This document shows positions 1 to 64,000 of a stretch of 64,000 nucleotides of DNA, in pieces; the first letter of the stretch is position 1, and each line of letters opens with the position of its first letter. The DNA is from Anaerocolumna sp. (GTDB lineage: Bacteria; Bacillota; Clostridia; Lachnospirales; Lachnospiraceae). Made by a program: the position numbers and the translations under genes. Below the pieces are notes generated by a model. That model was not told the origin of the DNA. It saw only the letters and a program-made list of their open reading frames with translations, and made no database searches. The stretch covers positions 1-64,000 of the forward strand of contig JAQSXJ010000009.1 in the NCBI GenBank assembly GCA_029256725.1, read 5' to 3'.

Positions 1-67
1 GTAATCTCTCCGGTAAAGAAAGTGCCACTTCTTTACCTAGTCTGTAATGAGCATAAGTTGACGGCAT
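1..67 (-). CDS. Zinc-dependent phospholipase C-like protein, N-terminal fragment (runs off left edge)
   Basis: Only the first 22 codons are in the window. The start is the ATG at 65-67 on the minus strand, 8 bases behind a strong GAGGAGG ribosome site (about 76-82). The peptide begins MPSTYAHYRLGKEVALSLPE. From memory this resembles the N-terminus of the bacterial zinc-dependent phospholipase C-like family (PF00882), where the opening residues and the following His help bind zinc. No more can be said from 22 residues. The gene lies in the same direction as the MocR gene but is separated from it by about 390 bp containing a minisatellite. Confidence 0.6.
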   Translation of the reverse strand, partial: MPSTYAHYRLGKEVALSLPERL

Positions 68-276
68 AAGAAAACACCTCCTCAGACTAATCGTCTTTCC
101 TTGAAATTATTTATTCATCTGAGGTAACTATACAATAGCAATGTTAAGTTTCTTATATCCCTTATGATAAATTAAGGTAAATCACACTTTTCTAACTCTT
201 TAATACCTAATAGTGTTTAGAAGGAAGTATCTTACTTAGAGCTGGTAGGAATATATAACGCAGTGTATTATTTTTT

Positions 277-525
277 CAGCTGTTAGTTGTAATAATGTCT
301 TTTTTTCCTACAGCTGTCAGTTGAGATAATGTCTTTTTTTCCTACAGCTGTCAGTTGGGATAATGTCTTTTTTTCCTACAGCTGTTATTTGTGATAATTC
401 CTTTTCTCTTACAGCTGTTAGTTGTGATAATTCCTTTTTTCTCTTACAGCTGTTAGTTGTGATAATTCCTTTTTTCTCTTACAGCTGTTAGTTGCGATAA
501 TTCCTTTTTTCTCTTACAGCTGTTC
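277..525. repeat. 34/35-bp tandem repeat (minisatellite), 8 CAGCTG units
   Basis: The palindrome CAGCTG recurs at 277, 311, 345, 379, 412, 447, 482 and 517, giving periods of 34, 34, 34, 33, 35, 35 and 35 bp. Between the palindromes lie a short AGTTG-type segment and a pyrimidine-rich run. Two subtypes are visible: left units carry GATAATGTC plus T-run plus CCTA, right units carry GATAATTCC plus T-run plus CTCTTA. The right-hand units reach into the 3' end of the MocR gene and supply its last codons and stop. The period is not a multiple of three, so copy-number change would change the protein tail. It is not CRISPR-like because there are no unique spacers. Confidence 0.93.
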
Positions 526-1838
526 ATTTCATCCTTTAACAACTCGACGGCTCTTATTAATTCCTTATCCTCACAGTTACACACACATAGCCGTATTCCT
601 TCTGTCGTTGGAAAGTCAGGCAAATAACTGTTCTTAACACTGTTTACCAGAATACCCTGTTTTCTTAATCTGTTTACCACTACATCAGATGTATTTCTTT
701 CTGTTCCAATAAAGGCATAAATACCGGATGCAGGAATATGATAATTTACTTCTGCATCAAAAGTTCTATAGCAGATTTCTTTTAGTACCTGCATTTTCTT
801 CTGGTAGAATTTCTTGGTTCTTGTTACATGTGATTTGTACATGCTGCTCTTTAAATAGATTTCTAAAGCCCCCTGTGTCAGAATTGGTGTGTTAAGATCC
901 ATACATTGCTTATAACGCAGAAATTCTTCCTTTAACTCCTCCGGTACAATTGCCATTCCAAGACGCAGACCCGGAAGAAGGGTCTTAGAAAAGCTGCGGA
1001 TATAGATAATTTTATCTTTGTCACCCATGGCATAAAGGGAATCTTCTTTCTCATCTGTTTCCAGATCTGCCAGATAATCATCCTCTACCAGGTAAACGCC
1101 ATAACGGGACGCCAGCTTTAAAATCTTAAGTTTCTCTTCCCTTTTGTAACTAAAACCAGTGGGATTCATAAACCGTGGCATGGTATAGAAGAATTTGATA
1201 TCACCTGTCCGAAAGTGCTCCTCAAGCTCTGCCAGATCAAGCCCTTCATCGGTTCGTTTAATCCCCACAATCGGTACATTATTACAGTACATGGCCTGCA
1301 GCATAACAGAATAGGTGGGCTGCTCTACTAAAACCTTCTTCCCTCTGCATGGAAAGTTAATGGAAGCCAAAATGTACAAAGCCTGCTGTGCACCGTTGGT
1401 GATAAAGATATCCTGTGGCTTTGTAAAGATATGAAAATTCATTAAATGTTTCGCCAGTACCGCTCTTAATTCCTCCATCCCCTGTGCAGGTGCATATTCC
1501 AGTAGTTTATTCTTATAGATGGTGATTGATTTCTCCATACAATGGTAGAAGTCTTTGTAGGGATTAATACTGTCCGGAGGTCTTACCGTGCTAAGGTCTG
1601 TTATTGCATCGGTATCCTGCAACTTGTTTATTACTTTGACCACGTAATAACCGCTTCTTGCAGCGGAATATATCAAATGCTCTTCCTCTAATAGCCTGTA
1701 GGCTTTTATTACCGTATCTGTGTTGCAGCCTTTTTCTACAGCTACTGAGTGGATAGAGGGAAGCTTCTCTCCTGGCTTTAATATACCTTTTAAAATATTC
1801 TCGCGTATGGATTCTGCTAATTTCTGATATTTATACAT
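453..1838 (-). CDS. MocR-type regulator (GntR winged helix fused to class I aminotransferase domain)
   Basis: 461 aa. Residues 1-68 form a GntR-type winged helix. Residues about 95-440 form a fold-type I PLP aminotransferase domain. Visible PLP residues are the MNPTG motif near 225, EDDY near 252-255, and the Schiff-base lysine K285 in SFSKTLLPGLRLG. Members of this family (GabR, PdxR, TauR, DdlR) bind PLP or a PLP-amino acid adduct and regulate a neighbouring gene. It is divergent from a PLP decarboxylase-like gene with a 125-bp gap holding a perfect palindrome, so that gene is the likely target (inference). Oddity: the last 20 or so residues (Lys/Arg-rich, ending RNYHN) are encoded by the minisatellite at 277-525. 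Confidence 0.9.
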   Translation of the reverse strand: MYKYQKLAESIRENILKGILKPGEKLPSIHSVAVEKGCNTDTVIKAYRLLEEEHLIYSAARSGYYVVKVINKLQDTDAITDLSTVRPPDSINPYKDFYHCMEKSITIYKNKLLEYAPAQGMEELRAVLAKHLMNFHIFTKPQDIFITNGAQQALYILASINFPCRGKKVLVEQPTYSVMLQAMYCNNVPIVGIKRTDEGLDLAELEEHFRTGDIKFFYTMPRFMNPTGFSYKREEKLKILKLASRYGVYLVEDDYLADLETDEKEDSLYAMGDKDKIIYIRSFSKTLLPGLRLGMAIVPEELKEEFLRYKQCMDLNTPILTQGALEIYLKSSMYKSHVTRTKKFYQKKMQVLKEICYRTFDAEVNYHIPASGIYAFIGTERNTSDVVVNRLRKQGILVNSVKNSYLPDFPTTEGIRLCVCNCEDKELIRAVELLKDEMNSCKRKKELSQLTAVREKRNYHN

Positions 1839-1868
1839 ACTCTCTATTCACCTGCTTTTCTTCCAATC

Positions 1869-1880
1869 TGTACCGGTACA
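1869..1880. promoter_or_regulatory. Candidate MocR operator: perfect palindrome TGTACCGGTACA
   Basis: A 12-bp perfect dyad sits in the 125-bp gap between the divergent MocR gene and the decarboxylase-like gene, about 30 bp upstream of the MocR start. Its right half overlaps TACAAT (1877-1882), which could be a -10 element. MocR proteins typically bind short direct or inverted repeats in exactly such divergent gaps. The assignment is positional inference. Confidence 0.45.
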
Positions 1881-1963
1881 ATTTAGTGTTTTTCACCTTG
1901 TAATCTAAGTATCTTTCCAATAAGATGACTATATCATAAAACTGCAAAGGAGAGAATATAGTT

Positions 1964-3220
1964 ATGAAAACTTTTCCGTTTAACTTACAAGAATTACAAC
2001 AGGTTATAAAAGAGTATCCTACACCTTTTTATATCTATGAAGAAGCTGCCATTGTAAATAATATCAGAAAGCTTAAAGCTGCCTTCTCCTGGAATAAGGG
2101 CTTTCGTGAATACTTTGCTGTAAAATCCACACCAAATCCATATATTTTAGAACTCTTTAAGTCGGAAGGCTGCGGAGTGGACTGTGCTTCTGAAACAGAG
2201 TTAATGCTTGCGGATTCCTGCTCCTTTTACGGTGAGGATATTATGTTTACCTCCAATGTCACCTCTGCCGGTGAATTTAAGAAAGCTGCAAAGCTTCAAT
2301 CCATAATTAATCTGGACGACTTTTCACACATTGACTATTTGATGGAATATGTCAGTCTGCCGGAACTTATCTGTCTTCGCTTAAATCCCGGCGGACAGAT
2401 TTACTATAAGGATAAGCTGATTGTTGATTTTGAAGATCACAAATTCGGCTTTACTGTAGAGCAATTTATAAGCGGTGTGAAGTATTTAAAGGAGAAGGGG
2501 GTGAAACGCTTCGGGCTTCATTGCCAATTCGGCAGCCATCGAAACGAAGCAGATTATTTCGAAGAAAATACCAGAAATCTATTTGAGAAGGTAGTTACTA
2601 TTTCTAAAAATGCTGAGATTGAATTTGAATTTATTAATCTTGCCGGTGGGGTTGGTATTCCCTATGATGAGACAGCGCCTGAGACTGATATCTATGCAGT
2701 AAGCGCTTCCATACGAAAAGCTTATGATGAGATACTGGGTACTGCCGGGCTGACACCTATACCCTTATATCTTGAGTTAGGGATATTTATGACCGGACCC
2801 TGTGGTTATTTCGTATCCTCTGTCCTGCATATAAAAAAGGCTTCCAAAACCTTCCTGGGACTGGATGCCTCTACGAATAGTTTTATGAGTCCTTCCAGAT
2901 ATACCAATTACCACTATATTACGGTAGCAGGAAAGGAACTTGAGAAGCCTGACTGCTCTTATGTTATTACCGGCGCATTATGTGAGAACAGAGACCGTTT
3001 TGCTACAGACAGACTACTCCCTCCTGTTGATAAAGGAGATTTTCTTATATTTCACGATGCCGGTGCTTATACTTATTCCCATGGAAATAACTTCAACGGA
3101 AGGCTGCGTCCGGCGGAGCTTCTGATAAGTAAAGATAACACCCTGAAGCTCATTCGTAAGGCTGAAACCGCAAAGGACTATTTTTCCACCCTTGATTTCC
3201 CAATCAAATATGAAGATTGA
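1964..3220 (+). CDS. Diaminopimelate decarboxylase-like PLP enzyme (fold type III)
   Basis: 418 aa, start ATG with AAAGGAG 9 bases upstream. The sequence follows the alanine racemase/group IV decarboxylase plan: FAVKSTPNP with PLP lysine K54, the barrel segment GLHCQFGSH, a glycine-rich LAGGVG loop, GALCENRDRF carrying the cross-subunit catalytic Cys, and a C-terminal HDAGAY motif. These match DAP and related amino-acid decarboxylases, which remove CO2 from meso-DAP, ornithine or carboxynorspermidine. No lysine or polyamine genes are adjacent, so the substrate cannot be fixed. The divergent MocR regulator suggests it responds to an amine or amino acid that forms a PLP adduct. Assignment to the family is firm, to meso-DAP only tentative. 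Confidence 0.75.
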   Translation: MKTFPFNLQELQQVIKEYPTPFYIYEEAAIVNNIRKLKAAFSWNKGFREYFAVKSTPNPYILELFKSEGCGVDCASETELMLADSCSFYGEDIMFTSNVTSAGEFKKAAKLQSIINLDDFSHIDYLMEYVSLPELICLRLNPGGQIYYKDKLIVDFEDHKFGFTVEQFISGVKYLKEKGVKRFGLHCQFGSHRNEADYFEENTRNLFEKVVTISKNAEIEFEFINLAGGVGIPYDETAPETDIYAVSASIRKAYDEILGTAGLTPIPLYLELGIFMTGPCGYFVSSVLHIKKASKTFLGLDASTNSFMSPSRYTNYHYITVAGKELEKPDCSYVITGALCENRDRFATDRLLPPVDKGDFLIFHDAGAYTYSHGNNFNGRLRPAELLISKDNTLKLIRKAETAKDYFSTLDFPIKYED

Positions 3221-3442
3221 GAAAGATTAGTTCCATTAACCTTAACCCGTAAAGTTCACTGTATTTTTATTTAGTTACCAGCTCCCATTGCAGACTGCAT
3301 CTGCTTGCAGATTTGGCACTGCTACATAGTGGTTAACGTTCCAAAAATTACAGCGCAGAATACCGTAAAGTGAAGTGTTCAGAATTGTTCAATGAGTTTT
3401 CAGATATACCTTAATATCAAAAACTTTCCGTATTATAGAAAA

Positions 3443-3505
3443 CCCCTTCAATTGGAGATTTTTGTCCAACTTTTTTGGTTCAGATCATTTCTCCAAGCAA
3501 AGGGG
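3443..3505 (-). terminator. Terminator hairpin downstream of the GNAT gene
   Basis: The left arm has CCCCTT (3443-3448) and TTGGAGA; the right arm has TCTCCAA and AAAGGGG (3490-3505). The loop is about 31 bases. On the minus strand the stem is followed by TTTTCTATAA. It lies 8 bp past the stop of the GNAT gene. The rest of the 3221-3512 gap shows only a small ATCTGC/GCAGAT hairpin (3299-3312) and no coding signal. Confidence 0.55.
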
Positions 3506-3512
3506 GTGTGTT

Positions 3513-4064
3513 TTATTCTTCCTTTAATCTTCCCATCACTACAGTACTGTAATAATTTCCGTCAGAAAGGAACTTGTCATTCCGCAAGATACCTTCCACT
3601 AAAAAACCAAACTTCTGGTATAAATGTATAGCCTTTTCATTGGTCTCCAATACATTCAGAGTAATCTTTCTAATATTATTATTGTCTGCCCAGACAATAG
3701 TCTCCTGCAATAGACTTTTGCCAATACTATATCCCCAATATTCCTTCAGGATACAGATTCCAAATTCCACCTTGTGAGAAAGACGTTTTAAAGTACTGCC
3801 TTCACATCTGCAGAACCCGGCAAGCTTGCCTTCTTCGGTTTCGGCTACAAGGAACAGGTGATTCGCTGCCTTTGAGTCATTTTCTATAATCTCTTTGAAG
3901 TCTTCTTTACTAAGATATCCTTCTCCCGGTTCCCGGTCCAGGTTCTCAGTCTCACCATCGATCTGAAGCCTGATTAAAGAAAGTTCCTCTGTATCTTCTA
4001 CCTTTGCAGAACGGATGTAATATTTCAGGCCGTTTATCTGATACGGTTTCTTTTCAATTTTCAT
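3513..4064 (-). CDS. GNAT-family N-acetyltransferase
   Basis: 183 aa. The C-terminal half has the GNAT core: an acceptor strand (VEFGICIL), the acetyl-CoA pyrophosphate loop region EYWGYSIGKSLL, and the conserved NEKAIHLYQKFGF motif followed by EGILRNDKF, typical of RimI/RimJ-like enzymes. It presumably moves acetyl from acetyl-CoA to an amine on a small molecule or protein; the substrate is unknown. The ribosome site before the ATG is weak (ATAGGTG). It is a single-gene unit with its own terminator. Confidence 0.85.
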   Translation of the reverse strand: MKIEKKPYQINGLKYYIRSAKVEDTEELSLIRLQIDGETENLDREPGEGYLSKEDFKEIIENDSKAANHLFLVAETEEGKLAGFCRCEGSTLKRLSHKVEFGICILKEYWGYSIGKSLLQETIVWADNNNIRKITLNVLETNEKAIHLYQKFGFLVEGILRNDKFLSDGNYYSTVVMGRLKEE

Positions 4065-4143
4065 CTTTACACCTATTGTCTATCCCAGACCTGCTGCGAT
4101 ACTGTCACATTTAACAAAATTGAAAATTATGTTTGTGGCAGCC

Positions 4144-4186
4144 TTTCTATTATGAGTTTTTTCTATTATGAGATTTCTATTATAAA
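4144..4186. repeat. Short tandem repeat TTTCTATTATGAG, three copies
   Basis: Copies of TTTCTATTATGAG at 4144 and 4160 are exact; a third at 4174 ends in AAA. They lie in the 264-bp gap between the GNAT and GH29 genes. The same gap holds an inverted repeat TTTTATCTCT/AGAGATAAAA (4271-4280 and 4309-4318) just past the GH29 stop. It may end that transcript, although no T-run follows. Confidence 0.7.
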
Positions 4187-4328
4187 TTTTCTTTTCACTC
4201 TTTCTACCTTGATGCGCTTTTACGTCATCACAAAAGAAATCTTAAATAAGTCCGGTATGAACACCTTTTGTTTTATCTCTTGGCATTCTATTGCTACATT
4301 ATAAAACCAGAGATAAAAGATTGCAATA

Positions 4329-5798
4329 TCAGTCTATTAATATCTTAAAGGCTACTGGTTTATCGCCTTCAACATTCTGGGTATTGATGTAGAGAACCTC
4401 TTCTTCTCTTGACCACTCTGGTTTCTCATCATATCCAAGTATGGATATATCTTTAATAACACCATGAAAATTAGGTAGTTTGGCAGCATTCTTCTCACCA
4501 AGAGCATGAATGGCCACTTTACCATCCTTCGGATAGTTTAATATATATGCATAGAGATAACTGCCCCTAACGGTAAACCTTATATCTTCTTTGGTAAAGA
4601 CCTTTTCCTTTGAGTCAGTAAACTGTCCTTCTTCAATCGGGGTTGGTCCTTCCCCTGATATTCTCCACAACTTACTGTCATAAATACCTTCTCCGTTTAT
4701 TTTTAACCAGTCACCGATTTCTGTAAGGATTGCCTTATCTTCTTCCGGAATGGAGCCATCTGCTCTGGGACCAATATTTAATAATAAACAGCCGTTTTTA
4801 CTGACGATATCAATGAGATCACAAATGATGTCTTTAGCCTTTTTATAGCTGTTATTCTCTGTATATCCCCAGGAGTTCTTAGCAACCGCTGTATCTGTCT
4901 GCCAGAAATAAGGTTTTTGCTCTGCGAACTGCCCTCTTTCTATATCCACTACGGCACAGCCAAACATAAAAGCATCGTGTTTATAATTAATTACTACCTG
5001 CTCGCCCCATTCAATAGCTCTGTTATAGTAATAGGCTGCAAATTTCTTTAAATAAGGCTTGGCAGCACTGTGCTGTATCCACCAGTCAAAATATATTACT
5101 TTGGGTTTATACTTATCAACGATCTCGCAGGTACGAAGAAGCCAGTCTTCAAGAAACTCTTCTGTAGGTGAAGCACTAAAAAGATCATGATGGTCCGGTT
5201 CCGGCATGGAAGGCCAATAGAAGTCTCCGCATATTAACGGCTCCTTGATATCACTGTCAAATTCCTTACCATGGCTCATAAAGAACCAGTGCTCAATTCG
5301 GTGGGAGGAAGCCCCTAATACAATCTCTTCTTTTTCCAGGGCAGTTTTGAGTTCCCCTAATACATCCTTTTCAGGTCCCATTTCAGAAGCATTATAATGG
5401 GATATTTCACTTTTATACATCTGGAAACCGTCATGATGTTCTGCTACCGGTACAACATACTTTGCACCGGAAGCTTTAAAAAGGTCCGCCCATTCACCGG
5501 CATCAAACTTTTCTGCTTTAAACATTGGAATAAAATCTTTATAGCCGAAATCCTTATGCTCACCATAAGTCTTTACATGATGTTCAAATTCTTTGGAACC
5601 CTGTATGTACATGTTTCTGGAATACCACTCACTTCCAAAAGCCGGCACACTGTAAATTCCCCAATGAATAAAAATACCGAATTTAGCTTTCCTATACCAT
5701 TCAGGAAGCTCATAACCGGATAAGGAATCCCAGTTATCCTGAAATCGTCCTGTCTTTATAACTCTTTCTATTTCTTCTCTGTATTTTTTCCTATCCAT
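4329..5798 (-). CDS. GH29 alpha-L-fucosidase
   Basis: 489 aa when started at the ATG at 5798, which has GAGG 7 bases upstream; an upstream in-frame GTG (5816) has no comparable site. The N-terminus carries the family hallmarks WYRKAKFGIFIHWG and EWYSRNMY; the active-site segment VAEHHDGFQMY follows. VIYFDWW near residue 235 carries the expected nucleophile Asp. A C-terminal beta domain follows from about residue 395. There is no signal peptide, so it is probably cytoplasmic and releases alpha-L-fucose from imported fucosides. The neighbouring divergent AraC gene is the likely regulator, but is frameshifted. Confidence 0.92.
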   Translation of the reverse strand: MDRKKYREEIERVIKTGRFQDNWDSLSGYELPEWYRKAKFGIFIHWGIYSVPAFGSEWYSRNMYIQGSKEFEHHVKTYGEHKDFGYKDFIPMFKAEKFDAGEWADLFKASGAKYVVPVAEHHDGFQMYKSEISHYNASEMGPEKDVLGELKTALEKEEIVLGASSHRIEHWFFMSHGKEFDSDIKEPLICGDFYWPSMPEPDHHDLFSASPTEEFLEDWLLRTCEIVDKYKPKVIYFDWWIQHSAAKPYLKKFAAYYYNRAIEWGEQVVINYKHDAFMFGCAVVDIERGQFAEQKPYFWQTDTAVAKNSWGYTENNSYKKAKDIICDLIDIVSKNGCLLLNIGPRADGSIPEEDKAILTEIGDWLKINGEGIYDSKLWRISGEGPTPIEEGQFTDSKEKVFTKEDIRFTVRGSYLYAYILNYPKDGKVAIHALGEKNAAKLPNFHGVIKDISILGYDEKPEWSREEEVLYINTQNVEGDKPVAFKILID

Positions 5799-5905
5799 AT
5801 ATACCTCGCTTTCCACCCCAAGGCGATTGAAAAATCTCTGCTCTTATCACTCCTGGTATTTGCTGTTGCTGCTCTCATTATATCAAATATAGCTATCCAA
5901 ATCAG

Positions 5906-5934
5906 TTGACAATTAAGACAATTTAGTATACAAT
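5906..5934 (+). promoter_or_regulatory. Consensus promoter immediately upstream of the AraC gene
   Basis: TTGACA (5906-5911), 17-bp spacer, TACAAT (5929-5934). Transcription would start near 5941, only a few bases before the ATG at 5944. No Shine-Dalgarno sequence precedes that ATG, so the mRNA would be essentially leaderless. Confidence 0.6.
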
Positions 5935-5943
5935 CCAGACATT

Positions 5944-6811
5944 ATGAAGGAATATAACATACTGGAATTTGCAAGAATTGATTTTCCTTTTTGGGTTGAT
6001 AAAGGGGTTCATACAAAGCCATATTCTCCCCATACCCACAATTTTATAGAGCTGGAGATTATCTTAAGCGGAAGTGCGGACCATATCGTTGAGGGCAGAA
6101 CCTATCATATTAAAAGAGGGGATGTTCTTGTTATAATGCCTTCCTACGTCCATGAAATACAGAATGTAGATAACCTTGAGATATACAATTATAAATTCGA
6201 CCTGGATAAATTGATATTGTTAGAAGAAGATTTAGAACAGCTGTCCGGCTTTCAGGCGCTTTTTATCCTGCAGCCCTTTGATAAATACCAGCACGACTAT
6301 ACAAGTTTTATGACCTTAGAGGAAGAGAAGCTCTCTGTGGTTCATATATTAAGCGAACTCATCTTAAATGAATGGACGGAGAAAAAGGCAGGCTATAAGC
6401 TTTCCATTAAATCCTACCTTCTTACTCTTATCACTTTCCTGTCCAGATTATTCTCCAAGCCTTACCGGAGCCTCTGCGAAAATACCGCAGATTATTCATA
6501 CGGTTAACTACATTCATGAGAATCTGACCGAAAAGATAACTCTGGGTAATCTGGCAGCCATGGCCTGCCTTTCTGAACGGCAATTTACTCGTATTTTCCA
6601 TGATGTATACGGTGTCTCACCCATTGACTATGTTATAAAATGCCGGCTGATACTGGCTTCCCGATTATTAAAATATACGAAACTCCCGTTAACAGAAGTG
6701 AGCCATCGCAGCGGTTTTGGAGACAAAGTGTCCTTTTCCAGACTATTTACGAAAAAATATGGTGTTACACCAGGAAAATACCGTAGTTATAGTAATTCCT
6801 CCAAATCATAA
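5944..6811 (+). pseudogene. AraC-family regulator broken by a frameshift
   Basis: Two overlapping reading frames together make one AraC regulator. Frame 1 (5944-6507) encodes a cupin-type sensor domain with HTHNFIELEIILSG near the start, and ends early after ENTADYSYG. Frame 2, from about 6470 to 6811, supplies the missing linker (KIPQIIHTVNYIHENLTEK) and the two helix-turn-helix motifs (LSERQFTRIFHDVYG and KVSFSRLFTKKYGVTPGKY). The shift lies near 6465-6485, around CCGGAGCCTCTGCGAAAATACC, and behaves like a one-base insertion. It could be a real mutation or a sequencing error. In intact form it would be expected to control the divergent fucosidase gene in response to fucose or a fucoside (inference). 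Confidence 0.8.
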
Positions 6812-6824
6812 TTACATGTTATAC

Positions 6825-7364
6825 TTACCATCTTTCATATCTCACCATATCCTCTAATTTTCTTCTTGGTCTTCCAGCCGGTGCTTCATCACCATAGCCA
6901 AGGGGAATGATTCCGCAGACATATTTATCATTGGGAATATTAAGAATTGGCCTTATATCTGCTTGATTAAACCAGGCAGTCCAGCAAGCCGACAAACCTA
7001 CATGCTCTGCTTCCAGTAAGATATGTTCAATTGCAGCAGCTGTATCCCTGATAATTTGCTTCAATTCAGGTTCAGGGCTATTTTCATCCAGGTATAAATC
7101 CTTTGTATCCTCCAGACGACATGTTATGTCAGCAACACAAACGATAAAAACAGGCGCCTTCAACATCCACTTTTGATTATGATCAGCTGCTGTAAGCGCT
7201 TCTTTTAATCCGCTTTCTCTGACAAGAATAAAATTCCAGGGCTGTGTATTGCTGCCGGAGGGTGCGAGTCTTGCACTTTCCAGAATCTGCGTTAGCTTCT
7301 CCGGTTCTACTTCTTTCTCTATGTATTTACGAATACTTCTTCTGTTTTCTATTTCTTTTAACAT
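6825..7364 (-). CDS. Nitroreductase-family flavoprotein
   Basis: 179 aa from the ATG at 7364, which has AAAAGGAG 7-8 bases upstream; an ATG 6 codons earlier lacks such a site. The protein begins with the FMN-binding NRRSIRKY motif, has SGSNTQPWNF near residue 45 and a C-terminal IPLGYGDEAP motif, as in the FMN-dependent nitroreductase family. These reduce nitro-aromatics, quinones or similar electrophiles using NAD(P)H. It is divergent from an HxlR-type regulator, an arrangement known from YodB-controlled yodC in Bacillus, so induction by electrophile stress is likely (inference). Confidence 0.9.
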   Translation of the reverse strand: MLKEIENRRSIRKYIEKEVEPEKLTQILESARLAPSGSNTQPWNFILVRESGLKEALTAADHNQKWMLKAPVFIVCVADITCRLEDTKDLYLDENSPEPELKQIIRDTAAAIEHILLEAEHVGLSACWTAWFNQADIRPILNIPNDKYVCGIIPLGYGDEAPAGRPRRKLEDMVRYERW

Positions 7365-7463
7365 AACTGCTCTCCTTTTCAAATTTAAAATCTATATTAT
7401 TATAGTCATATCTTGAGGCTTTTTTTACCTGTTAGTGGAAAAAATAAAATAGACTCATAAGTA

Positions 7464-7520
7464 TTACTTGACAAACTTCTTCTTACTTGACAGTATAAGA
7501 TATATACTACTGATGTCAAG
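7464..7520. promoter_or_regulatory. Overlapping promoters and candidate HxlR operator
   Basis: On the minus strand TTGACA (7514-7519) and TATACT (7492-7497) are 16 bp apart and would drive the nitroreductase gene. The inverted repeat AGTATA-AGATA-TATACT (7492-7508) overlaps that -10 box and offers a plus-strand TATACT as well. A direct repeat TTACTTGACA occurs at 7464 and 7483, and CTTGACA/TGTCAAG (7486-7492, 7514-7520) frames the dyad. The spacing resembles sites of DUF24/HxlR repressors such as YodB. Binding is inferred. Confidence 0.55.
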
Positions 7521-7565
7521 GATATTTAAAGTGTAAGCGATATTTGCAATCATAAAGGAGTCCCC

Positions 7566-7955
7566 ATGGAAATCAGAACTAGTTATACCTGTCCTCTGGA
7601 AATCGTTCATGACATTATAAAGGGAAAGTGGAAGACCATTATTCTATTTCAGCTAAAGTATGGCAATACCACTTTGACTAAATTAGAGCATGACATAGTA
7701 GGAATCAATCAGAAAATGCTTTTACAGCAGTTAAAAGAATTACAGGAATTCGGGTTGGTTGGAAAACAAAGCTTTGAGGGTTATCCTCTGCGCGTGGAAT
7801 ATTTTCTTACTCCGGATAAGGGCAGAAAGATATTACAGGCTATTGATATCATGCAGGAAATTGGAATTGAATATATGGTTGAGCACGGTATGACAGATGT
7901 ACTTGATCAAAAAAGTATCTCATATACAGAACACTTACCTGATACCCACAAATAA
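7566..7955 (+). CDS. HxlR/DUF24-family winged-helix regulator
   Basis: 129 aa, ATG preceded by AAAGGAG. It has the compact family layout: an N-terminal CPLEIVHDIIKGKWKTIILF segment, a recognition helix region around INQKMLLQQLKELQEFGLV, and a wing EGYPLRVEYFLTPDKGRKI. Cys9 sits in the CPL motif that is redox-active in several DUF24 regulators (YodB, HypR, QorR). It is probably a thiol-based sensor of electrophiles or oxidants that represses the divergent nitroreductase gene and the downstream hydrolase gene, which begins 61 bp after its stop. Confidence 0.9.
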   Translation: MEIRTSYTCPLEIVHDIIKGKWKTIILFQLKYGNTTLTKLEHDIVGINQKMLLQQLKELQEFGLVGKQSFEGYPLRVEYFLTPDKGRKILQAIDIMQEIGIEYMVEHGMTDVLDQKSISYTEHLPDTHK

Positions 7956-8016
7956 GTGGGTAATTTACAACCTCAGGTTTCCAGCCTATAATACAGTAAA
8001 AACCGGAGGTAAGAAA

Positions 8017-8565
8017 ATGACTTCAGCACTTATTCTTATTGATATACAGAATGATTATTTTGAAAACGGCAGAAACGAATTGTTCCAGCCAAAAACTGCG
8101 GCCGCTAATGCTGCCAAAGCTCTATCACTTTTCAGAGAACTAAAAAGACCTCTCTTTCACATTCAACATGTTAATATTCAAGAAGATGCAACCTTTTTTC
8201 TGCCGGATAGCTATGGCGTCCAGATCCATTCAAGTGTAGCCCCTCTTAAAGAGGAGACAGTAATAATAAAACACGCTCCTAATGCCTTTTTTAACACCCG
8301 TTTGGCTGAAGAAATTCATAAGCTTGGTATTACACACCTGGTTATATGCGGAATGATGAGTCATATGTGTATTGATACCACCGTTAGAAGTGCGAAAGAT
8401 CATGGTTTTCATGTTAGTGTTCTTGATGATGCCTGCACCACAAAGGATCTTGTCTGGAAGGAGAATATAATTCCTGCCTCTACAGTACACAATACAATTA
8501 TGGCATCCTTAAGCGGAGTTTTTGCTCAGGTTATCACAACGGAAGAGCTGAATGAACATTTATAG
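8017..8565 (+). CDS. Isochorismatase-like cysteine hydrolase
   Basis: 182 aa from the ATG at 8017, which has CGGAGG 7-10 bases upstream; the open frame extends 40 codons further up but overlaps the HxlR gene. The catalytic triad of the family is visible: Asp in LILIDIQNDYF (D9), Lys in IIKHAPNAFFNT, and Cys in GMMSHMCIDTTVRSA. These enzymes hydrolyse isochorismate, nicotinamide, or related amides; this short form cannot be assigned to one substrate. The close spacing to the HxlR gene suggests they are cotranscribed. Confidence 0.88.
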   Translation: MTSALILIDIQNDYFENGRNELFQPKTAAANAAKALSLFRELKRPLFHIQHVNIQEDATFFLPDSYGVQIHSSVAPLKEETVIIKHAPNAFFNTRLAEEIHKLGITHLVICGMMSHMCIDTTVRSAKDHGFHVSVLDDACTTKDLVWKENIIPASTVHNTIMASLSGVFAQVITTEELNEHL

Positions 8566-8612
8566 GCATTAATAAATCATTAGACAACAAATAGATATAC
8601 AAATACCAAATG

Positions 8613-8666
8613 CTCCTTCATTTATAGAATTAGGTTTTTTGTTTACCTGTTTTATAAATGAGGGAG
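8613..8666. other. Long inverted repeat in a 515-bp intergenic region
   Basis: Arms 8613-8626 and 8653-8666 match at 13 of 14 positions (CTCCTTCATTTATA against TATAAATGAGGGAG), with a 26-base T-rich loop. No T-run follows, so it is not a standard terminator; it lies 48 bp after the hydrolase stop. Apart from this and the terminator at 8893-8933, I see nothing coding in 8566-9080. Confidence 0.6.
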
Positions 8667-8892
8667 TATACTATTAAACTATTAATAACTCACGATCATA
8701 CTATGAAACTTTTTGACCCGCTCTAGTTCGTATAAATTTAAATCTTGCACAAAATGGATAAAATGTGCAGAATCCAGTATCTTTGCCCTGTTACAATACC
8801 TTTGATTGTACCATCCATAAGTATTTACGTCAAATTCTTTTGTTTTTCGTCAAAAATATTTTGGGATTATGATTAAATATTTTTATATCTGC

Positions 8893-8933
8893 AAAAATAG
8901 CAAGGAACCTGTGTGAGATTCCTTGCTATTTTT
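8893..8933. terminator. Bidirectional Rho-independent terminator
   Basis: A perfect 15-bp stem: AAAAATAGCAAGGAA (8893-8907) pairs with TTCCTTGCTATTTTT (8919-8933) across an 11-base loop. The A/T ends give a T-run in both directions, suiting the convergent hydrolase (plus) and GNAT (minus) genes. Confidence 0.85.
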
Positions 8934-9080
8934 GATTAAAACTCTTATTATTTCTCCTCAAACCATTTAAATACTGAAGCTTTTTCCATTCTTTACAACA
9001 TTATGCGGATGATAAATATTACTTGCTTATGTATTTGTTTTTGCCAAAGCCATTCAATATTTTATGCACGGTGTCAATTA

Positions 9081-9512
9081 TCAGCCGTTAAATATCTCCA
9101 TGAAATGGTCTGGCTGAGATAATGGGCGAAAACCGAATTTTTCATAGAAGGTCTGGGCATCTTTTGTAGCCAGGCACCAGCGTCTTAGGTGCTGTAGCTC
9201 CGGATGCTTAAACACACACTTTAAAAACCATTCTCCCAGCCCTTTATTTCTGTAATTTTCATCTATTATCACATCACATAGATAAGCAAAGGTTGCATAG
9301 TCCGTAACAACTCTTACCAGTCCTATCTGCTTATTATTCTCAAATAAAGAAAAACAAAGTGAATTCTCCAAGGATTTTACAATAATCTCACTGGGCCGCT
9401 TCTCTGCCCAATAGGTCTGTTTCAGTAAATGACATACTGCCTGTATATCCAGTTTGTTCCTGTCTGATGTAACATAATAGTTGTCCTTCGTAAATTCGAT
9501 TTCCTGTCCCAT
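9081..9512 (-). CDS. GNAT-family N-acetyltransferase
   Basis: 143 aa. The core GNAT features are present: the strand FAYLCDVIIDENYR, the acetyl-CoA loop NKGLGEWFL, and a C-terminal AQTFYEKFGFRPL motif. The N-terminal part (LLKQTYWAEKRPSE) matches a common small-GNAT subtype. The substrate is unknown. A 32-bp gap separates it from the membrane protein gene upstream, so it may be the last gene of a three-gene unit with the XRE regulator and the membrane protein. Confidence 0.86.
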   Translation of the reverse strand: MGQEIEFTKDNYYVTSDRNKLDIQAVCHLLKQTYWAEKRPSEIIVKSLENSLCFSLFENNKQIGLVRVVTDYATFAYLCDVIIDENYRNKGLGEWFLKCVFKHPELQHLRRWCLATKDAQTFYEKFGFRPLSQPDHFMEIFNG

Positions 9513-9544
9513 ATTGTTCTCCTGTCTGCTATCGTCATACTGTG

Positions 9545-9868
9545 CTATTTAAATTGTATACTTTTTATGGATTCTATTCTTATCAGTTTCTGAATCCCTG
9601 ATTTCTCAACCTCTAATTGCACCCAATCCTCGTCGATATCCTGAATGATGCAATGTTTCGATGTGATTTCGTAATCTGCAGCATCACTCTCTAATGTAAT
9701 CTTTCCATGTTTACCTATATTCTTTTCAAGTATTTCTTTCAAAGATATTTTTTCATTATTAACAATATTATTCTCTTTCAAGGTACGTTTGAGTTTCTCA
9801 ACCTGCGTATTCAGATTGCAGCACCAGACAAAAGCTATCAAACCAAATATATATCCTAAGTATTCCAT
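9545..9868 (-). CDS. Small membrane-anchored protein sharing a domain with the adjacent XRE regulator
   Basis: 107 aa. Residues about 4-18 are hydrophobic (YLGYIFGLIAFVWCC) and probably form one membrane anchor, followed by a short helical region and a C-terminal domain (about 50-107). That domain contains SDAADYEI, a Cys three residues on, IIQDIDEDW and IESIKSIQFK. The same pattern forms the C-terminal half of the XRE protein encoded just upstream. The gap between the genes is 2 bp, so they are probably translationally coupled. I do not recognise the family. The shared domain suggests the pair bind each other or a common ligand (inference). Confidence 0.75.
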   Translation of the reverse strand: MEYLGYIFGLIAFVWCCNLNTQVEKLKRTLKENNIVNNEKISLKEILEKNIGKHGKITLESDAADYEITSKHCIIQDIDEDWVQLEVEKSGIQKLIRIESIKSIQFK

Positions 9869-9870
9869 CG

Positions 9871-10320
9871 TTATTTTCCCTCCTTCACATACTTAATAGA
9901 AAGTATTGAAGATACTGGCAGCAGCTTATTTTCTGTTTGCTTACCTTTCGTATACTCTACGTTAATCCATTGCCCGTCAAAGTCTACAATCACACAATTT
10001 GAATTTACCAGCTCATAATCAGCAGCCTCGCTGTAAAATGTAAGACGTACCTTTTTCCCTTTCAGTCCATACAATAACCTGGTAATGGCACTGCCGCTTT
10101 CATTTTTTGTTTCTGTCTTTTCACAATTGTCTTTTAACAGATAATCGCAGCTTACACCTAAAATTTCAGCCAGATAAACAATTTTATCCATTTCAGGATA
10201 AGATTGATCCGATTCCCATCTTGATATAGACTGTCTGGTTACAGACATTAATTCTGCCAATTGCTCCTGCGTCATATTTTTTGATTTTCTGGCATCTGCT
10301 ATTTTGATTCCTAATCCCAT
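9871..10320 (-). CDS. XRE-family regulator with a C-terminal domain shared with the next gene
   Basis: 149 aa. Residues 5-62 are a Cro/C1-type helix-turn-helix (MTQEQLAELMSVTRQSISRWE). Residues about 85-145 form a small domain with the pattern SEAADYELVNSNCVIVDFDG, W, and VSSILSIKY. This pattern aligns with the C-terminal domain of the small membrane protein encoded 2 bp downstream. Role inferred: a regulator whose activity may be tied to the membrane through its partner. An inverted repeat CAATTGC-TGG-GCAATTG lies about 116 bp upstream (10436-10452). Confidence 0.85.
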   Translation of the reverse strand: MGLGIKIADARKSKNMTQEQLAELMSVTRQSISRWESDQSYPEMDKIVYLAEILGVSCDYLLKDNCEKTETKNESGSAITRLLYGLKGKKVRLTFYSEAADYELVNSNCVIVDFDGQWINVEYTKGKQTENKLLPVSSILSIKYVKEGK

Positions 10321-10711
10321 CTTGGTACCTCCATTATTTTATACCTCTTTATCCTAAGCCATTCGCAGTAATGTCTCTACCAACTTTGAGTTTCTTTATG
10401 TTACACTCAGGTTGCATTACATGTTACATGGGTATCAATTGCTGGGCAATTGCTCTATTTATCCATAATAACAAAAGTACTGCTTAAACTCAAAGCAAAT
10501 TCTTAAGACTAATCCTTCTTTACAAATCATGGAGGTATTATGATATAATAAAATAAATTTAAAGCTAATGTTTTTGTTTTATTCCTTTATTTTATGTTAT
10601 AAATACTATCTTTTAAAAAAAATTTCACACCTGAAATATGATTCATTATAATTTATTTCATAGCTATAACACATATCAATTAATAATAACTTTTCTCTAT
10701 AGGGGGGTTCT
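10321..10711. other. 391-bp AT-rich intergenic region
   Basis: No coding signal on either strand. It holds the inverted repeat CAATTGC-TGG-GCAATTG (10436-10452) and probably the divergent promoters of the XRE pair and the VOC gene. TATAAT-like stretches occur near 10541-10546, but no convincing -35 pairs with them. Confidence 0.5.
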
Positions 10712-11095
10712 TTGAAGATAGAACACATTGCCCTTTATGTAAAGGATTTAGAAAACAGCAGAAACTTCTTCCAGCAATTCTTCGGAGGTATATCCAATGA
10801 TGGATACCATAACCCCAAAACTGGGCTTCGTACTTATTTTCTTACCTTTGAAGATGGTGCACGACTGGAACTTATGAACCGCCCGGATATGGTTTCCAAT
10901 GAAAAAATGCCAGTACGAACCGGATATGCTCATCTTGCTTTCAGTGTAGGAAGCAAAGAGAAAGTTGATGAGCTTACTGAAAAACTTAGAAATTCTGGTT
11001 ACCAGGTTATCAGCGGTCCCCGTACTACCGGTGATGGTTATTATGAAAGCTGTGTTTTGGACGGAGAAAACAATCAGATTGAAATAACCAGCTAA
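10712..11095 (+). CDS. VOC/glyoxalase-superfamily protein
   Basis: 127 aa with a TTG start, chosen because AGGGGGG lies 4-10 bases upstream and the domain begins at once (KIEHIALYVKDLENS). Metal-site positions of the family are visible: H5, the Glu of RLELMNRPD, the His of GYAHLAFSV and the Glu of QIEITS. It is closest in style to lactoylglutathione-lyase-like or fosfomycin-resistance-like single-domain proteins; the substrate is unknown. It is a monocistronic gene closed by the hairpin at 11108-11152. Confidence 0.87.
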   Translation: MKIEHIALYVKDLENSRNFFQQFFGGISNDGYHNPKTGLRTYFLTFEDGARLELMNRPDMVSNEKMPVRTGYAHLAFSVGSKEKVDELTEKLRNSGYQVISGPRTTGDGYYESCVLDGENNQIEITS

Positions 11096-11107
11096 TAATG
11101 TTTATGC

Positions 11108-11152
11108 ATCGATACCCTGCAAGCTTTTTCTTTAAAGCTGCAGGGTATCGAT
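11108..11152. terminator. Strong hairpin between convergent genes
   Basis: ATCGATACCCTGC-AAGCTTT (11108-11127) pairs with AAAGCT-GCAGGGTATCGAT (11134-11152), a stem of about 19 bp with one bulge. It sits 12 bp after the VOC stop and 6 bp before the stop of the convergent GNAT gene. No T-run follows directly on either side. Confidence 0.7.
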
Positions 11153-11158
11153 AATCTC

Positions 11159-11728
11159 TTATTCTATATTGAGCCCTTTATAGAATTCCTCTTTCTTAAG
11201 TTCCATAAAGACCAGATCATGACTTTCACCTTCTGGGTCAGTCCAGAAATTCTCCATCGTCTTAACTTCCTGAAAGCCAAGTTTTTTATATAGCTTATAT
11301 GCCCGTTCATTATCTTTTAATGTATCGATTTCTATGATATCCAATTGAAATTTCTCACATAGATATTTCATAAAAGCGATTAGGGTCTCCTGCCCAAGTC
11401 CTTTTCCCTGAAGACTAATATCGCATATCTTGATACCGATACCACAGCTTTTCCTGTTCATATCCAGGTTACCATAGGTTAATTCCCCTATAGGTTTATG
11501 ACTTTCCCTGTCTTCTACTACGTACCTTCTTTTATCACGGTATGGATTCGTATCCTTGATTTCTATAGCAAAGGCTTCTTCCATTTCTGATACACTGACA
11601 CCCATTCCCTTCTTAAAACCTACATCTTTCATCAGGGCTCCATTGTTCCACCACTCTGTAAACATAATTGCATCTGCAATTTCCAAAGCTCTGATTGTTA
11701 TACGTCCCTCTTCATATACAATATCCAT
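11159..11728 (-). CDS. RimJ/RimL-type GNAT acetyltransferase
   Basis: 189 aa. It starts with an ITIRALEIADA strand-helix typical of the RimJ/RimL group, has GIGIKICDISLQGKGLGQE (acetyl-CoA loop) and NERAYKLYKKLGFQEV near the C-terminus. The final part, FWTDPEGESHDLVFMEL, also fits this group, in which members acetylate ribosomal protein N-termini or small molecules. The substrate cannot be read from sequence. Confidence 0.86.
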   Translation of the reverse strand: MDIVYEEGRITIRALEIADAIMFTEWWNNGALMKDVGFKKGMGVSVSEMEEAFAIEIKDTNPYRDKRRYVVEDRESHKPIGELTYGNLDMNRKSCGIGIKICDISLQGKGLGQETLIAFMKYLCEKFQLDIIEIDTLKDNERAYKLYKKLGFQEVKTMENFWTDPEGESHDLVFMELKKEEFYKGLNIE

Positions 11729-11799
11729 ACCATAACCTCTTTCTTTCCTGTGACCTGTTTCTTCCTTAACCTTTTGGGGTTGTTTATAGCATCATATGA

Positions 11800-13815
11800 T
11801 TAGCCGTTGAATTTATTTATGTAATCGTCCAAATCTTCTATTTTCATTGGTCTGCCGATATAATATCCCTGTATGTAGTCACATTTAAGCTTTTCCAGCA
11901 GGTGAATCTGATTCTCTTCTTCTATTCCTTCAGCAACCACTGAAATATCTAAGTTATGAGCAAGGTTGATTATGGATCCTATGATCTCCAGGTTCTTATT
12001 TTCAATTAACAAGTCATCTATAAAAGACTTATCAATTTTTAAGATGTCTATAGGGAGTTTTCTTAAGTAACTTAGAGACGAATAACCGGTGCCGAAATCA
12101 TCCAGGGATATGTGGATGTCTCTGCATCTTAGAATCTCTAAGGTTGCCATGATACTTTCGACAGAACTGATCAATATGGATTCTGTTATTTCTATCTCCA
12201 GATATTTAGCTTCCAGATCAGCTTCTTTCAGAGCATTATCTATTACATCAATAATATTCGGGTCTTCCAGCTGTTTCACTGACAGGTTGATTGAGAGCAG
12301 ACCTTCAAGCTTATGTTTCTCTTGTAAATCCCGAAAGGTTTTACAGGCAGTACGTATAATCCATTCTCCTAAAGGAATAATCAGCCCAAGTTCTTCTGCA
12401 ACTCTTATAAATCTATCCGGACTTACAAAACCAAGATTGGGTGAATTCCATCTGGTTAATACTTCAAATCCGCGGATAGTCTTTTCTTTCAGATTATAAA
12501 TTGGTTGATAGACTAGAAAGAATTCTTCATTCTGAAGAGCTGTTTTCAGTTCAGTTTCAAAATTTACTTTATCTATTATTTCCTTTTTCATTACCCCTTC
12601 AAAGAACTGTATGTTGTTCTTCCCGTATTCTTTTGCCTTATACATAGCTGTGTCCGCATTACGCATGAGCTCTATAACACCGATTCCATCCTCAGGATAG
12701 GCCGCTATACCAAAACTTGCACTGGTCCTAATCTCGTTGTTACACACAAAAAAAGGCTTAAGAAATTCCTGCCGAATATTATCAATGTAATAATATGCGT
12801 CTTCCCAGTTAACATCACGTGAGATTATCAGTGCAAATTCATCCCCACCGATTCTTCCGATCATATCATCTTTATGTAAGCTGGCTTTAAACCTTTCAGC
12901 TGCTTTTTCTAAAAATAAATCTCCGATATGATGTCCCATGGTATCATTTATTTTCTTAAAGGAATCAATGTCTATGAAAGCAATATAGAAACTTACCTCT
13001 TCTGATTTCGACCTCTTAATAAGTTCCTGAATTTTTTCTATAATTGCCATTCGATTAGGCAGTTCGGTTACCATATCAAAATGAGCAAGGTGGAATAATT
13101 TATCTTCATTATCCTGTAATTCTAGATTCTTTTCATTTAATTCATTGTATTTACAGCTAAGCTCAGTATGGGTTATCGCTATTCTCTCATACATTTTTTC
13201 AAGTTCTTCTCTTTGCTTTAGTTCTGTCATATACATACCATTTATGCGGCTATAATGTGCCTGATTAATGAGATGGGCAACGGGAGCTATAACTACAACC
13301 AGCGCAAACAGGATCAGCTGCAGAATAAAATAGCTTGTCCCAAACTCAAAGGGTGTATCAGACAGCAGCAGTGAATAATACATTCCTATAAGGAAAATAG
13401 ACGCAGTAACATAATTTAACATAACCCTGGTTAGTCTGACCGAAGAAATAATAATATTAATAAAAGCGATAGTCCAAATCGCAGGCCCAACATAAGCGTA
13501 AGCTCTTACGACAACAAATATAAGCACCACTGAAAATAAAATGGATATCCAATGAGTTATAATCCTTGTCTTGACTTTTACATATTGTGACAGAATAAAA
13601 CAAAAACACAAGAATAACATAAATGCACTATCTGCGATAGCACTTTTAAGGGGATAGTGCAGTATAAAATTAACCACAGAACCTACTATTAATACGGGGA
13701 TTCCATAATAACAACCAATGTAATTTTCCATTCGCTCAATGGTATCCATATCATTGGATTCATTGATAATCTTAATGATACCTGGTATGGTCTTAGGCAT
13801 TTTTTTGTCTTTCAC
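11800..13815 (-). CDS. Membrane GGDEF-EAL protein (cyclic di-GMP synthesis and breakdown)
   Basis: 671 aa, GTG start with GAGG 7-8 bases upstream. Residues about 25-195 hold around six hydrophobic segments forming an unassigned membrane sensor region. A short coiled coil (about 195-235) leads to a GGDEF domain with an intact RIGGDEF motif. The inhibitory RxxD site is degenerate (HKDD in its place). The EAL domain has FEVLTRW for the EAL motif, and DDFGTGYSS and LKIDKSFI intact. Both activities are therefore plausible: diguanylate cyclase making c-di-GMP and phosphodiesterase degrading it. It stands alone, so the controlled process is unknown. Confidence 0.93.
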   Translation of the reverse strand: MKDKKMPKTIPGIIKIINESNDMDTIERMENYIGCYYGIPVLIVGSVVNFILHYPLKSAIADSAFMLFLCFCFILSQYVKVKTRIITHWISILFSVVLIFVVVRAYAYVGPAIWTIAFINIIISSVRLTRVMLNYVTASIFLIGMYYSLLLSDTPFEFGTSYFILQLILFALVVVIAPVAHLINQAHYSRINGMYMTELKQREELEKMYERIAITHTELSCKYNELNEKNLELQDNEDKLFHLAHFDMVTELPNRMAIIEKIQELIKRSKSEEVSFYIAFIDIDSFKKINDTMGHHIGDLFLEKAAERFKASLHKDDMIGRIGGDEFALIISRDVNWEDAYYYIDNIRQEFLKPFFVCNNEIRTSASFGIAAYPEDGIGVIELMRNADTAMYKAKEYGKNNIQFFEGVMKKEIIDKVNFETELKTALQNEEFFLVYQPIYNLKEKTIRGFEVLTRWNSPNLGFVSPDRFIRVAEELGLIIPLGEWIIRTACKTFRDLQEKHKLEGLLSINLSVKQLEDPNIIDVIDNALKEADLEAKYLEIEITESILISSVESIMATLEILRCRDIHISLDDFGTGYSSLSYLRKLPIDILKIDKSFIDDLLIENKNLEIIGSIINLAHNLDISVVAEGIEEENQIHLLEKLKCDYIQGYYIGRPMKIEDLDDYINKFNG

Positions 13816-14070
13816 GATAACACCTCAAAAGAAATGACATTTTCCAAATTTTTATTCCATTATAAACCATTTTTCGTAAATTTCAAAGGTAAGTATGAAA
13901 TTTTTTAAATAACTAAAATTATTCCTATATTGATTGACATTATCTTAAGATCCCGGTAATAAAATGTAACACAGAATTACTTATATTCATATATTTATAA
14001 TATGAATTAATACTACCTTTAGGGTATTGCAGTGATTCGAATACATAATGAAAGAAAGGAATATAGAAAT

Positions 14071-15225
14071 ATGGCTGAACATTTTATTAATACAAAGCTC
14101 ATACATGGCGGAGTAGATGGTGATAAACAGACAGGGGCTGTCAGTGTCCCCATCTATCAGACGGCAACTTACCGTCAGAAAGAATTAGGTGGAGATGCCC
14201 CTTATGAATACTCAAGAACCGGTAATCCTACCAGAGAAGCCTTGGAAAAGCTGATTGCGGAACTGGAGGGAGGAACTTCCGGTTTTGCCTTTGCCTCCGG
14301 TATGGCGGCTATTACTACTATCCTATTGTTATTCAAAAGCGGTGATAAGATTCTGATTTCAAGCAATGTTTACGGCGGTACCTTCCGTGTTCTGGATAAA
14401 GTTTTTCAACAATTTGGTCTTCAATATAAAATAGTTGATACTTCTGATACCCTGCTCCTTAAGAAAGAACTGACAGAGGAGGTAAAGGCGGTATTTATTG
14501 AAAGTCCTGCCAACCCTCTTCTTAGCATCACAGATATTGCAGCTGTTTCAGAGCTCACCCGTAAAAAGGATGCACTTACCATCGTAGACAATACCTTCAT
14601 GACTCCATACCTGCAAAAACCTCTTACCTTAGGCGCCGATATTGTGGTACACAGTGCCACCAAGTATCTGGGCGGCCACAGTGATCTGGTTGCAGGCCTT
14701 GCTGTAACAGGCAGTGAGGAACTGGCAAAACGCATTGCTTTTTTACAAAATGCTGCAGGCGGAATCTTAGAACCCTTCGATTCCTGGCTGCTTATCCGGG
14801 GTATCAAGACTCTCTCCGTCCGGCTTGACAGACATTTGGATAATGCCTCCTATATTGCCGAATATCTTAGGAATCATAAGGCCGTCGAGAAAGTGTTCTA
14901 TCCTGGGTTCACTGATTTTGCAGGATATGAGGTTCACAAAAAACAGTCCTCCGGGGCCGGGGCAATAATATCCTTTACCTTGGCAAAGGATTATGACATC
15001 CGAAAATTCTACAAAAACCTTGACTTAATTATCTTAGGTGAGAGTCTTGGCGGAGTAGAATCCCTGGCCTGCCACCCGGCTTCCATGACTCACGCTTCAA
15101 TCCCTGAGACCCTGCGCCGGCAATTAGGGATAACTGATAATCTGGTTAGACTCTCTATTGGTATAGAAGATAAGAGAGATTTAGTGAAAGACCTTGAAAA
15201 AGCCCTTACACAAGCAGCACAGTAG
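14071..15225 (+). CDS. mccB: Cystathionine gamma-lyase / homocysteine gamma-lyase-like (MccB)
   Basis: 384 aa from the ATG at 14071 (AAAGGA 11-16 bases upstream); an in-frame GTG at 14032 is less likely. It is a Cys/Met-metabolism PLP enzyme: YSRTGNPTREALE, SNVYGGTFR, VDNTFMTPYLQ and the Schiff-base lysine K198 in HSATKYLGGHSD. The length matches the family. The family also includes cystathionine gamma-synthase and beta-lyase; assignment to MccB rests on the mccA-like gene downstream. In Bacillus, MccA and MccB convert homocysteine to cysteine through cystathionine. Order here is mccB then mccA, with 372 bp between. Confidence 0.8.
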   Translation: MAEHFINTKLIHGGVDGDKQTGAVSVPIYQTATYRQKELGGDAPYEYSRTGNPTREALEKLIAELEGGTSGFAFASGMAAITTILLLFKSGDKILISSNVYGGTFRVLDKVFQQFGLQYKIVDTSDTLLLKKELTEEVKAVFIESPANPLLSITDIAAVSELTRKKDALTIVDNTFMTPYLQKPLTLGADIVVHSATKYLGGHSDLVAGLAVTGSEELAKRIAFLQNAAGGILEPFDSWLLIRGIKTLSVRLDRHLDNASYIAEYLRNHKAVEKVFYPGFTDFAGYEVHKKQSSGAGAIISFTLAKDYDIRKFYKNLDLIILGESLGGVESLACHPASMTHASIPETLRRQLGITDNLVRLSIGIEDKRDLVKDLEKALTQAAQ

Positions 15226-15265
15226 GCAGAGTTTATATAAGCACTTAACCTTTAGCAATTGTCAG

Positions 15266-15471
15266 CTTATAGCAACTTCTTTACTAATTGAAATTACTTT
15301 GTTTATGGCAACTACTTTGCTTATAGAAACTACTTTGCTTATAGCAACTTCTTTACTAATAGCAACTACTTTGTTTATAGCAACTTCTTTGCTAATGGCA
15401 ACTTCTTTACTAATGGCAACTTCTTCACTAATGGCAACTACTTTGCTAGGCAACTACCTTGCTAATAGCTT
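15266..15471. repeat. 18-bp minisatellite, 11 units, between mccB and mccA
   Basis: Units of the form GCAACTTCTTTACTAATA (variants GAAATT or GAAACT at the start) begin at 15272, 15290, 15308, 15326, 15344, 15362, 15380, 15398, 15416, 15434 and 15450. The period is exactly 18 except the last step (16). Being divisible by three, the array is open in several frames on both strands, giving LLIATS-like or KEVAIS-like hexapeptides. Neither reading has a ribosome site, so it is treated as non-coding DNA. It fills most of the 15226-15597 gap. Confidence 0.95.
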
Positions 15472-15517
15472 TATATAATTGAAGAAAGGAGATTCCACCT
15501 CATTTATTGTTGTGGGG

Positions 15518-15588
15518 AACTGTATAAATTGAGTTTTTCATTACTTATCACCAACCAGTTCATTAACTCAAATTCAATTGGTACAGTT
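15518..15588 (+). promoter_or_regulatory. Inverted repeats in the mccA leader
   Basis: AACTGTA (15518-15524) pairs with TACAGTT (15582-15588), and AATTGAGTT (15527-15535) pairs with AACTCAAATT (15565-15574, one bulge). The stem ends 9 bases before the mccA ATG, where no Shine-Dalgarno is visible. It may control translation or be an operator. No SAM or T-box riboswitch consensus is recognisable. Confidence 0.4.
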
Positions 15589-15597
15589 GTTATATAA

Positions 15598-16509
15598 ATG
15601 AAATATTATAATGACATTCGTCAACTGATTGGCAACACACCTCTTTTTCTATTAAATAACATGAATTTTCCAAACAATCTCCGTGTCTTTGCCAAGCTGG
15701 AGTTATTAAATCCCGGCGGAAGTGTAAAAGACCGGATGGGCATGGCTCTTATTAAGGACGCGGAACTGCGTGGCATCCTAAAACCCGGTTCTGTTATTAT
15801 AGAAGCCACGGCAGGAAATGCCGGAATAGGTCTGGCACTTGCTGCCCTTAATAAAGGTTACCGGGTAATCTTTGCCGTCCCTGAGAAATTCTCTTTGGAA
15901 AAACAGGCCATTATGCGGGCTTACGGTGCAGAGATAATTCATACCCCTCTGGAAAAGGGAATGCAGGGTGCTTTTGAGAAGGTAGAGGAATTAAAAAGAG
16001 AAATAGAAAATCCAGTACTTTTGAATCAGTTTGCTAATCCTGAGAATCCCAAAGCTCACTATAATACAACCGGCCCTGAAATTTATAAGGATCTGGATGG
16101 CAATATCGATTATCTTATAGGTGGTGCCGGAAGCGGTGGAACTTTAAGTGGGGTAGCCAAATATCTGAAAGAACAGCTCCCCTCTCTTAAATGTATTCTG
16201 GCAGATCCTTTGGGTTCAACCATGGGAGGAGGCGAAGCAGGCTGCTATTCTATTGAAGGTATTGGAAATACTTTTATGCCGGAAACCATGGATATGACCT
16301 TAATTGATGAAGTAATTAAGGTAAGAGATGAAGAAGCTGTTCAAGAAGTACGTCTTTTGGCGGCACATGAAGGTATATTAGCTGGTTTCTCCTCCGGTGC
16401 TGCATTAACAGCCGTTAGAAGGGCTGCGGATCATTTGCGGGCGGGAAGTAACGTGGTGGTTATTCTACCCGACAGAGGTGACCGGTACTTTAGTAAAGAT
16501 ATATATTAA
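15598..16509 (+). CDS. mccA: O-acetylserine-dependent cystathionine beta-synthase-like (MccA)
   Basis: 303 aa. It is a fold-type II PLP enzyme of the cysteine synthase family: IGNTPL at the N-terminus, PLP lysine K44 in NPGGSVKDRMG, the substrate loop EATAGNAGIGLA, the phosphate loop GGAGSGGTL and a C-terminal FSSGAAL. The TAGN loop (rather than TSGN of CysK) points to MccA, which condenses O-acetylserine with homocysteine to cystathionine. The Ala after TAGN replaces a usual Thr. No ribosome site precedes the ATG, which is unusual; the start is set by alignment of the N-terminal DIRQLIGNTPL. Confidence 0.82.
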   Translation: MKYYNDIRQLIGNTPLFLLNNMNFPNNLRVFAKLELLNPGGSVKDRMGMALIKDAELRGILKPGSVIIEATAGNAGIGLALAALNKGYRVIFAVPEKFSLEKQAIMRAYGAEIIHTPLEKGMQGAFEKVEELKREIENPVLLNQFANPENPKAHYNTTGPEIYKDLDGNIDYLIGGAGSGGTLSGVAKYLKEQLPSLKCILADPLGSTMGGGEAGCYSIEGIGNTFMPETMDMTLIDEVIKVRDEEAVQEVRLLAAHEGILAGFSSGAALTAVRRAADHLRAGSNVVVILPDRGDRYFSKDIY

Positions 16510-16581
16510 TCCTTCTTAAATAAAGGCTAATTAAATTCAATAAATTCAATGATTAAAACTCCATTATAATAATCTCATAAT

Positions 16582-16626
16582 AAAAGAAGCGTAAATACCA
16601 GAAGTTCCGGTATTTACGCTTCTTTT
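16582..16626. terminator. Bidirectional terminator overlapping the ada stop codon
   Basis: AAAAGAAGCGTAAATACC (16582-16599) pairs perfectly with GGTATTTACGCTTCTTTT (16609-16626), an 18-bp stem with a 9-base loop. It serves mccA on the plus strand. It also covers the first bases of the stop codon of the convergent ada gene (stop at 16625-16627). Confidence 0.85.
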
Positions 16627-17677
16627 ATGAATTGTAATGCTGCTCATGATGTATCATCCACCTTTTTCGCTCCAGACCACCGCCATATCCGCCTAAGTCG
16701 CCACCTGTCTGTATGACTCTGTGACAGGGTATAATGATAGCCAACTGGTTAGCACCATTTGCATTACCTACAGCTCGTACTGCTTTGGGATTACCAAGAG
16801 CTTGTGCTATATCTTTATAAGAGATAACTTCTCCAATCTCTATTTTCCTAAGCATATCCCAGACCTTCTTTTGAAATTCTGAACCAAATACTATAACCGG
16901 GGTTTTAAACTCTTTTAGTTTCCCAGAAAAATAGAGACCTAATTCATCTTCTATCTGCTTCGATATTTCTGTCTTGCCCGGAATAATACGAGCATTTAAT
17001 TTAATTCTAAGTCTTTCTATCTCCCTCTCCAATCCCCTGCGGTCTACGAATTCCAATAAATACAGGTATTCATCATCTGCAATGCTAAGCATTGGTCCTA
17101 AGGGTGTATCTGTCCAGCAGGCATGAAGTACTTTGATTTCACCTGCTTTCTTTGGCGGTATCCCCATAATCTTTGAAAAGGCATCATGAAAACCGCTGGA
17201 AGAATCATACCCTGTGTCAAGCTGTGTATTAATGATCTTTTCCCCACTTCGTATGGATTTCATAGCCAGTCCCATTCTTCTGGCTCTTGCATACTGAACA
17301 AAGGTCATACCATAAATTTTCTTAAACTGTCTTCTGGCAGTAGCTCCATGGATACCCAGCTCAGCAAAATCGGAATCTTTCCAACGTTTTTCCGGATTCT
17401 CTTCTACCTGTTCTACCATATTTTGAATCAGGGGAGAAATTTCCTTGGGATAAGAAAGAGGATGACATTTCTTACAAGGGCGAAAACCTGCATGCAATGC
17501 TTCACTGGCGGATTCATAGAAAATACAATTTTCATATTTGGGTTTTCTTGCAGGGCAGGTGGCATGGCAGAATACGCCTGTCGTTTTAATTCCTGCAAAG
17601 AATATTCCGTCATACTCTGAATTTCTCTCTACCAGCGCTGTATAATATTTTCTTTTGACAGTCTCATCTATAACCAT
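16625..17677 (-). CDS. ada: Ada-type bifunctional DNA methylation-damage sensor and repair protein
   Basis: 350 aa. The N-terminal Ada zinc domain has its four ligands C37, C41, C68 and C71 (GVFCHATCPARKP; FRPCKKC); C37 would accept methyl groups from DNA phosphotriesters. An AraC-type helix-turn-helix follows (about 85-180; TARRQFKKIYGMTFVQYARA). The C-terminal O6-alkylguanine transferase domain carries IPCHRVIQ with C318 as the acceptor. The full set matches E. coli Ada, which removes methyl groups and turns into an activator of alkylation-repair genes. The AlkC-like gene at 20.1 kb is a plausible partner. Confidence 0.93.
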   Translation of the reverse strand: MVIDETVKRKYYTALVERNSEYDGIFFAGIKTTGVFCHATCPARKPKYENCIFYESASEALHAGFRPCKKCHPLSYPKEISPLIQNMVEQVEENPEKRWKDSDFAELGIHGATARRQFKKIYGMTFVQYARARRMGLAMKSIRSGEKIINTQLDTGYDSSSGFHDAFSKIMGIPPKKAGEIKVLHACWTDTPLGPMLSIADDEYLYLLEFVDRRGLEREIERLRIKLNARIIPGKTEISKQIEDELGLYFSGKLKEFKTPVIVFGSEFQKKVWDMLRKIEIGEVISYKDIAQALGNPKAVRAVGNANGANQLAIIIPCHRVIQTGGDLGGYGGGLERKRWMIHHEQHYNS

Positions 17678-17891
17678 AATAAAACCTCACTTTCTGGTTA
17701 ACTTAATACCTTTGAAGATTTAAAATGCAATTTCTGTTAAGGTATATTATAAAAACAAAGAGCATGTTCCTATAATTGGATGCTCGGCAGAAGAAATCGC
17801 TGCCTTTTATCAGAACAAAAGTACAATTTCTGATAAGCTTTATTATAATCATTTATGAGAAGTTGTCCTACGAAAAATGAACATGCATTTT
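17678..17891. other. Intergenic region with an imperfect direct repeat
   Basis: About 27 bases (CAATTTCTGTTAAGGTATATTATAA type) near 17729 recur near 17823 as CAATTTCTGATAAGCTTTATTATAA, 94 bp apart. Inverted copies of GAGCAT/ATGCTC (around 17760-17784) lie between. The gap probably holds the ada promoter and the end of the GIY-YIG gene transcript. No coding signal. Confidence 0.5.
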
Positions 17892-18224
17892 TTAAGCCTG
17901 CTGTTTCTCCATCCAAATCTTAAGTAATACTTCCATATCTTCTGCAAATTCCTTATCTGTCTGTGTCTCACCTTGTTTCAATTCTTCTAATATCTCGAAA
18001 GAAAATGTCTTAGCTCCATATTGATTCCATTCCGTAAGCATGGAAGGTTCCGGACAGGAATTTGTAGAGAAGAAGAATTCATATCTATTTTTCTGTCCTT
18101 CCATATCCCTTGTTGTTTTTATCCAGGTTCGATTATTTACGTTGCATTTGATACAATAGATACCTCCTACTGCTTTCTTACTCTTATATTGCTCTATTAA
18201 TTCTTTTCTTTTCGTCTTATCCAT
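17892..18224 (-). CDS. GIY-YIG-like small protein
   Basis: 110 aa from the ATG at 18224 (AAGGAAG 8 bases upstream). An upstream GTG at 18257 would overlap the XRE gene and is rejected. The segment VGGIYCIKCNVNNRTWIK resembles the GIY of a GIY-YIG fold, and LTEWNQYGAKTFSFEILEEL is typical of small GIY-YIG-related Firmicute proteins. The second motif and the catalytic Arg/Glu are not obvious, so nuclease activity is doubtful. It starts 20 bp after the stop of the XRE-superoxide-reductase fusion gene and is probably cotranscribed with it. Confidence 0.6.
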   Translation of the reverse strand: MDKTKRKELIEQYKSKKAVGGIYCIKCNVNNRTWIKTTRDMEGQKNRYEFFFSTNSCPEPSMLTEWNQYGAKTFSFEILEELKQGETQTDKEFAEDMEVLLKIWMEKQQA

Positions 18225-18244
18225 TGTTTTGCTTCCTTTCCGTT

Positions 18245-18847
18245 CTATATAAACCATAATCCGTGTCGGCTGCAGTAATAATACAGCCTTGCATTGTCCC
18301 TATGCTGTAACTTTCCGCCGCTTAATTTGGGCAGTCTTACGCTGGCTTGCTGCTCCGGATAAAGTTTGACCAACAGAATTCTGTCTGACATTACATATGC
18401 CACAAAGGAAAGATAATGGTCTTTCTTCATATCGTGGGAAAAGGTTATATAATACTCGTCTTCTGTTTCTTCTATCTCAGGTTGATGCCTTTCATCAGCC
18501 GGTTTTGCTATAAGCGCTGTCAGTCTTCTTCCACAGCAGGAAATACCGGCATCTCCGGTATTGCTGATAATATTGTTGCATACCGGACAAACATAGAAGC
18601 TGGAACGTTTAAAATTACCCGTATCAATGGCATTGGATGCCAAGTCACCTTCTAAAATTTTTTCAATATCTATCTGAAATAAATCTGATAGTTCTCCAAG
18701 TAGGGATATATCCGGGCATCCCAAGCCTCTCTCCCATTTAGATATTGTCTTGTCACTGAGATTTAACCTGTCTGCAATCTGCTTTTGGGTCATACCTTTT
18801 TCTTTACGAAGACGGAGTAAGAGACCTCCCACTTTCTGACTGTCCAA
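18245..18847 (-). CDS. XRE-family regulator fused to a complete desulfoferrodoxin (2Fe superoxide reductase) module
   Basis: 200 aa. Residues 5-66 are a Cro/C1 helix-turn-helix (MTQKQIADRLNLSDKTISKWE). From residue 84 the sequence follows desulfoferrodoxin. The desulforedoxin-type Fe(Cys)4 site is C87, C90, C104 and C105 (YVCPVC; ISCCG). The neelaredoxin-type Fe(His)4Cys site is H121 in RHQPEIE, H138 and H144 in SHDMKKDHY, and C192/H195 in YYCSRHGLW. All nine iron ligands of the two-iron enzyme are present with normal spacing. The catalytic Lys before the first His is Arg (R120). This suggests an iron-based sensor of superoxide, peroxide, NO or O2 (inference) that may retain some reductase activity. 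Confidence 0.85.
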   Translation of the reverse strand: MDSQKVGGLLLRLRKEKGMTQKQIADRLNLSDKTISKWERGLGCPDISLLGELSDLFQIDIEKILEGDLASNAIDTGNFKRSSFYVCPVCNNIISNTGDAGISCCGRRLTALIAKPADERHQPEIEETEDEYYITFSHDMKKDHYLSFVAYVMSDRILLVKLYPEQQASVRLPKLSGGKLQHRDNARLYYYCSRHGLWFI

Positions 18848-18913
18848 TTACCTTACCTCCAATTTACTATTATAAATAACTTTGAATGAAGCCACAATAA
18901 ACGCTCCGTAGAG

Positions 18914-19849
18914 TTACAGCTTTAACTCATAGTTCTGTTCAATTAAGGTTTTCCCCCAGAAGTTATTTTCAAATTCTTTCACTAGTTGAAAACCTGCTTT
19001 TTTATACATACTAACTGCCGTCTTTTGTTCTCTGGTAGTATCAAGAAATACCCTCTTGTAGTTTTTATCCCTACAGAACTGTAAGGCCTGTGTCAACAAC
19101 CGCCTGCCTAATCCAATACTTCTGTAAGAGGGATGTATGATAAACCATCTAAGCTGTGCTAATTCTTCTGAATGTCCAACAATCGCAATAGCACCTACAA
19201 TTTTCCCCTGTGCTTCTGCCAGCCAGATTCTGTCTTTCTCTGGATTATAGCTTAGGAGAAAATCATAAAAAGTCTTACAGACATACCCTTCAAATATATG
19301 ATTGTACCCGCATTCCTTTTCATATAACCACCCATGCAGTTCAATGAGCCTCCCGACATCTCCCGGCCTTAACTCACAACGCAGGTTAATGTCTTCTTCT
19401 ACTATGGCATTTTGGTCGCCGGATAGAATTTCTTGTATGTTCTCCATGCTCTTAACTAATCTTTCCTGTTCCGCTTCCTGCAATTCAGAAACCATGCTGG
19501 TAATATGCTTATCTGATAATCCATTCAGCTTGTCCAGAGTTTCTTTCCCAAGTTCCGTCAGATACAGATAGAACAGTCTCCCATCTTCTTTTGACTGTAC
19601 CCTGTAAGTAAGACCTTGCTTTTCAAATCGCTTTATAATTCGGCTGAGATATCCGGAATCAATACTAAGTTCCTGAATTAATTGTTTAGCTGTACAATCC
19701 TTGTTATGGGCTATGTCATACAGAACACGGGCTTCGGACAGTGAAAAGTCACTGTTTAGCATATGCTGATCCAGCAGCCCCAGAATATTGGTGTAGAAAC
19801 GGTTGAATTTTCGTATGGTATGGATAAATGGAGTATGAACTGATTCCAT
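18914..19849 (-). CDS. MarR-GNAT fusion regulator/acetyltransferase
   Basis: 311 aa. Residues about 10-145 are a MarR winged helix (LSEARVLYDIAHNKDCTAKQL; LSRIIKRFEKQGLTYR; DGRLFYLYLTELGKE). Residues about 155-311 are a GNAT domain with LRWFIIHPSYRSIGLGRRLL as acetyl-CoA site and TAVSMYKKAGFQLV. Such fusions are common in Firmicutes and Actinobacteria; targets are mostly unknown. A consensus promoter overlapped by a TGACT-A-AGTCA dyad lies upstream, so it likely represses itself. AGGAGGT precedes the start. Confidence 0.9.
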   Translation of the reverse strand: MESVHTPFIHTIRKFNRFYTNILGLLDQHMLNSDFSLSEARVLYDIAHNKDCTAKQLIQELSIDSGYLSRIIKRFEKQGLTYRVQSKEDGRLFYLYLTELGKETLDKLNGLSDKHITSMVSELQEAEQERLVKSMENIQEILSGDQNAIVEEDINLRCELRPGDVGRLIELHGWLYEKECGYNHIFEGYVCKTFYDFLLSYNPEKDRIWLAEAQGKIVGAIAIVGHSEELAQLRWFIIHPSYRSIGLGRRLLTQALQFCRDKNYKRVFLDTTREQKTAVSMYKKAGFQLVKEFENNFWGKTLIEQNYELKL

Positions 19850-19881
19850 GGAATACCTCCTGTATTTTTAATTTTATGCTT

Positions 19882-19910
19882 ATTATAAATATATTATCTG
19901 ACTAAGTCAA
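19882..19910 (-). promoter_or_regulatory. Promoter and candidate MarR operator of the MarR-GNAT gene
   Basis: On the minus strand TTGACT (19905-19910), a 17-bp spacer and TATAAT (19882-19887). The dyad TGACT-A-AGTCA (19899-19909) covers the -35 box, a standard position for MarR autorepression. Confidence 0.65.
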
Positions 19911-20146
19911 CTATTTATTATTTTTAAGTATTTATCTTATCAGAGTTTTCATACACCTCCTAAGTGCGGCATGACCTGAACTTACTGCAAACACCATTTT
20001 CTATGACATAACGTGATCGAATGAAAAAATGTATACATGCAATAAAGTTTTAAACCTGACTTACTGTTGTCATATTTGAATGGTTATACTATAGTAAAAT
20101 GTATGAATAAATTCATTAATATATTGTGTTTTATCGGAGGTACATT

Positions 20147-21247
20147 ATGGCTGAGGCTTTTAAGGATATTTATACGGAACAGTTTCTGAGGGATTTTAGT
20201 GATAAAATAAATTCCGTGTATGAGAATTTTCAAGGAGAAGAGTTTGTAGCCGCTGTACTTGCTGATTCCTGGGAAGATTTGGCCCTGCGAGGCAGGATGT
20301 TGCGGATTGTTGATATACTTGGCAGATTATTACCACCTGATTATGAAGATGCACTAGGGATTTTATACAAACTTGTCAATCACTGCGAAGGTTTTCCTTA
20401 TCTGTTCTTTCCGGACTTTGTAGCGGCTTTCGGATTAAAAGAGGAATATTGGGATATATCCATGAGTGCTTTAGAGTGCTTTACAAAGCATTCCTCCTCG
20501 GAATTCGCTATCAGGCCTTTTATCCTTAAAGATGCAGAACGGACCATGGGGTATATGCTTAAATGGTCAACAAGTTCCAATGAACATGTCAGACGTCTAT
20601 CCAGTGAAGGCTGCAGGCCTCGTCTTCCCTGGAGTATGGATCTCCCAGTATTTAAGAAAGATCCAACTATGGTGCTTAATGTACTAGAGAATCTGAAAGC
20701 AGATTCTTCCCTCTATGTTCGCAAAAGTGTTGCCAACAATCTTAATGATATTGCTAAGGATCATCCGGACGTAGTGTTAGCGGTTGCAAGGAAATGGATT
20801 GGCAAGAATCCAGAAACCGATTGGATTCTTAGGCATGGCTGCCGTACCCTTATACGAAAAGCCGTACCGGAAGTACTGGCTTTATTCGGTTATGCAGACA
20901 CCTCTGAATCTGAACCCCTGATTTTAAATGCTACGTTGAATGTAACCCCGGATCAGCTCTCTATCGGTGATACCTGCCAGTTTAATTATTCCCTAGATAT
21001 GAACAGAGATAGCCCTGCTCACATCCGTTTGGAGTATGGAATAGACTTTGTAAAATCCAAAGGTAAAACCTCAAGAAAAATCTTTCTATTGTCTGATAAA
21101 ACGGTACCCGGCAATTCCCATCTATCAGGCTCACATAACCACAGCTTTGCCAACCTTACCACCAGAAAGCATTATTCTGGATTACACAATATTGCCCTGT
21201 TAATTAACGGCATGGAAGTTGCTGCAACTACATTATTGCTGCAATAA
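20147..21247 (+). CDS. AlkC-like HEAT-repeat DNA glycosylase with C-terminal Ig-like domain
   Basis: 366 aa from the ATG at 20147 (CGGAGG 7 bases upstream); the open frame starts 7 codons earlier. The N-terminal two-thirds is helical with HEAT-like repeats, including SNEHVRRLSSEGCRPRLPW and SLYVRKSVANNLNDIAKDHP, characteristic of the AlkC/AlkD group of alkylpurine glycosylases. Residues about 270-366 are beta-rich and match the Ig-like domain found on some AlkC proteins. These enzymes excise methylated purines such as 3-methyladenine. With ada 2.5 kb away it suggests an alkylation-repair neighbourhood, though the genes are in separate units. Confidence 0.82.
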   Translation: MAEAFKDIYTEQFLRDFSDKINSVYENFQGEEFVAAVLADSWEDLALRGRMLRIVDILGRLLPPDYEDALGILYKLVNHCEGFPYLFFPDFVAAFGLKEEYWDISMSALECFTKHSSSEFAIRPFILKDAERTMGYMLKWSTSSNEHVRRLSSEGCRPRLPWSMDLPVFKKDPTMVLNVLENLKADSSLYVRKSVANNLNDIAKDHPDVVLAVARKWIGKNPETDWILRHGCRTLIRKAVPEVLALFGYADTSESEPLILNATLNVTPDQLSIGDTCQFNYSLDMNRDSPAHIRLEYGIDFVKSKGKTSRKIFLLSDKTVPGNSHLSGSHNHSFANLTTRKHYSGLHNIALLINGMEVAATTLLLQ

Positions 21248-21270
21248 AGGGGCTTATGCAAGCCCCTTTT
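21246..21270. terminator. Terminator of the AlkC-like gene
   Basis: AAAGGGGCTT (21246-21255), ATGC loop, AAGCCCCTTTT (21260-21270). The stem begins inside the stop codon of the AlkC-like gene and ends in a T-run. Confidence 0.85.
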
Positions 21271-21298
21271 AACATTTATTATTGAATTGACTGACACC

Positions 21299-21748
21299 TT
21301 ACGCTGCTGGATTCAGCCTTATATCAAGGTATACATCGCCTACAGAAGTGGATATGCAGCAGGCGGTACGAAGAGTGTACTCCTTGCTATCATCCGGTTT
21401 TCCCAGTACCGGGGGAAGTATATCACAATTCAGATTCTTTTCTGCCAGCATAGTAAGGACATTTCCGCTTATAATATTAGCTATCTCAGATATAGCAGAG
21501 GTTACAAAATCATCAACAGAATCCATCTCCATACCGCTCATAATATTTACCATTCCAAGAGAAGTTGTATGGGGAAAGCGGTAAATTACTTCCCCTATTA
21601 ATTCACCGATAACTCCGATTGAAATATCAAGTTCATTATCGCTAAGGAAACTCTCGGCCGGGCGGTCAGATATATCCGATAGATCTAGCATCAGCTGAAA
21701 TACATTGCGTGTTGCTTCTAAAAAAGGACTGTAGAGATTATCATTCAT
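21299..21748 (-). CDS. CheX-like protein (CheC/CheX phosphatase family)
   Basis: 149 aa. It has the CheX/CheC fold pattern, with the catalytic ExxN signature at E88 and N91 (SEIANIISGN) at the start of the long helix, preceded by VGELIGEVIYRF-type strands (GVIGELIGEVIYRF). CheX removes phosphate from CheY-P in chemotaxis. No other chemotaxis gene is nearby. It starts 5 bp after the stop of the hemerythrin gene and forms a two-gene unit with it, hinting at oxygen- or iron-linked control of a response regulator (inference). Confidence 0.8.
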   Translation of the reverse strand: MNDNLYSPFLEATRNVFQLMLDLSDISDRPAESFLSDNELDISIGVIGELIGEVIYRFPHTTSLGMVNIMSGMEMDSVDDFVTSAISEIANIISGNVLTMLAEKNLNCDILPPVLGKPDDSKEYTLRTACCISTSVGDVYLDIRLNPAA

Positions 21749-21753
21749 TATAG

Positions 21754-22167
21754 TTAGACCCCCTTTTCTAATGCATATGTAGCGATTCGCTGATCTTCAG
21801 CGGCAACATGATTAATCAGCCAGGCTAAGAGTTTTCCGGCAAATTGCTGCATCAGTTGCTCATTATATCCGCTCTCTTCGTAGTCCTTTGTAAACTTCAC
21901 TACATAATTCACCATATCTGCATGTATCTGCTTATGAGCTTCATAACCCGGATATCCGATTCTTAACTGATATTCTTCCTCATCTCTGAAGTGTTCTACT
22001 ACATAACCATTCATAAACGCAAGAGTTTCATTGACCTGCTGTACTTTCTCTTCCCAGGAAGCGGCAGATCGCAATGTCTGCATAAATACCTGTACACGAC
22101 GGAATAATTCTATGTGTTGTGCATCTACCACATCCACTCCCAGCTCGTACTTATCTTTCCAAAGCAT
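21754..22167 (-). CDS. Bacteriohemerythrin
   Basis: 137 aa single-domain hemerythrin. All seven expected di-iron ligands are visible: H18 (DAQH), H59 and E63 (EHFRDEE), H78 and H82 (AHKQIH), H120 and D125 (INHVAAED). Such proteins bind O2 reversibly and act in oxygen storage, delivery or sensing. The start ATG has AAAGGA upstream on the minus strand. It is the first gene of a unit with the CheX-like gene. Confidence 0.93.
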   Translation of the reverse strand: MLWKDKYELGVDVVDAQHIELFRRVQVFMQTLRSAASWEEKVQQVNETLAFMNGYVVEHFRDEEEYQLRIGYPGYEAHKQIHADMVNYVVKFTKDYEESGYNEQLMQQFAGKLLAWLINHVAAEDQRIATYALEKGV

Positions 22168-22285
22168 ATTGTGTAAGTCCTTTCTTGTCGAATTATACTT
22201 TTGTTAGTTAATGTATTATATAGTTTGTTTTATCATTTTTCAAGTAAATCTTTTGTATAGAATCAGGCTGCTTCCATCTTATTTA

Positions 22286-23722
22286 CTATAACCTATTCCC
22301 ACGGCTTTTATCCCAGTGATCACAGCCAGAAGGGCCATAACTTTTAATAAAGTCACTTAAAACCCTTACCTTCTTAGGTATATCTTTTATGCTTAAATGT
22401 CCATATCCCAACATTAGTTTATCTGAATGCAGCCCTTTCTTAAGACAATATTCTTCTACTGGATATGCTCTTATCCCTAAAGACTGGCTTTTATGAATGA
22501 AATCCTCTTCAAAGCTCTTTCCTTCTATTTGTAGAATCAGATGCAGTCCTGCCCTATCTCCCAATAACCGCTCTTTCCCTTTAAAGTTCTGTGCCAGGCT
22601 GTCTGAGAGTGTATTTCTTTTCTCGTTGTATAAGTGACTGAGCTTCTGAACATACTTATCAAGCTTTCTCTGATAGAGAAATTCCGCTAAAGCTGCCTGT
22701 TCAGTAATTGGATTCTGCACATCAAAATATTTTCTTGTATGAAGCCATTGTTTCTTTAAACTTGGTGGTAGCAGGACAAAACCTATTCGAATCGCCGGAT
22801 ACATAATCTTACTAAAGGTACCCGAATATATCACCCGTTCTGAATCCATAGAGTAAAGAGGTGATATTGGTGCTCCAGTATAACGGAATTCACTGTCGTA
22901 ATCATCTTCAATGATATAAGTTCCCTGTTCTCTGGCATAACGTATCAATTCTACTCTCCGTTTGGCCGGCAGTATTCCGCCTAAGGGAAACTGATGGGAG
23001 GGCGTAACATAGATAGCCGAATAGCTGCGTCTGTCCAGCAGATCAGTTATAATTCCATTGGTGTCAGCTGGAAAGCCCGTATAAGCAGCTCCTCTTAGTT
23101 TGAGTAACTCAATAATTGCTCTATGGCAGGGATCTTCCACTGCAAAAGGCATCCCCTCCCTGTACAGCATATGTACAAGAATATTTATAGCCTGAGTCGT
23201 ACCAGTGGTAATAAATACATTATCTGCATCTACAGTAATCCCTCTCATTCGAAACAACCACTGGCTGATTTCCTCTCGTAAAGGTGTATAACCTGCTGTA
23301 TTAAAATATCCAAAATCTCTTTCAAGCAGTTTATTCTGTGACTTATCAAGCATTTGTTTCCAAACATAATAAGGAAATGTACTTATGTCAGGTTGCCCTG
23401 TCTTAAAGTCAATAGGAAAGCTTTCTACCGATTCATGTATTTCATTGACTATAATCTTATGGCTCACTTTATTTAAGCATAGACCTTCTTTGACCCTGGT
23501 TGGAGCCCCTTGTCTGCTTACTACATACCCTTCAGCAATCAGCATATCATAAGCTTCAGTGACAGTACTTCTGGAAACTGCTAAATCCTTCGCAAGATAA
23601 CGGCTGGAAGGCAGGGCTTCCCCTGCAGTCAGCCTATTATCCATTATCAGATTCCTGATATGGTGAAAAAGCTGCCTAGATAATGACAGCTCACTTTGTT
23701 TCATCAACTCTATGTCCCACAT
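22286..23722 (-). CDS. MocR-type regulator (PdxR-like)
   Basis: 478 aa. Residues 10-80 are a GntR winged helix (LPSSRYLAKDLAVSRSTVTEAYDML). The C-terminal aminotransferase domain contains TGTTQAINIL, the EDDYDSEFRY motif and the PLP lysine in SGTFSKIMYPAIRIG. It belongs with longer PdxR/YcxD-like MocR proteins. It is divergent from an EamA-family exporter gene with a 111-bp gap (23723-23833), so that exporter is the likely target and its substrate may be the effector amino acid (inference). Confidence 0.91.
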   Translation of the reverse strand: MWDIELMKQSELSLSRQLFHHIRNLIMDNRLTAGEALPSSRYLAKDLAVSRSTVTEAYDMLIAEGYVVSRQGAPTRVKEGLCLNKVSHKIIVNEIHESVESFPIDFKTGQPDISTFPYYVWKQMLDKSQNKLLERDFGYFNTAGYTPLREEISQWLFRMRGITVDADNVFITTGTTQAINILVHMLYREGMPFAVEDPCHRAIIELLKLRGAAYTGFPADTNGIITDLLDRRSYSAIYVTPSHQFPLGGILPAKRRVELIRYAREQGTYIIEDDYDSEFRYTGAPISPLYSMDSERVIYSGTFSKIMYPAIRIGFVLLPPSLKKQWLHTRKYFDVQNPITEQAALAEFLYQRKLDKYVQKLSHLYNEKRNTLSDSLAQNFKGKERLLGDRAGLHLILQIEGKSFEEDFIHKSQSLGIRAYPVEEYCLKKGLHSDKLMLGYGHLSIKDIPKKVRVLSDFIKSYGPSGCDHWDKSRGNRL

Positions 23723-23730
23723 ACTCCCTC

Positions 23731-23780
23731 CAACTGGTCTGATTTTTTTCTGCTATAGTGGATATTGAAGTACTCCAGTT
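23731..23780. promoter_or_regulatory. Candidate MocR operator between the MocR and EamA genes
   Basis: CAACTGG (23731-23737) and its inverted partner CCAGTT (23775-23780) lie in the divergent gap, about 40 bp apart, with TATAGTGGATA (23754-23764) between them. MocR dimers commonly bind two such half-sites. Positional inference only. Confidence 0.35.
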
Positions 23781-23833
23781 TCAATGCTAGTATTATACCA
23801 CTATACATCAACTCGGTAAAGGAGAGATACATC

Positions 23834-24757
23834 ATGAGAAACTATAAAGGACACCTCTATTTAATTATGTCATTTACCATGGCCGGTACTTCTATTATTA
23901 CAGCTAAATTTCTTACCGCATTAGGTACCTTCACTATTACTTCCGTATGCCTGTTTCTGATACTGCTTATCTTAACGCCTTTCTGTCACGTTCGGATTAT
24001 AAACTATCTTAAATCTTTAAACTGTAATGATTGGATAATGATCTGCTTTCAGGCTGTCTTTGGTATCTTTCTATTCCGTGCATTTTTATTATCGGGTCTT
24101 AAGATTACAAGTTCCCTGGAAGCCGGTATCTTAATAAGCTGTTCACCGGTAATAACCAGTACCTTAGCACACTTCTTCTTAAAAGAAAAAGCCAACGCTA
24201 AAACTTTTCTCGGTGTTAGTTTGGCTTTTATCGGAATTTTATTGCTGCAAGGTATAAATACCAGACTCAATACCTCCCATTTACTTGGCAATCTGCTAGT
24301 TTTATGCGCAGCTGCCAGTGAATCAGTATTTAATACCTTATCGCGAATTTATAGCCGGAGTAAATCCCAAGGAAATAAACTATTTGATCCCCTTCTTCAG
24401 ACGATGCTGGTATCCTTTGTTGCGCTTATTCTGTGTTTGCTACCTGCCTTTAGGGAACATCCTTTTAAAAGCTTATCCATACTGGATATTAGAGGTTGGT
24501 TATCTATTATCTGGTATGGTTTTGTAGTTACTCTGCTGTCTTATATTCTGTGGTATGCAGGTATAAAGAGGTGCAATACTTATACTGCTGCTGCATATTC
24601 CTGCATTATGCCCCTAACCTCCATGCTCTTATCTTTTATCATATTAGGTGAAGCGATTACAGGAATTCAGTGGGTAGGAAGCGGATTGATATTATTAGGA
24701 GTAATGTTAATTACCATTTTTACAAGTAAGCAAGTTATTGCCAAAGAATCACAGTAA
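23834..24757 (+). CDS. EamA-family (DMT superfamily) transporter
   Basis: 307 aa from the ATG at 23834 (AAAGGAGAG 8 bases upstream); the open frame begins at a TTG 23 codons earlier without such a site. About ten hydrophobic segments in two EamA repeats; typical are SLEAGILISCSPVITSTLAHFFLKEK in the first half (shown in part) and AAAYSCIMPLTSMLLSF in the second. Such proteins export amino acids or metabolites. The divergent MocR regulator favours an amino acid or amine export role. Confidence 0.88.
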   Translation: MRNYKGHLYLIMSFTMAGTSIITAKFLTALGTFTITSVCLFLILLILTPFCHVRIINYLKSLNCNDWIMICFQAVFGIFLFRAFLLSGLKITSSLEAGILISCSPVITSTLAHFFLKEKANAKTFLGVSLAFIGILLLQGINTRLNTSHLLGNLLVLCAAASESVFNTLSRIYSRSKSQGNKLFDPLLQTMLVSFVALILCLLPAFREHPFKSLSILDIRGWLSIIWYGFVVTLLSYILWYAGIKRCNTYTAAAYSCIMPLTSMLLSFIILGEAITGIQWVGSGLILLGVMLITIFTSKQVIAKESQ

Positions 24758-24774
24758 TACATAATGTTCTGTCC

Positions 24775-25143
24775 TTAAAGACAGAGTTCATAAGCTGTTA
24801 CTCCTTCTGTCTGTTTAAATCCTTCTTGCAAATAAAGTTCTTTTGCCTTTTCATTATCAGCATTAACACAGAGTACTGCCTTTTTGTATTCTAGATTATC
24901 TGCAAAATGAAGCGCAGCTCTAAGAAGCTGCCTTCCAAGTCCTTTCCCCTGATAAGCAGAAAGAACAGCAATGGGACCGATATACATAGCAGGGACACCT
25001 TCGTATTCGTCATTCTCTCCTCTGATAATCCCTACTGGTTTATCGTCCTTAAGCATAAGCATATGGCCGCCTTCAAGGTACTCCGGCTGCGCCATATTCT
25101 TCTGAACCATTTCAGGTGTTATTGGTGCCAAGTTTCCTTTCAA
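24775..25143 (-). CDS. GNAT-family acetyltransferase, possibly N-terminally truncated
   Basis: 122 aa from a TTG at 25143 with GAGGGAG 9 bases upstream. The GNAT core is clear: YIGPIAVLSAYQGKGLGRQLL, and NEKAKELYLQEGF near the C-terminus. The first beta-strand and helix of the fold are missing. Another frame has an ATG at 25189 (peptide MKEISEIKLPEGDCPVE) that could be the original start, which would imply a frameshift near 25145. It is convergent with the EamA gene (17-bp gap). Confidence 0.7.
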   Translation of the reverse strand: MKGNLAPITPEMVQKNMAQPEYLEGGHMLMLKDDKPVGIIRGENDEYEGVPAMYIGPIAVLSAYQGKGLGRQLLRAALHFADNLEYKKAVLCVNADNEKAKELYLQEGFKQTEGVTAYELCL

Positions 25144-25425
25144 CTGGGCAATCTCCCTCTGGCAGCTTGATTTCAGAGATTTCTTTCATATCATTGACTA
25201 AGAGAAATGTATATCTTTCAATGGTAAAATGCAGTTAAGTTTTACATTCATACAAATACCTCTTGTCTTTATCCTGTATCTATACTTGTATTATAAAATT
25301 TATTGGATTGAAATTCAAAGATTATTTATATATTTTCCCAGTTAATTTTTACTTAGTAGTACTAAAGCGATGGCTGCTATGTTCCCAACACCTTTAATTT
25401 AATTGGACGCAATTTCCTATTAAAA

Positions 25426-25457
25426 AAAGGCATAAATACATAATGTATTTAGCCTTT
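25426..25457 (-). terminator. Terminator of the siderophore ABC operon
   Basis: AAAGGCATAAATACA (25426-25440) pairs with TGTATTTAGCCTTT (25444-25457, one bulge). On the minus strand the stem is followed by TTTTTTTAA, giving a good intrinsic terminator about 85 bp past the ATPase gene stop. The rest of 25144-25540 has no coding signal. Confidence 0.75.
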
Positions 25458-25540
25458 ATAATCAGAATAATATTTTCATCAAACCCAAGTGTAATAAACC
25501 TTGGTTATACTCTAGGTTTGGTGCTTAAAGTTTTATCCAC

Positions 25541-26347
25541 CTATGAATTTACCACATGATATCTTCCTTTGGGGACGATAAAAGGTGAGTCTGATACAGG
25601 GTCTTTGATAACTGCACAATCTAATCCGAATACCTGCTTCATTAATTCCTCTGAAATAACCTCTGAAGGTTCTCCCTGCGCAATAAGATTTCCTTTTTGT
25701 ACCGCGAAGATATAATCTGCATAACGAGCAGACAGATTGATATCATGTAATACCATAACGATTGTTGTACCGCGTTTACGGTTTAAATCTGTTAAAAGAT
25801 CCAATATTTCGACCTGGTAGGTAATGTCCAGGAAGGTTGTAGGTTCATCCAGCAGAAGAATGTCTGTCTGTTGTGCAAGAGCCATAGCAATCCATACTCT
25901 CTGGCGTTGTCCTCCGGATAATTCATCTACACTGCGATTTGCAAGTTCTGTAATTCCCATGATTTCTAATGCTTCTTCTACTGCTTCATAATCCTTTTTC
26001 CCAAGGCCTTTTAAGAAATTCTGGTAAGGATACCGACCTCTGGATACAAGATCTGATACAGTGATGCCTTCCGGTACCACTGGTGATTGAGGAAGCAGTC
26101 CAAGAACTCTTGCCAGTTGTTTAGGCGGTATCTCACTGATCTGCTTTCCGTCCAGTACGACCTCGCCGGATACGGGTTTAATAAGCCTTGCCAGGGTTTT
26201 CAATAGTGTGGATTTACCGCAGGCATTGGCACCAATGATCACGCTGATTTTGTTATTCGGTATAACTACATCTATGTCATTGATAATAATTTTTTTGTCA
26301 TATCCGGCAACAATTTTATTTGCCGAAAATTTAGGTGTTTGTTTCAT
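25541..26347 (-). CDS. Iron-siderophore ABC transporter ATP-binding protein (FecE/FhuC-type)
   Basis: 268 aa. Walker A GANACGKSTLL, signature LSGGQRQR, Walker B ILLLDEPTTFLD and switch His in VLHDINLSARYADY. The YPYQNFLKG segment and DLNRKRGTTIVMVLHDINLS are typical of the FecE/FhuC/BtuD group that powers uptake of siderophores, heme or cobalamin. It overlaps the upstream permease gene by 4 bp (ATGA) and is the last gene of the operon. Confidence 0.92.
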   Translation of the reverse strand: MKQTPKFSANKIVAGYDKKIIINDIDVVIPNNKISVIIGANACGKSTLLKTLARLIKPVSGEVVLDGKQISEIPPKQLARVLGLLPQSPVVPEGITVSDLVSRGRYPYQNFLKGLGKKDYEAVEEALEIMGITELANRSVDELSGGQRQRVWIAMALAQQTDILLLDEPTTFLDITYQVEILDLLTDLNRKRGTTIVMVLHDINLSARYADYIFAVQKGNLIAQGEPSEVISEELMKQVFGLDCAVIKDPVSDSPFIVPKGRYHVVNS

Positions 26348-27372
26348 GCTGCTCCTCCGGTTCGATTCATACGTATCAGTAGATAAATTAGATAGGGTGC
26401 ACCAAGAATTCCCGTTATAATTCCTACAGGAAAGCGGATATCAAAAGCATACTGCCCTATAATATCTGCCAGAAGTACAAGAACTGCTCCGGTTAATCCG
26501 GCGGTAATGGTATTAGATGACCCTGCCAGTTTGCTTGCGATAGGCCCTGAAAGAAATGCCACAAAAGCAATGGGACCAGTAACAGCTGTTGCATAAGCAA
26601 TTAAGAATACAGCCCCTAAAACCAGCAGCAGTCTGCTGATGTCAGTTCTTAAGCCCAGGGTTATGGCTGACTGCTCTCCCAGCTCCAGAATCTTAAGCAT
26701 TTTACTAAGAAGCACCAGTAAGCAGCCAAATATTAATACTACAATAAATAAGCCGGGTATATTCTTCATCTGCATTCCGTTCAAGCTTCCGTTGAGCCAT
26801 CTGATAGCCGCGGGCACATCATACTGATTGGCTCTTAAGAGCAGATAAGAAATCGCCGCATTTAACATAGCCTGTATTCCGATACCGATAAGTATCAGTC
26901 TTCCGCCGGAAAAGCTTCCACCTCTGGACAGCATATAGATTAAGAAGGCAACCGTCAATCCGGATACCACCGCAGAAATAGAAACAATACTTCCGCTGAC
27001 ATTAAGAACCAGAATACAGAAAACTGCTGCAACACTGGAACCGGAGGTTACACCGATGATATCAGGACTTGCCAGAGGGTTTCTTAACATGGTCTGAAAA
27101 GTATTTCCTGCCATTCCAAATGCCATACCGGCTAAAAGTCCCGCCAGCATACGGGGTAGCCTTATGGTTTCAATGGCAAAGGTAGCACCTTTAATCTCTT
27201 CTCCTAACAGAACCCGAAGGATTATTTCCGGTGAATACTTCGTATTGCCCAGATAAAGCATTACGCTGCATAGGATTGCTGTTATTACAGTTAATATCAC
27301 TGTAACAGTGATAAAACGGACTCTTCTTTTATGAAAACCCAATTTTACGATATTAAGATTATTATTTGTCAT
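26344..27372 (-). CDS. Iron-siderophore ABC transporter permease (FecCD family)
   Basis: 342 aa with about ten membrane segments. Family markers include RLPRMLAGLLAGMAFGMAG, GNTFQTMLRNPLASPDIIG and the late GPIAFVAFLSGPIA. It is the second of two FecCD permeases and would form a heterodimer with the next one. The typical FhuG-like LGI segment is replaced by LASPDIIG. 4-bp overlaps on both sides show tight translational coupling. Confidence 0.92.
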   Translation of the reverse strand: MTNNNLNIVKLGFHKRRVRFITVTVILTVITAILCSVMLYLGNTKYSPEIILRVLLGEEIKGATFAIETIRLPRMLAGLLAGMAFGMAGNTFQTMLRNPLASPDIIGVTSGSSVAAVFCILVLNVSGSIVSISAVVSGLTVAFLIYMLSRGGSFSGGRLILIGIGIQAMLNAAISYLLLRANQYDVPAAIRWLNGSLNGMQMKNIPGLFIVVLIFGCLLVLLSKMLKILELGEQSAITLGLRTDISRLLLVLGAVFLIAYATAVTGPIAFVAFLSGPIASKLAGSSNTITAGLTGAVLVLLADIIGQYAFDIRFPVGIITGILGAPYLIYLLIRMNRTGGAA

Positions 27373-28367
27373 AATGAACGCACCTTCGCTCTCATAGCAA
27401 TCAGAATCAGTATAGGTGCTCCGAAAAATGCAGTAACAATTCCGGCTTCCAATTCTCCGGGCTGTCCTATGAGTCTTCCTATAATATCAGAAACAGTTAA
27501 AAGTATTGCTCCGCCTAAGGCTGACATAGGTACAACAAACTTCATATCAGGGCCGCAAAGCATTCTCATGATATGAGGAATCATAAGCCCCACAAATCCT
27601 ATAGGACCTGCAAGAGCGGTCGTGGCACCACATAAGAGCACGCCGGCTAAGGCTCCTACTATTCTAATCAATCCTGTTTTTACACCTAATCCGGTTGCCA
27701 CATCATCACCTAAGGCAAGAGCATTCAAGGCAGATGCTGACAGAACTCCTATGGCTAATCCAATAACAAGAAAAGGAGATACTGACAGGATTCCTTTCCA
27801 GGTAGCTCCGCTTACACTGCCCACCTGCCAGAAACGGTAAGCATTCATAACATCAGTCCTTGGCAGAATTACCGCACTGACTAAAGAAGACAAAGCAGCA
27901 CTGGTTGCTGCACCTGCCAGCGCAAGCTTAATAGGAGTTGCACCTCCTGAACCCATAGAACCTATTCTATAAACAAAAACAGCGGTTACAGCTGCTCCTG
28001 CCAGTGCAAACCAGATATATTGATTTGCTGAACTGATATGAAAAAAAGCAATACCACTTACTACAAACAGGGATGCTCCGGTATTTACACCTAAGATACT
28101 GGGATCCGCAATAGGATTACGGGTAATCGCCTGCATCAGAGCGCCGGAGACCCCAAGGGAAGCTCCGGCGATAATACTGAATACAGTTCTAGGAATACGT
28201 TCACGGATTACCAGTGCTTCAAAAGATCCGCCGTCTGGATGAAGGAGAGCTCCGATTACATCAGGAAGCCCTATATTTCTTGAACCTAGTGCCAGGGAAG
28301 CGAAAACAGAAAGCACAAGTCCTGCAACACCGGCACATATCAGTATAATTATTCTCTCACGTTTCAT
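27369..28367 (-). CDS. Iron-siderophore ABC transporter permease (FecCD family)
   Basis: 332 aa, about ten membrane segments. Markers: RIPRTVFSIIAGASLGVSG, ALMQAITRNPIADPSILG, GPIGFVGLMIPHIMRMLCG and a C-terminal FFGAPILILI. It pairs with the downstream permease in the inner membrane. Start and stop codons overlap neighbours by 4 bp. Confidence 0.92.
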   Translation of the reverse strand: MKRERIIILICAGVAGLVLSVFASLALGSRNIGLPDVIGALLHPDGGSFEALVIRERIPRTVFSIIAGASLGVSGALMQAITRNPIADPSILGVNTGASLFVVSGIAFFHISSANQYIWFALAGAAVTAVFVYRIGSMGSGGATPIKLALAGAATSAALSSLVSAVILPRTDVMNAYRFWQVGSVSGATWKGILSVSPFLVIGLAIGVLSASALNALALGDDVATGLGVKTGLIRIVGALAGVLLCGATTALAGPIGFVGLMIPHIMRMLCGPDMKFVVPMSALGGAILLTVSDIIGRLIGQPGELEAGIVTAFFGAPILILIAMRAKVRSL

Positions 28368-29455
28368 TGCACTTTATCAGCTGCCTCTCCGATTAACTTT
28401 AAGTACTCATCAATAGTTGCAGGAATGGAAAGGGCGCTGGGTGTACCAGAAGCAGCCAGTGGAGTACCATCCTGGATTAATACCACAGAACCTCTCTGTA
28501 TTGCAGGAACAGTTCCAAGAAGGGAATCTGCCTGCATAGCTTTTAATAATGCATCATCACCATAGGCAACGATAATATCTACATCTGAAAGAACATCTGC
28601 ATTTTCAGCACTGATTTCAAGTGCAAAAGTTGCCTGTCCTTCTGCCAGTTTCTTAACACTTTCAGGCTCTACTAAACCAAAATCATTAAGGTAAGCAGCA
28701 CGGGGGTCTGTAGATGTGTAAATATAGAATTTACCAAGATCTGTAGGGCTGAAGTAGAAGAAAGCTGCTGTCTTTCCTGCTATCTGAGGGTATGCTGCTG
28801 TCTTATCAGCTATTAACTGATCAAGATCAGCCACTAACTTCTCACCTTCTGCTTTCATGCCCATTCCTGTCGCATCCATGGTTATCTGGTCACGCCACAG
28901 TGTCTGCCATGCAAGTGTAGGATAAGCAACAACAGGTGCTATTTCACTTAATAAATTATATTCTTCTTCTGTAAGTCCTGAATATGCAGCAAGAATTACG
29001 TCAGGCTGTACATCGCTGATCGCTTCATAATTCAGACCATCTGTATCATTAAAAAGAACGGGATTTTCTTCACCAAGATTCTTAAAGCCCTCACTTGTCC
29101 AGGGTAATAACTTGCTGCCATCTGTCACTCCGTAATTAGCTTCTGAGACACCAACCGGAACAACTCCTAAAGCTAATGGAACATCTTGATTTCCCCAGGA
29201 AATTGTTGCAATACGTTCAGGCTTACTCTCAATTACAGTCTCGCCGAATGCGTGCTTTATTGTAATAGGATATTCAACCGTAGTCTCACTAGCTGCGTCT
29301 GTAGGTTCTGCAGCCTCTGTTGCTTCAGCTGTGGGGGTATTAGTTGTCTCAGCTTCACTATTGTTTCCGGATGTATTATTAGATTTACCGGAGCAGGCTG
29401 TTAGTGTCATAACCAGCGCTATAGCTATAATAGAACTCAGTTTTTTTAATTTCAT
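28364..29455 (-). CDS. Iron-siderophore-binding lipoprotein
   Basis: 363 aa. Signal peptide with lipobox LTAC, lipid-anchored Cys C21, then a Ser/Thr/Glu/Ala-rich linker to about residue 62. The FepB/FhuD-type binding domain follows (PERIATISWGNQDVPLALG; DVQPDVILAAYSGLTEEEY; a long central helix; DVDIIVAYGDD). It captures ferric siderophore outside the cell and hands it to the permeases. First gene of a four-gene operon, with GAGGAG upstream of the ATG and a promoter with overlapping dyad further up. Confidence 0.92.
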   Translation of the reverse strand: MKLKKLSSIIAIALVMTLTACSGKSNNTSGNNSEAETTNTPTAEATEAAEPTDAASETTVEYPITIKHAFGETVIESKPERIATISWGNQDVPLALGVVPVGVSEANYGVTDGSKLLPWTSEGFKNLGEENPVLFNDTDGLNYEAISDVQPDVILAAYSGLTEEEYNLLSEIAPVVAYPTLAWQTLWRDQITMDATGMGMKAEGEKLVADLDQLIADKTAAYPQIAGKTAAFFYFSPTDLGKFYIYTSTDPRAAYLNDFGLVEPESVKKLAEGQATFALEISAENADVLSDVDIIVAYGDDALLKAMQADSLLGTVPAIQRGSVVLIQDGTPLAASGTPSALSIPATIDEYLKLIGEAADKVQ

Positions 29456-29510
29456 ATTCTAAACTCCTCTTTCATTTCATTTATGTACCATCTTAATCAT
29501 GTTAGTCTTT

Positions 29511-29551
29511 TCTAACTTTGTTAGATTATCAAAGGAATCCGTATTTGTCAA
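29511..29551 (-). promoter_or_regulatory. Promoter and metal-repressor-type operator of the siderophore operon
   Basis: On the minus strand TTGACA (29546-29551), a 17-bp spacer and TAATCT (29523-29528). The dyad TCTAAC-TTT-GTTAGA (29511-29525) covers the end of the -10 box and the start site. A further GTTAG at 29501 makes a second overlapping dyad GTTAG-N6-CTAAC. The GTTAG/CTAAC core resembles DtxR/IdeR boxes more than the classical Fur box. Regulator identity is inferred. Confidence 0.6.
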
Positions 29552-29797
29552 GTAGCCAGAAATTGTAGAAACCATTCTCAAATATATATTTTAGCAAAAG
29601 TGATTATACCTTAGCTTTGAAAATTGCAGTAAATAAGCCCTTCTACCTATACCCTAAAATATTAGCAAATTAAGTTCGCACTGAATAATTGAGAAATATT
29701 ATCATTTTCATAATTCATTATTTCTTGGAACTCTTCTGCCTTTATTCTCTTCAATTCTTATAAAAATGTATTTCAACTATATTTCCTCATATAAAAT

Positions 29798-29852
29798 AAT
29801 CCATGAATTACAGCAAAGACTGGTAATAGGTCTTTTCCTTAATTCATGGATT
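29798..29852 (-). terminator. Hairpin downstream of the Cys-rich hypothetical gene
   Basis: AATCCATGAATTA (29798-29810) pairs perfectly with TAATTCATGGATT (29840-29852); an inner stem AAAGAC/GTCTTT (29815-29820, 29830-29835) extends it. It ends 25 bp past the stop of the gene at 29878. The remaining DNA between 29552 and 29797 shows no gene. Confidence 0.65.
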
Positions 29853-29877
29853 TGGATTTTATAAACGATAGCTTTCG

Positions 29878-31026
29878 TTAACTATTCTTTGATGCTACTT
29901 CTTCCTTCTGCACAACTTGGCTAATTTCATCAACAAATACACAGACATCATCAAAACCAGCCTTATTCATCTGAAAAAATAATTTACCGTGACATACATA
30001 TTTTTGACTGTCGCCGAAACTGTAACGTGTTTTGGCAAGGCAATTACTGTAGCATCCTACACACTCCTCTAAGTCATTAAACATCCGCTGGGCAAATTCC
30101 TGGTTTCCTACCTGCAGACTGCGTAAGGTTTCCTCCATAAGATCTGCTTTTCTATGCCAGGTCTCTGGCTTCCCATTGGTAATCAGATACCACTGCAAGG
30201 AATGTTTAAACAACTCATTCCCCAGATAAATTGAATAGGAAAATCCGTAGTCTGAAGCAACATACGTTATTTTATTACCGTTTTTTTCAATAAGCCTTTT
30301 AAATTTAAGACTTTTAATTGATTTTAAATAGCTCTCGATACTTATGATACTCTTCTGTATTTCTTCCGGAAGCCTGGCTATACATGCTTCAAAAGTAAGC
30401 TTTTCACCTGGAACTCCCCATTGATTCGTAGTAATGGCAGAAGGTATTTCCTCTCCTTGTCGGGTTATCTCACAATCATCTTCATACTCAGTGACAGTTA
30501 CGGACTTTATCAAAAGGTTTACAAATTTATCACAGGCTATCTTTATAGTGAAACCTGCTTCGTTCATTTCACGAAATTCTGCCGCCTTCATATACTTTTC
30601 TTTTTGGGAATAATATCGTTCTTCACCTTGAATGAGAATCTGCATTTCTTTTAAATCGTATGTTACAGATATATCAGTAAATTCCTCCATAGGCATTTGA
30701 TTATGGTAAAAGAGAACTTTTCTTGTGGGTTTTACGATATCATCCATCCTTCGGTTGTCCGAACACAATGTACCAAAGTTGATACGCCCCTTTCCTACCA
30801 GAAGATAAAGACCGGGTTCATCTATTTGGGCAGTTATATCAATTCGCAAGGGCAGCTTATAAGTTCCAGGTAATGCAATATAAGAATTAACAGACAAATG
30901 CTCTGCATCAAAACGCTGAGTGGGAAGTGCATGTTTCGTACTTACATGGAGCATGTCCTCCACCTTCCCACATTCAACACGACCTTTAGATATAATATCT
31001 CCTAAATCTATCACATGCTTAACCAC
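29878..31026 (-). CDS. Hypothetical protein with C-terminal Cys cluster
   Basis: 382 aa from the GTG at 31026, which has AGGAGG 7 bases upstream; two more in-frame GTGs lie before it but overlap that site. I do not recognise the family. The N-terminal half (to about 190) is beta-rich (LPGTYKLPLRIDITAQIDEPG; LYLLVGKGRINFG), possibly a jelly-roll or lectin-like fold. The C-terminal half is helical and ends with EECVGCYSNCLAKTRYSFGD then KYVCHGKLFFQM: a C-x2-C-x3-C group plus a later CHG, which could bind a metal. No signal peptide or membrane segment. Single-gene unit. Confidence 0.75.
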   Translation of the reverse strand: MVKHVIDLGDIISKGRVECGKVEDMLHVSTKHALPTQRFDAEHLSVNSYIALPGTYKLPLRIDITAQIDEPGLYLLVGKGRINFGTLCSDNRRMDDIVKPTRKVLFYHNQMPMEEFTDISVTYDLKEMQILIQGEERYYSQKEKYMKAAEFREMNEAGFTIKIACDKFVNLLIKSVTVTEYEDDCEITRQGEEIPSAITTNQWGVPGEKLTFEACIARLPEEIQKSIISIESYLKSIKSLKFKRLIEKNGNKITYVASDYGFSYSIYLGNELFKHSLQWYLITNGKPETWHRKADLMEETLRSLQVGNQEFAQRMFNDLEECVGCYSNCLAKTRYSFGDSQKYVCHGKLFFQMNKAGFDDVCVFVDEISQVVQKEEVASKNS

Positions 31027-31083
31027 ACTGCAACCTCCTGCCACCACTTAATCTATTCTCATTTTCGCTTTATTTATTTTCGT

Positions 31084-31551
31084 TTATTCTGTTAACTGCT
31101 TTTCCATAATAAAATTAGTTAAGAGAATTCCTTTCCTCTCAACCTGCTGCTCCTTTACCACGATAAATCCAGAACTTTTAAAGAAAGGTCTGGCTGTAAT
31201 TGAAGCATGTGTAACCATATTCATCACACCCAGTTCCCTGCTATGCTTTTCCAATTCATTACATATAAATGTAGCAACACCCTTCCCCTGGTAATCCTTA
31301 TGTACAAACAGTCGGTCTAAATAACCGGTGTTATCTACATCCCCAAAGCCTAATATTATTCCATTCTCTACAGCTACTATAGAATAGTGCTCCAGAAAGG
31401 ATTGGTTCCATGCTGCTGTATCTATATTACCTGAAGCCCACGCATTTACCTGTTCCAAAGTGTAATCTTTCGTATTGATGTGATGAACTGTATCATAAAA
31501 TAAAGCTGCTATTTGTTCAATATCTGTTTCATTATAATTCCTGATGAACAT
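31084..31551 (-). CDS. GNAT-family N-acetyltransferase (YafP-like)
   Basis: 155 aa. MFIRNYNETDIEQIAALFYDTVHHINTKDY-type N-terminus (shown in part), LDRLFVHKDYQGKGVATFIC as the acetyl-CoA site, and THASITARPFFKSSGF at the end match the small YafP/YiiD-like GNATs. The substrate is unknown. It is read in the same direction as the Cys-rich gene, 57 bp upstream of it. Confidence 0.87.
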   Translation of the reverse strand: MFIRNYNETDIEQIAALFYDTVHHINTKDYTLEQVNAWASGNIDTAAWNQSFLEHYSIVAVENGIILGFGDVDNTGYLDRLFVHKDYQGKGVATFICNELEKHSRELGVMNMVTHASITARPFFKSSGFIVVKEQQVERKGILLTNFIMEKQLTE

Positions 31552-31900
31552 TATTACTCACCTATTGATTGCCATTTTGCTGCAAATCTAAACTCTCGTA
31601 ATATATTTTGTACGTACTATGCTTCTTAATGCTTATGAATTTTTATTATGTCTATTGCCTTTATTATAAGTCAGTTTTTGGAAATAATCAATGTTCACAT
31701 TTCAATAATGAGAACTGACAGCGTTTCTCAACAAACTAGTTCCTGGCACAACCACTCTTGTGTAATACCATTAAAACAGTATATAGTGAAAAACTGGCAG
31801 TTCTAATAAACCGTATTCCATTTCATATTGATTTATAGTTACAGCTTTCCGTTTAATGTCTCCTTATATATTCCTATTCCTTATGAACTTAAGCCTCACC
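31552..31900. other. 349-bp intergenic region without a recognisable gene
   Basis: AT-rich, no coding signal on either strand. A weak inverted repeat AGAACTG (31710 region)/CAGTTCT (31797 region) is the only structure noticed. It probably carries the GNAT promoter and the end of the rhomboid transcript. Confidence 0.5.
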
Positions 31901-32503
31901 TTATAATCTTCTGCGGGTCAAACCAAAGCCTGCACCGCAGATTCCACCCAGAATGTGAGCTGCATGTGCAATTCCGTCTTTAGACCCAATGCTTAATACT
32001 TCACCTCCAAGATAAACAATAAGTACCAATATCAAGGTCAAAGGAATCTTTCCATCTTTTACACCGGCAGCTGAGGAGAGTACTATCATCATAAATACAA
32101 CTCCACTAGCTCCAAGCAATACACTGCCAGGAAATAATACGATATAAAACAATCCGGATACAAATGCTGTAATTAAAATCATAGTTAAAAAGGCCTTTGA
32201 TTTATATTTCTCTTCCAGCATGGGACCCAATACCAGAAACAGCACCATGTTTCCACTGTAATGGCTCCAGTTGGCATGCCCCAGAACATGTCCGAATAAC
32301 CTGAAATAAGTAAATGGGTCTAATAATGAAGTACGGTGTGCAGAAAATAATAAATTCGTAGTGAATCCGCCTGTCAGATAACCAAGTATCAATACTGCCA
32401 GGGATATAAAGGCAAAGGTAAGGGTTACCGGAGAATTGTATTGAAATTTATCAAAAATTTTTTTCATAAGTTTTTTTATCCTTTCATTTCTATATATTAT
32501 CAT
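31901..32503 (-). CDS. Rhomboid-family intramembrane protease
   Basis: 200 aa. Start ATG at 32503 has AAGGAAG 6-7 bases upstream. About six membrane helices. The loop-helix HANWSHYSGNMVLF supplies the conserved HxxxN motif, GASGVVFMM holds the catalytic Ser, and HAAHILGGICGAGFG the catalytic His, so the Ser-His dyad is complete. Rhomboids cut transmembrane segments of other proteins. The substrate is unknown; the gene stands alone. Confidence 0.88.
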   Translation of the reverse strand: MIIYRNERIKKLMKKIFDKFQYNSPVTLTFAFISLAVLILGYLTGGFTTNLLFSAHRTSLLDPFTYFRLFGHVLGHANWSHYSGNMVLFLVLGPMLEEKYKSKAFLTMILITAFVSGLFYIVLFPGSVLLGASGVVFMMIVLSSAAGVKDGKIPLTLILVLIVYLGGEVLSIGSKDGIAHAAHILGGICGAGFGLTRRRL

Positions 32504-32584
32504 TCTTAACTTCCTTCATCAATAGAATTGTTTAACCTGCAATAAAATATAATATGCACTGCTAAAAAAAGGATTACAAACAGT

Positions 32585-32634
32585 GAAATACTTAAGTAAA
32601 ATACTTAAGTAAAATACTTAAGTAAAATACTTAT
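32585..32634. repeat. 13-bp tandem repeat, four units with CTTAAG palindromes
   Basis: The unit AAAATACTTAAGT is repeated from 32585 to about 32634, in four copies (the last diverges after CTTA). It lies in the 603-bp gap between the rhomboid and troA genes, about 150 bp upstream of the tro promoter. The CTTAAG centres could make it a protein-binding array or a simple slippage product. Confidence 0.8.
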
Positions 32635-32780
32635 CACCCGCTTGTACTTTCTTGTAACATTATTTACGAATTGTAATATATTAGTTGCATAAAACTTTTT
32701 TAGTGTTATCTAACTTATACGTCTGCAAACTCATGATATCAAGAATATCTGACTATTTTGTAATTGATAACAATAATCAC

Positions 32781-32833
32781 TTGCATTTTTATTATTTTAG
32801 GAATATAATAAAATAAATTTAGGAATACCTAAA
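32781..32833 (+). promoter_or_regulatory. tro promoter with DtxR/MntR-type operator
   Basis: TTGCAT (32781-32786), 17-bp spacer, TATAAT (32804-32809); transcription would start near 32816. Immediately downstream lies the perfect dyad TTTAGG-AATA-CCTAAA (32818-32833), which matches the TTTAGGnnnnCCTAAA-like boxes of DtxR-family manganese/iron repressors (MntR, SirR, TroR). This position would block initiation when metal is plentiful. No regulator gene is in the window. Confidence 0.7.
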
Positions 32834-33106
32834 TATAAATACAAGCATAATATTTAATAAGAAAAATGAGTGTTCAAGCAATAAACACTACAAACAACAT
32901 TATCATCAATAACAAGGATAACAACGTTAACTTAAATATCAGCAGCATCCTCAGCCTCTTTGTTATCCTGCAAGATACTTACTAATAAAAGAACCAGAAA
33001 ATATATCAAATATTATAAATAACAAAAGCAGCTGATATTTTGTTCAATAAGAAATATCAGCCCGAAATGAAGGCTGTATAAGCAATTTAAAGAATGGAGG
33101 ATTTAT
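32834..33106 (+). promoter_or_regulatory. Structured 5' leader of the tro operon
   Basis: About 290 nt lie between the predicted start site and the troA ATG. Hairpin A: AGGATAACAA (32915-32924) with TTGTTATCCT (32960-32969). Its loop contains AAATATCAGCAGC (32934-32946). Hairpin B: GCTGATATTT (33031-33040) with AAATATCAGC (33052-33061). The left arm of B is also complementary to the loop of A (12 of 13 positions, 33028-33040), so alternative pairing or a loop-loop contact is possible. CAGCC/GGCTG (33058-33077) adds a third small stem. No known riboswitch consensus recognised. Confidence 0.5.
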
Positions 33107-34039
33107 ATGATTAAGCACATCAAAAATTTACTTGTTTTAAGTCTCGTTATAACTTTATTCCTGACGGGATGCCAAAAAGCAGAAACCAATGAAAATACAG
33201 ATACTTTAAATATTGTTGCAACTACTACCATGCTGGCTGATCTGGCAAAAGTTATCGGCGGTGATCATGTTACAGTAAACGGGCTTATGGGACCCGGCAT
33301 CGACCCTCATCTCTACCAGGCAAGCGCAGGTGATGTTACGCTAATGCAAAAAGCGGATGTAGTAGTATATAACGGTCTGCATCTGGAGGGTAAAATGGGT
33401 GAGATCTTTGAATCCCTGACTGACAGGGGCAGCATCGTAATCTGTATTGAAGATGGTCTTTCAGAAGATAAGCTGCTCTCCTGGGAAAGTGATACTTCCA
33501 TCCATGACCCTCATATCTGGTTTGATGTTTCTATTTGGAAGGATGCTGCCAAGACCGTAGCTGATAAGTTATCAGAAGCAGATAGTACTCACAAAGAGGA
33601 CTATACAAATAACCTACAGGCGTATTTGGTGGAATTAGATGACCTGGATACATACATCAAGGATAGAGTATCTGAAATTCCTAAGGAACAAAGAGTTCTG
33701 GTAACTGCCCATGATGCTTTTAATTATTTTGGCAGGGCATATGGTTTTGAAGTAAAGGGCTTACAGGGAATTAGTACCGACGCAGAAGCAGGTACCGCTG
33801 ATGTAAGTAAACTGGCGGACTTTATTACAGAACGTAAGATCAAGGCTATCTTTGTTGAATCTTCTGTACCGCCAAAAACCATTGAAGCACTGCAGGCAGC
33901 TGTGAAAGCCAAGGGCTTTGATGTAAGCATCGGAGGAGAATTATATTCTGATTCCTTAGGCGGGAAAGACTCTGGTGCCGACACCTATCTTCTCACAGTA
34001 AAAGCAAATATAGATACTATTGTAGACGCATTAAAATAA
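33107..34039 (+). CDS. troA: TroA-type metal-binding lipoprotein (Mn/Zn/Fe uptake)
   Basis: 310 aa, start ATG with GGAGG 8 bases upstream. Signal peptide with lipobox LTGC (C22). Cluster A-I binding protein; the four metal ligands are H68 (GIDPHLYQ), H136 (HDPHIWFD), H202 (VTAHDAFNYF) and D282 (LYSDSLGG), the same H/H/H/D set as Treponema TroA. There is no His-rich loop as in dedicated zinc proteins (ZnuA). Together with the DtxR-type operator, manganese or iron is the more likely main substrate, but zinc cannot be excluded. First gene of troABCD. Confidence 0.9.
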   Translation: MIKHIKNLLVLSLVITLFLTGCQKAETNENTDTLNIVATTTMLADLAKVIGGDHVTVNGLMGPGIDPHLYQASAGDVTLMQKADVVVYNGLHLEGKMGEIFESLTDRGSIVICIEDGLSEDKLLSWESDTSIHDPHIWFDVSIWKDAAKTVADKLSEADSTHKEDYTNNLQAYLVELDDLDTYIKDRVSEIPKEQRVLVTAHDAFNYFGRAYGFEVKGLQGISTDAEAGTADVSKLADFITERKIKAIFVESSVPPKTIEALQAAVKAKGFDVSIGGELYSDSLGGKDSGADTYLLTVKANIDTIVDALK

Positions 34040-34065
34040 GATTCTTTTGTAAGGAGGTTACAATT

Positions 34066-34824
34066 ATGGAATATAACAAATCTGATATTGCAGTTCAAAT
34101 AGAAGACTTAACTGTTGCTTATGATGCAAAGCCAGTACTGTGGGATATCGACTTAAATATCCCACAGGGTAAATTAATGGCAGTTATTGGCCCTAACGGC
34201 GCTGGAAAAACAACTTTGCTAAAGGCCATGCTTGGACTTTTGGTTCCGGTATCCGGATCGGTTCGATTTTTCGAAGAAACAGATAACAGTCTTCGCAAGT
34301 TAAAGAATAAGGTTGCCTATGTCCCTCAAAGCGGCAGTGTGGACTGGGATTTCCCAGCAACGGTTCAAGACATTGTACTGATGGGATGCTATGGCAGACT
34401 GGGATTTTTCAAACGCCCGGGTAAGAAGGATAAAGAAAATGCCTTGCAGTGCCTGCAAAAAGTAGGTATGGCGGAGTATGCCGCAAGGCAGATCAGCCAG
34501 TTATCCGGCGGACAGCAGCAAAGAGTCTTCCTAGCCAGAGCCTTGATGCAGACCGCAGATATTTACTTTATGGATGAACCCTTTAAAGGTGTGGATGTCC
34601 AGACAGAAAAAGCTATCGTGGTACTGCTGAAGGAACTGAAAGATTCCGGTAAGACCGTAGTCGTAGTACATCATGACCTGCAGACCGTGCCGGAGTATTT
34701 TGACTGGGTTACTCTGATTAATATCAAAGTGATTGCCAGCGGGCCAGTTGAAGAGGTATTTCATGAACAGAACCTGAAAAGAGCTTACCGCAGTTCCGGC
34801 AACTTATTAAAAAGTGCAGTTTAA
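34066..34824 (+). CDS. troB: TroB-type metal ABC transporter ATP-binding protein
   Basis: 252 aa, ATG with AAGGAGG upstream. Walker A GPNGAGKTTLL, Q-loop AYVPQSGSVDWDFP (typical for Mn/Zn family), signature LSGGQQQR, Walker B IYFMDEPFKGVD and switch VVHHDLQTV. It drives the TroC/TroD permeases. It starts 26 bp after troA. Confidence 0.93.
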   Translation: MEYNKSDIAVQIEDLTVAYDAKPVLWDIDLNIPQGKLMAVIGPNGAGKTTLLKAMLGLLVPVSGSVRFFEETDNSLRKLKNKVAYVPQSGSVDWDFPATVQDIVLMGCYGRLGFFKRPGKKDKENALQCLQKVGMAEYAARQISQLSGGQQQRVFLARALMQTADIYFMDEPFKGVDVQTEKAIVVLLKELKDSGKTVVVVHHDLQTVPEYFDWVTLINIKVIASGPVEEVFHEQNLKRAYRSSGNLLKSAV

Positions 34825-34836
34825 GGAGGTATCGTT

Positions 34837-35760
34837 ATGGAAAATCTAATTTATCTGCTGCAAGACTATACTTTTCAAACCGTTGCCCTTGGTTCTGCAA
34901 TTCTTGGCCTGATCAGCGGAGTTTTAGGAAGCTTTGCTGTACTTAGAAAACAAAGCCTCTTAGGTGACGGTGTATCCCATGCAGCACTTCCCGGGGTCGT
35001 GCTGGCCTTTATATTGACCGGTTCCAAAGATACGGAGGTTCTTCTCTTAGGTGCCCTGATCTTCGGACTCCTGGCTACCTTATTTATGATCAGCATTGTA
35101 AAACATACAAGAATTAAATTCGACAGTGCCCTGGCTCTGGTTATGTCTGTATTCTTTGGTCTTGGTCTTGTACTACTAACCTATGTACAAAAAATTCCCA
35201 ATTCCAACCAAGCCGGACTTAAGAGATTTATCTTCGGGCAGGCTTCCACTTTACTGAAAAGGGATGTCTATTTCATGATAATCTGCGGGATAATTCTGCT
35301 TGCTGTTATTATATTATTCTGGAAAGAATTCAAGTTATATATCTTTGACAGCGAATATGCCAGAAGCCTTGGCTTTCCGGCACAGAAATTAAACCTGCTG
35401 CTCTCCTTTCTCATCGTTATGGCAATTATCATCGGTCTGCAGACCGTCGGTGTTATCCTGATGAGCGCCATGTTGATTGCACCGGCAGTTGCAGCCAGAC
35501 AATGGACGAACAGATTCTGGGTCATGGTATCATTATCCGCCCTCTTTGGCGCAATCTCCGGTATCTCCGGTACGGTTGCAAGTTCTCTTACCACAAAACT
35601 TCCAACAGGTCCTGCAATTGTTGTTATTGTAAGTACCATTGTCATATTCAGTGTTCTCTTTGCTCCGGGAAGGGGAATCGTTCAGAAACTCTTACACCAG
35701 AAGAAGTTAAAGCAGTTTCTAATAAACAGAGGAGGTGATTCTGATGTCCCCGCAATTTGA
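34837..35760 (+). CDS. troC: TroC-type metal ABC transporter permease
   Basis: 307 aa, start after AAGGAGG. ABC-3 family permease with about eight membrane segments: FAVLRKQSLLGDGVSHAALPG near the start (shown in part), LIVMAIIIGLQTVGVILMSA and APAVAARQWTNR. It forms the channel with TroD. The gene starts 12 bp after troB and its end overlaps troD by 17 bp. Confidence 0.92.
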   Translation: MENLIYLLQDYTFQTVALGSAILGLISGVLGSFAVLRKQSLLGDGVSHAALPGVVLAFILTGSKDTEVLLLGALIFGLLATLFMISIVKHTRIKFDSALALVMSVFFGLGLVLLTYVQKIPNSNQAGLKRFIFGQASTLLKRDVYFMIICGIILLAVIILFWKEFKLYIFDSEYARSLGFPAQKLNLLLSFLIVMAIIIGLQTVGVILMSAMLIAPAVAARQWTNRFWVMVSLSALFGAISGISGTVASSLTTKLPTGPAIVVIVSTIVIFSVLFAPGRGIVQKLLHQKKLKQFLINRGGDSDVPAI

Positions 35761-36862
35761 AATCCAATTAATCGCAGTAATCGTAGCCATAGCCTGCTCC
35801 CTGCCGGGAGTCTTCCTGGTACTCAGGAAAATGGCAATGATGTCTGATTCCATTACCCATACCATCCTGCTTGGAATCGTCCTGGCGTTCTTCCTTACTC
35901 ACGATTTATCCTCTCCCCTTCTTATTGTTGGTGCTGCCTTAGTGGGGCTTGCAACAGTATGGTTTACGGAGACCTTGAATCGAACGAAGCTTCTATCAGA
36001 AGATGCAGCTATTGGTATTGTATTTCCTTTCCTTTTCTCCATTGCAATTATTCTGATTACCAGATATGCAGGCTCAGTCCATCTGGACACAGACTCTGTG
36101 CTCCTTGGAGAACTTGCTTTCGCACCCTTTAACCGAATGGTTATATTCGGCTTTGATATCGGAGCTAAGGCAATATACAGTACACTTACATTATTAATTA
36201 TAAACCTGATTTTCATAATCACCTTCTTTAAAGAGCTAAAGGTGGTAACCTTTGACCCTATGCTGGCTGCAGTACTTGGAATTTCACCGACTCTGATACA
36301 TTATGGTCTTATGATGGTGGTATCCATGACGACTGTGGGAGCATTTGAAGCAGTAGGCTCTGTACTAGTAGTTGCCTTTATGATTGGACCTCCGGTAACT
36401 GCTTATCTCCTAACAGATAATCTAAAGCATATGCTGCTCTTAAGTGGAGGAATCGGTGCTCTAAACGGTATTCTGGGCTTTTACCTGGCGGTACTCTTTG
36501 ATGTATCCATATCAGGCAGTATGGCTGTTATGACAGGAATTGTATTTCTGATCGTATTTGTAACAGCACCAAAAAGAGGGTTTATAAGTTCCCTTAAAAG
36601 ACGCAGCAGACAGCGATTGGAATTCAGCAAGAAGACGCTTCTGTTTCACTTATACAATCATGAAGGCAGCAAGGATGAGTCTCAGGAAGCCGGCATCTTT
36701 ACATTGTCAGCGCACTTTCACTGGGAGGAGGCATTAACAGATAGAATTGTTAGGTTGTTAATGAAGGAAGGGAATATTGTTGTTGAGAAGGATGTTATTA
36801 AACTGACAGCTCAAGGCAGATCGGTTAGTCAATCCGAATACGAAGCACTTTTCTCAGATTAG
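35744..36862 (+). CDS. troD: TroD-type metal ABC transporter permease with C-terminal winged-helix-like extension
   Basis: 372 aa from the ATG at 35744, which has GGAGGTG 7 bases upstream; the open frame begins at a GTG inside that ribosome site and is rejected as start. Residues 1-280 are an ABC-3 permease (RKMAMMSDSITHTILLG; TTVGAFEAVGSVLVVAF). Residues about 290-372 are cytoplasmic: TLLFHLYNHEG, then LTDRIVRLLMKEGNIVVEKD and KLTAQGRSVSQSEYEAL, resembling the winged helix of DtxR-like regulators. Such tails occur on some Mn/Fe permeases and may sense or regulate transport. Confidence 0.88.
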   Translation: MSPQFEIQLIAVIVAIACSLPGVFLVLRKMAMMSDSITHTILLGIVLAFFLTHDLSSPLLIVGAALVGLATVWFTETLNRTKLLSEDAAIGIVFPFLFSIAIILITRYAGSVHLDTDSVLLGELAFAPFNRMVIFGFDIGAKAIYSTLTLLIINLIFIITFFKELKVVTFDPMLAAVLGISPTLIHYGLMMVVSMTTVGAFEAVGSVLVVAFMIGPPVTAYLLTDNLKHMLLLSGGIGALNGILGFYLAVLFDVSISGSMAVMTGIVFLIVFVTAPKRGFISSLKRRSRQRLEFSKKTLLFHLYNHEGSKDESQEAGIFTLSAHFHWEEALTDRIVRLLMKEGNIVVEKDVIKLTAQGRSVSQSEYEALFSD

Positions 36863-36933
36863 GTTTTGAAGAACCTGCTCGTTTAGTTAAAAATATCTGA
36901 TATTTTATTTCACTCTAAAAGCATGTGATATTA

Positions 36934-36982
36934 AAATGGCTGTATACTTTCCTCCACATAGCAGGTCTGTATACAGCCATTT
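36934..36982. terminator. Bidirectional terminator between troD and the FtsX-type permease gene
   Basis: AAATGGCTGTATAC (36934-36947) pairs with GTATACAGCCATTT (36969-36982), a perfect 14-bp stem with a 21-base loop. It separates convergent troABCD and the ABC exporter operon. Confidence 0.75.
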
Positions 36983-37022
36983 ATAACATTTCATATATAC
37001 AATAATTATTACAGATGATACA

Positions 37023-40000
37023 TTATTCCACAGATTTCAATGATTCCAGCATCTCAACAGTCTTAAGCTTAAAGTAAGTTACCAGCTGCATTATAAGTGA
37101 AAATACCATGGTGATCAGCCAGGATAAGCCATAACTGATCCAACTGATTTCTCTTGATAATATCATTTGATCTCTTTCTACAATTCCTACAATAAAATCA
37201 TGGAGGTATATTCCCAGCACCAGACCAACACAGGCACTGATAATAGTGAGCATGATAGCCTCTCTATAGATATAACCATTTGCCTCCTTATCTGTAAAAC
37301 CAAGTACCTTAAGAGTTGCAATTTCACGTAATCTCTCACTGATATTAATGGAGGTCAGGTTATAAAGTACGATAATTGCCAAAAGCGAAGCCACCACTAC
37401 AATAAGCAGAATGATACTGTCAAGGCTGTCATTGCTTTCAATGGCTTTCTCTAATACATCCCCGGTATAAACCACATTCAGTACAAGACCGCTGTCTATC
37501 AGATGCTCAGACAAGCTATCTTTATCCCCGGTAAAGTCAGAAACAATGGTATTATAGGCTGGCGACTCCCCAAATATCTTACGATACATTTCATTACTCA
37601 TATAGATATAATGGGAGGTATAGTTTTCAGCTACCGCACTGACTGTCAGGGAATATACATTATTATCTGTATCTTTAACTGATAAGGTATCTCCTTTGCC
37701 AAGCCCCAGTACTTCTGCTAATTTTTGAGTTATGACAACACCACTGTCATTAAGAGTAATTTCTGCTCCACTTTTTGGAGCTTTTAGACTAAAGTATCCT
37801 GAAAATTCTTCCTGATTCTCCGGTACAATAACATAGGAGTCTAAAACTTTTCCTTTAGCCTTCGTTTTGGAGCCGTCAGAATTGTCCGCTCTTCCTTTAC
37901 TGCTTTGAAACGCTGTCTGTCTTATCAGCAGCGGATTATTTACTTGTTCTTTCGTCAGCAGTTCATCCAATTCTCCAGAAATACTCTTCGTCTCATCTTT
38001 TAGGATAATCATGTTACCATAGCGCAGTATTTCACCGTATTGTCTTTGTGCCACTCCCTGCATGCTATCCCTTAAACCAAATCCGACAAGTAATAACGCT
38101 GTACAACCGGCTACGCCTACAATTGTCATAAATGCTCTTTTCTTGTATCTGAAAATATTACGCATGGTAACTTTCCAGGTAAAAGACAGACGTTTCCAGA
38201 TTGGCGTGATTCGCTCTAACAGAATTGTTTTTCCTTTGGCCAGAGGAACCGGACGCAGCAGGGCTGCCGGCTTATGTTTTAATTCTTTATTACAGGAAAC
38301 AACCGTAACCAGGGTCATCAGCACGAATGCCACTCCCAATATCTGAATAAATGTCACCAGATCATATTTTAATATAAGTGAGGGCAATGTATATTGATAA
38401 TTGGAATAAATAAGCGGCGGAATAATACTGCAGCCTGCATAAAATCCTATGATCGAGCCCAGACCGGTAGCTGAGAGTATATACAATAGATAAGTAAAAA
38501 TAATCTTACTATCACTGTATCCAAGTGAAGTTAATGTACCCAGTTCACTGCGTTCCTCTGCTATCATACGTGTCATGGAGTTTGAGGTCATAAGCATTCC
38601 AAGTAATATAAAGAAGAAAGGGAATACTGCGGCAACTGAGTTGACCACATCAATATCAGTCTTTAAGCTAGTGTAACCTACTGCGGCATCTCTGTCCTGT
38701 ATATACCATTTGGGTCTTTCCAGCTTAGAAAGTTCATCTCTGGCATCTTTAATCTTACCTTCTGCATCTGCCATTTCTGTGTTGAATTTATCAAGATTTT
38801 CATTATATTCATCATAGCCATCCGCCAGTTTCTTCTCGTTCTCTTCTATGTCTGTTTTTCCTTTGGTGATTTCTTTCTCAGCTTTTTGAATCTCTGTCTG
38901 AAAGGTTTCAACACCCTTATTTAGCTCCTTCTCATTTGCAGATAATGTTTTAATTGAGTCTCTTAAAGCTAACAAACCGTTATAGCCTTCCGTATATTGC
39001 TGGATGGATGCATTAAGCTGTTCTGCTTCAGGACTACCTTCCGGGAGCTGTGCTGCCTGCCCCTTTAACTGAGTAATCCCATTCTCCAGTTCGGCTATTT
39101 TTGCATCCAGTCCCTTCCGGTTTGTTCCGCTTTGGGTAAGTGCTGCGTCAATAGATTTCCAGCCGTCAGCTATCTGAACCTTGGCTGCAGCAAATTCACG
39201 ATTCTGCTTTTCCTTGTTATCCTTTAGCGTCTGCTCATTTTCAATAAGCTCATTTTTTCCGTCTTCTAGTTTCTTTGCGTTATCGTCAAGTTCTGTTATA
39301 ACGTCTTTAAGTTTTGCTTCACCCTTTGTCTTTTCTGTATTCAATTTGTCTTCATTTTCTTTAATTTCAGCATCTGCTTCGTTGTAAATCTCATCATAAC
39401 GGGCAGTTTCTCTCTCTGCTTTTATACTTACCAGCTGCTCCTGAAGCTTCTCTGCTGCTTCATCATAAGCCTCTGAATAGGCTATGGCATCCGTGGCACC
39501 TGCTGCTGTCAGATAGATTTCCGTATAGATATCCAGGCTAAAATTACTGCTGTTTATAAATACAAAGGAAGATAACTTTCCGTCTCCATTTGTAGTGCTT
39601 CCATATTCCTCTGCCAGATAGAGCACCGATTCTGCGGTTCCTACTACAGTAAACTCTTTGTTCTTAAGCTTGTCACTGACATCATCGGTTATTACTATCT
39701 TATCCCCGATCTTATAAGACTTGTTGTCAGTTATACATTCCGTATCATTTTGTGGCATTCTCCCTTCAACCAATTTCAATTTGTTTACGGATTCCAGCCC
39801 ATGCAGTCTTATGGTTTTATCTTGTGCCAGAACATCCAGGGAGTAGGTAGGTATTACAGCTTCTACATTATTAAGTGCTTTCAATGCCACGACATCTTCT
39901 TCTGTTAGTCCCATGGAACTGACAATTTTATAATCCATTAAATTATAATCTCTGTAATACTTATCAGCAACGGCTGACATATCCGGTGCACTTGCCTGTA

Positions 40001-40112
40001 TCCCTGCAAAGAAACCGACGCCTACCAGAACCATAATAAGCAGTGATATATATCTTCCAAATGATTTCTTAATCTTTACCAGCGAATTTTTATATAGCAA
40101 GCCAATCACCAC
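37023..40112 (-). CDS. Large FtsX-family ABC permease with coiled-coil extracytoplasmic domain
   Basis: 1029 aa, GTG start overlapping the ATPase gene by 7 bp. One membrane helix (about 18-40) is followed by a MacB-like periplasmic core, then a long charged coiled coil (about 215-470, rich in Glu/Lys/Asn repeats such as DNAKKLEDGKNELIENE). Then FtsX domain 1 (about 490-620), a second extracellular region, and a C-terminal FtsX domain 2 (about 900-1029). This is the plan of large Firmicute FtsX permeases such as those in antimicrobial-peptide or lipoprotein export. The substrate is unknown. TetR control suggests response to a toxic small molecule. Confidence 0.9.
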   Translation of the reverse strand: MVIGLLYKNSLVKIKKSFGRYISLLIMVLVGVGFFAGIQASAPDMSAVADKYYRDYNLMDYKIVSSMGLTEEDVVALKALNNVEAVIPTYSLDVLAQDKTIRLHGLESVNKLKLVEGRMPQNDTECITDNKSYKIGDKIVITDDVSDKLKNKEFTVVGTAESVLYLAEEYGSTTNGDGKLSSFVFINSSNFSLDIYTEIYLTAAGATDAIAYSEAYDEAAEKLQEQLVSIKAERETARYDEIYNEADAEIKENEDKLNTEKTKGEAKLKDVITELDDNAKKLEDGKNELIENEQTLKDNKEKQNREFAAAKVQIADGWKSIDAALTQSGTNRKGLDAKIAELENGITQLKGQAAQLPEGSPEAEQLNASIQQYTEGYNGLLALRDSIKTLSANEKELNKGVETFQTEIQKAEKEITKGKTDIEENEKKLADGYDEYNENLDKFNTEMADAEGKIKDARDELSKLERPKWYIQDRDAAVGYTSLKTDIDVVNSVAAVFPFFFILLGMLMTSNSMTRMIAEERSELGTLTSLGYSDSKIIFTYLLYILSATGLGSIIGFYAGCSIIPPLIYSNYQYTLPSLILKYDLVTFIQILGVAFVLMTLVTVVSCNKELKHKPAALLRPVPLAKGKTILLERITPIWKRLSFTWKVTMRNIFRYKKRAFMTIVGVAGCTALLLVGFGLRDSMQGVAQRQYGEILRYGNMIILKDETKSISGELDELLTKEQVNNPLLIRQTAFQSSKGRADNSDGSKTKAKGKVLDSYVIVPENQEEFSGYFSLKAPKSGAEITLNDSGVVITQKLAEVLGLGKGDTLSVKDTDNNVYSLTVSAVAENYTSHYIYMSNEMYRKIFGESPAYNTIVSDFTGDKDSLSEHLIDSGLVLNVVYTGDVLEKAIESNDSLDSIILLIVVVASLLAIIVLYNLTSINISERLREIATLKVLGFTDKEANGYIYREAIMLTIISACVGLVLGIYLHDFIVGIVERDQMILSREISWISYGLSWLITMVFSLIMQLVTYFKLKTVEMLESLKSVE

Positions 40113-40807
40113 ACAATCTCATCCGCTTTTTTCGGATTTTCGTTTACTATCACTTCTTTAACAGTGCCGTTTTTGATTTTTATTACTTTATCCGCAACCT
40201 CAGCTATTACAGCATTATGCGTAATCAGGACGGTTGTCATATCCATTTCTTTGCAGTTTTTCTGCAGCAGCTCTATTATAAGCTGTCCGGTCACACTGTC
40301 TAAGGCTCCTGTGGGCTCATCACACAACAGCAGCTTTGGATTTTTAGCGATAGCTCTGGCTATGGCAACCCTTTGCTGTTCTCCGCCGGATAGTTGGGAC
40401 GGAAAGTTACTCAATCGCTCTCCTAACCCCACTTGATTAAGTACTGTCCCAGGATCCAGGGAATCCGGACATATCTGACAGGCAAGCTCAACATTTTCAA
40501 GTGCTGTCAGATTTCCCATAAGATTATAGAACTGGAATACAAAACCGATATCTCTGCGTCTGTAATTAACCAATTCTTTCTTACTGTATTTATGAATTTC
40601 CTTACCATCTACCTTAATACTGCCGCCGCTTGGGCTATCCATTCCTCCCAGTAAATTTAGTACGGTTGTTTTTCCAGCTCCTGAGGGGCCAAGTATAACC
40701 ACTAATTCGCCTTTTTCTATAGAAAAAGAACAATCAGCAACTGCAGATATCTTCACATCACCGATTATATATTCTTTTTTGATGCTTTCAAATTCAATGA
40801 GTGCCAT
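40106..40807 (-). CDS. MacB/LolD-type ABC ATP-binding protein
   Basis: 233 aa. Walker A GPSGAGKTTVL, Q-loop FVFQFYNLMGNLTALENVEL, signature LSGGEQQRVAIARA, Walker B LLLCDEPTGALD, and switch ITHNAVIAEVADK. These are hallmarks of the MacB/LolD/FtsE group that works by mechanotransmission with FtsX-type permeases. Its stop overlaps the permease start. It is divergent from a TetR gene. Confidence 0.93.
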   Translation of the reverse strand: MALIEFESIKKEYIIGDVKISAVADCSFSIEKGELVVILGPSGAGKTTVLNLLGGMDSPSGGSIKVDGKEIHKYSKKELVNYRRRDIGFVFQFYNLMGNLTALENVELACQICPDSLDPGTVLNQVGLGERLSNFPSQLSGGEQQRVAIARAIAKNPKLLLCDEPTGALDSVTGQLIIELLQKNCKEMDMTTVLITHNAVIAEVADKVIKIKNGTVKEVIVNENPKKADEIVW

Positions 40808-40976
40808 TTATACCTCCATTTAGTAAACACTGTGTTGACAATCAGACTCGGATACATTATATTGACATTGTGAAACAATTACAATAATCAAAACCTTTAT
40901 ATATGAAAGTTTTTCAACATAAAACCTGGATGTGTTTAGAAGTTTATAATAATTTTACTTATTGGGGGTGCTGCTA

Positions 40977-41549
40977 ATGGATACCAAGAAAATCGACAGA
41001 CGGGTAAAGTATACCAGGATGGTGATTAAGAACAGCCTTATAAAGTTTCTGAAACAAAAACCTATAACTAAGATTTCTGTGAAAGAAATCTGTGAAAATG
41101 CTGACGTTAACCGGGCTACTTTTTATGCGCACTATCTGGATCAATATGATTTGCTCCGGAAAATTGAAGAAGAAGTAATTGATAACATTAACCAATTTCT
41201 AAGCGGCTGTAACTTTAAAGAGGATACTCTTGTTACGGTCGAGACCACAGAAAAAATTCTGGACTATGTCAAAGAAAACGCAGAACTCTTTGACCTATTG
41301 CTGAATACTAACGGGGATATCAGGTTTCAGCAGGAATTTATTAATATTATCGGGAAACAGCATTTCATCCCTATGATAGGAAATGAGTCCATAGACAGAG
41401 AAGATGCTGAATATATCTTTCATTTTCTGGCGTGTGGTGCTATCGGAGTTATACAAATGTGGTTAAAGGAAGGTATGAAAAAGTCCTCCAGAGAAATAGC
41501 GGATTTAATACTTAATACTGCTATCAGCGGCAAAGCCTCTTATACCTGA
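40977..41549 (+). CDS. TetR-family regulator
   Basis: 190 aa from the ATG at 40977 with GGGGGTG 8 bases upstream; a TTG 5 codons earlier is less likely. N-terminal helix-turn-helix: IKNSLIKFLKQKPITKISV and ENADVNRATFYAHYLDQYDLL, typical of the TetR group with a KxxITVKEIC-like start. The C-terminal half is helical with ligand-binding character. It is divergent from the ABC exporter genes with a 169-bp gap (40808-40976), so it likely represses them. Confidence 0.9.
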   Translation: MDTKKIDRRVKYTRMVIKNSLIKFLKQKPITKISVKEICENADVNRATFYAHYLDQYDLLRKIEEEVIDNINQFLSGCNFKEDTLVTVETTEKILDYVKENAELFDLLLNTNGDIRFQQEFINIIGKQHFIPMIGNESIDREDAEYIFHFLACGAIGVIQMWLKEGMKKSSREIADLILNTAISGKASYT

Positions 41550-41571
41550 TAACCATATAAACAAATAAAAT

Positions 41572-41628
41572 AAGGGTATCCTAATAGCTTATTATGAAAA
41601 GCTGCTATTAGGATACCCTTTAATTTTT
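41572..41628. terminator. Strong terminator between TetR and helicase genes
   Basis: AAGGGTATCCTAATAGC (41572-41588) pairs perfectly with GCTATTAGGATACCCTT (41604-41620), a 17-bp stem, followed by TAATTTTTTTT. It serves the TetR gene and, in the other direction, the convergent DEAD-box helicase. Confidence 0.9.
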
Positions 41629-41632
41629 TTTA

Positions 41633-43006
41633 TTATTTATCTCGTTTCTTACCCGGCTTGGGATATTTATTATAGGATCTTTTCTCTTTCAGAGTCCCAT
41701 CTGCTGTCATTCGATACTTTTTCTTAGGTTCTGTATCTGTTTGCTTTCCTTCTGTTCTTAATGGTGATTTATTTGAAGTATAGGTTCCCTTGCCGCTTTT
41801 CTCTCTGGTATCCGTTTGAGAAGTTACTTTTCTTCTGGGCTGTGTTTTCTTTTCAGAAGGGAAATTATTCATTAACGGGTATGGATGCTCCTTTACTTCA
41901 ATTAAATGTTTCCTTATCAATTTTTCTATTTGTGCCAGCAGTTCTTTCTCGTCAAAATCACAAAAAGATATTGCCGTTCCTGCAAGCCCTGCCCGACCTG
42001 TACGCCCGATACGATGCACATAGGTCTCAGGCACTTCCGGCAGGTCAAGATTAATAACATGTGATAGTTCATCAATGTCTATACCCCTGGCAGCAATATC
42101 CGTTGCAACCAGTACGCGAAGCTGTTTATTCTTGAAATCACTTAATGCGCGCTGACGTGCTCCCTGGGATTTATCACCGTGGATTGCCTGAGCTGTGATT
42201 TTTTTCTTAGCCAACTGGCGGACTATAAAATCAGCCCCATGCTTGGTGCGGGTAAATACAAGGACTGAGGATATGGAACTATCCTTTAGAAGGTGTACTA
42301 TTAAGTCCTTTTTATTTTTCTTATCCACGTAATAAAGATATTGTTCTATGGTATCCACTGTTGAAGATACCGGAGTTATCTCAACCTTGACAGGGTTTTT
42401 CAGCAAGGAACGGGATAAATTAGCAATATCAGTAGGCATGGTAGCGGAAAATAGCAAGGTTTGTTTATTTGCGGGAGTTTTTGCGATGACCTTCTTTACA
42501 TCATTAATGAAGCCCATATCTAACATACGATCTGCTTCATCAAGAATGAACATTTTGATATGCTGTATATCTATCTGCTGCTGATTCATTAAGTCAATCA
42601 GTCTTCCGGGTGTTGCAACCAGGATATCTACCCCCGCATTCAAGGCTTCCTCCTGAGGTTTTTGGGAGACTCCTCCAAAGATTACACAGGTTTTAAGATT
42701 TGTATATTTTCCATAGGTGGTAAAGCTTTCATATATTTGAATAGCCAGCTCTCTGGTGGGTGTTAATACAAGGGCTCTTATTTTTCTTGTCTTTGACAAT
42801 GATTGTTTATCCTGGCAGAGCAATTGCAGTGTCGGTATCGCAAAGGCTGCAGTTTTCCCGGTTCCGGTCTGTGCACAGCCCAGCAGATCGCTGCCATTTA
42901 GAACAATAGGGATAGCTTTCTCCTGGATGGGTGTCGGTATTTCATAATTTTCCTTTTCTAAGGCTTTTAATATATCAGGTATTATATTTAATTCTTTAAA
43001 TTGCAT
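41633..43006 (-). CDS. DEAD-box ATP-dependent RNA helicase
   Basis: 457 aa from the ATG at 43006 (AGGAG 5 bases upstream). All helicase motifs are visible: AQTGTGKT (I), PTRELA (Ia), ATPGRLIDL (Ib), DEAD (II), SAT (III), ARGIDI (V) and HRIGRTGRAG (VI). The tail (about 385-457) is short, basic and Lys/Arg/Pro-rich, as in RhlE/CshA-type helicases that act on ribosome assembly or mRNA decay. No specific RNA-binding domain is recognisable in it. Confidence 0.93.
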   Translation of the reverse strand: MQFKELNIIPDILKALEKENYEIPTPIQEKAIPIVLNGSDLLGCAQTGTGKTAAFAIPTLQLLCQDKQSLSKTRKIRALVLTPTRELAIQIYESFTTYGKYTNLKTCVIFGGVSQKPQEEALNAGVDILVATPGRLIDLMNQQQIDIQHIKMFILDEADRMLDMGFINDVKKVIAKTPANKQTLLFSATMPTDIANLSRSLLKNPVKVEITPVSSTVDTIEQYLYYVDKKNKKDLIVHLLKDSSISSVLVFTRTKHGADFIVRQLAKKKITAQAIHGDKSQGARQRALSDFKNKQLRVLVATDIAARGIDIDELSHVINLDLPEVPETYVHRIGRTGRAGLAGTAISFCDFDEKELLAQIEKLIRKHLIEVKEHPYPLMNNFPSEKKTQPRRKVTSQTDTREKSGKGTYTSNKSPLRTEGKQTDTEPKKKYRMTADGTLKEKRSYNKYPKPGKKRDK

Positions 43007-43378
43007 GGTCGCTCCTACTTTAGTTAACATTATTAAACACAGACCACCATTATATCACACAATATCAATAATAGCATCTAAACAATGTTTTTTATTCATC
43101 GCATCGTTACCGTTCCGCTTTTGCACTTTCGTCTTTGGAAACGTAAGATAGTTTATAAACCAGTGCTGTGGGGGTCAATCTGTACCAGTTTATAATTTGC
43201 TTTTATGAAGTACATTTGGTATTATATAATCTATATAATTTTACAAGCAGATAGCGTGCTAAACATTTACAAGCAGCCAAAACTGCTGCCTATTTTGCCA
43301 CTACGGGTTGTCGTCAGTCTGCATAGTCACCGCTGCACTGCCAACCGGAATGACAAAATATTCAACTTATATAGAAGA
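43007..43378. other. Divergent leader region upstream of rsmH
   Basis: 372 bp between the helicase and rsmH starts. It holds TATAAT boxes at 43191, 43225 and 43234 (plus strand) without clear -35 partners, and a direct repeat ACAAGCAG (near 43243 and 43271). An open frame continues from rsmH up to 43205, but its composition is unlike RsmH and it is treated as untranslated. Confidence 0.5.
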
Positions 43379-44452
43379 ATGGAGAAGAAATTGGATAACT
43401 CAATGGATAATCAAGAACAAAAACATCAACGCCGTGTTCGATATAAAGGTACTCACCCTAAGAAATTCAGTGAAAAATATAAAGAATTAAATCCGGAAAA
43501 CTACGGGGATACCATAGAAAAAGTAATCCAAAAAGGTAATACACCTGCCGGCATGCATCGTTCTATCTGTGTGGAGGAAATTCTGGAGATTCTAAAAATT
43601 ACACCTGGTGAAACAGGGCTTGATGCTACCTTAGGTTATGGCGGTCATACCTTGGAAATGCTTAAACGCCTGGAATCCAAAGGACATCTCTATGCAACAG
43701 ATGTAGATACAATAGAGCTCCCCCGCACCAGAGAACGCCTGGAACAGTTAGGTTATGGCCCTGAGATCTTGACCCTTAAGCAAATGAACTTTTCCGGTAT
43801 CGATCAGGTTGTTAACCTCTCTGGTCCGCTAGATTTTATTTTGGCTGATTTAGGCGTCTCCTCCATGCAAATTGACAATCCTGACCGTGGATTTTCCTTT
43901 AAGTTCGATGGCCCATTAGACCTGCGTCTTAATCCCAGTCATGGTATATCTGTCGCTGAACGCCTAAAGACCATTACTCAAAGTGAATTAGAGGGACTAC
44001 TTTTTGAAAATTCAGATGAACCGAATGCGGCTGCCATTGCCAAAGCTGTTGTTACTGAAATCAAAAAAGGAAATGATATATCAACTACCGGAAAACTTAC
44101 ACAGATTATTAAAGATACCCTTAAGTTCTTGCCGGAAAGTACGAAAGAGGAAGAAATTAAGAAAGCCTGCAGAAGATGTTTTCAGGCACTTCGAATTGAT
44201 GTCAACAATGAATTTGAAGTTTTATATGACTTTTTGGAAAAACTTCCGGCAGCTCTTGCTCCGGGTGGCCGTGTAGCAATACTTACCTTTCACTCAGGAG
44301 AAGACCGTCTGGTAAAAAAATCTTTCAAACAGTTACTCCGTGCTGGTGTTTACCGTGAAATTGCACCTGATGCCATACGTCCTTCAGCAGAAGAATGTAA
44401 TTCCAACAGCCGCGCCCGCTCTGCAAAACTACGCTGGGCTATAAAAGCATAA
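43379..44452 (+). CDS. rsmH: Orphan RsmH: 16S rRNA m4C1402 methyltransferase
   Basis: 357 aa if started at the ATG at 43379; ATG at 43403 and TTG at 43391 are also possible since no strong ribosome site singles one out. After a basic extension (RVRYKGTHPKKFSEKYKEL) the RsmH domain follows: HRSICVEEILEIL, the SAM site LDATLGYGGHT, DVDTIELPRTRERL, LADLGVSSMQIDNPDRGFS and the C-terminal SRARSAKLRWA. The enzyme N4-methylates C1402 of 16S rRNA. It is not beside ftsL/pbp genes as the canonical copy is, so it is a lone paralogue; two RNA helicases flank it. Confidence 0.9.
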   Translation: MEKKLDNSMDNQEQKHQRRVRYKGTHPKKFSEKYKELNPENYGDTIEKVIQKGNTPAGMHRSICVEEILEILKITPGETGLDATLGYGGHTLEMLKRLESKGHLYATDVDTIELPRTRERLEQLGYGPEILTLKQMNFSGIDQVVNLSGPLDFILADLGVSSMQIDNPDRGFSFKFDGPLDLRLNPSHGISVAERLKTITQSELEGLLFENSDEPNAAAIAKAVVTEIKKGNDISTTGKLTQIIKDTLKFLPESTKEEEIKKACRRCFQALRIDVNNEFEVLYDFLEKLPAALAPGGRVAILTFHSGEDRLVKKSFKQLLRAGVYREIAPDAIRPSAEECNSNSRARSAKLRWAIKA

Positions 44453-44572
44453 GCAGTAGTATAAATGGGCTTGCAGCATGCATGAGTGTTGGGAACCTTC
44501 TGATGTTACCTTTGCAAGAGGGGACATAAAATCCATTGAAAGAAAATTCCTCACATTAAGATTAATTAAACC

Positions 44573-44628
44573 TCTCCTACTATAGGGGAAAATGCTTATA
44601 GTCAAGCATTTAAGCCTATAATAGGAGA
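44573..44628. other. Long two-part inverted repeat downstream of rsmH
   Basis: TCTCCTACTATAGG (44573-44586) pairs with CCTATAATAGGAGA (44615-44628, one mismatch), and inside it AAATGCTT (44590-44597) pairs perfectly with AAGCATTT (44604-44611). It lies about 120 bp past the rsmH stop. No T-run follows, so it is not a classical terminator. The remainder of 44453-44872 shows no gene. Confidence 0.65.
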
Positions 44629-44872
44629 TTATAATTGGACTTGATAGTAAGGAATTATTTTTCTTTTAAGACGTGTTATCATTTCTTCTATTTAGTATTA
44701 CCCAATTTCTCTGAATAATTGCTTTGTATTATATCACAGACTGTAGACAAACTATATTTCATATTTTTTATACAAATTTCGTATAAAAATACAAGACACC
44801 AGATAACGGTGTGATATTTGATGTCTAACTGTTTCATTAACAAATTGGATGTTGTAATACTTAATAGTAAAT

Positions 44873-45394
44873 TTAAAATCTTTGCTGCGCAAATGCCATC
44901 CGGCATAAAGACCAATTTAATGTAGAGGCTTTCACTTCATCAGCAATACTCCACAAATTATCAACGATTCTGATTTCAACGTTACGTCTACACAACTCCA
45001 TAAACAAATCATTAAATTTGTACTTTTCCTTTGGTATTTGTGTTAACTTTGCAACATAATACCCTGCATTGTTATCTTGAAGGCTAAAGTCATCTATATT
45101 GAATTCATACACATACAACGTAGTAGTTCTCATAATCTCAAACCACTTGCTTTCGATTATAAGTCCGTGAAATATTGTCGGAGATGAAAAAAATTTCTTT
45201 ATATCAGATTCAGTCGTAGTTTCTCCAATATGGTATGCAACACGAGGGCAATTCCTTGGCGTTAAAAAATTTGGTAGTCGAGCCTCATCTATTGCCCAAA
45301 CTAAGCCAATACTTTTGTCCAAGTCATCTCTATCAGGTATTCTGGGTTCAAATTTAACAATATTTTTTTCTTCACTGACATGAAATAATCTCAT
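44873..45394 (-). CDS. DUF6886-like hypothetical protein
   Basis: 173 aa from the ATG at 45394 (GAGGTG about 11 bases upstream). It begins MRLFHVSEEKNIVKFEPRIP and continues with GLVWAIDEARLPNFLTPRNC and PRVAYHIG. This pattern is one I associate with the Firmicute DUF6886 family, of unknown function. It is soluble, without signal peptide. Single-gene unit. Confidence 0.75.
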   Translation of the reverse strand: MRLFHVSEEKNIVKFEPRIPDRDDLDKSIGLVWAIDEARLPNFLTPRNCPRVAYHIGETTTESDIKKFFSSPTIFHGLIIESKWFEIMRTTTLYVYEFNIDDFSLQDNNAGYYVAKLTQIPKEKYKFNDLFMELCRRNVEIRIVDNLWSIADEVKASTLNWSLCRMAFAQQRF

Positions 45395-45685
45395 ACCTTT
45401 TATCACCTCACCTTTAATAACAAATTACCCAATGACTAATGGTTTTTCAATTCACTTACAAATTCAAATTTTTTGATTGTATCATAGGTACACGGAAAAA
45501 ACAGTATTGAATAATTATAAACATATTATTCAACGCTGTTCCTTCAAAATTGACTCTGTCTACAGCCTGTATTTATATCAATTGAATCTTTATCTATTCT
45601 CATTTTTCGGTTTTAATCTATTCTCATTTAAATTGACTTCCTTTTAATCTATCTGCGTTAAAACATAAACCAATAACTATCTTAA
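45395..45685. other. Intergenic region with short direct repeats
   Basis: ATCTATTCTCATTT occurs at about 45592 and 45617, and a partial third TAATCTATC follows near 45646. No coding signal on either strand. It contains the end of the downstream helicase transcript and probably the promoter of the DUF6886 gene. Confidence 0.45.
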
Positions 45686-47128
45686 CTACTTAACCTTAAT
45701 TACCTTTAATTGTTTACCGCTTATCATGGTATTTTGCATTGCCTCCAAGACCAGCGGTCCTTTTCCGTTAAGTATTTCTACATAAGTAAGCGTATCCTGA
45801 ATAGAAATGATCCCAATATCCTCCGCTGTAACGCCATCTAGATTAGAAATAACCCCAACAAAATTCGTTGCTCTAAGTTTTTTTTTCTTACCGCCATAGA
45901 ACTTAAGCTTCGTTATCTCTTTATTCAGATTATCACTCTTCATTATCTTGATAGCAGGAGCTGCTTTTAGTTTCTTATCAAAAGCAGGTTTCCAAAGGGA
46001 AACTTCCTCTTTTGTTGGCCTTGCAGCTTCGTTGATCTCAAACCCGATAAAGTTCTCAATATCCTTTAAATACCTACCTTCAGATTTTGTTACAAAGGAT
46101 ATGGCTTTTCCCATCTGGCCAGCTCGTCCGGTCCTTCCGGTGCGGTGAACATAAACTTCTCTTTCAAATGGCAGGTCATAATTTATGACCAATGATATAT
46201 TCTCTACGTCAATTCCTCTGGCTGCTAAATCTGTTGCAACCAAATAGCTGTACTCTCCTCTTTTAAAACGATTCATAGAAGACAAACGCTCATCCTGCTC
46301 CATCCCTCCATGTATCTTGTGACAGGGATATCCCATATCCGTCAGGTGATAACATACCAAATCCACCTGTTCCTTGGTTCTGCAAAATATAATACAGCTA
46401 TCCGGATTCTCTATGATCGATACTTCTCTCAGCAGCTCAAATTTATCCTCATTGTCCGTATAATAAAGTGAATGTTTTATATCCCTGGCTGGAGTATCTG
46501 ACTTACTGATATCAATATAATCAGGATTTCTCATATACTTTGATGCGATATTCTTAATTTCTTCAGGTATCGTTGCAGAAAACATCATTGTTACCCGTTC
46601 TGTCTGGAGCTCTTTTAGGATACTTTCAACCTGTTCTAAAAATCCCATATCAAGCATTCTATCAGCTTCATCAATAACCAGATAATTTATCTTATTTAAA
46701 GGCAAGGTTCCTTTTCTGATATGATCCAGAACACGGCCGGGAGTACCGGCAACAACATGAGACTTTTGCTTTAGTTCAGTCTTCTCTATGGAAAATGAAT
46801 GTCTGCCATAGATTGCTGTAGCTTTGATTCTTTTAAACCTGCCGATGTTAGTAATGTCCTCCTTCACCTGAACAGCCAGTTCTCTGGTCGGTGTCAGAAT
46901 AAGTGCCTGGGGTTTATTTTCAAGCCACTCTATTTGTTCACATATAGGTACCGCGTATGCCGCCGTCTTACCGCTGCCCGTCTGTGCTTTTACCAGCAGG
47001 TCTTTATTTTCTAATGCTTTTGGTATTACCTGCTGCTGCACTTCGGTAGGTATATTATATTCAAGTCCACCCAATGCCTTCTTTATTTCTTCACTTAGTC
47101 TAAAATCCTTAAAACTTTTAAATTCCAT
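45686..47128 (-). CDS. dbpA: DbpA/YxiN-type DEAD-box RNA helicase
   Basis: 480 aa from the ATG at 47128 (GAGG 6 bases upstream). Helicase core complete: [51 protein letters not shown]. The C-terminal 75 or so residues ([38 protein letters not shown]) form the RRM-like domain that in DbpA/YxiN binds hairpin 92 of 23S rRNA. Likely role: late assembly of the 50S subunit. Second helicase within 4 kb. Confidence 0.92.
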
Positions 47129-47151
47129 TAAAAACCTCATTATCTAAAATA

Positions 47152-47564
47152 CTAATTTATAATATCTGATTTGGTTAAAGAATCCGATTTCATTCCCATT
47201 AAGAGTACGATTTCACCTGCTTTGTATCGGTCCGTAGCCTCAGGATATTTATGAAACTGATACCAGTATACATCTTCATTCGCATCAGAAGCAATAAGTA
47301 TCGTAACTTTATGATATTTATAACCGGATTCATCCTTCTTATCAGTGTTATAAACTTCTTTATGATACATGTTATCTAATTTTTGCTCTGTTTTTATTTC
47401 CTCCAGCAAATGATTAATTTTCTCTTTTGTAAAGTTACCTGATGCATCTGTATTCCTAGTAAGGTCAGTTACAGTATTCACAGTATCTGATTTCTCCTCG
47501 TCACTCTGGTCAAATACAGGGATATTTATTTTAATATATCATTTAGTTTGTTCTTATTGTCCAT
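47152..47564 (-). pseudogene. Hypothetical small protein broken by a frameshift
   Basis: The open part (47152-47481) encodes 109 aa, including KINHLLEEIKTEQKLDNMYH and KVTILIASDANEDVYWYQFH. The frame continues upstream without a start to a stop near 47540. Another frame has ATG at 47564 with MDNKNKLNDILK, ending in TAA just where the first frame could take over (INIPVFDQSDEE). Joined by a -1 shift at the A-run near 47535 they would make about 136 aa. The family is not recognised. It may be a true pseudogene or a sequencing error. It follows the dbpA-type gene's upstream side by 23 bp. Confidence 0.55.
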
Positions 47565-47593
47565 ATTATATTTAATTACTGTTATGAATGCAA

Positions 47594-47847
47594 TCATCCC
47601 AGAATTCCCGCTATAAAAAGATTCCTCTTTTCCTTTGCCGTAAATACTTTCTCTTTGTCCGAGAGAAGCATACCAAGTATTATAATAATCAAGGAAAAGG
47701 ATAAAAATATGCTAAGGTAATAATTATCATGGTAGCTTTCAGCGATTCTATCGAATAAACCTTAAGAAAATAGAAATTTACAACCGATAAAATATAAATA
47801 AGAATAGCCAGCAGGATGCAGGTTATATGCATTATAGTCAGATTCAT
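47594..47847 (-). pseudogene. Small two-helix membrane protein, frameshifted
   Basis: From ATG 47847 the frame reads MNLTIMHITCILLAILIYIL and continues to a TGA after YFYPFP. A one-base shift near 47715 continues with SIFLSFSLIIIILGMLLSD and KEKVFTAKEKRNLFIAGILG, stopping at 47594. Together about 84 residues with two strongly hydrophobic helices and a basic tail. The length (3n+2) agrees with one frameshift. The family is unknown. Confidence 0.45.
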
Positions 47848-47855
47848 GAATCAAT

Positions 47856-48023
47856 TTAAGTTTCCATTTCTTCAAAGGTACCATTGGACATATCAAATAG
47901 TATTTTTCCGCCTTCCTGCAAACTGTCAATGCGAAGTTCCAAAAACCATTGCTTCAATTTTTCATTCTCTGTTAACCACGCCCACACATATTTGCAGTAT
48001 TCCAATTTTCTATTTGAATTATA
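47856..48023 (-). pseudogene. SRPBCC/AHSA1-like gene remnant
   Basis: A 50-odd-residue reading frame without a start codon encodes VWAWLTENEKLKQWFLELR then DSLQEGGKILFDM and GTFEEMET, followed by TAA. This matches the N-terminal part of AHSA1/SRPBCC domain proteins (VWxALTxPExLxxWF ... GG). Both the true N-terminus and the C-terminal two-thirds are missing. Too short for the usual open-frame threshold. Confidence 0.55.
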
Positions 48024-48060
48024 TTATCCTATCCTTGGAATGTTCTGTCAACATATGTAT

Positions 48061-48110
48061 ACTAAAAAGAAACTGTTGGTTTTAATACTAAAAGAAACTG
48101 TTGGTTTAAC
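48061..48110. repeat. 25-bp tandem duplication
   Basis: ACTAAAAAGAAACTGTTGGT (start of copy 1, 48061) is repeated as ACTAAAAGAAACTGTTGGTT from 48087. An inverted match GAAACTG/CAGTTTC (second copy and about 48134) could form a stem. It lies in the gene-poor stretch between the decayed genes and the VOC gene; the rest of 48024-48287 has no gene. Confidence 0.7.
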
Positions 48111-48287
48111 ACTCCTTTGCAAAAAAAGCTGCACAGTTTCCCTCCACCCGCTCTCGAAAAGACACATTGCCGTTTTTGTTTACATATCTTCACACAAAAA
48201 CAACAACAAATCTTTCAGACAGTAGATTACCGGAAAACATGCAGCTTCTTTCAACCATTTATTCCTTATACAACAGCTGTAACACCT

Positions 48288-48653
48288 TTACTTTGACATT
48301 TCTACTAATTGAACTTCATATCCTTCGGGATCCTTTATAAATATAAATCTTGTATATGGATTAGGAGCAATTGGACCTCTTAGTATCGGTATGTTCTGAC
48401 TCTTCAGATATTCTAACGTGTTCTCTAAGGATTCAACTGCTAAGCCTATGGATATATCAGAACAGAAAACTTTCTTCTCGTTAGCAGTATTTTGCAGCAA
48501 TTCAATTTTAGGTTGATTTTCATCACCTAACATAGCCATTTCAATCCCATTCCCGCTATGACGGCTAATAATCGGCAGACCTAAGACACCATTATAAAAG
48601 GATAGTGCTTCTTCAAAATTGCCAACCGGCAGTGTAACCCAACAAAAATTCAT
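48288..48653 (-). CDS. VOC/glyoxalase-superfamily protein
   Basis: 121 aa. FCWVTLPVGNFEEALSFYNG-type start (shown in part), IEMAMLGDENQPKIELLQN, and the closing FIFIKDPEGYEVQLVEM typical of VOC enzymes. The usual first metal His is missing (W in CWVTL), so it may be a binding protein rather than a metalloenzyme. It is the last gene of the MarR-MFS-VOC unit, 14 bp after the MFS gene, suggesting a role in resistance to a small molecule. Confidence 0.85.
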   Translation of the reverse strand: MNFCWVTLPVGNFEEALSFYNGVLGLPIISRHSGNGIEMAMLGDENQPKIELLQNTANEKKVFCSDISIGLAVESLENTLEYLKSQNIPILRGPIAPNPYTRFIFIKDPEGYEVQLVEMSK

Positions 48654-48667
48654 ATGTAACTCCTCCT

Positions 48668-49831
48668 TTAATTAAGTTTGTAACTTTGATTACTTTTTCT
48701 ATTTCCAATGAAATACAAAACAGCTGCTATAACTATAAACGAAGTAAAATACAAGTACATACGGCTATAACCGGAAGCCGTCGCGATAACTCCTCCTACC
48801 ACCGATCCAAATCCTATTCCTCCGTCGAACCCTGTAAAGAAGGTAGCATTAGCGGCGCCTAGTCTTTCCTTGGGCGCACGAATGACTGCCAGTGTCTGCA
48901 GACAGGAAAGCACAGCACCAAATCCCAGACCGTATAGAGCAGCACTTATTAAGAATACAGGAAGTGCTCCTGCATTTGATAAAAGGAGCATTGCTAGGAT
49001 AAGTAATATTAAACCTGGATAGATAACAATATTCACGCCCAAACGATCCGTTAATTTCCCGCAGAAAGGTCTGGACAACAACAGAACCACGGCATATACG
49101 GTAAAAAACATTCCGATGTTTTGAATTCCCTTCTCAGAAGCATACAGGGATAGAAAACCGGTAATAGCGCCATAGGTGGCACAGGTAAAAAATATAACTA
49201 CTGACGGAAAAACAGAAGCCTTCTCATAGGCTGCGGCCTTTATCTTAACCGTACTTTCCACTGCTTTTTTACTGCTTTTTATGAAGAGAGATAAGATCAA
49301 TACTGCAATCCCAAGTACTGCTGATAATAAAGCAATCTTTGTGAACCCATATTGAGCCAGTATGGATAAGCCAATTCCAGGTGCCAGAGCCATCGCCAGG
49401 CTGCTGGATAAACTAAAAAATCCCATTCCTTCTCCAAAACGGCTTTTGGGAATGACATCGGAGGCTATCGTACTGCTGGAGGTGCTGGCCATTCCCCATC
49501 CAATACCATGTATGAATCGAAATACCAGAATTATACCAATCACAGGAAACCAGGTATAGGCTATGGTTACCAGGATGATGATACACATACCGATTATAAA
49601 GATTCCCTTTCTGCCCATTTTATCAAGAATAATTCCTGCTACCGGACGAATTATTAAGGATGCTATGGTAGAGGCTCCGATAATCCAGCCTAATAAAGCA
49701 TCCCCTCCTCCTAAGGATTTCGCATATACGGGTAGTGTGGGTAAGAGCATTTGAAATCCACAAAATAATAGAAGGTTTACAATTGAAATTATAATAAAGT
49801 CTTTTGTCCATAATGTTTGTTGTTCTTTCAC
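48668..49831 (-). CDS. MFS transporter (probable drug or metabolite efflux)
   Basis: 387 aa with twelve predicted membrane helices. Motif A-like DKMGRKG follows helix 2 and a weaker copy (CGKLTDRLG) follows helix 8; HGIGWGMAS and PGIGLSI lie in helices 4 and 5 as in DHA-type exporters. Placed between a MarR gene (21-bp gap) and a VOC gene (14-bp gap), it probably exports a toxic compound sensed by the MarR protein. Confidence 0.9.
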   Translation of the reverse strand: MKEQQTLWTKDFIIISIVNLLLFCGFQMLLPTLPVYAKSLGGGDALLGWIIGASTIASLIIRPVAGIILDKMGRKGIFIIGMCIIILVTIAYTWFPVIGIILVFRFIHGIGWGMASTSSSTIASDVIPKSRFGEGMGFFSLSSSLAMALAPGIGLSILAQYGFTKIALLSAVLGIAVLILSLFIKSSKKAVESTVKIKAAAYEKASVFPSVVIFFTCATYGAITGFLSLYASEKGIQNIGMFFTVYAVVLLLSRPFCGKLTDRLGVNIVIYPGLILLILAMLLLSNAGALPVFLISAALYGLGFGAVLSCLQTLAVIRAPKERLGAANATFFTGFDGGIGFGSVVGGVIATASGYSRMYLYFTSFIVIAAVLYFIGNRKSNQSYKLN

Positions 49832-49852
49832 AAATAATCTCCTCTAATCTAA

Positions 49853-50299
49853 TCAGTCCGTATTAGAGACTAAGTCCATTTTTTCATCTGATACATTTTT
49901 CAGTATTTTATTTAAAAGTATAAGTGCTTGCTCAACTTCTGTCTCAGTTAAGTTTTTCGTTGTAATACTCACCAATTCATTAAAGGTTTTCTGTAAGCTG
50001 GGCGCAATCTCCCTCCCTGCCTCTGTTAGATATAATCTATCAAAACGTCTGTCCTTTTCATCTTTCTCCTTGCGTATATAGCCATTTTGTATCATATGTT
50101 TTACTGCCTTTGCTGTAGTAGATTTGCCAACAAGCAGGAATTCACTTAATTCTTTTTGACTAATACCTTCATTTTTAGAAATTACATAGAAAAAATCATG
50201 CTGTCCGCTTTGTATCGATACATCTTTTAATTTTGCATTCATAATACTTTGCAGATTTCTATATATGGCAGCATTTAGTTTTCCTATACTCTCCATCAT
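49853..50299 (-). CDS. MarR-family regulator
   Basis: 148 aa, AAAGGAG before the ATG. Winged helix: ISQKELSEFLLVGKSTTAKAV, MIQNGYIRKEKDEKDRRFDR and LYLTEAGREIAPSLQ. First gene of a three-gene unit with the MFS and VOC genes. A promoter with two TGCAACTAT motifs lies just upstream, so it probably represses its own operon until a ligand binds. Confidence 0.92.
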   Translation of the reverse strand: MMESIGKLNAAIYRNLQSIMNAKLKDVSIQSGQHDFFYVISKNEGISQKELSEFLLVGKSTTAKAVKHMIQNGYIRKEKDEKDRRFDRLYLTEAGREIAPSLQKTFNELVSITTKNLTETEVEQALILLNKILKNVSDEKMDLVSNTD

Positions 50300-50326
50300 T
50301 TTTGCTCCTTTCCGATTAATTTCCTT

Positions 50327-50371
50327 TGCAACTATCTTATCATATCATCAATTAGTTTCTTGTGCAACTAT
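50327..50371 (-). promoter_or_regulatory. Promoter of the MarR-MFS-VOC operon with repeated motif
   Basis: Minus strand: TTGCAC (50362-50367), 17-bp spacer, TATGAT (50339-50344). TGCAACTAT (plus-strand reading) occurs at 50327-50335 and 50363-50371, 36 bp apart. One copy covers the -35 box, the other lies at the start site. This fits two MarR sites blocking the promoter. Confidence 0.6.
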
Positions 50372-50395
50372 TATTTTATATATTAGAAAGGCTGA

Positions 50396-50602
50396 AATAG
50401 ATTATGGACTTTTCTTGAGAAGTACGACTTTTCAGGAAAGACCATTCTCCCACTTTGTACTCATGAAGGCAGTGGGATGGGTAACAGCGAAGCAGATATT
50501 AAGAACCTCTGTCCAGGCGCCTTGGTGCATAAGGGCTTGGCTATACGAGGCGGAAATGTTAAGAGCTCCAAAAAAGATATGGCTGCTTGGTTGAATAAGT
50601 AA
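50396..50602 (+). pseudogene. Flavodoxin gene remnant, C-terminal part only
   Basis: An open stretch of 68 codons ends at TAA 50600-50602. It reads FLEKYDFSGKTILPLCTHEG then SGMGNSEADIKNLCPGA and MAAWLNK, which matches the C-terminal third of flavodoxin-like proteins (FSGKTIxPFCTHxGSG). It has no start codon; a stop precedes it at 50393 and the N-terminal FMN phosphate-binding part is absent. It abuts the MarR promoter, so the loss of the 5' end probably came from a deletion. It lies in a frame not otherwise listed as a gene. Confidence 0.7.
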
Positions 50603-50669
50603 TATTTATGTATTTTATGTTCCTAGATTTTTAGGATTATTACCAACAAAATCAAAGCTAGCCCTAGTG

Positions 50670-50707
50670 AGTTGCATCGCTGGACAGTGAATCCCAGCGA
50701 TGCAACT
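50670..50707. terminator. Perfect 14-bp hairpin after the flavodoxin remnant
   Basis: AGTTGCATCGCTGG (50670-50683) pairs with CCAGCGATGCAACT (50694-50707), loop of 10. Probably the former flavodoxin terminator, although no T-run follows. The rest of 50603-50927 shows no gene; a promoter for the GH43 gene is presumed near 50880-50910. Confidence 0.5.
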
Positions 50708-50927
50708 TGTAACGACCAGAGCTTGATTACTGTGTAAATTACTATACGCCTGCTTTCTCCCAGAAAATATCGCTGATAAGCTTTTCTGTATCTGTTCTTT
50801 CTATTATACACTTTAATTCTGACTTAAAAATCGCAATAAGTGATAAATGGAGCGCAAGTTTTGGGAAGATATGAAATGACTATTTTGATAAAATCATTAT
50901 AGTAAAATCATAATGGGGGGCAAAAAA

Positions 50928-51911
50928 ATGAAGTATATTCCCAAACCTAACCAACCTTTAGTCACACACATTTATACCGCCGATCCGTCCGCACACGTTT
51001 TTGATGATAAACTCTATATCTATCCCTCTCACGACATAGAACATAACGAGCCGGATAATGATAATGGTGACCAATACAAAATGGAGGATTACCACGTCTT
51101 ATCCATGGAGGATATGTTTTCTCCTTGCACGGATCACGGTGAAGCACTCCATCTAAGAGATATTCCCTGGGCCAGCCAGCAATTATGGGCTCCAGACGTA
51201 GCTTACAAAGACGGTATCTATTATTTATTTCTTCCGGCGAAAGATGAAGCCGGCATTTTTCGAATAGGGATTGCAACCGGTACAAGTCCTGATGGTCCTT
51301 TCAACGCTGAGACAAACTATATACCGGGAAGCTTTAGTATCGATCCCGCCGTTTTCACCGATGAGGATCAAAAGACCTACTTGTATTTTGGAGGTCTTTG
51401 GGGTGGTCAGTTAGAAAAATGGCAGACGGGAGATTTTCTTGTAGATGCTATAGCTCCCTCTGGTAATTCACCAGCCTTAGGGCCAATGGTCGCTGAGCTA
51501 AATGATGACCTGCTTTCCTTTAAGAATAAACCTCAGGAAATCATCATTAACGATGAACACGGTAACAGGATAACGGCAGAGGATGAAGACCGACGATATT
51601 TTGAAGGCCCTTGGATGCATAAGTACAAAGGGTATTATTATCTGTCATACTCTACGGGTACCACTCATTACGTTGTCTATGCTATTAGTAAAGATCCCCA
51701 AGGTCCTTTTACCTATCAGGGAAGAATCTTAGAGCCTGTCATTGGTTGGACGACACACCATTCTATTGTTCAGTATGGAGATAAATGGTACCTATTCTAC
51801 CATGACAGTTCCTTATCCGGTGGTGTTAACCATAAGCGCTGTGTCAAATACGCGGAGTTAAAGTACAATGCGGACGGAACAATTCAAAGGATAAAACCTT
51901 ACGAAGATTAA
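50928..51911 (+). CDS. GH43-family glycosidase (beta-xylosidase / arabinofuranosidase type)
   Basis: 327 aa from the ATG at 50928 with GGGGGG 8-13 bases upstream; an ATG at 50913 lies before that site. Five-bladed propeller motifs: THIYTADPSAHVF (catalytic base Asp), APDVAYKDGIYYLFLPA, SIDPAVFTDEDQKTYLYFGG (second Asp), and RYFEGPWMHKYKGYYYLSYS (acid Glu). It ends VIGWTTHHSIVQYGDKWYLFYH. No signal peptide, so it acts on imported oligosaccharides. The substrate is likely a xylo- or arabino-oligosaccharide; whether it works with the neighbouring alpha-glucan genes is unclear. Confidence 0.9.
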   Translation: MKYIPKPNQPLVTHIYTADPSAHVFDDKLYIYPSHDIEHNEPDNDNGDQYKMEDYHVLSMEDMFSPCTDHGEALHLRDIPWASQQLWAPDVAYKDGIYYLFLPAKDEAGIFRIGIATGTSPDGPFNAETNYIPGSFSIDPAVFTDEDQKTYLYFGGLWGGQLEKWQTGDFLVDAIAPSGNSPALGPMVAELNDDLLSFKNKPQEIIINDEHGNRITAEDEDRRYFEGPWMHKYKGYYYLSYSTGTTHYVVYAISKDPQGPFTYQGRILEPVIGWTTHHSIVQYGDKWYLFYHDSSLSGGVNHKRCVKYAELKYNADGTIQRIKPYED

Positions 51912-51973
51912 CTCTTCTTCTGTACAGTATGCGGCTTTTTGTTGGTGCAGCTAAATAATAGCTAAACTGGCAA

Positions 51974-52001
51974 TTGGCTGAGCTGTACAAGCCTCAGCCA
52001 A
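51974..52001. terminator. Hairpin between convergent GH43 and beta-helix genes
   Basis: TTGGCTGAG (51974-51982) pairs with CTCAGCCAA (51993-52001), loop of 10. Located between the two convergent stops at 51911 and 52044. No strong T-run on either side. Confidence 0.5.
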
Positions 52002-52043
52002 AGAGCCAAAAAACTATGAGAAAAGGAGCTGGTTAACTTCCTT

Positions 52044-54041
52044 TTATTTCTTACGAATCTCAAAATTTTCATTCTGGTTGGTCTTAACTTCGCCCTCTTT
52101 TGCTTCTCTAATCTGATTATTACGGATAATTGCATACCCCTTGGCTTCCTTCCCGACTTCAATGCCATAGGTACCGCTGTCTGTTATCTGATTCTTCTCA
52201 ATTAGCATATTCTCAAGCAGCCCGCTGTTAAAAAAGGAGATGCCCTGATATGTACTATCCGTAATCTCATTGTTTCTTATAATACACTCTGCCTGATTGT
52301 TAAAGCCTTCTACTGTATTGATCCAGACAGCTCCGTAATCCGCATGGATATTATTCTCCCTGCTTCCGCACCGCTCCAGTTTATTGTCTTCCACCAGAAT
52401 GGTACCTTTAAACACCTGAGGTTTAAAATTGGTGCTGATATTTACTCCTCCACCAAAGCATATGGTATCCTTTAACCAGTTTCCTTTAATCGTAATATCC
52501 TTCCCTCCATAAAGAGCAATGTTATTAGCAAGCCAGGGAAGTGCCACGGTATTATACAGTACTTTGTTATTTACTTCAAGAACCCCTCTGTTAAACATGG
52601 CAATACCATCATCACCGGTATTTCGGATATCATTCTGGGTAATCACGCAGTTAGAGGTTCCGGCACATAAATTAATACCATCAGCATAGGTATTTCTGAT
52701 ACGGCATCCCAGAATATTAATTCCGTCAGTAACGTCTGCCCATAACCCGACTTTCCAGTGTTCCATCCAAATATTCTGTAACCGTACGTTTTCCATGCCT
52801 TTTACAGGAGTTATCATGGAGAAGGCCGGCGGATCAAGAGTATCCCTTCGGCTGGTAACCTCTCCCAATAGAGAAAAATCATAAAAGGATATATTTCCTG
52901 CCCGTATGGTAAAAGCAGCCGCATTACCATGAAGCACCGTATGCCACATTCCGGCGCCACGGATAGTAATGTCATTCTCCTTTAATACAATACCGTTAAC
53001 AAATACCGGATCAGTAATTTCAAATACTCCTGCCGGAATATAAACTTCTTTTTTCTCTATCCCTGCTTCTTTGATACAGGCTGTTATTGCTTTGGCATCA
53101 TCCATACCATCATTGGCTATAGCTCCAAAATCCAGTACATTTAAGGCATTTTCCGGCATGGGAAGATATCCTGAAACTTCTTCTGTCTCAATACAGTCGA
53201 TAAGGTAATATTCTGCTGTGTTATCCTTGTCTTTCATTAATTTTAACTGGGTACCAGCCGGATAGGTTTTATCAAGGCTAATTCGGACATCATCAAAAAA
53301 CATATGTCCTCCACCTGCATTTGCAGTCTTAGGATCATTATTCCAGGGAAAATTACCATAAACCCAACTGTACTTAGAGGTGACTTCCACCGTCTGTTTC
53401 TTTTCTCCCATGTATAAACTGATACTATCTGTCAGGCCTTTTCCATCTTTACTGTCAGGAATGCAATACCTTAGTACCAGGGCATTGGCCGCCTTATTTA
53501 ACTGCAGTGAAACATAATCTCCCGTATTCCTTAAGGTTACATAACTTCTTTCAGAAGCTTCACTTGCAAAGCTTCTGTAGGTACGGTCCTCTTCGCTGAT
53601 TTCCCCATTCGTTTCACACTTTTCAGCCTCGTAGCTGTCATAGGTTACAAAAGCCCCCACCTTATTTCTTTTACCGCCGTCTTTAATTGTCAGCTTCTTA
53701 ATTTTACTTCCGTCCTCAAGGGTTATGCTGTTAACTCCTTTATTTAACCGGATGGTGGTTTCCTTTCCCTTTTGAGTTTGTGACTGCAGAATACCATTAA
53801 CGGATAAAGATACCTCACTGAATTTATCCCCGTTTATTTTTACGACATATTCTCCCTCCTTTTGTGCACTCACTCCATAGGTATAGGCAGTATCAAAAAC
53901 ATAGGCTTCCTCCTGTAAATAAACCGAGTCCTTCCTATCAATGAATCTTTCAGAAAAAAAGCTGATAATACCTGTTATCGATAGAAATAGCAAACAACTA
54001 GTTGTTATGATAATTAATTTTTTCCTATTTAGCTTCTTCAT
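52044..54041 (-). CDS. Membrane-anchored GH87-like protein (CBM plus beta-helix), probable alpha-1,3-glucanase/mycodextranase
   Basis: 665 aa. An N-terminal hydrophobic segment (about 9-28) after KKLNRKK is a signal or anchor, with no lipobox. Residues about 130-290 resemble a carbohydrate-binding module (YDSYEAEKCETNG; TGDYVSLQL; SKYSWVYG). From about 295 (NVLDFGAIANDGMDDAKAI) a right-handed beta-helix runs to the end, with many NN-ITD repeats. TYADGINLCAGT and NTGDDGIAMF carry the three Asp positions expected of GH87 (one plus a DD pair), which cut alpha-1,3-glucan or nigeran. The order CBM then helix also fits. Family assignment from memory; substrate inferred. Near GH31 and an ABC importer. 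Confidence 0.7.
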   Translation of the reverse strand: MKKLNRKKLIIITTSCLLFLSITGIISFFSERFIDRKDSVYLQEEAYVFDTAYTYGVSAQKEGEYVVKINGDKFSEVSLSVNGILQSQTQKGKETTIRLNKGVNSITLEDGSKIKKLTIKDGGKRNKVGAFVTYDSYEAEKCETNGEISEEDRTYRSFASEASERSYVTLRNTGDYVSLQLNKAANALVLRYCIPDSKDGKGLTDSISLYMGEKKQTVEVTSKYSWVYGNFPWNNDPKTANAGGGHMFFDDVRISLDKTYPAGTQLKLMKDKDNTAEYYLIDCIETEEVSGYLPMPENALNVLDFGAIANDGMDDAKAITACIKEAGIEKKEVYIPAGVFEITDPVFVNGIVLKENDITIRGAGMWHTVLHGNAAAFTIRAGNISFYDFSLLGEVTSRRDTLDPPAFSMITPVKGMENVRLQNIWMEHWKVGLWADVTDGINILGCRIRNTYADGINLCAGTSNCVITQNDIRNTGDDGIAMFNRGVLEVNNKVLYNTVALPWLANNIALYGGKDITIKGNWLKDTICFGGGVNISTNFKPQVFKGTILVEDNKLERCGSRENNIHADYGAVWINTVEGFNNQAECIIRNNEITDSTYQGISFFNSGLLENMLIEKNQITDSGTYGIEVGKEAKGYAIIRNNQIREAKEGEVKTNQNENFEIRKK

Positions 54042-54146
54042 AATTCCTCTCCTTAGAAAACATAGCTTTTAACATAGCCTTTTGTTCAAGTAATATCTTG
54101 GAGTTAACTTCTTCAGCATTTTTCTCCTTAGGGGATTATTAAATAA

Positions 54147-54241
54147 ATAAGGGGTTCCTAATACATACTTGTCAGAAGAACTTACACCAGCTCAATCCTG
54201 TTGAGGAATCTAATCTGCAATCGTATTATGAAACCCCTTAT
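54147..54241. other. Inverted repeat between beta-helix and GH31 genes
   Basis: ATAAGGGGTT (54147-54156) pairs perfectly with AACCCCTTAT (54232-54241), and the pairing extends inward through AATAC/GTATT (54159-54163 and 54223-54227) after a small internal loop. The loop is about 60 bases. It lies about 85 bp downstream of the GH31 stop on the minus strand and may end or process the GH31 transcript. Confidence 0.5.
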
Positions 54242-54325
54242 AAATTTGTATCCTTACTCACTATTTACCGGTCCACTGTAGATAATCCTCTGTTAAAGAG
54301 TTATCCTTTATATCCTCAGGTGATA

Positions 54326-56623
54326 TTACTTTAAATTAATCTCAAGTTTTCTTCCTTCAAAAGGTATTTCTCTTTCTTCACCGTTTACCCGAAGGATAAA
54401 GGAGCTATAAATCTTCTCAAACCCGCTGTGTGAAAGCTCTGCCGTAAAAATTCCTTCTTCTGTAATAGCGAATTCATATTGGTTATACACACCCTCTTTA
54501 TAATCAAAACTCTCTCCGTCATCCTGGTAATGGGTATATACCCCCTCTCCATTGTAGATATCAAGAATTAAGGATGTGATCTCCTTTTCTCCTACATATT
54601 GCTGTGGCCAATAGTTGGGTATGATAGAACCTTTCTTTACGTATAAGGGGCAAACCTCAAGAGGTGCATCTGCAATGTAATATCTGCCGCCCTCTACGAC
54701 ATTTCCTGTCCAGTATTCCACCCATTTTCCCTCGGGCAGATACACCATACGGTTAAGAGCTCCCTGCATTACCACCGGTGCAACCAGGAGTTTTTCACCT
54801 ACCAGGAACTGATCGTTGCATTCACGAACTCTAGGGTCCGCTTCATAATGAAGTACAAGAGGTCTTAGGACAGGAAGTCCATTTTGCTCTCCTTCCACAA
54901 ATAAATCATAGAAATATGGCAGCAGCTTATATCTTAATTCTACATACTTACGGTAAATGTCCAGGGTCTTCTCACCAAACTGCCAGGGTTCCTGATAGAA
55001 GCTGCCCTTATTGGAATGGTTTCTGAACAGCGGTGAAAAGCATCCCACCTGCACCCACCTGGTTAAGAGTTCCGCTGTAGTATCAGAGCCAAAACCACCA
55101 ACATCTGTGCCCACAAAACTCATACCGCTTAAGCCTAAATTACACAATTGGGGAACCGCCATTTGTAAATGCGCCCAAATGCTGTGGTTATCTCCTGTCC
55201 AGGCTGTGGTATATTTCTGACTTCCGCTATAGCAGGCTCTGGTAATGACAAAAGGCCTTCTCTTATCATGCTTCTTTAGACCTTCATAGGTTGCCTTGGA
55301 CATGAAGTGGCCATACACGTTATGCATTTCACCATGGGTTGCCTTTCTCTCTTCATCTGAAAATAATATATCCTCAGGAATCTCACCTTGAAAGCTGGCA
55401 GGTTCGTTCATATCATTCCATACACCCCGAACTCCGTAGTCTAACAGAAATTTCTGGTTATCTGCCCACCACACTCTCACCTTTTCTTTTCCAAAGTCCG
55501 GATAAACAGAATCGCCCGGCCATACCTGATTCACATAGATTTCACCTTCCGGTGTTTTGACGAAATAATCCCTTTCCACCCCTTCGTCATAAACCTTGTA
55601 ACCTTCTTCCACTTTCACTCCGGGATCAATAATCGTAACTATCTTAAACCCGTCTACTCCCAAATCCTTAATCATTTTCTTAGGATCGTCATAGGAAGTC
55701 TTATTCCAGGTAAATACCTTATATCTTTCCATATAATCGATATCTAAGTGTATAGTATCGCAGGGTATGTGATTATCTCTTAATTCTTTCGCCAGCTTTC
55801 TGACATCACTTTCCGTTTCATAACCCCATCTGGACTGATGATACCCAAGGCTCCACAGCTGGGGTCTGTTGACCCTGCCGGTAAGGCTGGTGTAGCCTTT
55901 TATGATGTCCTTTATCCCTTCCCCCGTAAAGAAGTAATAGTCAAGGTTTCCCTGGTCTGCAGCAAAATAAAAGTAATTGCTGCTTTCCTTCCCCATATCC
56001 CAGTAAGAACGGTTGGTGTTGTCAAAAAATATACCGTATACACTATTAGTCTTTACAGTAATCAGAAACGGTATGGTTTTATATAAAGTCTTATAGCTGT
56101 CTACCTGAGGCGTGGGATCATCCGTATTCCACATTTCATAATCGTAACCTCTTTTATTTAAAAACCCGGTCTTGTCTCCAAGCCCGTAGAAATATTCATC
56201 ACCTTCCAGTTCTTTCATCACCTGAAGCTTGTGGTTGTTCACTTCATTCTTAAGCTGATGTCCTTCTTTCGCCATCAGTTCAATTAATTCTTCGCTAAGT
56301 ACGAGGCGAAGCTTACGCTCACCGCGGTAATCCTTACATAAAACACTACCGTCTGCTTTATAAATATCCACCAGAAAATCATCATATATTTTGACGGTTA
56401 CTTTCTGCGTTTTTATAGCCAGACAGTCCCCTTCCATGGCAGCACTAAATTCTGTATCCCATAATACAGACTCCTCAATTGCTTTTGATTTTCCGTTGTC
56501 ATAAAATTTTGAAAACACATGTATTATGAGGTCACTTATAATAGAAATTGTACACCTGCCATTTTCAAATTCGATCTCTACGTTTTGCTGCTTTGTTTCA
56601 AAATTTACTATTTTTCCAAACAT
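54326..56623 (-). CDS. GH31 alpha-glucosidase
   Basis: 765 aa from the ATG at 56623 (GGAG 6 bases upstream); a GTG 4 codons earlier is rejected. N-terminal beta-sandwich (to about 235), then the barrel: LWSLGYHQSRWGY, DTIHLDIDYMERYKVFTW, nucleophile Asp in GVWNDMNEPASF, acid/base region WTGDNHSIWAHL and FVGTDVGGFG, then LLPYFYDLF. No signal peptide, so cytoplasmic. GH31 releases alpha-linked glucose (maltose, isomaltose, nigerose type) or xylose. The neighbouring GH87-like enzyme suggests nigero-oligosaccharides as substrate (inference). Confidence 0.93.
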   Translation of the reverse strand: MFGKIVNFETKQQNVEIEFENGRCTISIISDLIIHVFSKFYDNGKSKAIEESVLWDTEFSAAMEGDCLAIKTQKVTVKIYDDFLVDIYKADGSVLCKDYRGERKLRLVLSEELIELMAKEGHQLKNEVNNHKLQVMKELEGDEYFYGLGDKTGFLNKRGYDYEMWNTDDPTPQVDSYKTLYKTIPFLITVKTNSVYGIFFDNTNRSYWDMGKESSNYFYFAADQGNLDYYFFTGEGIKDIIKGYTSLTGRVNRPQLWSLGYHQSRWGYETESDVRKLAKELRDNHIPCDTIHLDIDYMERYKVFTWNKTSYDDPKKMIKDLGVDGFKIVTIIDPGVKVEEGYKVYDEGVERDYFVKTPEGEIYVNQVWPGDSVYPDFGKEKVRVWWADNQKFLLDYGVRGVWNDMNEPASFQGEIPEDILFSDEERKATHGEMHNVYGHFMSKATYEGLKKHDKRRPFVITRACYSGSQKYTTAWTGDNHSIWAHLQMAVPQLCNLGLSGMSFVGTDVGGFGSDTTAELLTRWVQVGCFSPLFRNHSNKGSFYQEPWQFGEKTLDIYRKYVELRYKLLPYFYDLFVEGEQNGLPVLRPLVLHYEADPRVRECNDQFLVGEKLLVAPVVMQGALNRMVYLPEGKWVEYWTGNVVEGGRYYIADAPLEVCPLYVKKGSIIPNYWPQQYVGEKEITSLILDIYNGEGVYTHYQDDGESFDYKEGVYNQYEFAITEEGIFTAELSHSGFEKIYSSFILRVNGEEREIPFEGRKLEINLK

Positions 56624-56754
56624 TCTGAACTCCACTTCCTCTTATAGTGCATAATCTCTTGTTGTGATACTGCTGTAATACTGCTGTAATACATTTATTT
56701 TATCTAGTACAATATTTTCATATTAACCAGACTGATTACTTGTTAAACCTCCTG

Positions 56755-56817
56755 AGATGGCATAAAAAAACCTCGGCGTAGCACCACTATACCTGTGTTT
56801 TTTAGATGCCACCTCTG
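56755..56817. other. Imperfect inverted repeat upstream of GH31
   Basis: GAGATGGCATAAAAAAAC (56755-56772) is complementary to the later GTTTTTTAGATGCCACCTC (56798-56816) apart from a two-base bulge and one mismatch. It lies in the 409-bp gap between the GH31 start and the binding-protein stop and could be in the GH31 leader on the minus strand. Together with the hairpin at 56888-56930 it is the only structure I see there. Confidence 0.5.
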
Positions 56818-56887
56818 AATGTTTATCCTGTATACTCAGTTCAGTTATTTGTAAAACAATGTCCTGGAATATATCTAAAAAACTACT

Positions 56888-56930
56888 TGTGCCGGCAAGT
56901 TATTGGTACAGATATTGGCTTGCCGGCACA
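56888..56930 (-). terminator. Terminator of the ABC sugar importer operon
   Basis: TGTGCCGGCAAG (56888-56899) pairs perfectly with CTTGCCGGCACA (56919-56930), loop of 19. Reading leftward on the minus strand it is followed by TAGTTTTTTAG. It lies about 100 bp past the binding-protein gene stop. Confidence 0.8.
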
Positions 56931-57032
56931 TTAATTTTATTTTATACTGTATTTTTTATGAACCTTTATACCGTAGCTGAATTCTTTGCAGTTGCTGCTA
57001 CAAGACGGGTAAAGTGTTTTATATCTATCAAT

Positions 57033-58628
57033 TTATTTTGCATTAGCCTGATAGGTTTCAAAAGCATCTACCTGAATTTTCATGAAATCCTCATAACCCA
57101 TTTGCTTTAAGGTCTCAAGGTAAGTATTCCATTCTTCTTCAACTCCGCCTTCTGTTACCCACTTAGCCTGCATGGTTGTAACATATGAATTGATATCCAT
57201 ATAAAGTGTTGATAAATCATTTAATTGCTCATTGGTATAACTTACATTGGGATATGCAGGTTTTGCATATTGGCTTAAATTTTTATCAAGTTCAAGTTTC
57301 AGTCCATCACCACTGTCTGTAGGTAATTTCACTTTGTCATTGAAACCATCTGCTATATATTTAGGACCAAAGTCACGAAGAGAATTGACCCATGCAAAGG
57401 TATCTGCGGAATCTCCATTGGTAGGAGGCAGCAGGGAGTAAGTATCTCCTTCTTTTTGAACACCTACGCCAAAGGAACCGTAGAAAGTCTGGATAGATGC
57501 ATCTTCTGTATAGAACTGGTCCATCCAGCGAAGAAGTGCTCCTGGATCTTGACAGTTATTTGTGATCATGAATTCATTTCTGCTGTAATTCCAATGCTCC
57601 GGATCAGAAGAGATATAACGCTCTCCGTCTGGACCCTGTAAGGCTGTCAAAGCTGTGTACTGTGAGGAATTGGGACCAAAGGTTGCATCAGCTGTCCAGC
57701 CGGGTGCAGAACCTACTAAAGCTGTTTCATTCATAAGTTTTGCGTCTCTCATGGAGGTATCCTGTGTATAGACTTCAGGGTCAATCAGACCTTCACTATA
57801 AGCTTTATTCATCCACTTAATACCTTCACGGTAAGAATCAAGAGTAGGTAGGTAAGCCGGCTGTCCGTCTTTGATAGACATCAAATAAGTATTATCTGCT
57901 CCAATGGTCATACCAAAAGGAAGTAAGAAGAACATTGTGGTATCGGCATACCCCTGTCCATAAGGAATTTCATCATTGGGATCGCCGTTTCCGTTGGCAT
58001 CCTGTTCTTTGAACGCTTTTAATACATTATAGTATTCCTCATAAGTCTGAGGCATGGAGAGACCTAAGTTATCAAGCCATGTCTGATTAATGAACATCTG
58101 GTTTGCTACAACCGGTCTGCAGGGTTTTTTACTTGGAAGTCCGTAAATATGTCCGTCAGAAGAAGTTGCAAGAGCCTTCATTGTCGGATCCTTTTCAAGA
58201 ATAGCTTTAAAATTAGGCATGTTTTCATCAATATAATCATCCAAAGCGATAAAGGAATTCTGGTTGGATGCGATTTCAGCTGCTGAAAAACAGATGGAAC
58301 CTAAAAATGCATCCGGTAAATCACCGCCGGCCATTAATACTGCTTTTTTATCACCCCAGTCAGAGTTAAGAATAGTTTCCCATTGAATATTAATACCTGC
58401 AGTTTCAGCGGCTGTATCTACAAAACCTTCATGGTAAGCTTCGCCCCAGTCTGCCCAACGAACCGTAGCCACCTTAAAAGCCTTCTGTTCTGCTGTTTCA
58501 TTTCCTTTGCCCTGACTTTCCTGAGAGGTTGGATTTGTGTTATTATCTCCTCCCTTTCCCCCGCAGCCTGTTAATGAGACTGCTAACATTGCTGCCATAA
58601 CGATGACACTCACTGCTTTCTTAAACAT
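57033..58628 (-). CDS. Sugar ABC transporter substrate-binding lipoprotein (LplA-type)
   Basis: 531 aa from the ATG at 58628 with GGAGGAG 6 bases upstream; a TTG 5 codons earlier is inside that site. Signal peptide with lipobox SLTGC, lipid Cys at about residue 22, then a Gly/Asn/Ser/Gln linker. The family 1 solute-binding domain follows, with KKPCRPVVANQMFINQTWLD (shown in part) and a DANGNGDPNDEIPYG segment, a calcium-like loop typical of Lachnospiraceae and Paenibacillus LplA/YtcQ proteins for oligosaccharides or uronates. Last gene of the three-gene importer operon; ligand unknown. Confidence 0.91.
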   Translation of the reverse strand: MFKKAVSVIVMAAMLAVSLTGCGGKGGDNNTNPTSQESQGKGNETAEQKAFKVATVRWADWGEAYHEGFVDTAAETAGINIQWETILNSDWGDKKAVLMAGGDLPDAFLGSICFSAAEIASNQNSFIALDDYIDENMPNFKAILEKDPTMKALATSSDGHIYGLPSKKPCRPVVANQMFINQTWLDNLGLSMPQTYEEYYNVLKAFKEQDANGNGDPNDEIPYGQGYADTTMFFLLPFGMTIGADNTYLMSIKDGQPAYLPTLDSYREGIKWMNKAYSEGLIDPEVYTQDTSMRDAKLMNETALVGSAPGWTADATFGPNSSQYTALTALQGPDGERYISSDPEHWNYSRNEFMITNNCQDPGALLRWMDQFYTEDASIQTFYGSFGVGVQKEGDTYSLLPPTNGDSADTFAWVNSLRDFGPKYIADGFNDKVKLPTDSGDGLKLELDKNLSQYAKPAYPNVSYTNEQLNDLSTLYMDINSYVTTMQAKWVTEGGVEEEWNTYLETLKQMGYEDFMKIQVDAFETYQANAK

Positions 58629-58643
58629 AACTATCTCCTCCAA

Positions 58644-59552
58644 TTATTCTTTAATGGCACCTATCATAACCCCTTGATTAAAGTACTTTTGCAGAAAAGG
58701 ATATAAGCACATAATCGGAATAGTTGAGATTACAATTGATGCATATTTCATCATATCAGACAGTCTTCGAAGCTCAGATGCCATTTCCCCTGTAGCAGCT
58801 CCAAGGAGTGACTGATTAGATATCAGGATTCTACGCAGTAATAGCTGTAATGGTTGTAAGTTCGCACTCTGTAAGTAAATCAGAGCGTTAAACCAGGAAT
58901 TCCATATACCTACTGCCGTCCATAATCCAATTACGGCAATAATTGCCTTGGATAAGGGTATTGCGAAACGAAAGAAATATCTTATGGTACCGCATCCGTC
59001 AATCTGAGCAGATTCCCATAAACCTTCCGGTAAGCTTGAATTAAAAAATGTCCTTGCCACAATAATATTATAAGTAGATACCGAAAAAGGTACTATCATA
59101 ACCCAGAAGGAATCTAATAAATTAAAGTCCTTTACTACCAGATAAATAGGAATCAGACCGCCGCTGATAAACATTGGTATAATATAAAATAAATTAATCC
59201 ACTTTCTTCCTACCATATCTTTTCGTGACATGGCATATCCGGCGGTAATATTAACTAATAATGCAACCAGCGTACCAGTTAAGGTATAAATTATCGTATT
59301 CCCATAACTGCGCCAGATAGCTGTCTGTTTAAACAATTCCCGGTATCCATCCAGTATCCACTTCTTCGGCCAGACCCATACATTTCCATTGGCAACATCT
59401 GCAGGATTACTAAAGGATGCTATAATAATAAACCAAAGAGGATAAATAACTGCCAATATCATTAATACCGCAATAGCATGGATAACGAAATCAACTATTC
59501 TGTCCTGACGGCTCTTTTTCATCTTAACGGGTTTTACCTTATGTTTGTTCAT
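58644..59552 (-). CDS. Carbohydrate ABC transporter permease (LplC/YtcP-type)
   Basis: 302 aa, six membrane helices. The coupling-helix motif of the family is visible as EGLWESAQIDGCGTIRYFFR, and the N-terminal IYPLWFIIIASFSNP matches MalG/LplC-like proteins. The C-terminal GVMIGAIKE is the standard ending for this subgroup. It pairs with the upstream permease to import an oligosaccharide. No ATPase gene is present, so a shared MsmX-type ATPase elsewhere is presumed. Confidence 0.93.
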   Translation of the reverse strand: MNKHKVKPVKMKKSRQDRIVDFVIHAIAVLMILAVIYPLWFIIIASFSNPADVANGNVWVWPKKWILDGYRELFKQTAIWRSYGNTIIYTLTGTLVALLVNITAGYAMSRKDMVGRKWINLFYIIPMFISGGLIPIYLVVKDFNLLDSFWVMIVPFSVSTYNIIVARTFFNSSLPEGLWESAQIDGCGTIRYFFRFAIPLSKAIIAVIGLWTAVGIWNSWFNALIYLQSANLQPLQLLLRRILISNQSLLGAATGEMASELRRLSDMMKYASIVISTIPIMCLYPFLQKYFNQGVMIGAIKE

Positions 59553-59564
59553 GAAAACCCCTCC

Positions 59565-60503
59565 TTATATCAAACCGGTATCTGTAGTTTTCTTAGAAAT
59601 CCAGTTAACTACTAAGAGTACCGCCAAATTTACTACTGTATTGAACAAACCGATAGCCGTAGACAGACTGTATTGAAAGCTCTGCATACCAACTTTATAG
59701 ACATAGGTAGAAATAATCTCACTTCCCATGGAATTCTGTGTATTTTGTAACAGCAGTACTTTCTCAAAACCTACACTTAAAATACCGCCTGCTCTTAAGA
59801 TTAACAGTATCATGGCAGTAGATAGTATCAGCGGAATATCTATATACCGAATTTTCTGCATGGTAGATGCACCATCAATGGTAGCAGCTTCATAATATGT
59901 AGGATCTATAGCAGACAAAGCCGCCAGATAAATAATACTGTCCCAGCCTAAATGCTGCCAGATATCGCTCCACACATATACATGCTTAAACGCAGATACA
60001 CTTGCCATAAAGTTGGGTAACTCCACACCAAACAGCCTGAAAAAGTTTGCTATGATTCCGCTGCTGGGTGACAAAAAGATCAGAATCAGGCCACACATAA
60101 CCATAGTGGAAATAAAGTGCGGAAGGTAGGTTGTTACCTGAAACACTTTTTTAAATTTCTGGTTTCTGATCTGATTGCATAACAACGCCAATGCAATAGG
60201 CAGAGGAAACCCGACTATAATTCCGTAAAGACTGATAGATAATGTATTTTTGAGTGTAAGTGCAAACTGGTATGAATTGAAAAACTTTATAAAATGTTTG
60301 AAGCCTACCCAGGGACTCCCCATAATCCCAAGTGCCGGTGAATAATCTTTAAAGGCAATTATAAGACCATACATCGGTATATACGCAAAGCAGAACAAAA
60401 GTACAGCAGAAGGAAATAAAAGTATATACAGTGGAATACTCCTCTTTAATCCTCTGCCCAAAGAAACTTTTGCACCTTTGGTACCATTTGATATTTTTTT
60501 CAT
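59565..60503 (-). CDS. Carbohydrate ABC transporter permease (LplB/YteP-type)
   Basis: 312 aa from the ATG at 60503, preceded by AGGAGGA; the open frame extends 19 codons further. Six membrane helices, with family segments CFAYIPMYGLIIAFKDYSP, WVGFKHFIKFF and the coupling motif YYEAATIDGASTMQKIRYIDIP. First gene of the importer operon and divergent from the histidine kinase gene, with a 199-bp gap (60504-60702) that likely carries the regulator's operator. Confidence 0.93.
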   Translation of the reverse strand: MKKISNGTKGAKVSLGRGLKRSIPLYILLFPSAVLLFCFAYIPMYGLIIAFKDYSPALGIMGSPWVGFKHFIKFFNSYQFALTLKNTLSISLYGIIVGFPLPIALALLCNQIRNQKFKKVFQVTTYLPHFISTMVMCGLILIFLSPSSGIIANFFRLFGVELPNFMASVSAFKHVYVWSDIWQHLGWDSIIYLAALSAIDPTYYEAATIDGASTMQKIRYIDIPLILSTAMILLILRAGGILSVGFEKVLLLQNTQNSMGSEIISTYVYKVGMQSFQYSLSTAIGLFNTVVNLAVLLVVNWISKKTTDTGLI

Positions 60504-60702
60504 TTTTCGTCCTCCTATAGTGGGAATTTTATCACATTTATACAAGGGTCTATAGAACAATTCCGACTTTACCCTAGCACTATTTCGTCTTCCTGGGAAA
60601 TTTGCTAGTATCTAAGAGTCTATTCTTGTATAATAGTGATAAACTAAATGGTAAATAGACCTTTATAAATCCAACCATAGAATTACCATTACAGGAGCTT
60701 AC

Positions 60703-62412
60703 ATGAGAAAAAAAAGTCACAGATCCAGTCATTCACTGGAGCATTATATAAAAGTATTGATCAGTTTGTCCATTCCAATTATCGTAATCAATATTATGGT
60801 TAGCTTTTTCTCCATTATCACAACCAGGCAGCAGAATGTAACTCATATTTCCAACACCATAACTCTATACCAGAATGAAACGGTTCGAAAAACAGTAGCA
60901 GTAGAACATTTTGTCCGCTGGACAGCCATTCATGAGCCGCTGGTAGAAACCCTGGAGACCAGTACTGATTTTGGAGACCGCAGGGATGCCATCTCTACTT
61001 TTCGTACAAGAGTAAGTGATAATCAGTATGCTACAGGAAGGGAGTATCAGTATTTCTTGTATTTGAAGGAGCAGGACCTTTTCTTTAACAGTTCGGCTCT
61101 TAACCTCTCCTATTCAGACTATCTAATCTGCAAAAAGGAATTTCTCAAAAAAATTGAAAGCGGAGAAACCTTAAAAAACAGCAGCGACTGGAAGATTTTA
61201 AAGATACGGAAGAATTATTACTTTTACTATATTATTACCTATAATAACCGAACTTTCATTTCACTGATTTCAGCCAGAGATATTTTGACCCCTCTTGAAG
61301 ATGTAAACCTTGGTGCCAATGGATATATGCTTATGAAGGATGCAAACAATACCGTCCTTGCTGGCACCGATTCAAAAAAGGAACACAGCACTGGTAATCC
61401 TCTTTTTTTAAGCCGTTTATATTTTGGCAATGAAGAATCAAATCTGCCTTTTACTTTAAATATTTATATTGATAACTGGTCCTATGAGCGGATTATTATT
61501 ATCCAGATTTTTGTGATTCTTATGGCATTTATTGTTGCCTTCACTTTATTTGTATTTTTGTTTTATATGCAGAAAAAGGTGATAAAGCCAATACAGAATT
61601 TTTCTTATAATCTCTCTAAGATAAATGAAGGAACCAACCTGTTAGACTTACAGGACGGCAATATTATTGAGCTGGAACAGGCCAGTATGCAGTTTAAGAA
61701 TCTGATGCGGGAAATAACCAAGTTAAAGATCACCTTATACGAAGAGGAACTTGAGAAGAAACGCATCCAAATAGGGTTCTTACAACAGCAGATAAGACCA
61801 CATTTCTATTTAAACTGCCTGACTACCATATACAGTATGGCACAGACAAAGAATTACAAAGAGATTGAGTCCATGGCGCTGTTTACCTCCAAATATCTGC
61901 GTTACCTGTTCCAGACGAATAAGGATTTTATAAAGCTGGAATATGAATTAAACCATGTCAATGATTATTTAAATATACAATCCTTAAGATACGGTTCTGC
62001 TTTTTCCTATCAGTATAATATAGAACCCGGAGCAGATGAGGCGGTCATACCTCCCCTTATCCTTATGACCTTTATTGAAAATACCATAAAGCACTGTGTA
62101 TCTCTAACCATTACCTTGAAAATTACTTTATCGGTGCAAAAATGCAGGAGATGGGGAAAAGATTACCTGAAAATCCTTTTGAAAGACTCCGGTCCCGGGT
62201 TTAGCAATGAGGCACTTAATGTATTGAACAGCTGTCAGTCCCTAACCGGTGAGGATGGCAGCAGAATTGGAATTAGCAATACCAAAGAAAGACTCACCTT
62301 TTTATATGGTGAAGAATATGAATTGAATTTCTCCAATAATATAGATATGGGTGCTTGTATTGAACTATTATTGCCTTTTGATACAGAAAGTAAAAAGGAG
62401 GATAATATATGA
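60703..62412 (+). CDS. YesM-type sensor histidine kinase
   Basis: 569 aa, AGGAGC before the ATG. One membrane helix (about 20-42), a long extracellular sensor domain (about 43-265), a second helix (about 267-290) and a HAMP region. The histidine kinase core has QQQIRPHFYLNCLTT with phosphorylated H367 and an ATPase domain with ENTIKHC, DSGPGF and IGISNTKERL. This is the YesM/LytS-like group that senses sugars or cell-surface signals. A TATAAT box at 60629-60634 is a possible promoter -10. It pairs with the response regulator gene 102 bp downstream. Confidence 0.93.
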   Translation: MRKKSHRSSHSLEHYIKVLISLSIPIIVINIMVSFFSIITTRQQNVTHISNTITLYQNETVRKTVAVEHFVRWTAIHEPLVETLETSTDFGDRRDAISTFRTRVSDNQYATGREYQYFLYLKEQDLFFNSSALNLSYSDYLICKKEFLKKIESGETLKNSSDWKILKIRKNYYFYYIITYNNRTFISLISARDILTPLEDVNLGANGYMLMKDANNTVLAGTDSKKEHSTGNPLFLSRLYFGNEESNLPFTLNIYIDNWSYERIIIIQIFVILMAFIVAFTLFVFLFYMQKKVIKPIQNFSYNLSKINEGTNLLDLQDGNIIELEQASMQFKNLMREITKLKITLYEEELEKKRIQIGFLQQQIRPHFYLNCLTTIYSMAQTKNYKEIESMALFTSKYLRYLFQTNKDFIKLEYELNHVNDYLNIQSLRYGSAFSYQYNIEPGADEAVIPPLILMTFIENTIKHCVSLTITLKITLSVQKCRRWGKDYLKILLKDSGPGFSNEALNVLNSCQSLTGEDGSRIGISNTKERLTFLYGEEYELNFSNNIDMGACIELLLPFDTESKKEDNI

Positions 62413-62514
62413 TGGATTAAGTTTTCACCTCTTCCAGATATAAAAATGCTGTATTTTAAGCCTTTTCTACCTGATAGGGGAAGAACTAGGATTCAACATA
62501 TATAGAAGAACTTT

Positions 62515-64000
62515 ATGAATATTTTACTTGTTGACGATGACCGCTTTGTATTAGGTGCATTAACTCAAAATATGGACTGGAAAGCTTTAGGCTTACAGGA
62601 GGTTTATACAGCCTCTAATATAAGCCAGGCCAAAGAAGTAATCAGAGAAAAATCTGTGCAGATTCTTATTACAGATATAGACATGCCCCAGGGAAGCGGC
62701 ATTGATCTCCTTACCTGGGTACGAGAAGAAAATTATGATATTCAGACTATCTTCCTGACCAACTATGCTGATTTTAATTTTGCACAAAAGGCCGTTGAAC
62801 TGCAAAGTCTTGAATATTATTTAAAACCCATTGAATTTGACAAGCTTGCCTTAATTGTCAAAAAAGCAGTCATAAAGGTAGAAGCAGGTTACCAGGCCAA
62901 GAAAGCAGCCAATATTACAACTATGTGGGAGGATATCAAAGCAAATATTTCAGAGCATTTCTGGAGTGCTTATTTGAAACGGGATGCAGCTTATACGGAA
63001 GAGGAACTGAAAGCCCGCTTGACGAAAAATCATCTGCCCTATAAAACCTCGGATAAATTTATACTTATCCTCTTTGACCTGTTTACTGTTAAATTATCTG
63101 CTAAAAATGAAATCACATATTCTTATCCCGATGGAAAAAAACTTAGGGTTGGATTTGAAAATTCTTTCCAGGAAATCTTTGAGAAAGTATTATCTCCCCA
63201 TGATATTCTATTGGATTTAAATTCTGTAGGCGGAAGTTTTATAGCTATTATAAACTGTACAAACAGTATAACAGAAGAATTACTTCTTAAGTTATCCGAG
63301 TACTGCACAAGACTTATACGACTGGTAAATAAAAAGTATGATGCCTCCCTTAGCAGCTATATTGGACTACCCGCCTCTTTCCATGAGTTTCACAGTGGGT
63401 TGAAGCAGTTACAATCCATGAATGAAAATATTATTGATTGTAAGGATAAGGTCTTTTTATTGGGTGACTACATACCGGTTCAGGCAGAGTACTCCTTACC
63501 TAATCTAAAGCTTTTGGATGAATATTTACAGTTAGAAAAACGAGATTTATTTACCTCCTACTGTAAAGAATATCTGATCGGTCTGGCTCAATCCGATAAG
63601 TTGAATTATACAGTTCTGGCCAGTTTTCAGATTGATGTCATACAGCTTATCTATTCCTTCTTAAAAGAGAAGGGAATATTGGCTCATAAACTGATACAGG
63701 GTAAAACCAATGATACTTTACTGGAGATTTCCTCTAAATCCATTGAAAGCATACTCCTCTACATTACTTATCTGGTAAATACTGCTCTGGATTATGCCGC
63801 CTTCTCAGCTTCTGAAAAGTCAGTTGCCTCTATTATCTGTGAGTTTATTGACATGCATTTTGCAGAGGACATTAATCGTAACAGCCTTGCTGAAATTGTA
63901 TATCTGGATCCGGACTATACCGCCAGACTCTTTAAAAAAGAAACCGGGACTTCCCTTGTTAATTATATTATAAAAAAACGTATTGAAACGGCAAAGGATC
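62515..64000 (+). CDS. YesN-type AraC response regulator (runs off right edge)
   Basis: At least 495 codons from the ATG at 62515, open to the end of the window, so the end is not seen. The receiver domain (1-120) has DDDR near position 7-10, phosphorylated D54 in LITDIDMPQGSG, and K104 in YYLKPIEF. A long linker region (about 125-430) follows. The AraC helix-turn-helix begins near residue 435 (ASIICEFIDMHFAEDINRNSL, shown in part; ARLFKKETGTSLVNYIIKKR) and is cut by the edge. It most likely activates the divergent importer and the GH genes in response to the YesM-type kinase. Confidence 0.92.
   Translation, partial: MNILLVDDDRFVLGALTQNMDWKALGLQEVYTASNISQAKEVIREKSVQILITDIDMPQGSGIDLLTWVREENYDIQTIFLTNYADFNFAQKAVELQSLEYYLKPIEFDKLALIVKKAVIKVEAGYQAKKAANITTMWEDIKANISEHFWSAYLKRDAAYTEEELKARLTKNHLPYKTSDKFILILFDLFTVKLSAKNEITYSYPDGKKLRVGFENSFQEIFEKVLSPHDILLDLNSVGGSFIAIINCTNSITEELLLKLSEYCTRLIRLVNKKYDASLSSYIGLPASFHEFHSGLKQLQSMNENIIDCKDKVFLLGDYIPVQAEYSLPNLKLLDEYLQLEKRDLFTSYCKEYLIGLAQSDKLNYTVLASFQIDVIQLIYSFLKEKGILAHKLIQGKTNDTLLEISSKSIESILLYITYLVNTALDYAAFSASEKSVASIICEFIDMHFAEDINRNSLAEIVYLDPDYTARLFKKETGTSLVNYIIKKRIETAKD

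Follow-up and report, generated by a model that had tools for sequence, protein, structure and literature searches.

Gene and Domain Organization of the HTH-Dfx Locus

The window, by which we mean the whole stretch of 64,000 nucleotides that was analysed, encodes on its minus strand a protein whose N-terminal helix-turn-helix (HTH) domain precedes a desulfoferrodoxin-like (Dfx) module (Table 1). The TTG start codon of this gene has a GGAGG sequence upstream, and its assignment is supported by more distant relatives, which have an ATG at the same position. The initial annotation had described an XRE helix-turn-helix joined to a Dfx module with nine iron ligands, and this was borne out by the HTH_3 match, by phmmer alignment to PDB entry 2ji1 (8.1e-7) and by an AlphaFold model. 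In the 2ji1 alignment each of C87, C90, C104, C105, H121, H138, H144, C192 and H195 was aligned with one of the Dfx residues that we take, as established knowledge, to act as metal ligands. The neighboring Glu of centre II is also kept (E119).

Table 1. Positions of the features of the HTH-Dfx locus in the window.
Feature	Position	Strand	Details and evidence
GIY-YIG-like small protein (110 aa)	17892..18224	minus	NCBIfam grpIintron_endo 2.4e-6, below cut-off
HTH-Dfx protein gene	18245..18847	minus	200 aa, TTG start
Centre II (superoxide-reductase site): H121, H138, H144, C192, H195	18263..18487	minus	alignment to 2ji1
Centre I (desulforedoxin-type site): C87, C90, C104, C105	18533..18589	minus	alignment to 2ji1 and relatives
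XRE/HTH_3 DNA-binding domain, residues 12-63	18659..18814	minus	Pfam HTH_3, E 1.3e-14
Ribosome-binding site GGAGG	18856..18860	minus	sequence
Predicted promoter: -35 TTGTGG, 17-nt spacer, -10 TATAAT	18869..18897	minus	sequence and aligned sites
Predicted operator ACTCTACGGAGCGTTTATTG, imperfect inverted repeat CTACG-N3-CGT(AG)	18895..18914	minus	centre 18905; footprint and matrix scan

Profile searches and structure prediction had been suggested as checks on the domain assignment. The profiles found HTH_3, but the matches to the Dfx profiles did not reach their curated cut-offs (Pfam Desulfoferrodox, PF01880, 19.1 bits against 22.2; NCBIfam dfx_rbo, TIGR00320, 4.1e-10 and 39.9 bits against 146.9). 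The AlphaFold model, made with 58 sequences, had a pLDDT of 90.5 and a pTM of 0.72, and its overall fold was closest to superoxide reductases (2ji2, E 2.6e-9; 1y07_C, TM by target 0.78), the next PDB matches, such as HppE, appearing only from 7e-6. Because the 2ji1 match includes all nine ligands and the model matches superoxide reductases, the Dfx homology of the protein is clear despite the sub-cut-off profile scores. A chance assembly of the nine ligands was ruled out by the 2ji1 alignment, the conservation of the ligands in the family and the fold match.

The ligands had also been described as standing at normal spacing. All of them are present, but their spacing departs from the classical form. 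Between C90 and C104 lie 13 residues, as in 159 of 160 relatives, versus 15 in classical proteins. The loops before H121 and H138 are shorter than in the classical form, with 16 residues between these two ligands versus 19 in the separate classical Dfx of the same genome (L001, in which the catalytic Lys and all nine ligands are present). The loop between residues 144 and 192 has 47 residues in the window protein and 39 in 136 of 160 relatives. Similarly, the catalytic Lys is indeed Arg in the window protein (R120), but a special replacement it is not: 17 different residues occur at this position across the family. R120 as a meaningful Lys substitute was thus ruled out, position 120 being free.

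Distribution of the Architecture

Of the 391 genomes of the class that were sampled, 74 (the window's own included) carry a full-length HTH-Dfx protein, and 83 have any match at the chosen E-value. In a genome-contig collection at least 580 stretches were confirmed, and the best 80 of 580 matches include Bacillaceae, Paenibacillaceae, Treponemataceae, Coriobacteriaceae and Eggerthellaceae. A plasmid collection yielded 18 records, two of which cover at least 80% of the query; the record of a Monoglobus pectinilyticus plasmid annotates its copy merely as a helix-turn-helix domain-containing protein.

Conservation of the Two Metal Sites

To compare the metal sites we used 160 distinct cores, the window's own included, from 165 full-length loci. 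These loci comprised close relatives, the best 80 of the 580 genome-contig matches (a few of them incomplete), the best of the class search and 32 additional full-length rows of that search chosen for breadth (8 partial rows were retrieved alongside them); 12 full-length rows of the class search were left out. The collections overlap, so that the same place or near-identical copies may count twice among the 165 loci. A match to the Dfx part was required for membership, making a complete loss of the Dfx part invisible in the 160 rows.

Three of the centre I ligands, C87, C90 and C104, were present in 160 of 160 relatives, as was H138 of centre II. The fourth centre I ligand, C105, was Cys in 139 relatives and His in 21; accepting His in this role, all 160 retain centre I. 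The remaining centre II ligands were less constant: H121 was kept in 116, H144 in 150, C192 in 150 and H195 in 115, and all five centre II ligands, like all nine ligands, in 86 of 160. At H195 the replacement was mostly Asp (27 of 160), which could still bind metal. The ten rows that had lost C192 all lacked H121 and H195 too, and nine of them lacked H144, which was lost in only one of the 150 rows keeping C192. Lys was found at position 120 in eight of 160 relatives and the EKH triad in six. Three residues outside the ligand set were nearly invariant in alignments that included relatives down to 42% identity (Y163 in 158, P164 in 159 and E165 in 155 of 160).

The Cys3His form of centre I is found in one main clade (L022-L026 and relatives; 21 of 160 rows in all). 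Of these 21 rows, 18 have Asp for H195, and the two replacements thus largely co-occur. Rows without C192 were scattered over several places on the tree, a quick LG+G4 tree calculated with no mixture model. The best tree placed nine changes for the loss of centre II, with four independent pairs on supported branches and a sign test that was not significant; tree support for separate losses is modest.

As a control we compiled 76 classical superoxide reductases (SORs): the window genome's own, the 30 best and 40 hand-picked among the matches listed, and five from another search. Glu, Lys and the five centre II ligands were kept in 76 of 76, whereas 41 have a complete centre I, 34 lack it and one has a broken site. 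The classical SORs were mostly found with a centre II profile, which favours an intact centre II, so the size of the contrast is biased while its direction is clear. On this sequence comparison the constraint is inverted: the regulators always retain the site that the enzymes can lack, and they can lack parts of the site that the enzymes always retain. With C192 lost in ten relatives and centre II complete in 86, against a centre I retained by all 160, it is centre I, rather than the catalytic iron, that the comparison marks as indispensable to the HTH-Dfx family. The persistence of the five ligands in 86 of 160 relatives indicates that centre II is nevertheless under some constraint. The suggestion that the protein retains residual reductase activity is not supported as a family trait, given the frequencies of Lys, the EKH triad and a complete centre II.

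A Predicted Operator Overlapping the Promoter

The upstream region of the gene contains a predicted promoter, the -35 box of which is overlapped by a predicted operator whose right end is the TTG of that box. Numbering the final base of the -10 box -7 puts the centre of the operator, by arithmetic, at -43. The block ACTCTACGGAGCGTTkATTG was invariant across six aligned sequences (the window and five relatives), including the three more distant of the six, which no longer aligned around it. No Rfam family reached the gathering score in positions 16500-20200, ruling out a known structured RNA behind the block.

Allowing up to two mismatches, the 14-mer core of this block occurs in 57 of the 160 upstream regions (as an exact copy in 28), versus 0.1 expected from mononucleotide shuffles. 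A matrix trained on these matches was then run over regions of up to 300 nt. At a cut-off reached by 1% of 1590 dinucleotide shuffles it recovered a site in 133 of the 159 upstream regions, and 125 beat every shuffle. A better palindrome, CTACG-N3-CGTAG, was seen in other clades. The -35/-10 spacing was constant over 55 aligned sites, in which TAnnnT followed 20 nt after the TTG (T in 46, A in 47 and T in 48 of the 55). The proposed promoter was missed by a generic scan, which needs four of six matching positions in the -35 box where this one has three; the same scan listed no minus-strand terminator.

For 23 of the 26 regulators without a directly upstream site, a same-strand site with a score above 12 was found further up, at distances of up to 6.7 kb from the regulator. 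Two of the 23 (L057, 12.8; L127, 13.7) scored below the best shuffle (15.7). These sites precede GIY-YIG-like genes in 19 cases, flavodoxin-like genes in two, a CAT-like gene in one and a regulator with a long leader in one, the families being assigned partly by eye. Given these distances, cotranscription with the regulator may not apply at every locus. For three of 159 regulators (L070, L136 and L171) no operator site was found, and a GIY-YIG-like neighbor is present at L171. In locus L197 (G011) the gene order is GIY-YIG-like, DUF6530, AAA/VWA and HTH-Dfx, and the sole pattern match lies before the GIY-YIG-like gene. This match is not significant alone (one versus 1.64 expected), and the matrix gave a second, weaker hit inside an upstream gene (17.1 versus 19.9). 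The arrangement recurs, and the sequences suggest that the predicted operator goes with the operon rather than with the regulator gene.

The GIY-YIG-like Partner Gene

The GIY-YIG-like gene begins 20 nt past the stop codon of the regulator and is probably cotranscribed with it, as the initial annotation had proposed. Its product is also the commonest recurring neighbor of the regulator, found at 22 of 165 loci by clustering and at 26 loci with a phmmer match, counts in which a few places occur twice. Each of the 22 clustered copies shares the strand of the regulator. Among 98 genomes (the window's own and relatives) a GIY-YIG-like gene occurs in 16, nine of which have it no more than 7 kb away from the regulator. 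Its position downstream, its frequency as a neighbor and the presence of the same operator before it elsewhere all support its belonging with the regulator. The Pfam scan of the window gave no match for the GIY-YIG-like protein, and a single-sequence AlphaFold model was uninformative (pLDDT 49.5). The catalytic residues of GIY-YIG nucleases, in the GIY and YIG motifs and at the Arg, were not kept in all of the 11 members aligned.

Operator Sites Elsewhere and Candidate Targets

The single exact operator copy in the window's genome is the regulator's own site. Two operator searches of this genome gave three weaker hits each, which did not exceed the reversed-pattern control (8 and 12 hits). Since a single site was found, the regulon of the window copy may comprise its own operon only.

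The exact-pattern scan of the 391 genomes gave 20 hits in 19 genomes, while the reversed pattern gave none. A full-length regulator is carried by 18 of these 19 genomes versus 74 of 391 overall (Fisher 2.5e-13, a value partly built in, since the regulators' own promoters count). Thirteen of the sites are the regulator's own promoter, one lies before a GIY-YIG-like gene upstream of the regulator (G320) and six are elsewhere. Three of those six precede CAT-like genes (G436, G075 and G320). The others precede a DUF2087 gene in G267, with 233 nt between the site and the start of the frame; a Dabb gene in G421, which begins 196 nt past the site and whose promoter is less typical; and, in G311, an XRE-GNAT gene. 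Five of the six are in genomes with the regulator (binomial 0.0012), the exception being G311, which has no full-length regulator.

Allowing up to one mismatch, the 98 genomes gave 25 hits versus eight for the reversed-pattern control. Eleven are own promoters, including that of a truncated regulator copy in G022; four precede GIY-YIG-like genes (two of them on contigs other than that of the regulator), three CAT-like genes and two other XRE genes; one is near a DUF2087-like gene, so named by likeness to L271. The remaining four (L251, L254, L259 and L263) are unclear and look like chance, the control having had eight hits. Away from the regulator's locus, or on a different contig, such sites precede CAT-like genes in G436, G075, G320 and G059 and GIY-YIG-like genes in G083 and G051. 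Three of the CAT-like proteins were scanned; they gave a strong match to Pfam CAT and scored below the cut-off of the curated CatA model. The others were named by likeness.

XRE regulators without a Dfx part (L030, L249, L256 and L267) carry the same class of site. Among four HTH-only relatives (L028-L031), the site of L030 scored above every shuffle, that of L029 was weak, and L028 and L031 had none. Because Dfx-less regulators have this site class, some of the trans sites may be read by such siblings, and the operator class marks an XRE subfamily whose members differ in sensor. The XRE-GNAT protein L267 and the XRE-methyltransferase-like protein L256 resemble the window protein in HTH type and in having the operator class CTAC-N5-GTAG before their own gene; unlike it, they have other C-terminal domains. 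Possibly, such proteins form one XRE family that shares an operator type and swaps its sensors. The C-terminal domains of L249, L256, L267 and L030 also differ from Dfx, being membrane or methyltransferase domains by eye and, for L267, GNAT by Pfam.

Relation to Known Systems

In fold and in its nine ligands the window protein is like classical two-iron SORs, or desulfoferrodoxins (TIGR00320; PDB 1dfx, 2ji1). Unlike these, it lies far below the TIGR00320 cut-off, has no Lys, has a spacing of 13 rather than 15 and carries an added HTH domain, and the constraint pattern of its family is inverted (Lys in 8/160 versus 76/76).

The HTH-Dx-SOR architecture is already in print. The available text of the SORGOdb paper (Lucchetti-Miganeh et al. 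2011, PMC3116461) describes a class HTH-Dx-SOR with 19 of 325 proteins, states that centre II was required in every entry and names a CXXCX15CC spacing for the Dx site. As in that class, the window protein has an N-terminal HTH before a desulforedoxin and SOR module, with a four-Cys Dx site and centre II present. Its Dx spacing is X13, as in 159 of 160 relatives; the X15 of that text (PMC3116461) is given for the Dx site, and the HTH class may differ from it. Relatives without centre II fall outside the definition in that text (PMC3116461), and no operator or regulon for HTH-Dx-SOR is reported in it.

The literature searched, in which subscription journals were thinly covered, yielded no functional study of HTH-Dx-SOR proteins, SORGOdb being the only recognition of them, and no binding, metal or redox experiment on HTH-Dfx proteins. 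The operator strings were not found in it either, and the relevant passages of PMC12724145 and PMC11980386 contain no protein of this kind. What appears to be new, as judged from sequence comparison, is a ligand constraint opposite to that of the enzymes and a predicted operator that overlaps the -35 box. The sole printed name found is that of an enzyme class, yet conservation makes the enzyme site optional. For a regulator that is common in anaerobes (74 of 391 genomes) and also occurs in some Bacilli, no function or target was found in the same literature. The predicted 20-bp operator makes what a desulfoferrodoxin senses on DNA directly testable.

Proposed Function and Alternatives

The initial annotation had read the protein as a regulator. 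Given a DNA-binding domain, a complete Dfx two-metal module and a predicted operator, it is very probably that. The combination that characterizes a one-component regulator, a DNA-binding domain and an own predicted operator, was found by comparison, directly upstream in 133 of 159 regions and further upstream for 23 of 26 others. With moderate confidence we favour the reading that the gene encodes an autoregulatory one-component metal/redox regulator of the HTH-Dx-SOR architecture that is not primarily a superoxide reductase.

The proposal builds on the domains, ligands, constraint pattern, operator, promoter geometry and candidate targets that emerged from comparison. We infer that the protein binds DNA, probably as a dimer, at the inverted repeat overlapping the -35 box of its own promoter, and would thereby control its own expression together with that of the GIY-YIG-like gene cotranscribed with it; relatives have this site before GIY-YIG-like, CAT-like and flavodoxin-like genes as well. 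An operator centred at -43, with TTG alone conserved in the -35 box, fits a class II activator and a blocking repressor equally. The Dfx module would be the sensory and probably also the dimerizing part. Its four-ligand metal site, centre I, whatever the metal, would be the likeliest switch, through metal occupancy or oxidation; redox or metal sensing here would best fit a site that is never lost and is Cys3His in one main clade. Centre II, the former catalytic iron, is dispensable in the family and complete in the window copy, where it would tune or add sensing. Sensing by centre II is possible in this protein, as both sites are kept, and it may include oxygen or nitrogen species, with superoxide, peroxide, NO and O2 as the candidate signals.

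The intact centre II of the window copy, with its five ligands and E119, also suits a bifunctional protein, a working superoxide reductase that regulates its own operon and in which centre II senses superoxide by turnover. More than half of the relatives (86/160) keep these ligands as well. We think this improbable, as the catalytic Lys is Arg here and rare in the family, as is the EKH triad, C192 is lost in ten relatives, and the genome has a separate classical Dfx with Lys and nine ligands. A different view of centre I is that it is structural. Cys3His, the form of centre I in 21 of 160 relatives, is a common zinc ligand set, and centre I might hold a zinc that maintains the dimer, while the beta-sandwich senses a small molecule or drug and the regulon forms a xenobiotic response. 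CAT-family genes with the operator in several genomes would suit such a regulon, and the XRE siblings with the same operator class do have other C-terminal domains; but the CAT-like proteins fall below the curated CatA cut-off, and a centre II complete in 86 of 160 would need another reason, leaving this reading doubtful in our judgment. That the Dfx part is a decaying passenger, the relic of an old fusion in which the helix-turn-helix alone matters, is highly improbable: centre II is degenerate in many lineages, but C87, C90, C104 and H138 are invariant and Y163, P164 and E165 nearly so in relatives down to 42% identity.

If the one-component metal/redox regulator is the right reading, it would be like SoxR, PerR and FNR in coupling a metal centre to DNA binding. 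Their sensor folds (2Fe-2S MerR type, Fur fold and 4Fe-4S Crp type, respectively) are unrelated to the Dfx module. We know of no other regulator that senses via a desulforedoxin-type metal site, and none was found in the literature searched. Tentatively, we speculate that a DNA-bound switch has evolved from a superoxide reductase: the rubredoxin-type centre, auxiliary and optional in the enzymes, would have become the indispensable sensor, and the catalytic iron optional. One operator, kept from Clostridia to Bacilli, Spirochaetes and Actinomycetota, might then connect the regulator with its own gene and with a few others (GIY-YIG-like, CAT-like, flavodoxin-like and AAA/VWA genes) as a small regulon.

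Other Features of the Surrounding Region

Directly upstream of the regulator lies a MarR winged-helix fused to a GNAT acetyltransferase (18914-19849), and the predicted operator abuts the stop codon of this gene. Two DNA-alkylation genes flank the regulator (16625-17677 and 20126-21247), encoding an Ada-type O6-methylguanine methyltransferase and a HEAT/DNA_alkylation protein; Ada is also found at +2 in L003, L004 and, on the opposite strand, L021. These neighbors make a nitrosative or alkylation link of the regulator possible. At L197 (5373-8835, G011) the GIY-YIG-like, DUF6530, AAA+VWA (677 aa, weakly CobT_C-like) and HTH-Dfx genes form a compact row, and an AAA/VWA gene of this cluster occurs near the regulator in 11 of 165 loci. 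A tandem array at 15265-15469, with an 18-bp unit, 11.2 copies and 79% matches, sits between a cystathionine gamma-synthase-like gene (named by likeness) and the next gene and can be read as an open frame for a repetitive peptide on either strand. The window also encodes a hemerythrin-like protein (21754-22167), a possible O2 or NO binder, at some 3 kb from the regulator.
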